From Bacilli bacterium (lineage in GTDB: Bacteria > Bacillota_I > Bacilli_A > ML615J-28 > CAG-313), in contig JAFTPH010000040.1 in NCBI GenBank assembly GCA_017463365.1, forward strand, positions 1 to 33,595: a DNA stretch of 33,595 bases, in the 5' to 3' direction. Under the pieces are notes generated by a model. The model saw only the letters and a program-made list of their open reading frames with translations. It was not told where the DNA came from and searched no databases. A program made the translations under genes and the position numbers. This document shows positions 1 through 33,595 of the stretch, piece after piece. Numbering within the stretch: position 1 is the stretch's first letter; each line of letters opens with the position of its first letter.

Positions 1-236
1 ATAGCTATACAGTTTATTTCAGAAAAACTATTTACTGTGTATTCACTAAATTTTAAGCTTTCTTCATTTGTTAATACTATTAAGATTTCATTATCAGTAA
101 ATTCATCATCAATAGTAGCATCACAGTATATCTTTTCTTCTGTTTCACCTTCTGCTTTGGTAATGTTATTATAGAATGTACATATTGTTAATACACTAAA
201 TAATAATAACATCATAACTAATTTTTTAAATTTCAT
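1..236 (-). CDS. Secreted protein, 5' part only (function unknown)
   Basis: The reading frame is open from an ATG at 236 to the window edge, giving about 78 residues of the N-terminus. It starts MKFKKLVMMLLLF, a lysine-rich n-region followed by a hydrophobic stretch to about residue 20, then a polar acidic segment (TKAEGETEEK), which is typical of a Sec signal peptide with cleavage near the KAEG. No lipobox is visible. The SD AGGAGG lies 7 nt upstream. The mature start, with DDEFTDNEILIVLTNEESLKF, loosely resembles N-terminal segments of secreted serine peptidases or dockerin-type proteins of gut Firmicutes, but this is recollection and not demonstrated. The 3' part lies outside the window. 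Confidence 0.75.
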   Translation of the reverse strand, partial: MKFKKLVMMLLLFSVLTICTFYNNITKAEGETEEKIYCDATIDDEFTDNEILIVLTNEESLKFSEYTVNSFSEINCIA

Positions 237-280
237 ATTATTTTCCTCCTGTCAATTTTTGTGTGTCTTTTTTAAACAAA

Positions 281-305
281 AAACTCTTCTATGATAGAAG
301 AGTTT
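281..305. terminator. Perfect 11-bp hairpin in the leader of the secreted-protein gene
   Basis: AAACTCTTCTA and TAGAAGAGTTT pair perfectly around a 3-nt loop. Read on the minus strand the stem is followed by a T-rich run (TTTTGTTT), so it is a passable intrinsic terminator. It lies between the predicted promoter (339-368) and the SD of the gene starting at 236, so it may act as an attenuator. It could also end transcription leaking from the 842-codon gene upstream. Confidence 0.55.
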
Positions 306-338
306 GTTTTTCATATATCATACTCTCCACACATTTAT

Positions 339-368
339 ATTTTATCATTTTGTATAAATATGTGTCAA
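339..368 (-). promoter_or_regulatory. Promoter for the secreted-protein gene
   Basis: TTGACA at 368-363 is a perfect -35. TAAAAT at 344-339 is a 5/6 match to -10, with an 18-nt spacer. The start point would fall near 333, leaving about a 95-nt leader containing the 281-305 hairpin. Confidence 0.5.
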
Positions 369-500
369 GTATTTTAATTTTGGTGTTTTAAAATTTTATG
401 GTCTTTTTTTACCATTTTTATGTATATTTTATTTAAAACAACCAATATTTTGGAGCTTTTTGGTGTTTTTTTGTTAAAAACTCCTCAAAATGACTTTTTT

Positions 501-3029
501 TTAACGTAAGTACTTTTCTGCAAGTTCCGCAAGTAAAACCGTATCTTCTTTTGCTTGTTCGATTAAAGCATCAATAACAGTGCTACTGGCATTATTTGAA
601 ACAGCTGTCATAATTGCTTCTAAATGCTCAGCTTCTTTTTCAAAATCAACATTTTCTAAATCTTCTTCAGTAATATCAAGTTCTTCTGCTTTAATGATTT
701 CATCGATTACTGTTTTAACCACTTCATTGTTAGTTAAATCAATAGATGCATATGTATCACAAATATCTTTAATTTCTTCTTTACTTAAATTAGTGAAATC
801 TGTTTCTTCACTAACTACTTTGCTTAATTCTAAAGCAATAACAATATCATCTACAGATGCCTTTAAAACAGCTGGATCAGTTAATTTGTGAGTTTTAATA
901 AATTCTGCATACGCTTCACTTGTTAACACTTCTTTTATGTAATCATTAACAAGACTTCCAACAATAAAACTTGCCATATAGGTTGGAACATCATCAGTAC
1001 CAGTAGCTGATACGATTAAATCTTTAATGTTTTCTTTCGTGATATTTTTTAAATCAATCGTTTCAACTTTCTTTGTTAAAGTATCAAGTGCATTTACTTC
1101 TTGTTCCCAAGAAACAACTTTTGAGATATCTAAATCTTTAGCATCTTGTTTAATATGCATTGACAAGAACATTTCATTTATCAATCTATAACCGATACTA
1201 TTAAAAATTTTAGATGCGAAAATATTTTCGAAAACAATTCCTAATTCTTTAGTATATGTTCCCATATCATCTAACATTGTTCCAAGACTTTCCGCATATT
1301 TAACAATCTCAAAAATACAATCTAACTCTTTAATCCATTCTTCTCCAACTGGAAGATTATTTCGATCAATTGATACAATCATACCACTTGCTTGTAATTC
1401 TTTCTCTAAAATATCAACAAAGAATGTAAAATCAATTAACTGAGATTTAGTTAAAGTTTTAATTAAATTTCTAACATCTTGATTATATGTATCATCTTGA
1501 AGATAAACTCCTAAATTTCCAAATTCAAAATTAGGAATTTTTTCTTCTAATGTAGCTACTTCTTTAATTATTAATCCTAAAGTTACTTTTTCTTGTTCCC
1601 AATCAACATTTTCAAAGTTTAAAGTTATTCCTGCTTTCTCAAACTCTTCTAGTAAACCACTTACTTCAAGCAACATTTTTACAACTTCTGATTCATGACC
1701 TTTAACTTGGGATAAATTTAAAGTATCATTGATTAAGTTTTCAACCGCATCAGGATGTTCTAAAGCATTAGCTTCTCCCTCTAAAACTCCAAGTTCATTT
1801 ACATCTTCAACAATTTTACCAAAATTATATAAATCGCTTGATAAATCTTCTTTTTCTATTTCTGTCAAATTAATAATTCCTAAGAACTTACCTAAATCAC
1901 CAGATGATTCTTTAACACCATTAATTACATCTTGTAATAAATATAAAATAAACTTTAAATATGGTGATTCAGATAATTTATCTCCTAAAGTTTGTAAGTT
2001 TTCCGCTAGTTTTTCATCTTTTAAAATTGTCATTGGATCTTCTGTATCAAATGATGAGTTTTCCACAAATTCTATAACAGCGTCAATCGTTGATGATAAT
2101 TCTTCATTTGTTACATCAAATGTAAGTTGTTCAAGGGTTTCGACACTTATTAATCCTTCTAAAGCATCAGTTTCTTTTAAGTATTCAATAGTAGCTGGAT
2201 AAATAACTTCCAAACTATCTGTTTCAGTTAAGAATGTAACAAATTCTTCTTGGTTTTCTTTAATTAAATCAAGTATACTAGTATTCTCATTGGCGGTTGC
2301 TAAAACAGAAATAACAGGCCCTGCGTGTTTAATATCACTGAAGATGTTTAAATATCCATCTTCTGTTTTTACTTTTGTGACTGCACCCAAAGCGTTTGAT
2401 GCTGTATCTTGACCAAATAGTTTATACATATAACTTGGCACACTAGCATTTAATTTTTCAACTGCACTTACTAGTTCTGGTTCTTCATTTAAAACTTCTT
2501 GATAGTCACTTGCGATATTAATTAATCCAAATACCGGTAACAACAATAAAAATGCAGCAACAAAGAAATGCGCAAATGCAACACCCATTCCACCTAAACG
2601 AGTAAATAATTTCTTTTCCGGTTCTTTCTTTTTAAAGATTAGTCTTAAAACTAAACTACAAATAGGTGTAATAACCAATAATGTAATTAACATCCCACCT
2701 AGTAGAATTACTAGTTTTCCAGCTGTTTTAGCAAGGCCTAAACATAAGGTATAAGTTGCTGAATCAGGACTTATTACCTTTCCTTCATATAGTTCATCTT
2801 GAACTATATCAATAATAAAGTCGGTTAATGAACCATTTAAAAAACCAATATTCGTATTAGCCAAGGCATTAGATACTGGATTTAAGAAAATAAAAATTAA
2901 TATTAATCCAATAAATAGCCCGACTAAAGAATATAATTTTCTCCAGAGCCCTTTTATAAATCCTAAAACTAAAGCAACAATGAGCAAGACAATGAATGCA
3001 ATGTTAACAACTAAAGCTACTATTTCCAT
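501..3029 (-). CDS. CvpA-like membrane protein with long repeat-bearing helical tail
   Basis: A protein of 842 residues. The first ~40 residues (GFIKGLWRKLYSLVGLF) resemble the CvpA/colicin V production family signature of a charged GxxxGL helix followed by hydrophobic segments. About four transmembrane helices occur before residue 190, two of them separated by a basic KKKEPEKK loop. The remaining ~650 residues are acidic, helix-rich and probably extracytoplasmic. They contain a recurring motif W/F-E-x-E/K-(x)-L, seen near residues 477 (DWEQEKVTL), 565 (EEWIKELDCI), 641 (SWEQEVNAL) and 796 (DFEKEAEHL). CvpA proteins are normally below 250 residues, so this is an unusual fusion. Start: a GTG lies nine bases further upstream, but the SD AGAGGT lies 8 nt before the ATG at 3029, so the ATG is chosen. 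The function is unknown; a cell-envelope role is inferred. Confidence 0.8.
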   Translation of the reverse strand: MEIVALVVNIAFIVLLIVALVLGFIKGLWRKLYSLVGLFIGLILIFIFLNPVSNALANTNIGFLNGSLTDFIIDIVQDELYEGKVISPDSATYTLCLGLAKTAGKLVILLGGMLITLLVITPICSLVLRLIFKKKEPEKKLFTRLGGMGVAFAHFFVAAFLLLLPVFGLINIASDYQEVLNEEPELVSAVEKLNASVPSYMYKLFGQDTASNALGAVTKVKTEDGYLNIFSDIKHAGPVISVLATANENTSILDLIKENQEEFVTFLTETDSLEVIYPATIEYLKETDALEGLISVETLEQLTFDVTNEELSSTIDAVIEFVENSSFDTEDPMTILKDEKLAENLQTLGDKLSESPYLKFILYLLQDVINGVKESSGDLGKFLGIINLTEIEKEDLSSDLYNFGKIVEDVNELGVLEGEANALEHPDAVENLINDTLNLSQVKGHESEVVKMLLEVSGLLEEFEKAGITLNFENVDWEQEKVTLGLIIKEVATLEEKIPNFEFGNLGVYLQDDTYNQDVRNLIKTLTKSQLIDFTFFVDILEKELQASGMIVSIDRNNLPVGEEWIKELDCIFEIVKYAESLGTMLDDMGTYTKELGIVFENIFASKIFNSIGYRLINEMFLSMHIKQDAKDLDISKVVSWEQEVNALDTLTKKVETIDLKNITKENIKDLIVSATGTDDVPTYMASFIVGSLVNDYIKEVLTSEAYAEFIKTHKLTDPAVLKASVDDIVIALELSKVVSEETDFTNLSKEEIKDICDTYASIDLTNNEVVKTVIDEIIKAEELDITEEDLENVDFEKEAEHLEAIMTAVSNNASSTVIDALIEQAKEDTVLLAELAEKYLR

Positions 3030-3049
3030 ACAAAACACCTCTTATATAT

Positions 3050-3055
3050 ATTATA
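3050..3055 (-). promoter_or_regulatory. -10 element for the CvpA-like gene
   Basis: A TATAAT sits 20 nt upstream of the ATG at 3029, just before the SD. The matching -35 would lie inside the 3' end of the murA-like gene and is weak. Confidence 0.4.
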
Positions 3056-3063
3056 GCAAACAA

Positions 3064-4302
3064 TTAGATTAATTGCACATGAATACCTATTTTTTTTAGT
3101 TTCTCAACTGGATTTACATAACCCCTAAACAAATAATCAATATTATATATATATGTACTACCATCAGCAATTGCTCCCGCAACAATTAAAGCAAATGCAC
3201 ATCTTAAATCAGTTGCTTTAACTTTGGCTGCTATTAATGTACTTTTTTTAATTATAATTTGATTATTTTCCATCTTTATATCCGCATGCATTTTCTTTAA
3301 TTCATTCACTAAAGATATGCGGTTTGGGAATATTGGATCTTCAATAATTGAAGTTCTATCGGCTTTTGTTAAAACAACACTAATTATTTGTTGCAAATCA
3401 GTTGGAAAAAAAGGATAAGGCCCAATTAAAATATTGGTTCTTTTTATATTTTTACTACCTTCTACAATAAGAGCGTCTTTTAATTTAGTAATCTTTGTCC
3501 CTATTCTTCTCGCAGCAATAATTACTGTTTCTAATTCTTTTACATTAACATTATGAAGGGTTATTTTACTATTAGGAATGGCTGATGCCAAAAACAAATA
3601 ACTGCCAGCTTCAATCCTATCATTAATAATTCGGTAGTCAACTCCTTTTAATTTCGTTTCCTTATTAATATATAACTGATTATTTTTTAGTTCTATTTTT
3701 ACTCCCATTTGTTTAAGCATGTCAATTACACATAAAACCTCAGGCTCGAGTGATGGATTAGTAATAATAGTTTCTTCTTTGATGGATGAGGCAATGAGTA
3801 TTATATTAATGGTTGCCCCTAACGATACTTGGGGAAAAGTAATTTTTTTAGCTACTCTTTTAACCTCTTTAATTTCAAGATCGTGATCATTACTAATTAT
3901 TTTATAACCCATCTCTTCAAAACCTTTTAAATGGTAATCGATTGGTCTATCACAAAAAGAACATCCTCCTGGATATTTGGTTTTAATTTTCTTTTTTCTT
4001 GAAAGAATCGACCCCATAAGATAATACGAACCCCTAAGTTTTTCAACAAGATCACTAGTTATCTTGGTTTTAAGACGTCTTGCTTTAATAATTAATACAT
4101 CATCTTTCCTTTTTATATATACTCCAAGCCCTTTTATAATCCTAATTAAATTATTTACATCATCAATATCTGGTATATTTCTTAAAATAACTTTCTTTTT
4201 TGTTAGTAGTGCGGCACATATGCATGGCATAGCCGCATTTTTTGATCCACTTATATATACATCACCAAAAACTCTATTTGATTTCGATACTTTCATGATC
4301 AT
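3064..4302 (-). CDS. murA: UDP-N-acetylglucosamine 1-carboxyvinyltransferase (MurA-like)
   Basis: MurA transfers enolpyruvate from PEP to UDP-GlcNAc, the first committed step of peptidoglycan synthesis, in the cytoplasm. The length (412 aa) fits the family (about 420). Visible landmarks are the substrate Lys-Asn pair in SGSKNAAMP (residues 19-26), the PEP-binding, fosfomycin-sensitive cysteine in PGGCSFCDRPIDYH, the PTDLQ aspartate loop, and the C-terminal DLRCAFAL and RGY elements. The sequence is lysine-rich and departs from canonical MurA at several framework positions (SFCDRP for TIGARP, DLRCAF for DLRAGA). It may therefore be a second paralogue or simply a fast-evolving sole copy. Start: ATG at 4302 with SD GGTGAT; an internal ATG two codons later is an alternative. 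It is divergent from the aspartase gene. Confidence 0.88.
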   Translation of the reverse strand: MIMKVSKSNRVFGDVYISGSKNAAMPCICAALLTKKKVILRNIPDIDDVNNLIRIIKGLGVYIKRKDDVLIIKARRLKTKITSDLVEKLRGSYYLMGSILSRKKKIKTKYPGGCSFCDRPIDYHLKGFEEMGYKIISNDHDLEIKEVKRVAKKITFPQVSLGATINIILIASSIKEETIITNPSLEPEVLCVIDMLKQMGVKIELKNNQLYINKETKLKGVDYRIINDRIEAGSYLFLASAIPNSKITLHNVNVKELETVIIAARRIGTKITKLKDALIVEGSKNIKRTNILIGPYPFFPTDLQQIISVVLTKADRTSIIEDPIFPNRISLVNELKKMHADIKMENNQIIIKKSTLIAAKVKATDLRCAFALIVAGAIADGSTYIYNIDYLFRGYVNPVEKLKKIGIHVQLI

Positions 4303-4372
4303 TTATATCACCAATTCATTTTATGATTTTAAAATTATCAATATCACTTTATTTTACTATTTTGCTTTTTTA

Positions 4373-4381
4373 TGATATTAT
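4373..4381 (+). promoter_or_regulatory. Extended -10 promoter for the aspartase gene
   Basis: TG-A-TATTAT (TG at 4373-4374, hexamer 4376-4381) lies 37 nt upstream of the ATG at 4419. No good -35 is visible. The 4303-4418 interval is shared with the divergent murA. Confidence 0.4.
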
Positions 4382-4418
4382 TTTAATGGTTAATTTTTGA
4401 AGAAAGGGGAATCGCTTT

Positions 4419-5798
4419 ATGAGAGTACGTATTGAAAAAGACTTGATTGGAGAAAAAGAATTACCACTAGATGCCTATTACGGAATTCACACTTTACGTG
4501 GAAAAGAAAACTTTGGAATTACTAAAAAAGGTCTTAATCGTCAAATGATTAAAGGTCTTGCTGTTGTGAAAAAAGCTGCAGCAAAAGCTAATGCTGATAG
4601 TAAAATTTTAACAGATAAACAAGCAAAAGCTATTATTCTTACTTGTGATGAAATATTAAATGGTCGTCTTCACGGTCAATTCCTCACTGACCTAATTCAA
4701 GGTGGTGGGGGTATATCAATGAATATGAATGCCAACGAAGTTATCGCTAATCGTGCCAACGAAATGCTTGGTGGAGGACGTGGTACATATGAATATATTC
4801 ACCCATTAGATCATGTAAACTTTGGTCAATCATCAAATGATGTAATTCAAACATCAGGGAAAATAGCGGCTGTGAGAATGACAAAAAAATTACTAGTTGA
4901 ACTTAAAAAATTGCAAAATGCATTTTTAGATAAGAAGGAAGCATATCAAAATGTTTTAAGAATTGGCAGAACTCACCTTAAAGAAGCGGTTCCAATGACT
5001 TGTTGCCAACAATTCCAAGCATATGCTTATACTGTTTCTAAAAACTATAAAAGAATTGAACAAGCTTTACAAGGAATGTATGAACTAAATATGGGAGCTA
5101 ACCTTATTGGTACAGGGTTAAGCACTGATACTAAATATGCTAAAAAAGTTGTATTTTATATTAATAAATATACTAGTGAAGAATTTAAAATATCTAAGAA
5201 CTTAATTGAAACAACTTACAATTTAGATTCATTTCTATCAATGAGTGGGGCTATTCGTTCTTTAGCAGTTGATTTATCAAAAATTGCTAGCGACTTTAGA
5301 CTTTTAGATATGTTGAAAGAAATTAGTTTACCAGTAATTCAGTTATCTTCTACTTTAAATATTCAAAAAAACAACCCTGTTATTCCAGAGGTTGTTAACC
5401 AAGTTGCATATTTTGTTTATGGAACAGATACAACTATTGCTTACGCCGTTGAAGCAGCTCAACTTGAGTATAATCCATTCCAACCAATTATTCTTTACTC
5501 TTTATTTGAAGCTTTAACTTTAATTAGAAGATGTGTAAGAACATTTAGAGAAAGTTGTGTAGAAGGATTAACGGTTAATAAAGAAATTTGTTTTGATAAT
5601 TTAATGAAGAGTAATAGTATTATTGCGGCATTCATACCTCATATTGGATATGAAAAAGCTTGTGAAGTTGTATCTATTGCTCAGAATGAAGAACGTGCAA
5701 TTCCTGAGGTAATTGTTACATTAAAATTATTAGATAAAGAAAAAGTAGATAATATTGTTCATAATGAAAATTTAACTACTCCCGGTATAAAAGGTTAA
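4419..5798 (+). CDS. aspA: Aspartate ammonia-lyase family protein with altered signature loop
   Basis: Aspartase deaminates L-aspartate to fumarate and ammonia and belongs to the aspartase/fumarase superfamily. Family landmarks are present: DAYYGIHTLRGKENF near the N-terminus, SMNMNANEVIANRA, the GQSSNDV segment, GRTHLKEAVP (T185, H186), and VIPEVVNQVAYFVYGTD followed by EAAQLEYNPFQPI. Length 459 aa against a usual ~470. The odd feature is the catalytic signature loop: the normally near-invariant GSSxMPGKxNP reads LSSTLNIQKNNP at residues 309-320. The two serines, the lysine and the NP survive, but MP is gone and one residue is inserted. The usual LQDA after GRTH is LKEA. SD GAAAGGGGA precedes the ATG. 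Whether it is an active aspartase or a sibling lyase is open. Confidence 0.82.
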   Translation: MRVRIEKDLIGEKELPLDAYYGIHTLRGKENFGITKKGLNRQMIKGLAVVKKAAAKANADSKILTDKQAKAIILTCDEILNGRLHGQFLTDLIQGGGGISMNMNANEVIANRANEMLGGGRGTYEYIHPLDHVNFGQSSNDVIQTSGKIAAVRMTKKLLVELKKLQNAFLDKKEAYQNVLRIGRTHLKEAVPMTCCQQFQAYAYTVSKNYKRIEQALQGMYELNMGANLIGTGLSTDTKYAKKVVFYINKYTSEEFKISKNLIETTYNLDSFLSMSGAIRSLAVDLSKIASDFRLLDMLKEISLPVIQLSSTLNIQKNNPVIPEVVNQVAYFVYGTDTTIAYAVEAAQLEYNPFQPIILYSLFEALTLIRRCVRTFRESCVEGLTVNKEICFDNLMKSNSIIAAFIPHIGYEKACEVVSIAQNEERAIPEVIVTLKLLDKEKVDNIVHNENLTTPGIKG

Positions 5799-5825
5799 AA
5801 GCAGGCTAAGCCTGCTTTTTTCTTT
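5797..5825. terminator. Bidirectional terminator between aspA and the small membrane gene
   Basis: AAAAGCAGGC and GCCTGCTTTT form a perfect 10-bp stem with a 3-nt loop. It is followed by T6 on the plus strand and TTTTAACCTTTT on the minus strand. The last codons and stop of the 62-aa gene lie inside the stem. Confidence 0.85.
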
Positions 5826-5994
5826 TTACTATTAATCTAACTCCTATAATAAATACCGTTACCACAATATATCCTATTCCCATAACAATATAACCAATTG
5901 CGGGACTTTCTTTAAATAATACCATTAAAAAATATAAACTAACAAAACCAATTATTCCCATAACTGATAAAATATAACCTAATACCTTTTTCAT
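5806..5994 (-). CDS. Small two-helix membrane protein
   Basis: A 62-residue protein made of two hydrophobic helices (about residues 4-27 and 33-54) ending in the basic tail RLIVKRKKQA, so both ends are probably cytoplasmic. Its ATG overlaps the stop codon of the preceding gene (TAATG), which implies translational coupling with the DUF1700-like protein. It is likely a small partner or accessory of that protein. No family is recognised. The C-terminal codons form half of the shared terminator. Confidence 0.7.
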   Translation of the reverse strand: MKKVLGYILSVMGIIGFVSLYFLMVLFKESPAIGYIVMGIGYIVVTVFIIGVRLIVKRKKQA

Positions 5995-7820
5995 TATTCC
6001 TCCACTAAACTAGCATATTTAACCGTTTCTTTAATGTCAAATTTACTGTTAACGCCTTTAATATATATGTCACCAACTGGTTTAGTAGTATTGTTATAAT
6101 ATTCTAAGTTACTATTATTAAATTCTAAATTAATTTTATCACTATATACGTCTAAGAAAATACTTTGTGTTTTAGTTGCTGTTATATCAATATTCTTGAT
6201 TGTAACACCATCTAAATCTAAATTACATCCCGTTAAATTAACTTTTAGATTATCAAAAATAGAGTTATACACCGCAAGTGTTGATGCTTCAACTGTTCCA
6301 TTTACATCACCAACAAGTTCATCTAAGGTAATATTACTTAAAGATTTAACAATATTTATATCTCCTACTATTTTACTAATATTTATATACCCAGTATTTA
6401 AATCAAAAGTAAATAATTTTGCTTCTAAATCTTCCATCGTAAATTGAGATGAATTAGTTGATGTTAAATTAAAGTATTCAGAATCTATTTCACTCATTGT
6501 TAAAATAGAAGCAACTGCAGTATAATCGTACATTTTAATTTCTGTTTGATTTACAACCACTGTTCCGCTAATATTTTTAAGTTTTAAATTATCGAATTTA
6601 TTGTTTTTAATTGCGATTTCACCTGAACCATTAGTAATATTCGCATTTTGATAATAATCTTCGCTACTAGCAAAACGACCTTGATTAAGTTCAAATAATA
6701 CTTCTTTGTATTCACAATTATTACTATTTGTTTGGGCATCATCTGTAGTATATGTAAAACTATTTATATTCGCATCTTTTAAAGTAAGGTTTCCACTTGA
6801 TAACGTAACATTTAATTTATCAAGATTTACTTTATTAACCGTAACTTGTCCATTATTTAACTTTAAATCAACACTCTTAGTTAAATCACTTGGTATTTCA
6901 ATAATAACAACAATTGTTGGTTCATTAAGAAGTCCTAAGAAATCGTAACTTTGTTTTTGATCAAAAGAAATTGTTAAAACGTTATTTTCAACAGTTGTTT
7001 TAAATGAACGTTCAAACTCCGAATGTTTAATAATCTTAAACTCGCTACCCTCTTGAATTGTTACTTTAGCAACTAAGTTATCTAAAACAACAGTCTCAAC
7101 ACTACTATCAACAAGCACTTCTTCTTTATTATCTAACGAAACGTTATCGCTAAATGAACGATTTAGATATCCATCACTAACTACACTTGTTGCACCAAAA
7201 ACAACCATTATAAGTCCTAACACTAAAAGAACTTTACCAAGAAAGCTCTTCTTTTTGGTAATTTTATCAAAGAAGCCAGTTATTGAAAAGTCTTGAAGCG
7301 TTTCCGCTTTAATAATTGGTTCTTTAAAAATATCTAAAAACTTACCTAATAAGAATGAAGCAATAAACCATCCTAAATCAAATAGATATACAATAACAAC
7401 TATCATGGCTATAAAATAACTAATTACAAAACCACTCATGATAATTTTATCTTGTGCATTAAATTTAGGAATTATACTTAACATATTAATAGAAATGATA
7501 CCTAAATATCCAATAATACCAATAAATGTTAAAATAACAATTACAGCCAAAATTAACGATGTAAAACCATTAACTAATTCTTTGCGACGGTATTCCTTTT
7601 GTCGTTTTGTTAAATAATTAACTTTCTTACTATCATATATTCCTTTAGCAACCTCAGCTGGAGTTGGCAAATCTTTTAAAATTTTTTCGATTTTTTCTCC
7701 ATAATCTAAAGCATTATTAATTTTTTCTTGATATACTTGAATAACTTTTCTTACATCTTTAGCTGGCAAATATTTTAATTCTTCTTCTAAAGCTTGTAAA
7801 TATTCGATTGCTGTTGTCAT
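5994..7820 (-). CDS. DUF1700 (HAAS)-like plus DUF4097-like membrane protein
   Basis: A 608-residue protein. Residues 1-75 (EYLQALEEELKYLPAKDVRKVI and a LPTPAEVAKGIYD segment) match the alpha-helical HAAS/DUF1700 pattern of a helical bundle starting with EYL..LE..L..LP. Four hydrophobic segments follow to about residue 215. From about residue 235 the protein is beta-strand-rich, with many short N/S/T-rich turns (KLNNGQVTVNKVNLDKLNV), typical of DUF4097-type putative beta-helix or adhesin domains, presumably outside the membrane. Start: ATG at 7820 has SD AGAGGTG. The frame runs 48 nt further upstream without an SD and crosses the promoter. HAAS proteins often pair with a PadR regulator; none is present here. 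Envelope-stress sensing is inferred from the family only. Confidence 0.78.
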   Translation of the reverse strand: MTTAIEYLQALEEELKYLPAKDVRKVIQVYQEKINNALDYGEKIEKILKDLPTPAEVAKGIYDSKKVNYLTKRQKEYRRKELVNGFTSLILAVIVILTFIGIIGYLGIISINMLSIIPKFNAQDKIIMSGFVISYFIAMIVVIVYLFDLGWFIASFLLGKFLDIFKEPIIKAETLQDFSITGFFDKITKKKSFLGKVLLVLGLIMVVFGATSVVSDGYLNRSFSDNVSLDNKEEVLVDSSVETVVLDNLVAKVTIQEGSEFKIIKHSEFERSFKTTVENNVLTISFDQKQSYDFLGLLNEPTIVVIIEIPSDLTKSVDLKLNNGQVTVNKVNLDKLNVTLSSGNLTLKDANINSFTYTTDDAQTNSNNCEYKEVLFELNQGRFASSEDYYQNANITNGSGEIAIKNNKFDNLKLKNISGTVVVNQTEIKMYDYTAVASILTMSEIDSEYFNLTSTNSSQFTMEDLEAKLFTFDLNTGYINISKIVGDINIVKSLSNITLDELVGDVNGTVEASTLAVYNSIFDNLKVNLTGCNLDLDGVTIKNIDITATKTQSIFLDVYSDKINLEFNNSNLEYYNNTTKPVGDIYIKGVNSKFDIKETVKYASLVEE

Positions 7821-7839
7821 AAAAACACCTCTTAAATTT

Positions 7840-7868
7840 ATTATAACATATCTTACACTTTTTGACAA
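7840..7868 (-). promoter_or_regulatory. Promoter of the DUF1700-like/62-aa operon
   Basis: TTGTCA (7868-7863) is a 5/6 match to -35. After a 17-nt spacer comes TATAAT (7845-7840), preceded by the extended TG-T. The SD follows within 15 nt. Confidence 0.65.
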
Positions 7869-7907
7869 TCAAAAGAAGTCTTTATTCATAAACTTTTCAA
7901 AAACAAT

Positions 7908-7935
7908 AGAAAAAATGTTGTCTTTCGACAACATT
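7908..7935 (-). terminator. Terminator of the toxin-antitoxin operon
   Basis: On the minus strand AATGTTGTC and GACAACATT form a 9-bp stem capped by a GAAA tetraloop, followed by TTTTTTCT. It lies about 70 nt downstream of the toxin stop codon. Confidence 0.8.
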
Positions 7936-7950
7936 GATATTTCATAGTAT
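7931..7950. repeat. Direct repeat, copy A (downstream of the toxin gene)
   Basis: A 20-nt segment identical at 19 of 20 positions to 8827-8846. On the minus strand both copies run straight into a terminator stem, and the similarity fades inside the stems. The two copies enclose the whole toxin-antitoxin module. Confidence 0.8.
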
Positions 7951-8002
7951 TCCTAACTGCCACAATATATATTTTTTATAAACAAATGGCAATATAATTC
8001 AC

Positions 8003-8269
8003 TTAATTAAAATTTTTTAATATATCATGATGACCAATATCAACTAATATTATTAGTTCTTCATTTTCAAAATACCATATTATTCTAATATCCATATTAA
8101 TGCTACTTTCATAAAGATCTTTTTGCCCTTTAATTTTTTTCGTTCTAAGTGATGGATGTAATACATTTTCTATAAATAATTTCATTTTCTTTTGAAACTG
8201 AACTTGCTCATTATTAGTAAGATTATTAAATGCTTTCTTAAATCTTTCGGTATATGCTAATTTATACAT
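8003..8269 (-). CDS. RelE/ParE-superfamily toxin
   Basis: An 88-residue protein with the family layout: MYKLAYTERFKKAFNNL helix, a second helix ending in HPSLRTKKIKG, then DLYESSINMDIRIIWYF and a C-terminal LVDIGHHDILKNF. These are the conserved H-P-S-L-R, the arginine of the central strand, and the GHHD near the end of RelE/YafQ-type ribosome-dependent mRNA interferases. The reading frame is intact. The SD AAGGAG is embedded in the last codons of the antitoxin gene, and only 3 nt separate the antitoxin stop from this ATG, so toxin translation is normally coupled to antitoxin translation. With the antitoxin frame broken upstream, coupling may be lost and the toxin only weakly translated. Confidence 0.85.
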   Translation of the reverse strand: MYKLAYTERFKKAFNNLTNNEQVQFQKKMKLFIENVLHPSLRTKKIKGQKDLYESSINMDIRIIWYFENEELIILVDIGHHDILKNFN

Positions 8270-8272
8270 AAC

Positions 8273-8539
8273 CTACTCCTTATTTTCATCTTTAAGACTC
8301 TTTAATAAATCATCTACATTGTCAAATGTATTATATTCAAATTTAGGATCCTCTCTTAATACTTGAATTTCTTCTGCTAATTTTAAGATATACTCTTTGG
8401 GGTACACTGCTACAGGCTCTAATTTAATGTTTCCATTTTCAATTGATACCTCAAATTTATCTCCTTCTTGTAAATTTAAATTTTTTACAATTTCCTTTGG
8501 TAAAGTGATTTATGACTTCTTTCTTAATTCAATAATCAT
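8273..8539 (-). pseudogene. AbrB/SpoVT-type antitoxin with in-frame TAA at codon 10
   Basis: The frame reads MIIELRKKS-stop-ITLPKEIVKNL, then LQEGDKFEVSIENGNIKLEP, an AbrB/SpoVT swapped-hairpin DNA-binding domain, and an acidic toxin-binding tail ending DLLKSLKDENKE. The total is 89 codons including the normal TAG. The internal TAA at 8512-8510 replaces the position where this family almost always has Gln (R-x-x-x-Q-I-T-L/I-P), so a single C-to-T change (CAA to TAA) explains it. Everything downstream stays in frame with no other damage, which indicates a very recent lesion, a sequencing error or suppression. The SD GAGG lies 5 nt before the ATG. No convincing in-frame restart follows the stop. 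Confidence 0.85.
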
Positions 8540-8559
8540 AATGTCCTCACTGTTGGAAA

Positions 8560-8598
8560 TTCCTACTTTCCTACTAATAGTGTATCATAATTAATTAT
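8560..8598 (-). promoter_or_regulatory. Candidate TA operator: tandem 8-mers and palindrome
   Basis: Upstream of the antitoxin ATG lies an exact tandem duplication of an 8-mer (8560-8567 and 8568-8575, AGTAGGAA on the minus strand). A 12-bp perfect palindrome (ATAATTAATTAT, 8587-8598) sits beside the likely promoter. AbrB-type antitoxins autoregulate, so these are plausible binding sites. The rest of 8599-8796 is AT-rich with no gene that I can support. Confidence 0.4.
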
Positions 8599-8796
8599 AA
8601 ATTTCAATATATTTAGCTATTTTATTTATTTAAATCCCCTTAATTTATTAAAAGATAAAATGTCTCTAGAAAATTTAAAAACTACTACAAATATGACACA
8701 AATTCTTGAATATAGGTAAACCTAATCTGTTTTAATATCTATAACGGACTATGTCTCTTTAAGTTTACTCACATCCATTCAATGTGATTAAACACC

Positions 8797-8830
8797 AAAA
8801 AACAAAAAAATGCCGATAAAGTATCGACAT
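8797..8830 (-). terminator. Terminator of the tRNA operon
   Basis: On the minus strand ATGTCGATA and TATCGGCAT form a 9-bp stem with one mismatch and a 3-nt loop, followed by T7-G-T6. It begins 16 nt past the tRNA-Gln CCA end. Confidence 0.85.
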
Positions 8831-8846
8831 TAATATTTCATAGTAT
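8827..8846. repeat. Direct repeat, copy B (3' flank of tRNA-Gln)
   Basis: Partner of 7931-7950 (19/20 identical, 896 bp apart). Its tRNA-side end coincides with the last base of the tRNA-Gln CCA. Confidence 0.8.
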
Positions 8847-8921
8847 GGTAGGCCTTACTAGATTCGAACTAGTGAAATGACGGAGTCAAAGTCCGTTGCC
8901 TTACCGCTTGGCTAAAGGCCT
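8846..8921 (-). tRNA. tRNA-Gln (anticodon TTG)
   Basis: A 76-nt cloverleaf. The acceptor stem AGGCCTT pairs with AAGGCCT, discriminator A, and CCA is encoded. The T arm is ACTAG-TTCGAAT-CTAGT. The anticodon stem ACGGA/TCCGT holds loop CTTTGAC with anticodon TTG, reading CAA/CAG. It is the second gene of a two-tRNA operon. Confidence 0.95.
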
Positions 8922-8930
8922 ATAAAAGAA

Positions 8931-9015
8931 TGGTGGAGGGGGACGGATTCGAACCATCGAACTCGGAGAGAGTGGATTTACAGTCCACCGCGTTTAGCCA
9001 CTTCGCTACCCCTCC
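8931..9015 (-). tRNA. tRNA-Tyr (anticodon GTA)
   Basis: An 85-nt class II tRNA. The acceptor GGAGGGG pairs with CCCCTCC, discriminator A, and CCA is encoded. The anticodon loop CTGTAAA carries GTA. A long variable arm, typical of bacterial tRNA-Tyr, precedes the T arm with TTCGAAT. It is first in the operon, 9 nt upstream of tRNA-Gln. Confidence 0.95.
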
Positions 9016-9055
9016 ATGAACTGGAATTTATAAACTATCATTCAGTTGCTATAAT

Positions 9056-9084
9056 ATTATACTACATCTTTTTGATTTTGTAAA
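9056..9084 (-). promoter_or_regulatory. Promoter of the tRNA-Tyr/tRNA-Gln operon
   Basis: TTTACA (9084-9079), a 17-nt spacer and TATAAT (9061-9056) form a near-consensus sigma-A promoter about 40 nt before tRNA-Tyr. Confidence 0.8.
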
Positions 9085-9100
9085 TCATTTTGATAATTTA

Positions 9101-9552
9101 TTATTCCATTTTTTTATTTTTTTCCAAAAGGGCATTGAAAAATCTTTTAAAAGACCCTTTTATAGTTAAAAATATACCTTTAATTAATTTAATAATCATT
9201 CTTGGATAAAACAAAAACACTAATGTTTTGATAACAGGTTGTCTTAATTTAATATATATATCTTTAAATATACTTAATCCTTCAATGTATATTTTACGCA
9301 TTAATATATATATTATTATACCAATTATTAGAAATAAAACAAAATGTATTGGTATATATCCTGATGCTAATTGATAAGAAAACTCATAACTAAATAAAAG
9401 CATACTTACCATATAGCTTAATAAAATAAATCTTTTTATCCACTTATTTATATTTTTAATAAAATAATACATTGTATCATAACTACTAATTAGAAATATA
9501 CCATATCCAATTAAATATACTATGATTCTAAATTCTTCTTTTGTTTCATAGA

Positions 9553-9556
<4 letters not shown>
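9101..9556 (-). CDS. yabQ: YabQ-like sporulation membrane protein
   Basis: A 151-residue protein with three hydrophobic helices in the first ~90 residues (VYLIGYGIFLISSYDTMYYF, LSYMVSMLLFSYEF, IHFVLFLIIGIIIYIL) and a basic, amphipathic C-terminus (RMIIKLIKGIFLTIKGSFKRFF). In Bacillus subtilis YabQ is a mother-cell membrane protein needed for spore cortex formation. The identification rests mainly on the position directly after yabP (start and stop overlap as ATGA) and on the shared topology with a Y-D pair in the first helix. The sequence alone is weakly conserved. The two genes form a unit transcribed away from lysS. Confidence 0.65.
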
Positions 9557-11448
<1,892 letters not shown>

Positions 11449-11453
11449 AAATT

Positions 11454-11485
11454 GGCCCTAAGCTTAATGCTTAGGACCTTTTCTT
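11454..11485 (+). terminator. lysS terminator
   Basis: GGCCCTAAGC and GCTTAGGACC pair with one mismatch around a 5-nt loop, then TTTTCTTATTCTTT. Confidence 0.8.
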
Positions 11486-12623
11486 ATTCTTTAAACCAAT
11501 CATTATATATATTTTCTAGTGTTTCTTTATCAATTATACCTTGATTATATGCATCACTTAGAGTATATGATTTATTATCATTATATACAATGTATCTTGT
11601 ATCTTCACAAAACTTAAAAGTAATCCCTGATATTTCTTTATAATACTGATTATTTTGTTCTGGAAGCGAAGCCCATATTTGTAAATATATTGAATCACCA
11701 TATATATTCTTTACATCATCATAAATCATTAAATCATCTAAAGTCCATAATTCCCATGTAATATCTGGATGTTCTATACTAAGTACTTCATCAAAATATT
11801 GTTTTATGATATTTCTTTTTGCTTGTCTAGTCAAAACATCATCAGTAAAGGTAATTCCAATTGGGGAATAACCATAATAACTTACAAATATTTCTACCAA
11901 ATCATCATAAGTTATAATACCCTTTTCATAGGCTTCTTCTTGTGTATAATGTTTACCATCATATATTACCCTAATACAACGCTGTGCATCAGCTTCATAA
12001 ACAAAATAATCTAACATTTCTACTAAATAATGACCGCCTGCTTGTTGTTTAAAATTAGAATAATACGCAACATGTGCCCCATTATATTCACCAAGATATT
12101 TTAATACTTGATAGTTGGGAATAGCTTCTCTTAATTCTAAATATATTTCTTCAGTTAATCCTTCTTCTTTTAACTCATCTGTTATTTTGAAGAATTCTTT
12201 TTCATAATTTAACCAATATTTATCAAAATTTTCTTTAATAGTTTTTAAATTATCTTCATTAATAATTTTATTATCTATTGCCTCTTGTAAACTATAAAAA
12301 TCATTATCAAAATATACATCTATTGGCCTTTTTATTCCGTATCTAGGATAATATATAAATTCATAACCTAATACTACTTCTGTATAATCACTACTACCTA
12401 ATGCAACAGGGTAATTTAATACTACTACATAGGCTTCATTAAAACCTCCAAAAAAGCAGTCAATCTTTATTTGTTCTCTTTCTTTCTCATACTTTATAGA
12501 AGCAGCATCAATTATTTCATTTCTTTTTTCTTCTGATAAGGTATCAACATATATATCTTTTTTACATCCACTTAAGCATATACTTAATATTAATAATAAT
12601 ACTAATACTATAATTTTTTTCAT
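11484..12623 (-). CDS. Modular lipoprotein with three 'SLxxAYxxGII' units (unknown function)
   Basis: A 379-residue predicted lipoprotein. The signal peptide MKKIIVLVLLLILSICLSGC has a lipobox ending at Cys20. The mature protein contains three copies of one module: beta-rich segments ending in a hairpin-like aromatic strand, then the helix pair pattern Y-x-(D/N)-x-x-x-Y-(S/T)-L/Q-x-x-A-Y/I-x-x-(G/K)-I-I-x-x-x-x-L-x-x-I. Copies are at residues 104-131 (FYSLQEAIDNKIINEDNL), 220-246 (HYTQEEAYEKGIITYDDL) and 347-374 (SYTLSDAYNQGIIDKETL). The same module recurs in the lipoprotein at 14128-15489. SD is GGGGG. It lies 25 nt after the 179-aa gene, in the same operon. I do not recognise the family; a surface-exposed role is inferred from the lipobox. 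Confidence 0.8.
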   Translation of the reverse strand: MKKIIVLVLLLILSICLSGCKKDIYVDTLSEEKRNEIIDAASIKYEKEREQIKIDCFFGGFNEAYVVVLNYPVALGSSDYTEVVLGYEFIYYPRYGIKRPIDVYFDNDFYSLQEAIDNKIINEDNLKTIKENFDKYWLNYEKEFFKITDELKEEGLTEEIYLELREAIPNYQVLKYLGEYNGAHVAYYSNFKQQAGGHYLVEMLDYFVYEADAQRCIRVIYDGKHYTQEEAYEKGIITYDDLVEIFVSYYGYSPIGITFTDDVLTRQAKRNIIKQYFDEVLSIEHPDITWELWTLDDLMIYDDVKNIYGDSIYLQIWASLPEQNNQYYKEISGITFKFCEDTRYIVYNDNKSYTLSDAYNQGIIDKETLENIYNDWFKE

Positions 12624-12648
12624 AATATTATTATCCCCCTAAATCTTT

Positions 12649-13188
12649 TTAAATTAATCTTAATTCTTCAACAATCATTGAATAAATGATATATACTGGT
12701 TCAAACTTATCCCCTTTAGGAGCAATATTTAAAATACGTTCTTCCCAAGCATCTATCATTTCCATATCAAATGGTAATTTGTTAGCTAGAACATTATCTA
12801 CTTCTTCTTCAACTTTTTTAATAAATTCTTCACGTTCTTCTGTTAACAATTCTTCAGCTTGTAAATGACAACGATAATCTTCTAAATAAATACTATAAAC
12901 AATTAATGGAGCATAGTAATTAAATAAATCTATGTTAGAAGCAAAATAATCTTGATACATAATATTTAAATCACTTAAAACATTTGATAAATATCCATAT
13001 CCTGCTTCAAATATTTCTTCTAAAACATCTTCTAATTTAGATCCTTTTTCATGTTCCGAATAAATATATTTTGTTACCTTTAGTACATCTTCTAATAATA
13101 CATATACACCAGAATTTGTTTCTTCAAGTCTTTTTATTAATTCTTTCATATCTACCATATAGGCATTATAATCTTCATATATATTCAT
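12649..13188 (-). CDS. Acidic helical protein, unknown function
   Basis: A 179-residue soluble, strongly acidic and probably all-helical protein (DMKELIKRLEETNSGVYVLLEDVLK, TEEREEFIKKVEEEVDNVL). There is no signal peptide and no transmembrane helix. The ATG at 13188 has SD AGGTG 4 nt upstream; a GTG 12 nt earlier overlaps the SD and is unlikely. It is the first gene of an operon with the modular lipoprotein downstream, and divergent from yebC. No family is recognised. Confidence 0.72.
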   Translation of the reverse strand: MNIYEDYNAYMVDMKELIKRLEETNSGVYVLLEDVLKVTKYIYSEHEKGSKLEDVLEEIFEAGYGYLSNVLSDLNIMYQDYFASNIDLFNYYAPLIVYSIYLEDYRCHLQAEELLTEEREEFIKKVEEEVDNVLANKLPFDMEMIDAWEERILNIAPKGDKFEPVYIIYSMIVEELRLI

Positions 13189-13208
13189 AAAGCACCTCAC
13201 GTATATTT

Positions 13209-13237
13209 ATTTTACCAAATTTTTAAATTTTATGCAA
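13209..13237 (-). promoter_or_regulatory. Promoter of the 179-aa/lipoprotein operon
   Basis: TTGCAT (13237-13232), a 17-nt spacer ending in the extended TG-G, and TAAAAT (13214-13209). It lies 21 nt before the ATG. Confidence 0.6.
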
Positions 13238-13293
13238 TAAATATAGAAAGACATACAAATTTGAACATATCACTTTATTTTTTTAGCCTTTTA

Positions 13294-13302
13294 TGTTATA
13301 AT
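13294..13302 (+). promoter_or_regulatory. Extended -10 promoter of yebC
   Basis: TG-T-TATAAT (hexamer 13297-13302), about 32 nt before the ATG. The -35 (TTTATT) is weak. Confidence 0.55.
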
Positions 13303-13333
13303 ATATGACGAATTAATAGAGAGGAGTGTTATT

Positions 13334-14065
13334 ATGGGAAGAGCGCATGAAGTGCGTGCAGCATCTATGGCTAAAACTGCCGCTGCCAAATCTAAATTAA
13401 ATAACAAATATAGCCGTACTATTTATATGATCGCTAAAAAAGGTGGACCTGATCCAGATGCCAACTTAGAATTACGTGCGATGATTGAAAAAGCAAAACG
13501 TGAACAAGTTAATGCTGATACTATTAAAAGAGCAATTGAAAAAGCAAAAGGTGGAAGTACTGAAAGTTACGAACCAGTTCGTTATGAAGGTTTCGGACCT
13601 AATAACAGTATGTTAATCATTGAATGTTTAACTGATAATGAAAACCGTACTTTAACTGCTGTTAAAACGGCTTTAAATAAATGTGGAGCAAAACTTGGAG
13701 TTGCTGGATGCGTTAGACATATGTTTGATTACTATGCGGTATTCACATTCGAAGGATTAAGTGAAGATGAAGCATTTGAAGCAGTAGCTGATTTTGATAT
13801 CGCTGATTTATTCGAAGAAGATGGATTCATTACTATCTATGCTAATAGCAATGATTATCAAGCAGTACGCGATGCTTTAACAGCTGCAAAACCTGATTTA
13901 ACATTTGTGGAAGACGTTGTTACATATGTTCCTCAAACTACTGTAACTTTAACAGACCAAAAAGAAATTGATCAATTCAACCGTTTAAGAGCTATGTTAG
14001 ATGATGTTGATGATGTTCAAGATTTATTCCACAATATTGTTGGATTAGAAGACGAAGAAGAATAG
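13334..14065 (+). CDS. yebC: YebC/PmpR-family protein
   Basis: A 243-residue protein with the three-domain YebC layout. The N-terminal helical bundle carries KLNNKYSRTIYMIAKKGGPDPDANLEL and ends in IKRAIEKAKGG, followed by YEGFGPNNSMLIIECLTDNENRT and the alpha/beta region with FEEDGFITIYA. Members act as transcriptional regulators or, as shown recently for some, as translation factors that help ribosomes through difficult stretches such as polyproline. The start MGRAHEVRAAS lacks the usual W-N-N found in many members, and the PDPDAN loop points to the YeeN-like branch. SD is GAGAGGAG. Monocistronic, between the two related lipoprotein genes. Confidence 0.93.
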   Translation: MGRAHEVRAASMAKTAAAKSKLNNKYSRTIYMIAKKGGPDPDANLELRAMIEKAKREQVNADTIKRAIEKAKGGSTESYEPVRYEGFGPNNSMLIIECLTDNENRTLTAVKTALNKCGAKLGVAGCVRHMFDYYAVFTFEGLSEDEAFEAVADFDIADLFEEDGFITIYANSNDYQAVRDALTAAKPDLTFVEDVVTYVPQTTVTLTDQKEIDQFNRLRAMLDDVDDVQDLFHNIVGLEDEEE

Positions 14066-14073
14066 TAATATTG

Positions 14074-14102
14074 AAGTGTGAATTTTCACACTTTTTTATT
14101 TT
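14074..14102 (+). terminator. yebC terminator
   Basis: AAGTGTGA and TCACACTT form an 8-bp stem with a 4-nt loop, followed by a T-rich tail. Confidence 0.85.
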
Positions 14103-14129
14103 TTAAAAAAGAAGGCTTAAGCCTTCTTT
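14103..14129 (-). terminator. Terminator of the 453-aa lipoprotein gene
   Basis: The palindrome GAAGGCTTAAGCCTTC (14111-14126) is followed on the minus strand by TTTTTT. It starts right at the stop codon and lies back-to-back with the yebC terminator. Confidence 0.8.
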
Positions 14130-15489
14130 AGTCATTTATTTCAAATTGATGAAATTCATATATTTCTTTAATATCTTCTTCTGAAAGAATACCTTTATAA
14201 TAAGCCGTTTTTAAATCATATATTTTTTCTTCATTAAATACTACTAATTTACAATGTGATCCTAATTCAAATTTTTTTCCTACTACTCTTACAATAGTTT
14301 CTTTTTCTGGATATTCTAATTCATTACATGCAACCCCTACGTAATAATCGTTATATTTATTATAGAAATTAAAACTTGGACTAGTAGTTTTATTAAAATG
14401 TTTTACAACATCAAGAAAGATTTCATTACTCTTATCTTTATTTTGAATATAATTAACAAAATCTAAATAACTTTCTTTATAATTTGTAGCATACCATTTC
14501 ATATCTTCATAATGTTCATATATGTAATTACCTACTTTATTTTCTTCTGCTATTTTATTTCGTACTTCTATGAAGATATTTTTATTAATTATTCCCTCTA
14601 AATAAGCACTTAACAAATCAGTTGTTGATATTATATTTCCAATATTTGGATGTGTTGTTTTGTATTGTACTTTTATAACCGTATCATTACTCATTAAATA
14701 TAATAAATCTAAATCTTTCTTAATATTTTTGTTTTCTTCTCTCCACCAACTAAAAGTATACCAAGAATAATCTTTTTCATTATACTCTTCATTTTTCACT
14801 CCAAATACTGATATTGTGCGTTCATTTTTTCCATCGACAATATATGTTCCATAGAATCCTGTCATATCAACTGGAGCATCTTCATAACTATCAACATAAA
14901 CATATTCTTTTTCCTCACACATCATGCATTTGCCATCAATATAATCGTGAGGAAGGTTAACTAGTGAAACAGTTTTTAGAACTTTTTCACATTTTTTACA
15001 TTCTAATATCTTTTCTCCATCGTCTTTACATGTTGCTTCTTTTGTTATTTTCCAGTTTCCTGGTTTATGTATGCATCTTTTCAAATTAGGATAAGGATCT
15101 ATTAAAGGATAATCAACATCAATGTCTCTATCATTTTCAAGATATCTTTCTCTTATTGTATACAAATCTTCACTTGCTAGATAACCGAAATAATATGCAC
15201 TTGCTAAAGATAAGCTTTTCCCATCAACAATATATAATACTTCACTGCCGAAACCAGAATAAGGGATAACATAGCCATCAATTTCTAGTTCGCCACCTTC
15301 CCATAAATAATCGGTTATATCAACAACAAAACCTTCTCCAAATTTACCTACAATATTCATATCTTTGGGGGTGTATTTTAAAACCTCAACTGCTTCTTTT
15401 CTTGCATCACTAATAGAATAAGTACCACAACTACAAAGCCCTATTCCTAACAACAAAATTATTGTGACAATAATCACTTTTTTATTCAT
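14128..15489 (-). CDS. Modular lipoprotein with zinc-ribbon insert (unknown function)
   Basis: A 453-residue predicted lipoprotein. The signal peptide MNKKVIIVTIILLLGIGLCSC gives a lipobox LCSC at residues 18-21, lipidated Cys21. The same module as in the lipoprotein at 11484-12623 occurs three times: residues 86-113 (SLSLASAYYFGYLASEDL), about 289-315 (DLLSAYLEGIINKNIF) and 417-444 (IYDLKTAYYKGILSEEDI). Between modules 1 and 2 sits a cysteine-rich insert: C139, H141, C154, then C164-x2-C167 and H181, C188-x2-C191. This resembles the small zinc-ribbon repeat (ATC..G...C..C......H.Y..GKC..C) common in Firmicute surface proteins. SD AGGAGGT precedes the ATG. Function unknown; surface location inferred. 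Confidence 0.82.
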   Translation of the reverse strand: MNKKVIIVTIILLLGIGLCSCGTYSISDARKEAVEVLKYTPKDMNIVGKFGEGFVVDITDYLWEGGELEIDGYVIPYSGFGSEVLYIVDGKSLSLASAYYFGYLASEDLYTIRERYLENDRDIDVDYPLIDPYPNLKRCIHKPGNWKITKEATCKDDGEKILECKKCEKVLKTVSLVNLPHDYIDGKCMMCEEKEYVYVDSYEDAPVDMTGFYGTYIVDGKNERTISVFGVKNEEYNEKDYSWYTFSWWREENKNIKKDLDLLYLMSNDTVIKVQYKTTHPNIGNIISTTDLLSAYLEGIINKNIFIEVRNKIAEENKVGNYIYEHYEDMKWYATNYKESYLDFVNYIQNKDKSNEIFLDVVKHFNKTTSPSFNFYNKYNDYYVGVACNELEYPEKETIVRVVGKKFELGSHCKLVVFNEEKIYDLKTAYYKGILSEEDIKEIYEFHQFEIND

Positions 15490-15608
15490 ATTTAATACAC
15501 CTCCTTGTTTTCTTTAATATATAATATAACAATATTTTAGTAATTTTTATTGATAAATTTTTTATTTTTTTCTTAAATATTCTTATTCTTGTATTTTTTG
15601 GTTAATAA

Positions 15609-15617
15609 TGGTATAAT
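15609..15617 (+). promoter_or_regulatory. Extended -10 promoter of hslO
   Basis: TG-G-TATAAT (hexamer 15612-15617), with TTGTAT 17 nt upstream (15589-15594). Confidence 0.6.
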
Positions 15618-15643
15618 AATATACATATAAGAGGTATGATGAT

Positions 15644-16519
15644 ATGAATGATTATTTAGTAAAAGCATTAGCTTTTGATGATTGTGTAAGAATCTATGCT
15701 GTTTCATCAACAGAAGCATTAAACACAATTGGAAAAAGATTAAATTATTATCCTAGTGCCCTTGCTGCAGTAGGACGTGTAATGAATGTAACAGTGATGA
15801 TGGGTTCAATGTTAAAACTTGAAGAAACAATTACTGTTAAAGTAGATGGTGATGGGCCAATCGGCTTAATTATGGCCGATAGTGATGCTCATGGAAATGT
15901 AAGAGCATACTGTGAAAACCCACATTGTCATTTTGAATATGTTGATAACAATAAATTAAACGTTAAAGCAACTGTTGGTCAAAGTGGATTTATTAGCGTT
16001 ATTAAAGACTTAAAACTAAAAGAACCATTTATTGGTAGTATTCCAATTATTAATGGGGAACTTGGTGAAGATTTTGCTTACTACTTCTCTGTTAGTGAAC
16101 AAGTGCCATCAGCAGTAGCCCTTGGTGTTTTAGTTAATGAAGAAAATGTTGCTGTTTCATCAGGAGGATTTATTGTTCAATTACTACCAAATACTCCCGA
16201 TTTAGTTATCGATTTGCTTGAAGCAAGAATTAAAGAGCTTCCTCCAATCAGTCAAATGTTAGCTGATGGAATGACTCCAACTGACATCGTGAAGGAAATT
16301 GCGGGAGAATCTGTTAAAATCTTAGAAACAGTTCCTGTTACTTTTAAATGTAAATGTAGTAAAGAACGCTTTGAACGTGGACTTATTTCTTTAGGTCGTG
16401 AAGAACTTGATGATATTATTGAAAAAGATGGTCACGCTCATACTGTATGCCATTTCTGTGGTAATGAGTATGATTTTAGCAAAGAAGAATTAATTGATTT
16501 AGCAAAGAAATCTAAATAA
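15644..16519 (+). CDS. hslO: Hsp33 redox-regulated chaperone
   Basis: A cytoplasmic holdase that binds unfolding proteins when oxidised. The 291 residues match the family. The C-terminal zinc redox switch is intact: C236-x-C238 (FKCKCSKERF) and C269-x2-C272 (VCHFCGNEY). Upstream, the conserved RGLISLG and the substrate-binding core (GGFIVQLLP) are present. ATG at 15644 with SD AGAGG; other nearby ATGs are out of frame. In Bacillus hslO follows ftsH; here it is a few kb away with an M18 peptidase behind it. Confidence 0.95.
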   Translation: MNDYLVKALAFDDCVRIYAVSSTEALNTIGKRLNYYPSALAAVGRVMNVTVMMGSMLKLEETITVKVDGDGPIGLIMADSDAHGNVRAYCENPHCHFEYVDNNKLNVKATVGQSGFISVIKDLKLKEPFIGSIPIINGELGEDFAYYFSVSEQVPSAVALGVLVNEENVAVSSGGFIVQLLPNTPDLVIDLLEARIKELPPISQMLADGMTPTDIVKEIAGESVKILETVPVTFKCKCSKERFERGLISLGREELDDIIEKDGHAHTVCHFCGNEYDFSKEELIDLAKKSK

Positions 16520-16550
16520 AAGCAAATATTAGTTTAAACAAAATTTTTCG

Positions 16551-16559
16551 TGTTATAAT
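16551..16559 (+). promoter_or_regulatory. Extended -10 promoter of the M18 aminopeptidase
   Basis: TG-T-TATAAT (hexamer 16554-16559), 25 nt before the ATG. No clear terminator separates it from hslO, so read-through is possible. Confidence 0.55.
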
Positions 16560-16583
16560 ATTTAAAAGTTAGGAGATGATTTT

Positions 16584-17951
16584 ATGTACGCAAAGAACGC
16601 ATGGAAAAAATATTCTGGTGAAGCTTTACAACAAGTAATGGCTTTTAATGAAGAATATAAACATTTTATTAGTGTTGGTAAAACTGAAAGAGCTTGTGTA
16701 AATGAAGCTGTTCGTTTAGCAGAAACTAAAGGATTTAAAAACTTAAAAGAATTTGATACTTTAAAAACTGGTGATAAAGTATACGTTACTAATAAAGGTA
16801 AAAACGTTGCTGTTATGGTTATTGGTAAAAACAAAGTTGAAGACGGTTTAAGAGTATTAGGTGCTCATATCGATTCACCAAGAATTGACGTTAAACAAAA
16901 CCCTTTATATGAATCTAATAACTTCTGTTTAATGGATACTCACTATTATGGTGGTATTAAAAAATATCAATGGGTTACTATCCCTCTTGCAATATACGGA
17001 GTTGTATGTAAAAAAGATGGAAGTGTTATTGATGTAGTAATTGGTGATGACGAAAATGATCCAGTAGTTGGAATTAGTGATTTATTAATCCATTTATCTG
17101 GTGATCAAATGCAAAAAACAGCTGCTAAAGTTATTGAAGGTGAAGCTTTAGATGTAACTCTTGGTAGTATGCCTTTAGAAGGTGAAGAAAAGAATGCTGT
17201 TAAAGCTAATGTTTTAAAATTATTAAAAGAAAAATATGACTTTGATGAAGAAGATTTCTTAAGTGCTGAACTAGAAATCGTTCCTGCAGGAAAAGCTCGT
17301 GACTATGGACTAGATCGCAGCATGGTTGCTGGATATGGACACGATGATAGAGTTTGTGCATATACTTCATTAATGGCTGTTTTAGATACTCCTGCATGTG
17401 AGTATACAACTTGTGCTATTTTAGTTGATAAAGAGGAAGTTGGTTCAATTGGTGCAACAGGTGCTCAATCTAAATGGTTTGAAAATGTTGTTGCTGAACT
17501 AGTAAACTTAACTGATACATATAGTGAATTAAAGGTTCGTCATGCTTTAGAAAACACTAAGATGTTATCTAGTGACGTTTCAGTTGGTTTTGATCCTTTA
17601 TTCCCAGGTGTTACAGAATCTAAAAACACTGCTTATTTAGGAAATGGTATTTGTTTCAACAAATATACTGGTTCTCGTGGTAAGAGTGGATGTAATGACG
17701 CAATGCCTGAATTTATGGCCGAAATTAGAAAAGTTATGGATGAAGAAAATGTTCACTTCCAAACTGCTGAAATTGGTAAAGTAGACCAAGGTGGTGGTGG
17801 TACTATCGCCTATATCTTAGGTAACTACAATATGAATGTTATTGATGCTGGTATCGCAGTTCTTAATATGCATGCACCAATGGAAATTGTATCTAAAGTA
17901 GACGTATATGAAGCTTACTTAGGATACAAAGCATTTATCAGTAAACTATAA
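16584..17951 (+). CDS. M18-family metalloaminopeptidase
   Basis: A zinc-dependent aminopeptidase of the M18 family (aspartyl-aminopeptidase/ApeA type), cytoplasmic, releasing N-terminal residues from peptides. Metal-site elements are visible: GAHIDSPR (H95), GYGHDDR with the bridging Asp, DKEEVGSIG with the catalytic Glu pair, and the C-terminal NMHAPMEIVSKVD histidine. The 455 aa fit the larger bacterial branch of the family (about 430-480). SD AGGAGATG is 8 nt before the ATG. Confidence 0.92.
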   Translation: MYAKNAWKKYSGEALQQVMAFNEEYKHFISVGKTERACVNEAVRLAETKGFKNLKEFDTLKTGDKVYVTNKGKNVAVMVIGKNKVEDGLRVLGAHIDSPRIDVKQNPLYESNNFCLMDTHYYGGIKKYQWVTIPLAIYGVVCKKDGSVIDVVIGDDENDPVVGISDLLIHLSGDQMQKTAAKVIEGEALDVTLGSMPLEGEEKNAVKANVLKLLKEKYDFDEEDFLSAELEIVPAGKARDYGLDRSMVAGYGHDDRVCAYTSLMAVLDTPACEYTTCAILVDKEEVGSIGATGAQSKWFENVVAELVNLTDTYSELKVRHALENTKMLSSDVSVGFDPLFPGVTESKNTAYLGNGICFNKYTGSRGKSGCNDAMPEFMAEIRKVMDEENVHFQTAEIGKVDQGGGGTIAYILGNYNMNVIDAGIAVLNMHAPMEIVSKVDVYEAYLGYKAFISKL

Positions 17952-17954
17952 TAA

Positions 17955-17990
17955 AGCAAAACCTCATCTTTTAAGATGAGGTTTTTAAAT
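17955..17990 (+). terminator. M18 aminopeptidase terminator
   Basis: AAAACCTCATCTT and AAGATGAGGTTTT form a long stem with a minimal loop, followed by a T run. Two 13-bp direct copies of AAATTATGTTACA (17987-17999 and 18019-18031) follow; meaning unknown. Confidence 0.85.
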
Positions 17991-18037
17991 TATGTTACAA
18001 AATACATTTATAATTTGAAAATTATGTTACAGATTAT

Positions 18038-18583
18038 TTATTCTTCTTCTTTTTCTTTCTTTTTCTTCATGCTATTAGCATATACTGTCATTCCCGCTAA
18101 AGCAAGAGAACCAAATGCAGAAATATATAATAATGGTTGCCATACACTTGAACATGCTATTTTAACCATTTCTATCTGTAATTGATTTGCTTCATATGAC
18201 AAAGTATATTTATAGACTAGATAATAACTAAATCCAATTAAGAAACCCGAAAATACAAACGATAATAATTCAGCTGATACAACCTTTAAATCTCTTTTTG
18301 TTAGAAGCCCACTAAATACTCCTTTTACAGCTACTGTAATTAAGCATAATATTGGAGCTACCACAATTACTAAAATTAATAACCAAGCTACAACCGTATG
18401 TAACATCTCAATCGAATTGAAAGTAGTATTTTTTAAAGCAAGAGAAATGTTAGTAAATATATATCCAATATAAGTGAAAAAATTATAACTTTCTTCTCCC
18501 ACCTTTACAAATGGTAAAACTAAATACATTAACAAAATTAAACAAGCAAGTCCGCCAATTATAAATTTTAATAACTTTTTCAT
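18038..18583 (-). CDS. Four-helix membrane protein, unknown function
   Basis: 181 residues with four hydrophobic helices (about 7-26, 64-88, 107-128, 148-170) and a highly charged C-terminal tail (MKKKKEKEEE), probably cytoplasmic. The region between helices 1 and 2 (about 38 residues) would be outside. SD AGGAGG. It starts 9 nt after the maf stop codon and is co-transcribed with maf. No family recognised. Confidence 0.75.
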   Translation of the reverse strand: MKKLLKFIIGGLACLILLMYLVLPFVKVGEESYNFFTYIGYIFTNISLALKNTTFNSIEMLHTVVAWLLILVIVVAPILCLITVAVKGVFSGLLTKRDLKVVSAELLSFVFSGFLIGFSYYLVYKYTLSYEANQLQIEMVKIACSSVWQPLLYISAFGSLALAGMTVYANSMKKKKEKEEE

Positions 18584-18592
18584 TTGTCCTCC

Positions 18593-19147
18593 TTATATTT
18601 TTTTCATTTCTTCTAATAAGCGATTAATAGGTAGTCCTATTACGTTATAATAATCTCCTTCAATATGATCAATATATTTCATCGCTTCTCCTTGAATAGC
18701 GTATGATCCAGCTTTATCATAAACATTTTCTTCTTCAATATATCTTTCAATATCAGCATCTGTCATTGGTTTAAAATAAACCTCTGTTTTTTCATAAAAG
18801 TTTAATGTTTTATTTCCTTTAATCAATGACACTCCTGTTAGCACTTGATGAACATCATTTTGGAGCAAATTAAGCATTCTTTTAGCATCATTATAGTCTT
18901 TTGGTTTCCCTAATACTTCATTATTAATAACAACAATTGTATCAGCTCCAATAACTAAAGCCTCATAAGTAAGTTTATCGCTCACATCTTTAGCTTTTTG
19001 ATGAGCTAAATCCATTACTGCTTCTTCAATGCTTATATTGTGATTAAATATTTCATCTACTTTAGAGGGTATAATTTCATAATTAATATTTGCTTCTTTT
19101 ATAATTTCTTGTCTTCTAGGAGAGTTTGATGCCAAAATAATTTTCAT
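18593..19147 (-). CDS. maf: Maf-family nucleoside triphosphate pyrophosphatase
   Basis: Maf hydrolyses dTTP/UTP or modified nucleotides to monophosphates, acting as a house-cleaning enzyme with a septation link in Bacillus. The 184 residues carry the N-terminal ASNSPRRQEII motif, the central GADTIVV catalytic aspartate, GKPKDYNDAKRML and the C-terminal DKAGSYAIQGEA and NVIGLPI elements. SD AAAGGA. It leads a two-gene operon from a consensus promoter. Confidence 0.95.
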   Translation of the reverse strand: MKIILASNSPRRQEIIKEANINYEIIPSKVDEIFNHNISIEEAVMDLAHQKAKDVSDKLTYEALVIGADTIVVINNEVLGKPKDYNDAKRMLNLLQNDVHQVLTGVSLIKGNKTLNFYEKTEVYFKPMTDADIERYIEEENVYDKAGSYAIQGEAMKYIDHIEGDYYNVIGLPINRLLEEMKKI

Positions 19148-19199
19148 AATATTTCCTTTTTTATTTTTAACCTTTTTTTGTTTTTTTATACTTTAATTA

Positions 19200-19228
19200 A
19201 TTATAAAATATATTTCTTTTCTTGTCAA
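19200..19228 (-). promoter_or_regulatory. Perfect-consensus promoter of the maf operon
   Basis: TTGACA (19228-19223), exactly 17 nt, TATAAT (19205-19200). The only fully consensus promoter in the window. It sits just past the rqcP terminator. Confidence 0.85.
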
Positions 19229-19239
19229 CTAAATTAGGG

Positions 19240-19270
19240 GTTAAAAGAACAGCCTTTTTAGGCTGTTCTT
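19240..19270 (-). terminator. rqcP/ftsH operon terminator
   Basis: AAGAACAGCC and GGCTGTTCTT form a 10-bp stem with a 6-nt loop. The rqcP stop codon and last codons lie within the stem. The T tail on the minus strand is short. Confidence 0.75.
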
Positions 19271-19518
19271 GTTTCTTCACTAATAAATTCATACATTAGT
19301 TCTGAATCAGCTTTTTTAGTTGATTCCTTTAAACTTGTTACTTTAACCACTAGTGATTTTTTACCAAAATTAATTGTAATTAAATCACCGATTTTTAACT
19401 CTTTGGAAGGCTTAGCTGGTTTATCGTTTACTAATATACGATCCGCTTCACTTGCTTCTTTCGCAAGAGTTCTACGTTTAATTAATCTAGATACTTTTAA
19501 ATATTTATCTAATCTCAT
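19258..19518 (-). CDS. rqcP: RqcP (YabO), S4-domain ribosome quality-control factor
   Basis: An 86-residue S4 RNA-binding protein: [21 protein letters not shown], then [22 protein letters not shown]. RqcP binds stalled 50S subunits carrying peptidyl-tRNA and, with RqcH, supports C-terminal alanine tailing. It starts 2 nt after the ftsH stop, so translation is coupled. In Bacillus yabO precedes yabP and yabQ; here those genes lie 9 kb away, a rearranged version of that neighbourhood. Confidence 0.93.
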
Positions 19519-19520
19519 AA

Positions 19521-21497
19521 TTATTCAAGTGGTTTATTATCTTCTTTTATTACAATTGGTTCTACATCAACCGGTGCAACTTCAATTGTTGGTTGTTGCA
19601 TTTTGGCTTTTTTCTTTTCCCACCATGCAAGTTGACCATTATTTACAAGTTCATCGATATCTTCTCTTGTTAATGTTTCAATTTCAACTAAGTGCATCGC
19701 AATAAGGTCAAGTAATGAACGATGTTCTTTTAATAAAGCTTCACCTTGTTTGTAGCATTCATCAATTATTTTTCTTACTTCACGGTCAATTTCTAAAGCT
19801 ACTTGGTCTGAGAAATTCTTTTCTTTCATGTAGTCACGACCTAAGAATACTGATCCAGTTTCACGTTCATATTGAACAGGTCCTAAACTACTCATACCAT
19901 ATTCAGCAACCATTGCACGAGCGATGGCTGTTGCTCTTTGGAAGTCATTGTGAGCTCCAGTTGACATTTGATTGAAAACAAGTTCTTCAGCAATACGTCC
20001 CGCAAGAAGTCCTGTAATTTCGGCTGTTAAGCTTTCTTTTGTCGCAAAGAAGTTTTCTTCTTCTGGAGTCATTAAGTTGTATCCACCAGCTTGACCACGA
20101 GGTACAATTGTAACTTTTTGAACTTTTTGTGCTTTCTTTAGTTTTAAACCTATAATTGCATGTCCTGCTTCATGGTATGCAACTAAAGCTTTTTCAGTTT
20201 CAGTATATTTACGAGATTTTTTAGCAGGTCCCATAATTACACGGTCAATTGCTTCGTCAATGTGGTAAATTTTAATTTCTTTGCAGTTTTCTCTTGCAGC
20301 AAGTAATGCAGCTTCATTTAGTAAGTTTTCTAAGTCGGCTCCACTAAATCCAGGAGTACGTTTTGCTACATCAGTAAAATTAACACGTTTTGAGAATTTT
20401 TTGTTTTTTCCATGAACTTTAAGGATTGCTTCTCTTCCAAGTAAATCAGGTTTACTGATTGTGATTTGACGGTCAAAACGACCAGGTCTAAGTAATGCTG
20501 GGTCTAAAATATCAGCACGGTTTGTTGCAGCCATAACAATGATACCAGAGTTACCACTAAATCCATCCATTTCAACTAATAATTGGTTTAATGTTTGTTC
20601 TCTTTCATCATGTCCTCCACCAAGACCAGCACCTCTTTGACGTCCTACTGCGTCAATTTCATCGATGAAAATGATACATGGTGCAGTTGCTTTAGCAGTT
20701 TTGAACATATCACGAACACGGCTAGCCCCAACCCCAACGAACATTTCTACGAAGTCAGAACCAGAAATAGTGTAGAATGGAACTCCTGCTTCTCCAGCAA
20801 CAGCTCTTGCTAGTAATGTTTTACCAGTTCCTGGTGCACCTACTAATAATACCCCTTTAGGAATTCTAGCTCCCATCATAAAGTATTTTTGAGGATTTTT
20901 TAAGAAGTCAACAAGTTCAACCATTTCTTCTTTTTCTTCGTCAAGTCCAGCAACATCTTTAAATGTTGTTGTTGTTTTCTTTGTTAAACGTGCACGGTTT
21001 TTAGCGAAATCAAAGGCTTGATTATTACCTTTTGCACTATTTCTAAACATAATTACCATAAATACTACTAATAATATAATTGGTAAAATTGTAACAAGTA
21101 AAGATAAAAAGTTAAAATTAGAAACAACATCTGCCGATTTAATTACCGCAGAAATAGTTCCAGTATTTTTCATTGTTAATACTAGTTGTCTATCTTCAAC
21201 CGGTAAAACAATGGTAAAACCTTTTACCTTATTTGCTTTCATATATTCATCAGTGTAAATACCTTTAATTGTAAATACTTCTTCGTTACCACTACCACTT
21301 ACTCCAGACATGGTAATTTCTTTAACATTTTCAGTAGAAACGATTTCGAAGAATTCATCACGAGATAATTCTTCAACCCCATTTGTTCCACCAAGTACAA
21401 ACATTGTTACTCCGACAATTACGAAAATCAAGATCAGAACAACAAATAAGTCAGTAAGGCCTCTTTTACGAGACATTGGATTTCTCATGTTTGCCAT
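19521..21497 (-). CDS. ftsH: ATP-dependent zinc metalloprotease FtsH
   Basis: A membrane-anchored hexameric AAA+ protease degrading membrane and short-lived cytoplasmic proteins. 658 residues: two transmembrane helices (about 17-36 and 131-151) flanking a small external domain, Walker A GAPGTGKT at 220-227, Walker B IIFIDE at 275-280, second region of homology [17 protein letters not shown], and the zinc site HEAGH at 442-446. The C-terminal tail (to residue 658) is acidic and proline-bearing. SD AAAGGAG overlaps the end of tilS, 11 nt away. Operon tilS-ftsH-rqcP. Confidence 0.98.
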
Positions 21498-21508
21498 ATT
21501 ATTCTCCT

Positions 21509-22762
21509 TTACTTAATCATATATATTGGTTTATTGTTTCCATCACAAATTAATAATATTTTCATTCTCTCAACTTGTGATATTTTTTTATCTGTAAGAT
21601 AATTACTTATTGTTTTTGTTCCCCCAGGAAGTTTTATTGTATCACCGTCTTTTCTTGTTCTTACAATAAACGGCAATTCTGGTATATTATACCACATTTC
21701 ATCTTTTGATGGGTTTAAATAACATTTATTTTTATCGACAATAAGTACTTTATTATTAGGTAATTGATAAGTACCTGGTTTTGTTATTTTTAAGTAAAAT
21801 TCACCAGGGATTTCTTTTTTTGGAATAAAATTAATTGTTCCATATTCCTTTATAAATACTAAATCGTTATTGATATCCGAAACTATTTTTGTTTTTGAGG
21901 CATTAATCTTTTTAAGAATCTCTTTTATACAAGATGTTGATAACTCATATGGTTTTAATAAGCTAAATAAAATTTCTGTTTGAATAAACTCGGTTTCATT
22001 ATTAAAGTGGTCTAATTTAAAACTAATAATATTATTATCATATATTACATTACTAGTAATAAATTTTTTAATCTTTTCTTCCAAAATATTACTTGCTTCA
22101 AACAAAGTATCTGAATAATTTGATACTGCTTGATAAAGGGCGGGATTCTCTTTTAATAAAAGTGGTACAATATATTTTCTAATTCTATTTCTTGTATAAT
22201 CATCTTCTTTATTAGATGCATCTTCAAAATATTTTAGATTGTTTTCTTTTGCGTAAGTCAAAATATCTTCTTTCGATAGATTAAGAAGTGGTCGATATAT
22301 ATTATATCCTTTTTCAGTGATCATTTTTGAGATTCCTGCATAACCTTTTAAACTTGAACCTTTTATAAATCTCATTAAAATTGTTTCTAAGTTGTCATCC
22401 GCATGATGAGCAGTTAATAAAACTTGAAGTTTTTCTTTCTGCATTAATTCATTAAAAAAGTCATAACGAGCATTTCTTGCCCATTCTTGAAAATTACCAG
22501 TGTGGTCTTTTGGTAATTTTATTGAATAGCAACTAATATTATTTTTTTCACAAAATGTTTTTATATACCTTTCTTCATCATTAGACTGAATTCTTTTTTG
22601 ATGATTAACATGAGCTACTACAACTTTCTTAATTGTTTTAATTTTTAAAACTAAATCTAATAAAACAGTTGAGTCTACACCTGTTGATACTGCAACTAAA
22701 ACACTTTTGTTATCTAAAATGCTCAGCATATCATTTATAACATTTAAATATTTAGTATTCAT
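21509..22762 (-). CDS. tilS: tRNA(Ile)-lysidine synthase TilS
   Basis: Converts C34 of the CAU-anticodon tRNA-Ile to lysidine, an essential modification for reading AUA. 417 residues. The PP-loop ATP motif reads VAVSTGVDS (residues 23-31), with T in place of the more common second G. It is followed by LTAHHADDNLETILMRFIKG, the typical TilS H-H-x-D-D-x-x-E-T block, and RKYIVPLL. The C-terminal domain (PFIVRTRKDGDTIKLPGGTKTISNYLTDKKI) is complete. It is first in the operon with ftsH; the hprT that lies between them in Bacillus is absent here. Confidence 0.95.
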   Translation of the reverse strand: MNTKYLNVINDMLSILDNKSVLVAVSTGVDSTVLLDLVLKIKTIKKVVVAHVNHQKRIQSNDEERYIKTFCEKNNISCYSIKLPKDHTGNFQEWARNARYDFFNELMQKEKLQVLLTAHHADDNLETILMRFIKGSSLKGYAGISKMITEKGYNIYRPLLNLSKEDILTYAKENNLKYFEDASNKEDDYTRNRIRKYIVPLLLKENPALYQAVSNYSDTLFEASNILEEKIKKFITSNVIYDNNIISFKLDHFNNETEFIQTEILFSLLKPYELSTSCIKEILKKINASKTKIVSDINNDLVFIKEYGTINFIPKKEIPGEFYLKITKPGTYQLPNNKVLIVDKNKCYLNPSKDEMWYNIPELPFIVRTRKDGDTIKLPGGTKTISNYLTDKKISQVERMKILLICDGNNKPIYMIK

Positions 22763-22782
22763 CTATCCTTACCTCTTTTATT

Positions 22783-22791
22783 ATTATACCA
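22783..22791 (-). promoter_or_regulatory. Extended -10 promoter of the tilS-ftsH-rqcP operon
   Basis: TG-G-TATAAT read on the minus strand (hexamer 22788-22783), 20 nt before the tilS ATG. No strong -35. Confidence 0.6.
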
Positions 22792-22889
22792 CATTTTACT
22801 GATTTTTCCAAGATATCTAACTGAAATTATGATGAATAATCAAATTATTCAAAAATATTAACTTTTTAGATACTTTTTTATTAATTTTT

Positions 22890-22898
22890 TGGTATTAT
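22890..22898 (+). promoter_or_regulatory. Extended -10 promoter of pyk
   Basis: TG-G-TATTAT (hexamer 22893-22898), about 45 nt before the pyk ATG. Confidence 0.5.
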
Positions 22899-22943
22899 AT
22901 ATAAGGTTGTAGAAAAATTAAAATCCGCTAGGAGGTAAAAATT

Positions 22944-24356
22944 ATGAGAAAAACAAAAATTGTTTGTACTGTTGGACCATCTATTGACTCAGTAAATACA
23001 TTAACTAGTATGATAAATAACGGTATGAACGTTGCTAGACTTAATTTTAGTCACGCAGTATACGATACTGCGGTAAAACAAATTGCTAAAATCCGTACAG
23101 CAGCAACAATGGCTAATAAACACGTTGCGATTATGCTTGATACAAAAGGTCCAGAAATTAGAACTGGTTCTTTCGTTGGCGGTGAAGCACATCTTAAAAA
23201 GGGTGAATACGTTAAAATTGTTCCCAATGAAATTGAAGGAACATCTAAAGAATTCTATATTACATATCCTGAACTTTATGACGATTTAAATATTGGAGAT
23301 GCTATTTTAGTTGATGATGGTAATATTAAATTAACTGTTACTGAATTAAAAGAAAATATTATTACTTGTTTAATTGAAAATGATGGTATTGTCAAAAATA
23401 AAAAAGGAATTAATGTCCCAACAACTAAACTTTCAATGCCATTTATCTCCGAAAAAGATTATAACGACATTAAGTTTGGTTGTGAACATGGAATTGATTT
23501 AATTGCTTTATCATTTGTACGTAGAGCTGAAGATATTTTAGAGGTTAGAAAATTATTAGAAGAATTTGGTAAACCACAAGTTGAAATTATCGCTAAGATT
23601 GAAAACCAAGAAGGTCTTGATAATATTGATGAAATCTTAAAAATCACTGATGGTATTATGGTTGCTCGTGGAGATTTAGGGGTAGAAGTACCACCAGAAA
23701 TGGTTCCTTTCCACCAAAAACAACTTGTTGCCAAAGCAAATGCTTTAGGTAAACCTGTTATTATCGCAACTCATATGTTAGAATCAATGATTAAAAACCC
23801 TCGTCCAACAAGAGCTGAAGCAAGTGACGTCGCTAATGCTATTTTAGATGGATGTGACGCAATTATGTTAAGTGGTGAATCAGCAGTTGGAGCATATCCT
23901 TTAGAAAGCGTTCAAATGATGGATCGTATCGCTAAATCTAGTGAAAAAATGATTAACTATCAAAAACGTTTAGGGGAAGAAATGATTTCTAATTTCCACA
24001 CCCAAAATGATGCAATCGGAATTTGCGTTTGTGAATGTGCTGTTTCCTTAGATAACATTGTAGCAATTCTTGCTTTCACTGAAACCGGTGGTACTGCCAA
24101 ACGTATTTGTCGTTTTAGACCATCAGTTCCATTAATTGCTTGTACCGATTCTGTTGAAACTTGTCGAAGATTAAGTTATTACTGTGGTGTAATTCCGGTT
24201 GCGACAAAATACGTAAATGACATTAGTATGTGTGATGAAATTGCCATTGAAGTTGCGAGAAACTTTGGTTTCAAGAAAGGTTCTAAAATCATTTTAACTG
24301 GTGGGTTTGGTCAAGAACACGGTATTACAAATACAATTCGTATTTTAGAAATTTAA
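22944..24356 (+). CDS. pyk: Pyruvate kinase
   Basis: Final ATP-yielding step of glycolysis, PEP to pyruvate. 470 residues, the short form without the C-terminal PEP-utiliser domain seen in Bacillus. Motifs: TKIVCTVGPS at the start, LNFSHA, LDTKGPEIRTG, IIAKIENQEG with the catalytic lysine, MVARGDLGVE, and ATHMLESMI. The allosteric C-terminal domain is present to FGQEHGITNTIRI. Strong SD AGGAGGT. Monocistronic, convergent with ddl. Confidence 0.97.
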   Translation: MRKTKIVCTVGPSIDSVNTLTSMINNGMNVARLNFSHAVYDTAVKQIAKIRTAATMANKHVAIMLDTKGPEIRTGSFVGGEAHLKKGEYVKIVPNEIEGTSKEFYITYPELYDDLNIGDAILVDDGNIKLTVTELKENIITCLIENDGIVKNKKGINVPTTKLSMPFISEKDYNDIKFGCEHGIDLIALSFVRRAEDILEVRKLLEEFGKPQVEIIAKIENQEGLDNIDEILKITDGIMVARGDLGVEVPPEMVPFHQKQLVAKANALGKPVIIATHMLESMIKNPRPTRAEASDVANAILDGCDAIMLSGESAVGAYPLESVQMMDRIAKSSEKMINYQKRLGEEMISNFHTQNDAIGICVCECAVSLDNIVAILAFTETGGTAKRICRFRPSVPLIACTDSVETCRRLSYYCGVIPVATKYVNDISMCDEIAIEVARNFGFKKGSKIILTGGFGQEHGITNTIRILEI

Positions 24357-24361
24357 AAATG

Positions 24362-24400
24362 AAAAATGAAATGTTATAAACATTTCATTTTTATTTTTTT
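24362..24400. terminator. Bidirectional terminator between pyk and the ddl-like gene
   Basis: AAATGAAATGTT (24364-24375) pairs with AACATTTCATTT (24379-24390), followed by TTATTTTTTT on the plus strand. The minus strand has only a short T run. The ddl stop codon overlaps the tail. Confidence 0.85.
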
Positions 24401-25494
24401 CCTCTTAAATTATTTTTCTCTAAAATACTTGATTTAAAACTAGTTAAATAATTATTATCTAAATCTTTATCAATTAATGCTTGCTTAATTAAATCATCTA
24501 ATAAACTAGTAAATGTTATTTTTTTACTTTCAAATAAATAGAAAGCTAAAGATCCAGGTATTGTATTTATTTCATTTACATATAGAGTTTTACTATCTAA
24601 ATCATATAAATAGTCAACCCTAATTACCCCTTTTAACATTAACTTTTCATATATCTTTTTTGTTGTTTCTTCAATTTCTATTTTTAAATCTTTTTTAATA
24701 TTTGCTGGTAATTCATGATTTTGATGATTTATTTTATTTGATGATTGATATTTATCAGTAAAATAATATATGTCACTTGTTAACTTGATTTCTTCAATAT
24801 CTGATAATACCAGTTCATCTTTTCTTTTGTAACAAGCAATGCTTAATTCTTTAAAATTAGTTAAGCACTTTTCCACAATTACTTTTTTATCATATTTATA
24901 AGCTATTTTTAATGCTTCTAAATATTCTGTATCATTTTTTACTTTAGTTATACCTATACTAGATCCTAGTCTTGCGGGCTTAATAATTAATGGATATTCC
25001 ATATTTACTACCTGGTAATCATTATTACAACGTACTTCATAGCTAATATTATTAATATTATAACTATTTAAGACTATTTTAGCTATTTCTTTATCTTGAC
25101 ATATGCTTGCTGACTCAGTATCTGCTGAAGTATATGGAATATCTAATATTTCTAAAAAACCACTAACATTTCCATCCTCCACGCCTTTACCATGCATAAT
25201 AGGCAAAATTAAGTCAATTTTAAGCTTATTTTTAAACTTTTTACAATAGAACGATAAATAATTAGCCGAATTTATTCTAATTAAATTTGCGTATTCTTGT
25301 TTTTTAATTTTTAACTCATTTTTAAAAGTATTTATGTCTTTAAAACGATCCCCACTTACAAGCAATAAATCCTTTGTTAAGTATAGTGGGATTACTTGAT
25401 ATTTACTATCTAATGCCTTCATCACTTGTTGTGCTGAAATAATTGATATATCATGTTCAACACTTTTTCCCCCAAATAAAACCCCAATATTCAC
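24391..25494 (-). CDS. D-alanine--D-alanine ligase-like ATP-grasp enzyme
   Basis: ATP-dependent ligase making D-Ala-D-Ala (or a variant D-Ala-D-X) for the peptidoglycan stem. 367 residues with the Ddl layout: N-terminal GGKSVEHDISIISA, LPIMHGKGVEDG, the ATP-grasp YPLIIKPARLGSSIGITKV, RVDYLYD, and the metal and phosphate site VNEINTIPGSLAFYLFE. The omega-loop region (YYFTDKYQ) keeps a KY like Ddl, but the following segment NHELPANI differs from common Ddl enzymes, so substrate choice is uncertain. GTG start at 25494; its SD GAGGAGGT is the end of the MurF-like gene. Confidence 0.85.
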   Translation of the reverse strand: MNIGVLFGGKSVEHDISIISAQQVMKALDSKYQVIPLYLTKDLLLVSGDRFKDINTFKNELKIKKQEYANLIRINSANYLSFYCKKFKNKLKIDLILPIMHGKGVEDGNVSGFLEILDIPYTSADTESASICQDKEIAKIVLNSYNINNISYEVRCNNDYQVVNMEYPLIIKPARLGSSIGITKVKNDTEYLEALKIAYKYDKKVIVEKCLTNFKELSIACYKRKDELVLSDIEEIKLTSDIYYFTDKYQSSNKINHQNHELPANIKKDLKIEIEETTKKIYEKLMLKGVIRVDYLYDLDSKTLYVNEINTIPGSLAFYLFESKKITFTSLLDDLIKQALIDKDLDNNYLTSFKSSILEKNNLRGKK

Positions 25495-25497
25495 CTT

Positions 25498-27012
25498 TTA
25501 CCTCCTCAAATAATTATCTGGCAAATCATTTTCAATTAAGATGGTTACCTCTTCTTTATTTTTTAACGCATCATGATATGCTTCTTTAAATGTTTTGCAT
25601 ACTTTATAATTTAAAAACTTTTGACTAATAAAGTACTCTTCAATATATCTTGATGCTTCATTATCTATTAAATAGATCATATCAAGACCTGTTATTAACT
25701 CTTTGGAAATCTCAATATTTAACTCTTTTAGCTTTTTTCCCAAATCAACAATTCCTGGCGTAATTACAACTTTTAAAGATGATGTTCCTTTTAATACTTC
25801 TAAAGCATTTTTAAATCCGACAATATTAGTACTAAAAGCATCATTTAAAATTTTAATATTACCGGTTTTAGTTAAACTAAGTCTGTTATCTACCGGATTT
25901 ATTTTTGAAATATTGTTAGAAATTACATCTTTTGGAACACCTAAATATATTGCTGAAGCAATACTAAATAGTAAATTGTAAATGTTATGCCTTCCAATTA
26001 GACTAGTTTCAATATGCATAAAATAATCTTGTTTATAAAATACATCAAAAACTGTTTTATTTTCATTCATTTCAATATTATCTACATAATAATCAGCATC
26101 TTTATTAAAACCAACTCTTATAACTTTAACCGGATATTTAACCTTTTTTAAGTATATATTATCATTATTAATAATTAAAACTTCTAAGGCTTTTGATTTT
26201 AAAATTTCTAATTTGGTATTTAAAACATTCTCAATATTTCCAAAAGTTTCTAGATGTTGAGGTCCAATATCCGTAATTATTCCAATATTAAACTCAAAAT
26301 GCTTAACTATTTTTTCAATGTCTTTTGCTTGACTTGCGCCCGCTTCAGCAATAAACACTTCTGTTAAAGGAGGCATTTTTTCATTAATGCATCTCGCAAG
26401 CCCCATTTGGGTATTATATGAAAGAGGACTCATATATGAAAAATAATGCTGTTTTATTAGATGATATATATAATTCTTAGTAGATGTTTTCCCATAACTA
26501 CCAGTAATACCTAGTATTATTGGTTTAATTTTATTTAATTTCTTTTTAGCTTTATGAATATAATATTGATTAATTATCTTTTCTAATGGTATACATATAA
26601 TGCTACAAGCAATAATAATAAATGGCAAAAACATAATTTCTAGTAAATATAATAAAGTATGATGCTTACAAAATAAATATGGCACTAAGCTAAAAAAGAT
26701 AATAACAAATAATAAGCGTTTTATTTTACTTGTAAAAACTGGAGTAATTATTAATTGTTCTGTTAACATAAATGACCCTAAAATAAAGAAAAGGAATAAA
26801 ACAAGAAAATACCATTCAGGATATATATAATATATGATCAAAAAGCATAAACTAATATACTCTAAATAACTACTTATTGTTTTAAAATAATGTTTTTTAA
26901 GATTCTTAAGATATTTTTTAAAATGATAATGGTTTTGTTGAAATAATCCTAAAAACACAAAAAATTTAGGAAATGAAATAATTAGTAAAAAGAAACATGC
27001 GATTATAAGCAC
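25498..27012 (-). CDS. Membrane-anchored MurF-like Mur ligase
   Basis: A 504-residue protein. About 150 N-terminal residues contain four to five hydrophobic helices (LIIACFFLLIISF, YISLCFLIIYYIYP, WYFLVLFLFFILG, LLFVIIFFSLVPYLF, IMFLPFIIIACSIICI), then a Mur ligase core: Walker A GITGSYGKTSTKN, IAEAGASQAKDIEKI, TDIGPQHLETFG, LIGRHNIYNLLFSIA, and NDAFSTN, equivalent to the MurF DDAYNANP signature. MurF adds D-Ala-D-Ala to UDP-MurNAc-tripeptide and is normally soluble; the membrane domain is unusual. The GTG start overlaps the preceding stop (TAGTG), with SD AGGTGA. The Ddl-like gene follows with 3 nt between, so dipeptide synthesis and ligation are coupled. Confidence 0.82.
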   Translation of the reverse strand: MLIIACFFLLIISFPKFFVFLGLFQQNHYHFKKYLKNLKKHYFKTISSYLEYISLCFLIIYYIYPEWYFLVLFLFFILGSFMLTEQLIITPVFTSKIKRLLFVIIFFSLVPYLFCKHHTLLYLLEIMFLPFIIIACSIICIPLEKIINQYYIHKAKKKLNKIKPIILGITGSYGKTSTKNYIYHLIKQHYFSYMSPLSYNTQMGLARCINEKMPPLTEVFIAEAGASQAKDIEKIVKHFEFNIGIITDIGPQHLETFGNIENVLNTKLEILKSKALEVLIINNDNIYLKKVKYPVKVIRVGFNKDADYYVDNIEMNENKTVFDVFYKQDYFMHIETSLIGRHNIYNLLFSIASAIYLGVPKDVISNNISKINPVDNRLSLTKTGNIKILNDAFSTNIVGFKNALEVLKGTSSLKVVITPGIVDLGKKLKELNIEISKELITGLDMIYLIDNEASRYIEEYFISQKFLNYKVCKTFKEAYHDALKNKEEVTILIENDLPDNYLRR

Positions 27013-27740
27013 TAATCATCACCTATTTGTAAATAACTTTTTAAGACTTTAATAAATTTATATTCTTCATCAATAAAAGGGAAATGTCCCGATTCATCAA
27101 AAGAAATGAGTGCTGAATTTTTAATTCTTTTTTTCATTATTAATGCATCTTGATATGGAGTTGTTTTATCAAGAACACCCCATAATATTAAAGTCTCACA
27201 CTCTATTTTAGAAAGTTCTTTTAATTGATTGGTATTAACGATCAAACTTAGGGTTCTTTTCATAATATTGCTTGCTGCTTTAAAATCAGCACTACCACTT
27301 TTTTCCGTTAGTTCTTCTAACTTAGATATATTTTTAGTTATTACATACCACTTTTTTAAAAGCTTATATCTATATATTTTAAAACTTTTGATTATACTAT
27401 GATGTTTAATTCCAGCACTATCAATTAAAATTAGTTTTTTAACTTTATTTTCATAAGCATACCTAATGCCAATTCTACCACCAAATGAATGACCAATTAT
27501 TATTGGGTTTTCAATGTGATTTTTATTAATAAATTCTTTTAATACTTTTGTATAGTCATCTAATGTATAAGGTATTCTTGGTTCTTCGCTTTTTCCAAAA
27601 CCTGGTAAATCTAATACGTATACTTGATATTTTGTTGAAAGAGCACTAGCAATAGATTTAAAAAGTTCTTTATTACATCCCCACCCATGCAATACTATAA
27701 TATTTTCTCCTTTTCCTTCTAAGGAAAAACTTAAATCCAT
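27012..27740 (-). CDS. Alpha/beta hydrolase
   Basis: 242 residues of the alpha/beta-hydrolase fold: oxyanion HGWGCN near residue 20, DLPGFGKS, nucleophile elbow GHSFGGR, then a helical cap, LILWGVLDKTTP with the catalytic Asp, and ESGHFPFIDE with the His. The frame is open 69 nt further upstream, but the ATG at 27740 has SD AAGGTGAG and begins right at the fold, so it is preferred. Substrate unknown. First gene of the operon with the MurF-like and Ddl-like genes. A role in cell-wall precursor or D-amino-acid ester chemistry is only inference from context. Confidence 0.88.
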   Translation of the reverse strand: MDLSFSLEGKGENIIVLHGWGCNKELFKSIASALSTKYQVYVLDLPGFGKSEEPRIPYTLDDYTKVLKEFINKNHIENPIIIGHSFGGRIGIRYAYENKVKKLILIDSAGIKHHSIIKSFKIYRYKLLKKWYVITKNISKLEELTEKSGSADFKAASNIMKRTLSLIVNTNQLKELSKIECETLILWGVLDKTTPYQDALIMKKRIKNSALISFDESGHFPFIDEEYKFIKVLKSYLQIGDD

Positions 27741-27886
27741 TTTTCTCACCTTCAAATAACTATATTCGCCAAATATTGAAATTATTATCCAAATTACAAA
27801 ATTAACCATTTATAGTTATTTATTACCTATAAAAAACTATTTATGGCAATTTTTGACTAAATTGGTTTTTTTCTAGTTGAAATAGA

Positions 27887-27892
27887 TATAAT
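27887..27892 (+). promoter_or_regulatory. -10 element of the Xre regulator gene
   Basis: TATAAT 22 nt before the ATG. The -35 is unclear. The 27741-27914 interval holds divergent promoters for the hydrolase operon and this gene. Confidence 0.45.
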
Positions 27893-27914
27893 ATTTATAT
27901 ATAGAGGTGATGCT

Positions 27915-28193
27915 ATGAATCGTACATTCGGCGAAAAAATTCGCGATACAAGAATAGATATGGATTTATCACAAAAAGAAGTTGCAGCTATGATTCCGAT
28001 GAATCAATCAAATTATTCAAAAATCGAACGAGGAATGCAGGAGCCTAATGTTTACCAGCTAAAAAGAATATCTGAAATTCTTCGCATTAGTGTTGATGAA
28101 TTATTAGGTATCAATAAAAGTACGTTTGAAGAAGAAAAATTACGTAACTTTCAAAAAGAGTTTGATGAACTGTATCATAAATATTTTGGTTAA
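27915..28193 (+). CDS. Xre-family helix-turn-helix regulator
   Basis: 92 residues: an HTH_3 domain in residues 5-62 (FGEKIRDTRIDMDLSQKEVA, IPMNQSNYSKIERG, ISEILRISVDELLGI), then an acidic coiled tail (EEEKLRNFQKEFDELYHKYFG). Probably a DNA-binding repressor. It is divergent from the hydrolase/MurF/Ddl operon with a 174-nt shared interval, so that operon is a candidate target. SD AGAGGTGA. Confidence 0.9.
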   Translation: MNRTFGEKIRDTRIDMDLSQKEVAAMIPMNQSNYSKIERGMQEPNVYQLKRISEILRISVDELLGINKSTFEEEKLRNFQKEFDELYHKYFG

Positions 28194-28195
28194 AA

Positions 28196-28227
28196 GAAAA
28201 ACAAGCAGATAATCTGCTTGTTTTTTT
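28196..28227. terminator. Bidirectional terminator between the Xre gene and livF
   Basis: ACAAGCAGA and TCTGCTTGT form a stem that A/T pairs extend to about 13 bp, with a 3-nt loop. T7 follows on the plus strand and a T-rich tail on the minus strand. Confidence 0.85.
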
Positions 28228-29134
28228 ATGCTCCTAAATAGGCTTTTTTGATATCTTCATTAACTAATAATTCGCTTGCTTTACCTTCCATAACAATTTT
28301 ACCAGTTTCTAAAACGTATCCATAATCAGCTATACTTAAAGCCGCTTTAGCGTTTTGTTCAACTAATAAAATAGTAATACCAGAGGCATGTAAGCTTTTA
28401 ATTATATCGAAGATTTCATTAACAAATATTGGTGATAAACCCATAGATGGTTCATCTAAAAGTAAAATTTTAGGCTTACTCATCATCGCTCTTGCCATCG
28501 CTAGCATTTGTTGTTCACCACCAGATAATGTACCAGCTTTTTGTTTTTTACGTTCTTCAAGTCTTGGGAATCTTTCGAATACTTCTTTTAAGTCTTCTTT
28601 AATTTTCAATACATTATGTCTTCTATATGATCCCATTTCTAGATTTTCTTGAACAGTAAGATTAGCAAATACTTGACGACCTTCAGGAACGTGAGCAACC
28701 CCATACATAATTGCGTTGTATGATGGAACTTTCAATAAATCAGCGGTTGCATATTTTTGATATTTTGTTTTTAAACGTTTGATTTGATTAATCGATAAAC
28801 CTTTGATTTTTTTTGTTTCATCAGTTTCCGCTTTTTGTAAAAATTTAAATACTTTTTCACTTGTTCCGAATTCAGCAAGTAGTTTATCAGTTATATTTGA
28901 ACCACAAAATCTATTTAAAGTTCTTTTATCAGTTAAGCTTGTTAAATCTAGGTTTGCAAAACTTCCTGAATCGCATTTAACTAACCCAGTTAATGCCTTT
29001 AAAAGTGTTGTTTTACCAGCCCCATTAGCTCCAATAAGTACAACCAGTTCTCCTTGATCAACCTTTAAATTAATGGATTTTAGAGCTCTGATATTACCAT
29101 TATATGTAACAGATAAATTTTTAACTTCTAACAT
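28226..29134 (-). CDS. livF: Branched-chain amino-acid ABC transporter ATPase LivF, with insertion
   Basis: One of two ATPases of the HAAT-family importer. 302 residues against about 235 usual. Walker A GANGAGKT at 35-42, Q-loop in PEGRQVF (150-156), signature LSGGE at 203-207, Walker B ILLLDEPS at 223-230 and the LivF-type switch VEQNAKAA. The excess is an insertion of about 65-70 residues between the Walker A helix and the Q-loop (roughly residues 60-131). It is rich in charged residues (FLQKAETDETKKIKGLS) and helical, whereas LivF normally has a short beta strand there. The frame is uninterrupted. Last gene of livKHMGF. Confidence 0.9.
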   Translation of the reverse strand: MLEVKNLSVTYNGNIRALKSINLKVDQGELVVLIGANGAGKTTLLKALTGLVKCDSGSFANLDLTSLTDKRTLNRFCGSNITDKLLAEFGTSEKVFKFLQKAETDETKKIKGLSINQIKRLKTKYQKYATADLLKVPSYNAIMYGVAHVPEGRQVFANLTVQENLEMGSYRRHNVLKIKEDLKEVFERFPRLEERKKQKAGTLSGGEQQMLAMARAMMSKPKILLLDEPSMGLSPIFVNEIFDIIKSLHASGITILLVEQNAKAALSIADYGYVLETGKIVMEGKASELLVNEDIKKAYLGA

Positions 29135-29138
29135 ATAA

Positions 29139-29903
29139 TCACTCTCCTAAATAAGCAGTAATTACTTCTTTGTTATTTTTAATTTCATCAGGAGTTCCTG
29201 TCGCAATTTCTTTACCAAAGCTAATTACTTTAATCCATTCACAAATCCCCATTACTAATTTCATATCATGTTCAATTAATAATACGGCTGTATTGAATTT
29301 TTCTCTTACTATTTTTATTGTTTCCATTAATTCTTCGGTTTCAATCGGATTCATTCCGGCAGCCGGTTCATCTAAACATAAAATTGATGGATGAGATGCA
29401 AGAGCTCTAGCAATTTCTAATTTTCTTTGTTTACCATAAGGTAGATTTTGAGCTTGTTCATTAACATATTCTGAAAGTCCTAAAACTTCTAAAATTTCCA
29501 TTGCTTCAGCGGTTGCTTTATCTTCTTGTTCATAGTATTTTTTAGTTTTAAAAATTCCATCAAAAATACTATAATTCATATTTATATTTGATGATACTTT
29601 TACATTTTCTAAAACACTCATTCTTTTAAATAGTCTAATATTTTGGAATGTTCTAGATATCCCCATTTTTACACGGTTGTGAGCAGACATTTTTGTTACA
29701 TCTACTCCTCTTAATTCAATTGTTCCACTTGTTGGAATATAAACTCCTGTTAACATATTGAAAACAGTTGTTTTACCAGCTCCATTAGGTCCAATTAAAC
29801 CAACTAATTCTCCTTCTTTAATTTCAATACTGAAATCTTCTACCGCACGTAATCCCCCAAAGACAATTGAAATGTTATTGGCTTTTAAAGCAACTTTTGA
29901 CAT
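29139..29903 (-). CDS. livG: Branched-chain amino-acid ABC transporter ATPase LivG
   Basis: 254 residues: Walker A GPNGAGKTT, the LivG-type signature LPYGKQRKLEIARA, Walker B ILCLDEPAAGMN and the H-loop in LLIEHDMKLVM. C-terminus IKNNKEVITAYLGE. The ATG at 29903 has SD AGGAGG 9 nt upstream; a TTG three codons earlier is less likely. Starts 1 nt after the livM stop. Confidence 0.96.
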   Translation of the reverse strand: MSKVALKANNISIVFGGLRAVEDFSIEIKEGELVGLIGPNGAGKTTVFNMLTGVYIPTSGTIELRGVDVTKMSAHNRVKMGISRTFQNIRLFKRMSVLENVKVSSNINMNYSIFDGIFKTKKYYEQEDKATAEAMEILEVLGLSEYVNEQAQNLPYGKQRKLEIARALASHPSILCLDEPAAGMNPIETEELMETIKIVREKFNTAVLLIEHDMKLVMGICEWIKVISFGKEIATGTPDEIKNNKEVITAYLGE

Positions 29904-29904
29904 C

Positions 29905-30990
29905 TTATTCAACCTCCTTTGGAGTTTCTTTTTTATTTTTGATTAATTTATTTTTGAGTTTTTTAAAGAGACCATAGAACCAATCCCAGCTAAATTCTGC
30001 TGTTCCTAAAATACCACTTGATCTAAATAACATAATTACTACTAAAATAATACCATAAATAATTTTTGGATTACTAGCGAAAAATTCTGGAACCCAAGAT
30101 CTTGTACAGAACCAAAGGTTATAGAAAACAATGATACCTGCGGAAATAATTGATCCTGTAAGTGAACCAAGTCCACCTAATACTACAATAATTAATAATT
30201 CGATTGATAAATCTTGACCAAATTCAATTGGTTTAAACGCATTAAAATGGGCATATAAAGCACCAGCTAACCCTGCTATTAAAGCTGAGAAAGTAAATGT
30301 TAAAACTTTACTTTTATTTACAGCTACCCCACATGCTTCTGCGGCAATATTGTCATCACGACAAGCTAGTGTAGCACGTCCAAATCTAGACTTCATAAAA
30401 GTTAAAATTAAGAAAATGCTTACTACCAACATTATTCCATAAATAAGTGGTGAACCACCTAAATTAATGTTAATATTAATACCTTGAGCTCCACCTAATG
30501 CAGGAATATTTTTAGTAATGTTTACAAATATTAAACTTACTCCTAGGGTTACGATTGCTAGATAATCACCTTTAAGACGTCCTAAAGCAATAATTCCAAC
30601 AACAAATCCAAATAAACCAGTAATAACTGCGGCAATCAATACATCACTTGTAAGTATTAAATACCCTAATGGTTGAAGACCTCCACGTGTTGTATAAACA
30701 AATTCTTTGTAGAAATCTGCACCAATCATATTTTTCGTAAATGTAGCAATTAATACTGCGGCAGTATATCCAAGTAATAAGAATCCACCATGTCCTAAAG
30801 CAAATTCTCCTAAACATCCACATACTACGTTTAAAGCAAGAGCTGCAATACTAAAAATTAAAATTTTTGAAATAATTTTTGTCCATAATAAACTTTCACC
30901 GTTTTGAACAAATATGCATCCTGCAAGAAGAGCAACAATTGCTACAAGAGTACTAACTAAATTTCTTTTATTCATTCTCTTAAATAACAT
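29905..30990 (-). CDS. livM: Branched-chain amino-acid ABC transporter permease LivM
   Basis: 361 residues, about nine hydrophobic helices. Family features: NVVCGCLGEFALGHGGFLLLGYTAA, the LGRLKGDYLAIVTLG segment, and the cytoplasmic EAA-like loop FGRATLACRDDNIAAEACGV followed by FTFSALIAGLAGALYAHF. It forms the membrane channel with LivH. SD AAGGTG. Charged C-terminal tail (KKLKNKLIKNKKETPKEVE). Confidence 0.95.
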   Translation of the reverse strand: MLFKRMNKRNLVSTLVAIVALLAGCIFVQNGESLLWTKIISKILIFSIAALALNVVCGCLGEFALGHGGFLLLGYTAAVLIATFTKNMIGADFYKEFVYTTRGGLQPLGYLILTSDVLIAAVITGLFGFVVGIIALGRLKGDYLAIVTLGVSLIFVNITKNIPALGGAQGINININLGGSPLIYGIMLVVSIFLILTFMKSRFGRATLACRDDNIAAEACGVAVNKSKVLTFTFSALIAGLAGALYAHFNAFKPIEFGQDLSIELLIIVVLGGLGSLTGSIISAGIIVFYNLWFCTRSWVPEFFASNPKIIYGIILVVIMLFRSSGILGTAEFSWDWFYGLFKKLKNKLIKNKKETPKEVE

Positions 30991-30993
30991 ACT

Positions 30994-31875
30994 TTACACC
31001 TTCTCTCTTACGTCTTTACCAAGAAGACCGGCAGGTTTAAATAATAAGATAATTACAAATATACCATAAACAATTACATCTGACCATGCAGAAATACCAA
31101 ATACTGCCGCAAATTCTTTTAGAATACCAATTAAGAATCCACCAAGTACAGATCCTGGTAAACTTCCAATTCCTCCAATAACCGCAGCAACGAATGGATA
31201 AAGTCCAATTGTTGATGAACCAAGTTCAAACGTAAAGAACGGAACTCTTAATAAATAAATTACAACACCGATTGCTGCAAGAGCAGAACCAATAACAAAT
31301 GTTAAAGCAATAATAAAGTTATTATTAATACCCATTAATTTAGCAGCTTCTTCATTTTCGGATACAGCTCTCATCGCAATACCAACTTTTGTTTTCTTAA
31401 CAAAGAAAGTAAGTAAAATTAATAATGCAGCCGTAACAACAATTGATATTATAAATGCGGTATCATTATCAAAGAAAGTTGGGAATTGTAATTGTTTATT
31501 ATTAATAGCATTTAAAATCCCATTTAAAATATAACTTACCCCAATCGCTGTAATTAAAGCGGTAATTCTTGATGATCCTTTTTTTCTAAGAGGTCGATAG
31601 GCAAATCTTTCTGTCAAAATAGCAATGATTACACAGACGACGATTGCCCCAGCCAAACATAATAATAACATTCCAACTGAATACGCCCAACCTAACACAT
31701 CATGGAATAACGCTGCTAGGAAAAAGGCTACAAATCCACCAATTGTGATAAACTCCGAATGCGCAAAGTTAATCATTTTAACAATCCCATATACCATCGA
31801 GTATCCAAGGGCCATTAAAGCAAATACACTACCCATTGCTAAGCCATTTTTTAGTCCTTCAAAAAATAGTTCCAT
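30994..31875 (-). CDS. livH: Branched-chain amino-acid ABC transporter permease LivH
   Basis: 293 residues, about eight helices. Starts with GLKNGLAMGSVFALMALGYSMVYGIVKMINFAHSEF-like LivH hallmark; the EAA-like loop is FVKKTKVGIAMRAVSENEEAAKLMG. SD AAAGGAG. Separated from livK by 82 nt containing a hairpin. Confidence 0.95.
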   Translation of the reverse strand: MELFFEGLKNGLAMGSVFALMALGYSMVYGIVKMINFAHSEFITIGGFVAFFLAALFHDVLGWAYSVGMLLLCLAGAIVVCVIIAILTERFAYRPLRKKGSSRITALITAIGVSYILNGILNAINNKQLQFPTFFDNDTAFIISIVVTAALLILLTFFVKKTKVGIAMRAVSENEEAAKLMGINNNFIIALTFVIGSALAAIGVVIYLLRVPFFTFELGSSTIGLYPFVAAVIGGIGSLPGSVLGGFLIGILKEFAAVFGISAWSDVIVYGIFVIILLFKPAGLLGKDVREKV

Positions 31876-31920
31876 AAGATCTCCTTTCTAGAATTTTTTA
31901 TTCTTCTTATACATTCATAC

Positions 31921-31946
31921 AAGGCAGCATATATCTATGCTGCCTT
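31921..31946 (-). promoter_or_regulatory. Intercistronic hairpin between livK and livH
   Basis: AAGGCAGCATA and TATGCTGCCTT form a perfect 11-bp stem with a TATC loop. The minus-strand flank lacks a T run, so it is more likely an mRNA-stabilising or processing structure (or leaky terminator) raising livK over the downstream genes. Confidence 0.6.
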
Positions 31947-31957
31947 ATAAAGTTTTA

Positions 31958-33133
31958 TTATTTTGCTTCTACTTCTTTAGCGTCTTTGAAAGTAATAACA
32001 ACTGCATCTTTTTGAGGGTTACCATTAGCATCAAATGAGAACTCACTTGCTGATGTAACTAATCCTGTGAATGTACCAGTTGCAAAAGCTTCAACAACTG
32101 CATCAAAGTCAACACTTCCTGCTTTTTCAATTGCTTGTTTTGCAATATAAACTGCATCGTATGCTAATGCTGCAAATGATACTGGAACTTCACCATTATA
32201 TTTTGCTTTATATGCATCAACGAATTTTTTAACTGCTGTTGTTTCAGATCCACCAAAGTAGTGGTTAGTATAGAAACATTTTTCTAAGAATTCAACATTG
32301 TCGCCTTCTTTGATTTGTTGAACAACACCATCCCAACCATCTCCACCGTAGCATACACCGTTGTATCCTGCAGCATATCCAGTTTTTAAGATGTTATAAA
32401 CATTTTCATAATAGTCAGGTAAATAAACACAATCATATCCACCAGCTACGATTGGAGCCCAGTAAGATGCGAAATCTTTAACTGTCTTATCATAACCTTG
32501 TGTTTCAACTGTAACGCCATTAGCAGCTGCAGTTTTAACGAATGCATCTTTTAATCCAACTGAATAATCTTCATCTGTGTTATATAAAACATATGCTTTT
32601 TTGATTCCTTTTTCAGCTGCATATTTAGCCATGTATTCACCTTGATATGAATCATAGAAACATGCACGGAAAATATTTTCTCTAGCTTCTCTTTCGTCGC
32701 CATTAGCACCAACTGTTAATTTATCAGCAGTACCAGTAGGAGTAATCACAGGAACACCTGTTTTAATAGCTTCAGCGATTAATCCTTCTGTTGCACCACT
32801 TGTAACGGCACCAACAACAACATCTACACCAGCTTCCATTAATGTCGCAAGACCAGCACCAGCTTTGTCAGCATCTGCTTCATCGTTAATAAAGTCAACT
32901 AATTCTAATTGTTTTTTAACACCATTAACATCAACTCCACCAGCTTTATTAATTTCTTCAATTGCTAGTTCAACACCTTTTTTAACAGCTTGCCCATAAA
33001 TACTTGCACTTCCACTTAATGGCCCAGTTGATCCAAGTTTAATTGTATCAGATCCACCATCTCCACAAGCAGCAAGCCCTAAGAACATTGACACTACCAA
33101 TACTAAACTCATTAAACGTAAAAATTTCTTCAT
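31958..33133 (-). CDS. livK: Branched-chain amino-acid-type substrate-binding lipoprotein LivK
   Basis: 391 residues. Signal peptide ending in the lipobox LAAC, then the periplasmic-binding fold Peripla_BP_6: IKLGSTGPLSGSASIYGQAVKKGVELAIEE, GVDVVVGAVTSGATEGL, and SFAALAYDAVYIAKQAIEKAG. It captures branched-chain amino acids or related compounds outside the membrane for LivHMGF. Two ATGs are possible; at 33142 the SD GGAGG abuts it directly, so the ATG at 33133 (9 nt spacing) is chosen. First gene of the operon. Confidence 0.95.
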   Translation of the reverse strand: MKKFLRLMSLVLVVSMFLGLAACGDGGSDTIKLGSTGPLSGSASIYGQAVKKGVELAIEEINKAGGVDVNGVKKQLELVDFINDEADADKAGAGLATLMEAGVDVVVGAVTSGATEGLIAEAIKTGVPVITPTGTADKLTVGANGDEREARENIFRACFYDSYQGEYMAKYAAEKGIKKAYVLYNTDEDYSVGLKDAFVKTAAANGVTVETQGYDKTVKDFASYWAPIVAGGYDCVYLPDYYENVYNILKTGYAAGYNGVCYGGDGWDGVVQQIKEGDNVEFLEKCFYTNHYFGGSETTAVKKFVDAYKAKYNGEVPVSFAALAYDAVYIAKQAIEKAGSVDFDAVVEAFATGTFTGLVTSASEFSFDANGNPQKDAVVITFKDAKEVEAK

Positions 33134-33239
33134 ATTATTCATCCTCCAAATCTTGATTCACACCCTATTCTTTAAGGGATTTAAGTAAAAAAGGAAATTT
33201 TTAAACTTTTTTACTAATTGCGAATTTTAATATGTACTA

Positions 33240-33269
33240 ATTATATCACTTCATATATTTACCACGCAA
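33240..33269 (-). promoter_or_regulatory. Promoter of the liv operon
   Basis: TG-A-TATAAT (hexamer 33245-33240) with a weak TTGCGT -35 (33269-33264) at 18 nt. The ~100-nt leader contains an AGTAAAAAAG/CTTTTTTACT inverted repeat. Confidence 0.6.
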
Positions 33270-33280
33270 CACTTTTACCA

Positions 33281-33295
33281 ATGAAAACGCTTATT
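33281..33295. promoter_or_regulatory. cre-like (CcpA) site upstream of liv
   Basis: ATGAAAACGCTTATT fits 14 of 15 positions of the consensus WTGNAANCGNWNNCW. It sits about 12 nt upstream of the -35 of the liv promoter, a position compatible with activation. Confidence 0.4.
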
Positions 33296-33309
33296 TTTTA
33301 TTTTTTTCA

Positions 33310-33331
33310 AAATTTATACATGTATAAATTT
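33310..33331. promoter_or_regulatory. 22-bp perfect palindrome
   Basis: Two half-sites AAATTTATACA and TGTATAAATTT with no spacer, about 70-90 bp upstream of the liv transcription start. Possible operator of an unknown regulator. Confidence 0.5.
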
Positions 33332-33388
33332 ATGCAAATTCTACAAATAAAAAGACAATTACAGCTAGATATTAAAGTAATGTAAAGA

Positions 33389-33460
33389 ATTCTGGGGAAA
33401 ATGTAAGCTGTCAAATATTCTGGGGATTTATGACTAGAATTTTTGACAGCCCTATTTTTT
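33389..33460. repeat. IS-end-like inverted and direct repeats
   Basis: GCTGTCAAATATTCT (33407-33421) and AGAATTTTTGACAGC (33436-33450) pair at 14 of 15 positions around a 14-nt loop, followed by CCTATTTTTT. ATTCTGGGGA occurs twice in direct orientation (33389-33398, 33417-33426). The arrangement resembles a transposon end or MITE remnant; no transposase is in the window. It could also work as a plus-strand terminator. The rest of 33134-33595 holds no supported gene. Confidence 0.45.
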
Positions 33461-33486
33461 ATAGAATTACATAAAAAAGTCCTTCG

Positions 33487-33495
33487 TGTTATAAT
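33487..33495 (+). promoter_or_regulatory. Extended -10 promoter pointing off the right edge
   Basis: TG-T-TATAAT (hexamer 33490-33495), with TTACAT 17 nt upstream. A frame open from about 33511 to the edge (reading NVNGNGYTNFFRFKNRVIY) has no visible start codon or SD, so no gene is called. Confidence 0.4.
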
Positions 33496-33595
33496 GTTAT
33501 TGCCTGATAAAAAATAAATGTTAATGGTAATGGTTATACTAATTTCTTTAGATTTAAAAATAGAGTTATATATGTAGTTAACAAAGATGTACCAA

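Follow-up and report, generated by a model that had tools for sequence, protein, structure and literature searches.

The window, by which we mean the whole stretch of 33,595 nucleotides that was analysed and that makes up the entire contig C19 of genome bin G000 (1.74 Mb in 65 contigs, completeness 97.4%, contamination 0.03%), probably holds one of two copies of an AbrB/MazE-RelE/YafQ operon, in which the antitoxin was recently inactivated and the orphan toxin is tolerated through the paralogous antitoxin. Judged by its sequence, the window copy as assembled is a degraded descendant of a type II toxin-antitoxin operon. The architecture of such an operon is present, with two small adjoining co-directional genes of which the antitoxin comes first, and this order was kept in 23 related loci where both genes were visible. 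A full-length antitoxin beside the toxin is absent because of a TAA at codon 10; the second copy, on contig C45 of the same bin, does have one. The features of the window copy, the fold being a prediction, are:

8273 to 8539, minus strand: frame of the AbrB/MazE-type antitoxin, 88 codons from an ATG at 8539 to its own TAG at 8275-8273, interrupted
8510 to 8512, minus strand: in-frame nonsense codon TAA at antitoxin codon 10
8003 to 8269, minus strand: intact toxin gene, 88 amino acids, RelE/YafQ fold, ATG at 8269
8276 to 8281, minus strand: Shine-Dalgarno sequence AAGGAG of the toxin, inside the final two codons of the antitoxin, duplex energy -9.3 kcal/mol
8273 to 8407, minus strand: frame from the sole in-frame ATG, GTG or TTG past the stop, a GTG at codon 45, giving 44 amino acids of the C-terminal half

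Re-reading of the minus strand returned exactly the coordinates, strand and frames of an earlier sequence-only reading, and the intact toxin and the nonsense codon in the antitoxin that it had described are borne out in the assembly. The same applies to the toxin Shine-Dalgarno sequence, which it had placed within the last antitoxin codons with a 3-nt gap: we found AAGGAG at 8281-8276, and the three nucleotides between the antitoxin TAG and the toxin ATG are GTT.

With an X at the position of the stop, the antitoxin matched the Pfam family MazE_antitoxin (E 4e-9, 36.7 bits, cut-off 24.7) and TIGR01439 (35.4 bits, cut-off 28.3), and its match to the AbrB domain was above cut-off as well. Profile scores of the toxin were each just under their cut-offs (YafQ_toxin 29 bits, cut-off 30; ParE_toxin 22.3, cut-off 23; RelE_StbE 27.2, cut-off 27.9), and its sequence matched RelE structures weakly (best E 0.018). 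A toxin structure was predicted from 17 aligned toxins (pLDDT 85.8, pTM 0.74). PDB matches of this model were RelE, YafQ, YoeB and HP0894; in Foldseek it matched structures of the H. pylori HP0894 type, M. jannaschii RelE and E. coli YafQ (five matches at E <=0.001, TM 0.5-0.6). The top rows of VIA-align were RelE-superfamily toxins throughout (best Z 9.3, rmsd 2.6 over 80 residues; six chains at Z >=8). The model thus predicts a RelE-type fold, shared with archaeal RelE (VIA-align Z up to 9.3) and with YafQ of E. coli DinJ-YafQ and HP0892/HP0894 (Foldseek E 2e-4 to 3e-3, TM 0.5-0.6; VIA-align Z 6.6-7.6, values below 8 being such as may reflect a common structural arrangement). Identity to YafQ and HP0892/HP0894 is, however, 15-26% in the Foldseek alignments, and the window partner is AbrB/MazE-type and not DinJ-type. 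Decay of the toxin as the cause of its harmlessness was considered and rejected, as all 27 columns that are invariant across 16 other aligned toxins are kept. Its last residues are changed by a 1-nt length difference in an A/T run. Since the model has low confidence in that tail, and since the toxin of a related locus (L013) ends in another, different length change, the altered end was not counted as inactivation.

To establish the ancestral state of codon 10, we compared 27 related loci (L010, L011 and L013-L037, duplicate fetches dropped). An antitoxin was present in 23 of these, none with a stop over the part visible, and was not seen in the remaining four (L031, L034, L035, L037). Codon 10 was Gln in all 23 readable antitoxins, that is in 22 related loci and the C45 paralogue (the L029 antitoxin begins at codon 15, which leaves codon 10 unreadable there), and Gln10 was likewise found in 20 of 20 sequences in an alignment of related antitoxins. 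Each of the five closest copies (C45 and L013-L016) has CAA at this position. The Gln consensus and the single C-to-T change that had been proposed from the sequence alone are thereby upheld, and the Gln codon is ancestral. A conserved start downstream of the stop, which had been named as evidence to the contrary, was not found in these copies: the only restart codon, the GTG, is absent from all five.

Codon changes confined to the window copy, as assigned by parsimony on six sequences and small in number, comprised four synonymous, one missense (codon 85) and one nonsense change in the antitoxin, and eight synonymous and two missense changes in the first 85 codons of the toxin. With a neutral missense expectation of 0.80 for the antitoxin and 0.82 for the toxin, the binomial P values are 0.0065 and 4e-5, respectively. 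This missense deficit indicates that both genes were under selection for most of the window copy's branch. As the rest of the operon shows purifying selection, the stop is either recent, in line with the very recent mutation that had been suggested, or a consensus error. All four synonymous antitoxin changes turned a third-position A into G, three of them in GAA codons (to GAG) and one in a GTA codon (to GTG).

Among the 23 antitoxin-bearing loci the toxin was full in 17, had a stop or frame break in four (L011, L029, L030, L032) and was partly matched in two (L033, L036); the antitoxin was broken in none. The latter six operons, with an open antitoxin and a broken or partly matched toxin, are the reverse of the window copy. 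Toxin-first decay is the usual direction among relatives, and the window copy went the opposite way. Since antitoxin loss is rare among relatives, a special circumstance is needed to account for it.

A second operon in the same bin (C45:12107-12640) is intact, has Gln at codon 10, and encodes a toxin 92% and an antitoxin 90% identical to those of the window pair. By eye, 41 of the 44 residues in the C-terminal half of the antitoxin are identical between the two copies; the toxins show 7 differences over 87 aligned positions, and the copies differ by 39 nucleotides in 264. The sequence-only reading had held that one of four cases must apply, namely a very recent mutation, a sequencing error, read-through of UAA, or loss of toxin translation by polarity. 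Recent mutation fits, and the list omitted protection in trans by an intact second copy, whose presence in the bin removes the paradox of an unneutralised toxin. The stop codon is genuinely present in the assembly, and most likely it marks a loss of recent date that the cell tolerates because the copy is redundant. In the mechanism that we propose, the nonsense codon would recently have inactivated the window antitoxin, and the C45 antitoxin would bind and neutralise the window toxin in trans. The C45 antitoxin may in addition bind a 22-nt promoter block common to both copies and so repress the window operon in trans, and weaker initiation would lower the dose of window toxin further. The window copy would then be heading towards a pseudogene.

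Cross-neutralisation between homologous toxin-antitoxin pairs is documented in PMC7354431, which also describes some pairs as highly specific, with few residues deciding. Such strict specificity, taken with the 7 differences in 87 toxin positions, counts against neutralisation by the C45 antitoxin. Moreover, since C45 is a separate contig of a metagenome-assembled bin, co-residence of the two operons in one cell rests on binning. The C45 contig also has a tRNA-Leu gene and open reading frames that by eye are rnr- and smpB-like, and it correlates with the window in tetranucleotide composition (0.985) and codon usage (0.954). Composition is not decisive here, because GC content is 25.9% in C45 and 29.0% in the window and because two relatives have short loci that correlate with the window almost as closely in tetranucleotides (0.979 and 0.981). 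C45 looks chromosomal and native to the genome. A KilA-N gene adjoins the C45 toxin-antitoxin pair.

Upstream of the window operon the following signals were recognised, the 22-nt block being a candidate operator for the AbrB-type antitoxin:

8602 to 8607, minus strand: -35-like hexamer TTGAAA, 17 nt from the -10
8579 to 8584, minus strand: -10-like hexamer TACACT, which is TATACT in C45 and L013 and TATAAT in L014-L016
8560 to 8581, minus strand: 22-nt block identical to the C45 copy, beginning within the -10 and ending before the Shine-Dalgarno sequence
8545 to 8551, minus strand: weakened antitoxin Shine-Dalgarno sequence AGTGAGG, which is AAGGAGG in five close copies

Duplex energies were computed against a 16S tail. 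The antitoxin Shine-Dalgarno duplex came to -6.5 kcal/mol in the window copy versus -11.2 to -12.0 in five close copies; that of the toxin, at -9.3 kcal/mol, lay within the range of the other copies (-5.7 to -9.9). This combination suggests that initiation of the antitoxin in particular is weakened. Both the weakest -10 and the weakest antitoxin Shine-Dalgarno sequence among the six close copies belong to the window copy. Its promoter-like site scored 9 of 12, compared with 10 of 12 in C45, and such sites were no commoner in these regions than in shuffled ones (10 vs 9.9; 8 vs 12.0).

These observations also bear on other explanations of the tolerated stop. The stop could be absent from the main sequence of the living population, as a sequencing or consensus error or as the variant of one strain in a mixed assembly. 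After all, only one base differs, the assembly is a draft in 65 contigs, and the 1-nt length change in the A/T run at the toxin end could have the same origin as the stop. However, the same copy has two expression-lowering non-coding changes, in the -10 and the Shine-Dalgarno sequence, which fit real decay. Nor would simple mis-assembly account for it, since the paralogue has diverged too far, with 39 differences in 264 nucleotides; the long genes of the window read open, which is weak evidence. We consider an error or strain variant unlikely.

Somewhat less likely still is that too little toxin is made to do harm, the loss of upstream translation uncoupling that of the toxin and a weaker promoter adding to the effect. 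The 3-nt spacing, the toxin Shine-Dalgarno sequence within the upstream frame and the weakest -10 of the six copies are consistent with this, but the toxin Shine-Dalgarno duplex (-9.3 kcal/mol) is stronger than that of the window antitoxin (-6.5), so that independent initiation of the toxin is expected. The polarity invoked by the sequence-only reading survives in part. Loss of translational coupling could still act, but the Rho-dependent route looks closed because a profile search found no Rho above the family cut-off in G000 (best 41 bits vs 509; 8 of 14 control genomes reach the cut-off). Two weak Rho matches in G000 lie together on contig C63 and are probably F1-ATPase subunits.

We regard it as improbable that the antitoxin is split, with a restart at the GTG of codon 45 producing a 44-residue C-terminal fragment that neutralises the toxin without binding DNA. 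In MazE-type antitoxins the C-terminal half binds the toxin, and the fragment spans this half; the GTG, moreover, is the only in-frame ATG, GTG or TTG past the stop, and the five close copies have GTA in its place. Against this, its Shine-Dalgarno duplex (-2.1 kcal/mol) falls within the range of copies that lack the GTG (-0.9 to -4.6), and the GTG could easily be chance, since all four synonymous changes unique to this antitoxin are A-to-G at third positions. Translation restart 102 nt after a stop is also inefficient.

Read-through of UAA to full-length antitoxin, for instance by the tRNA-Gln(UUG) encoded ~0.3 kb upstream, which is near-cognate for UAA and the sole Gln tRNA found, is highly improbable and this earlier suggestion is abandoned: a suppressor tRNA or a recoded TAA is contradicted by the absence of a stop-reading anticodon among the 32 tRNA genes found and by the use of TAA as terminator in 22 of 25 window open reading frames of at least 120 amino acids, and the closeness of this tRNA is probably coincidence, since it is kept in five genomes without the operon there.

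The surroundings of the window operon suggest how the redundancy of a recently inactivated copy beside an intact one may have arisen. The features concerned, of which the cassette is inferred, are:

8931 to 9015, minus strand: tRNA-Tyr(GUA), the upstream neighbour
8846 to 8921, minus strand: tRNA-Gln(UUG), a gene that would read CAA, its 3' CCA forming the left boundary of the inserted cassette
7950 to 8845, minus strand: inferred cassette of ~0.9 kb carrying the toxin-antitoxin pair
8827 to 8846, minus strand: left copy of a 20-nt direct repeat, 95% identical to the right copy, spacing 896
7931 to 7950, minus strand: right copy of the 20-nt direct repeat
7949 to 7972, minus strand: degenerate right cassette end, matching the family motif at 19 of 23 positions, with 4 mismatches in 24

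In five family genomes (G002, G003, G004, G008, G012) the tRNA-Tyr/tRNA-Gln genes lie directly upstream of the homologue of the next gene (27-31% identical) with no pair between them, which indicates that the window pair is an insertion directly after tRNA-Gln. The other eight relatives having the next gene showed no tRNA-Gln within the fetched flank. The pair follows tRNA-Ser(GGA) in L013 and tRNA-Leu(CAA) in L014, in both cases beginning right at the CCA. Because repeated left ends occur at the cassette junctions of relatives, we do not favour the view of the direct repeat as a target-site duplication. Against that, the flanking repeats of the window match the common left end no better than shuffles do (8 and 9 of 23 positions, shuffle fraction 0.41 and 0.22), and their match to a second left-end type is weak (13 and 14 of 23; 0.012 and 0.003, ten comparisons having been made).

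In its relatives the pair is bracketed by two motifs, a left and a right end. When 15 family genomes were searched at up to three mismatches, the right-end motif occurred 19 times in nine genomes and the left-end motif 22 times in seven, with no occurrence of the reversed-pattern controls of either end in any of the 15. The two toxin-antitoxin copies of G000 itself miss this search, their right ends having 4 (window) and 5 (C45) mismatches. Ten of the 22 left ends follow the CCA of a tRNA, with eight different tRNAs involved: His three times (once with a 1-nt offset) and Leu(CAA), Leu(GAG), Ser(GGA), Arg(UCU), Arg(CCG), Gly(GCC) and Gly(UCC) once each. Another four come directly after a right end, as head-to-tail cassettes, and two overlap the 3' end of a large serine recombinase gene; of the other six, three follow a looser right-end-like sequence (by eye), one is at a contig start and two are unplaced. 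Cassette ends at a tRNA CCA or head to tail were seen at 7950-8846 of the window and in L142-L146, L149, L150, L153, L156 and L158-L161, with toxin-antitoxin, AAA/DUF4143 and, by eye, XRE-type genes as cargo. At L145 2517 and L147 4035, left ends come after tRNA-3'-like sequence without a complete tRNA gene (by eye), and these remnants are possibly scars of tRNA-targeted insertion. One and the same toxin-antitoxin cassette in G011 and G003, which belong to different genera, differs at 2 of 264 antitoxin nucleotides, which points to recent movement between genera.

The recombinase gene was found at two loci:

L148 5274-7058, minus strand: large serine recombinase gene, 3' end overlapping a cassette left end
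L144 6758-8536, minus strand: large serine recombinase gene, 3' end overlapping a cassette left end

The protein comprises a Resolvase, a Recombinase and a zinc-ribbon domain, and its versions in G000 and in G008, which is of another genus, share 99% identity; its last residues are encoded beyond the cassette junction and differ between the L148 and L144 copies. Its adjacency to the ends suggests that this recombinase may move the cassettes. Its patchy presence among the ten genomes with a right or left end counts against a simple link between the two: a full, near-identical gene is confined to G000 and G008, two contig starts in G011 carry pieces of its 3' part (91% and 98% identical), the homologues in G009 are all distant (30-38% identical), and no homologue at E <=1e-20 was found in G001, G002, G003, G006, G010 and G012. 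The cassettes could be moved in trans or by another enzyme, or could be old. Carriage of the pair by phage or plasmid was considered and rejected, tblastn having returned eight plasmid records, all below 60% identity, and one phage record (48.8%); viral contigs yielded no relative, nor did the right end match any of them exactly. As a proposal that we hold tentatively, and somewhat short of probable, the pair would be one of the cargoes that an undescribed, integron-like system carries in what appears to be the Anaeroplasmataceae. In this system, small cassettes lacking a recombinase of their own would be placed precisely behind the 3' CCA of many different tRNA genes by a large serine recombinase, and be stacked head to tail. 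Double acquisition would free one copy from selection, and the window would have caught antitoxin loss before toxin loss.

With respect to known systems, RelE next to AbrB/MazE is counted 27 times in Table 2 of Makarova et al. 2009 (PMC2701414). Like those pairs as presented there, the window pair has the AbrB/MazE antitoxin first, a RelE-superfamily toxin second and tight spacing; unlike them, it has a nonsense codon in the antitoxin and a second intact operon in the bin. The VapC orphan toxins of a mycobacterial survey, as cited in PMC7354431, similarly lack a working partner beside them and are paralogous to complete pairs, whereas the window toxin keeps a nearly unchanged partner remnant, as in a process caught early. 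The cassettes resemble integron cassettes and tRNA-anchored islands in their small cargo with conserved ends, their head-to-tail arrays and their insertion at tRNA genes. Tyrosine integrases are named for the tRNA-anchored genomic islands of Islander (PMC4383910); here, in contrast, the boundary lies right after the tRNA 3' CCA and the enzyme encoded next to the ends is of the large serine recombinase type. Inspection by eye showed neither a regenerated tRNA end at the right cassette ends nor an attC. The right end does contain GTTAGGC, which we take to fit the attC R' core, with no matching R'' box seen. Among the matches listed in a search of open-licence literature (titles and abstract starts), none described such cassette arrays.

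Altogether, the loss of an antitoxin beside an intact toxin clearly exemplifies, in a natural setting, the sequence of decay that is expected only when a second antitoxin is present. That conserved cassette ends at tRNA CCA are shared between genera suggests that genes are being shuffled by a dedicated system in this gut lineage, which has received little study, and this system would seem to be the more novel part, compared with the stop codon. The proposed system carries addiction modules as well as other accessory genes, and this wider context may matter more than the stop.

Follow-up and report, generated by a model that had tools for sequence, protein, structure and literature searches.

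A circularly permuted surface module in lipoproteins of uncultured gut Bacilli and its genomic association with subtilisin-like proteases

Two lipoproteins encoded on either side of yebC in the genome of a Bacilli bacterium, here termed A and B, are assembled from copies of a common extracytoplasmic module. An earlier note on this DNA had recognized the pair; what it missed is that the module is widespread, is circularly permuted in some relatives, and has its strongest functional association with S8 (subtilisin-like) proteases. The module, its common predicted fold, its surface architectures, its permutation and its genomic association with S8 genes were established by computation. We favor, with middling confidence, a reading in which the module serves surface subtilases as an accessory binding domain and the family works with secreted S8 proteases. 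The window analyzed, 33,595 nucleotides in length, is the whole of contig C19 of this 1.74 Mb, 97%-complete genome.

Detection of the module in A and B relied on a profile that excluded the window's own sequences and drew on units encoded on other contigs. With this profile, A scores 98.5 bits across three domains and B 31.1 bits, against a best score among 1000 shuffled sequences of 8.8 bits for a whole sequence and 7.9 bits per domain, which bears out the claim that two lipoproteins with a common module flank yebC. Protein A (11484..12623, minus strand) is a lipoprotein of 379 residues, and its signal (12564..12623, minus strand) was read from the sequence as ...LSICLSGC20, with the lipobox LSGC and Cys20. 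Its three modules, likewise on the minus strand, are A1 (12225..12476; residues 50-133), A2 (11871..12116; residues 170-251, the unit whose structure was modeled) and A3 (11499..11693; residues 311-375), which score 33.7, 31.9 and 44.5 bits, respectively, with the leave-out profile. The best relative of A is encoded on contig C18. As a single query A found no named relative; a two-row consensus query returned three, although one of its rows is approximate, having been adjusted toward similar Firmicute sequences, and served for searching only.

Protein B (14128..15489, minus strand) comprises 453 residues, and its lipoprotein signal (15427..15489, minus strand) reads ...GIGLCSC21, with the lipobox LCSC and Cys21. 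Both A and B show the pattern of a signal peptidase II substrate: a basic n-region, a hydrophobic stretch and the lipobox cysteine. Two modules of B are clear, B1 (15139..15357, minus strand; residues 45-117) and B3 (14155..14367, minus strand; residues 375-445, also modeled), and the profile recognizes units at residues 54-117 (12.3 bits) and 399-445 (28.9 bits). Between them, B2 (14578..14850, minus strand; about residues 214-304) is degenerate and scores -1.7 bits. Because the equivalent stretch of B's paralogue on contig C54, which is 44% identical, is still recognized at 15 bits, B2 is probably a decayed copy. Of the six copies originally counted, five are thus clear (three in A and two in B) and the sixth survives in degenerate form. 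The cysteine-rich, zinc-ribbon-like insert described previously is indeed present in B (14908..15075, minus strand; residues 139-194), with C139, H141, C154, C164, C167, H181, C188 and C191 as its Cys and His residues, and it is conserved in the C54 paralogue. It resembles the HxxW...ATC...CxxC repeats of large BspA/LRR_5 surface proteins in the same genome. One 1531-residue frame on contig C1 (L015/L016), for instance, combines LRR_5-like repeats with several zinc-ribbon-like HxxW...ATC...CxxC repeats and has a dockerin-like C-terminus (GDVDNNGNISTSDV).

The module consensus spans about 80 residues. Its first part reads I-x-x-Y-Y-G-x-Y-N-G-x-x-V ... I-G-G-V-x-F-x-Y and its second N-x-I-x-V-(W/Y)-x-D-G-x-F-Y-(S/T)-L-x-E-A-Y-x-x-G-(I/L)-(I/L)-T-x-x-D-L-x-x-I. 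AlphaFold2 models were obtained for A2 (pLDDT 74) and B3 (pLDDT 84, pTM 0.74), two units that are approximately 20% identical in sequence. Strand pairs are predicted at residues 12-21/24-31, 39-44/47-52 and 56-62/65-68 of A2 and at 13-20/23-29, 39-43/46-50 and 54-59/64-66 of B3, followed in each case by two helices. The two models, both derived from shallow alignments drawn from one set of eight sequences, predict a shared topology in which a helical hairpin follows three strand pairs, in keeping with the earlier description of beta-rich units with such a hairpin. The outcome that the earlier note had named as counting against it, single units lacking a shared fold, therefore did not arise. 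Conservation across 48 non-redundant units falls mainly on structural positions—G at 95%, Y/F at 97%, N at 72%, together with A, L and I—and no conserved catalytic set was found among them, so the module is unlikely to be an enzyme; it would most likely be a protein-binding domain.

No library that we searched supplies a name for the module. A PDB sequence search gave nothing above noise, and 25 diverse units could be placed in no consistent family by Pfam, NCBIfam or PHROGs; a parceling-out of the units among different known domains, which the earlier note had named as a refutation, did not occur. Foldseek searches with both models reached best E values of 0.98 and 0.55 in the PDB and 0.21 among viral models, all at low probability, and hence permit no fold assignment. 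The module may nonetheless carry a name in UniProt, InterPro/CDD or the AlphaFold DB.

One curated match deserves separate consideration. The sole Pfam match in A is to Plectin (PF00681), at 24 bits against a cut-off of 20.5, and lies in the hairpin of A3. Kinship with the plakin (plectin) repeat has several points in its favor: both have a beta-hairpin followed by two antiparallel helices and the signature L-x-x-A-x-x-x-G-(I/L)-(I/L) in the helical hairpin, both occur as tandem units, and the last strand pair and helices of our models follow the order that defines the plakin repeat (PMC4782060). However, four more strands precede these elements, the module being some 80-110 residues long with six predicted strands and residing in bacterial extracytoplasmic lipoproteins. 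The match itself covers 20 residues in one protein (profile positions 18-37 of 39) rather than a full-length repeat of 38-39 residues above the curated cut-off; none of the 25 units matches individually; a genome search peaked at 15.3 bits, below the cut-off, and 13 of 14 control genomes also gave matches. Plakin structures are absent from the Foldseek matches listed for A2 and B3. The predicted resemblance is topological at best, and we regard kinship between this bacterial module and the plakin repeat as extremely improbable.

A likeness to SHOCT (PF09851), raised previously, is not supported by sequence: a single unit of the 25 matched, at a sub-threshold E value of 0.035, and A and B gave no match up to E 10. 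We rejected a reading of the helical hairpin on its own as SHOCT or Plectin. The module shares with SHOCT a short helical hairpin, the G-(I/L)-(I/L)-x-x-(E/D) turn and a frequently C-terminal position. SHOCT is, however, a self-contained two-helix domain of about 30 residues (PMC3581485), whereas the models place the hairpin within a larger beta-rich domain, as the same earlier suggestion had allowed.

Circular permutation also bears on that arrangement. In nine relatives the helical hairpin and last strand come first, in most of them just behind the lipobox, and the remaining strands lie at or near the extreme C-terminus, so that the hairpin is shifted away from the C-terminal position typical of SHOCT. 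Separate profiles of the two module halves, trained without the permuted proteins, detect the swapped halves at 10-53 bits except for one hairpin in L072 (9.8 bits), against a maximum of 7.1 bits in 1800 shuffles. The permuted forms are cut in the turn that joins strands 5 and 6. L025 (normal order, 149 residues) and L045 (permuted, 151 residues) are nearly equally long; the order in L072, hairpin-[strands-hairpin]-strands, is what an intermediate would be expected to show. The most economical reading makes strands and hairpin a single fold, rather than a SHOCT-like tail appended to beta units; together with the models, this led us to reject a self-contained SHOCT hairpin. Natural circular permutants of a small domain also lend themselves to a clean test of which of its parts fold as a unit.

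How widely is the module distributed, and where in the cell would it act? In its own genome about 18 modules were detected in approximately ten lipoproteins, encoded on contigs C18, C19, C23, C37, C54 and C56. More broadly, 26 of 394 genomes sampled from the class carry the module, as do two of 399 from a Clostridia-side phylum sample. Relatives were found in none of the phages, plasmids or viral contigs searched, leaving a mobile-element origin without support. Among 55 module proteins, some of them close relatives of each other, 43 have a lipobox-like start by pattern and 40 carry a module within 15 residues of the protein end. The lipoboxes of A, B and these relatives agree with the cell-surface location proposed earlier, and fusions to an S8 peptidase (L077, L056), to three SLH domains (L087) and to LRR_5 (L012) confirm that the module is extracytoplasmic. 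BspA-type LRR_5 surface lipoproteins share lineage, operons and sometimes a polypeptide with the module, but are built from another repeat, and A and B have no LRR. By eye, a lipoprotein gene beside a module gene (L009:1437-2345) and a module lipoprotein gene (L148:2127-2924) have a common upstream stretch of 'ESGGN' type.

Within the window, yebC (13334-14065, plus strand; identified by both Pfam and NCBIfam) lies between A and B. An ORF of 183 residues (12649..13200, minus strand), with no family match in Pfam or NCBIfam, is located upstream of A in the same orientation, 25 bp away, and stays adjacent to yebC in close relatives. The two nearest genomes have the gene order M16 peptidase, 183-residue ORF, yebC, hsp33 and lack both A and B at this place, so that the two look like lineage-specific insertions. 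We rejected the idea that A replaced the relatives' M16 peptidase: an intact M16 gene is retained at C52 of this genome, and the gene order has therefore been rearranged instead. Nor does the neighboring position of A and B speak for their duplication, as had been supposed: B is nearest to the C54 gene (44% identity) and A to the gene on C18, A and B being 33% identical over 43 residues. The two are accordingly not recent mutual copies, and a tandem duplication was rejected. Elsewhere in the window, spore cortex genes resembling yabQ and yabP (9101-9831, minus strand) indicate that the lineage probably still has sporulation genes, and a protein with a HAAS domain and a toastrack DUF4097 domain (5994-7868, minus strand) is a possible LiaG-like membrane-stress protein.

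The association with S8 proteases is the principal guide to function. An S8 gene is present at 13 of 42 module loci and at none of 18 control loci (Fisher p = 0.005), a comparison in which the controls are few and related genomes are not independent samples. The module loci are mostly 7-13 kb each and the controls are 11-kb stretches, mostly from the same genomes. Where a module gene has a close neighbor (<60 bp), 10 of 34 pairings are with S8, all on the same strand, and two further loci encode module-propeptide-S8 fusions (L077 and L056). Neighboring S8 and ECF genes were called with small home-made profiles and checked against Pfam for a subset, which confirmed S8 identity for seven of the S8 neighbors and fusions. 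At a distance of 12 bp from a module gene lies a short ORF (L183:5483-6010, minus strand) whose serine motif, GTSYS, is S8-like; it is probably a decayed or truncated S8 gene and was left out of these counts.

Propeptides extend the connection. A profile of S8 propeptides detects a propeptide-like domain directly behind the module in two proteins that have no protease domain: a transmembrane protein whose gene has an ECF sigma factor gene on one side and an S8 protease gene on the other (L144:1974-3473; E 1.3e-10), and a lipoprotein (L164:4723-5727; E 2.9e-17). The module resembles S8 propeptides and stand-alone inhibitors (the fervidolysin-type prodomain PF22148 and inhibitor family I9) in its genomic and physical linkage to S8, and two module proteins carry such domains. 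It is nonetheless distinct from them, since the two stand side by side with the module first, and the propeptide profile has no match in A or B.

The genome that encodes A and B contains three S8 catalytic domains, two of which lead apparent operons, on C54 and C23, comprising the protease, an LRR lipoprotein and module lipoproteins; the last gene of the C54 operon is B's paralogue. The window itself holds the start of a secreted S8 protease gene (1..236, minus strand) that encodes a signal peptide and the opening portion of a propeptide (propeptide profile E 1e-13) before being cut by the contig end. C23 and C54 start within the S8 propeptide, with 141 bases identical. We infer that C19 may end at a repeat common to S8 genes and that the window may adjoin an operon of this kind. 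A position beside an S8 gene, or a fusion to one, is seen in the family at the 13 of 42 loci counted above and for B's paralogue; A and B have no intact S8 gene adjacent, only this gene start about 11 kb away.

Could the S8 link reflect shared surface operons rather than contact? A general ligand-binding or adhesion module, directed at host, food or envelope polymers and freely combined with domains of the LRR_5, SLH, Ig-like and protease types, would account for the SLH and LRR_5 fusions, a weak Ig-like match, the multi-copy expansion in this genome, the lack of a conserved active site and the 29 of 42 loci with no S8 gene within the stretch examined. The association with S8 is accordingly far from universal among module loci. 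Yet tight same-strand S8 pairs, module-propeptide-S8 fusions and module-propeptide proteins devoid of a protease appear too specific for free mixing, and we regard this explanation as possible but doubtful.

A sensory role was also suggested earlier, in the form of envelope sensing, and finds some purchase among relatives. In L144, L145 and L146, a transmembrane module gene comes immediately after an ECF sigma factor gene or overlaps it; in L155, L156 and L167, module lipoproteins are encoded behind an ECF gene and a transmembrane protein gene. In L145 (3237-3741, minus strand) the ECF gene is split into two overlapping frames, through either natural decay or an assembly error, with the transmembrane module gene alongside intact. 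Such operons would suit an extracytoplasmic sensor whose transmembrane forms are ECF anti-sigma factors and whose lipoproteins of the A and B type share or decoy the signal. Enrichment at the level of loci is not significant, however (ECF genes at 8 of 42 module loci vs 1 of 18 controls, p = 0.17), which led us to reject ECF association as the main function and to treat sensing as a secondary use. The window has no ECF gene, and A and B, as lipoproteins with neither a transmembrane nor a sigma-binding part, were rejected as anti-sigma factors in their own right. As a general account, the sensor reading is quite unlikely.

Returning to the subtilase-binding reading, A and B would be lipid-anchored at the outer face of the cytoplasmic membrane and consist of a repeated extracytoplasmic domain, about 80 residues long or about 110 with the helix in front. 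The module would recognize an S8 protease or else the protease's propeptide or target, and this recognition would tether or restrain the protease at the cell surface; in the transmembrane forms encoded behind ECF sigma factors, the same recognition could be used as a signal. Stand-alone propeptide-like proteins are described in one source as inhibiting subtilases in trans in other organisms (PMC6993865) and, given the propeptide-like domains adjacent to the module, a regulatory role for the family is plausible by analogy. For A and B, with no complete S8 gene adjacent, we infer that the role may be retained from the family's S8 associations. Searches of the literature on bacterial plectin-like or subtilase-lipoprotein systems returned nothing on the module. 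A bolder proposal, which we offer tentatively as rather unlikely, is that a family of dedicated subtilase-binding domains, permuted and strung together, controls the surface S8 proteases of uncultured gut Bacilli and Clostridia, with the transmembrane form reporting protease status to ECF sigma factors.

Several families of uncultured gut Bacilli, along with some Clostridia, carry the module in lipoproteins otherwise left 'hypothetical'. Its link to S8 proteases and their propeptides allows a surface protein of this obscure kind to be tested as a protease partner. The ECF-linked forms, for their part, hint at a way in which such bacteria might sense surface proteolysis.
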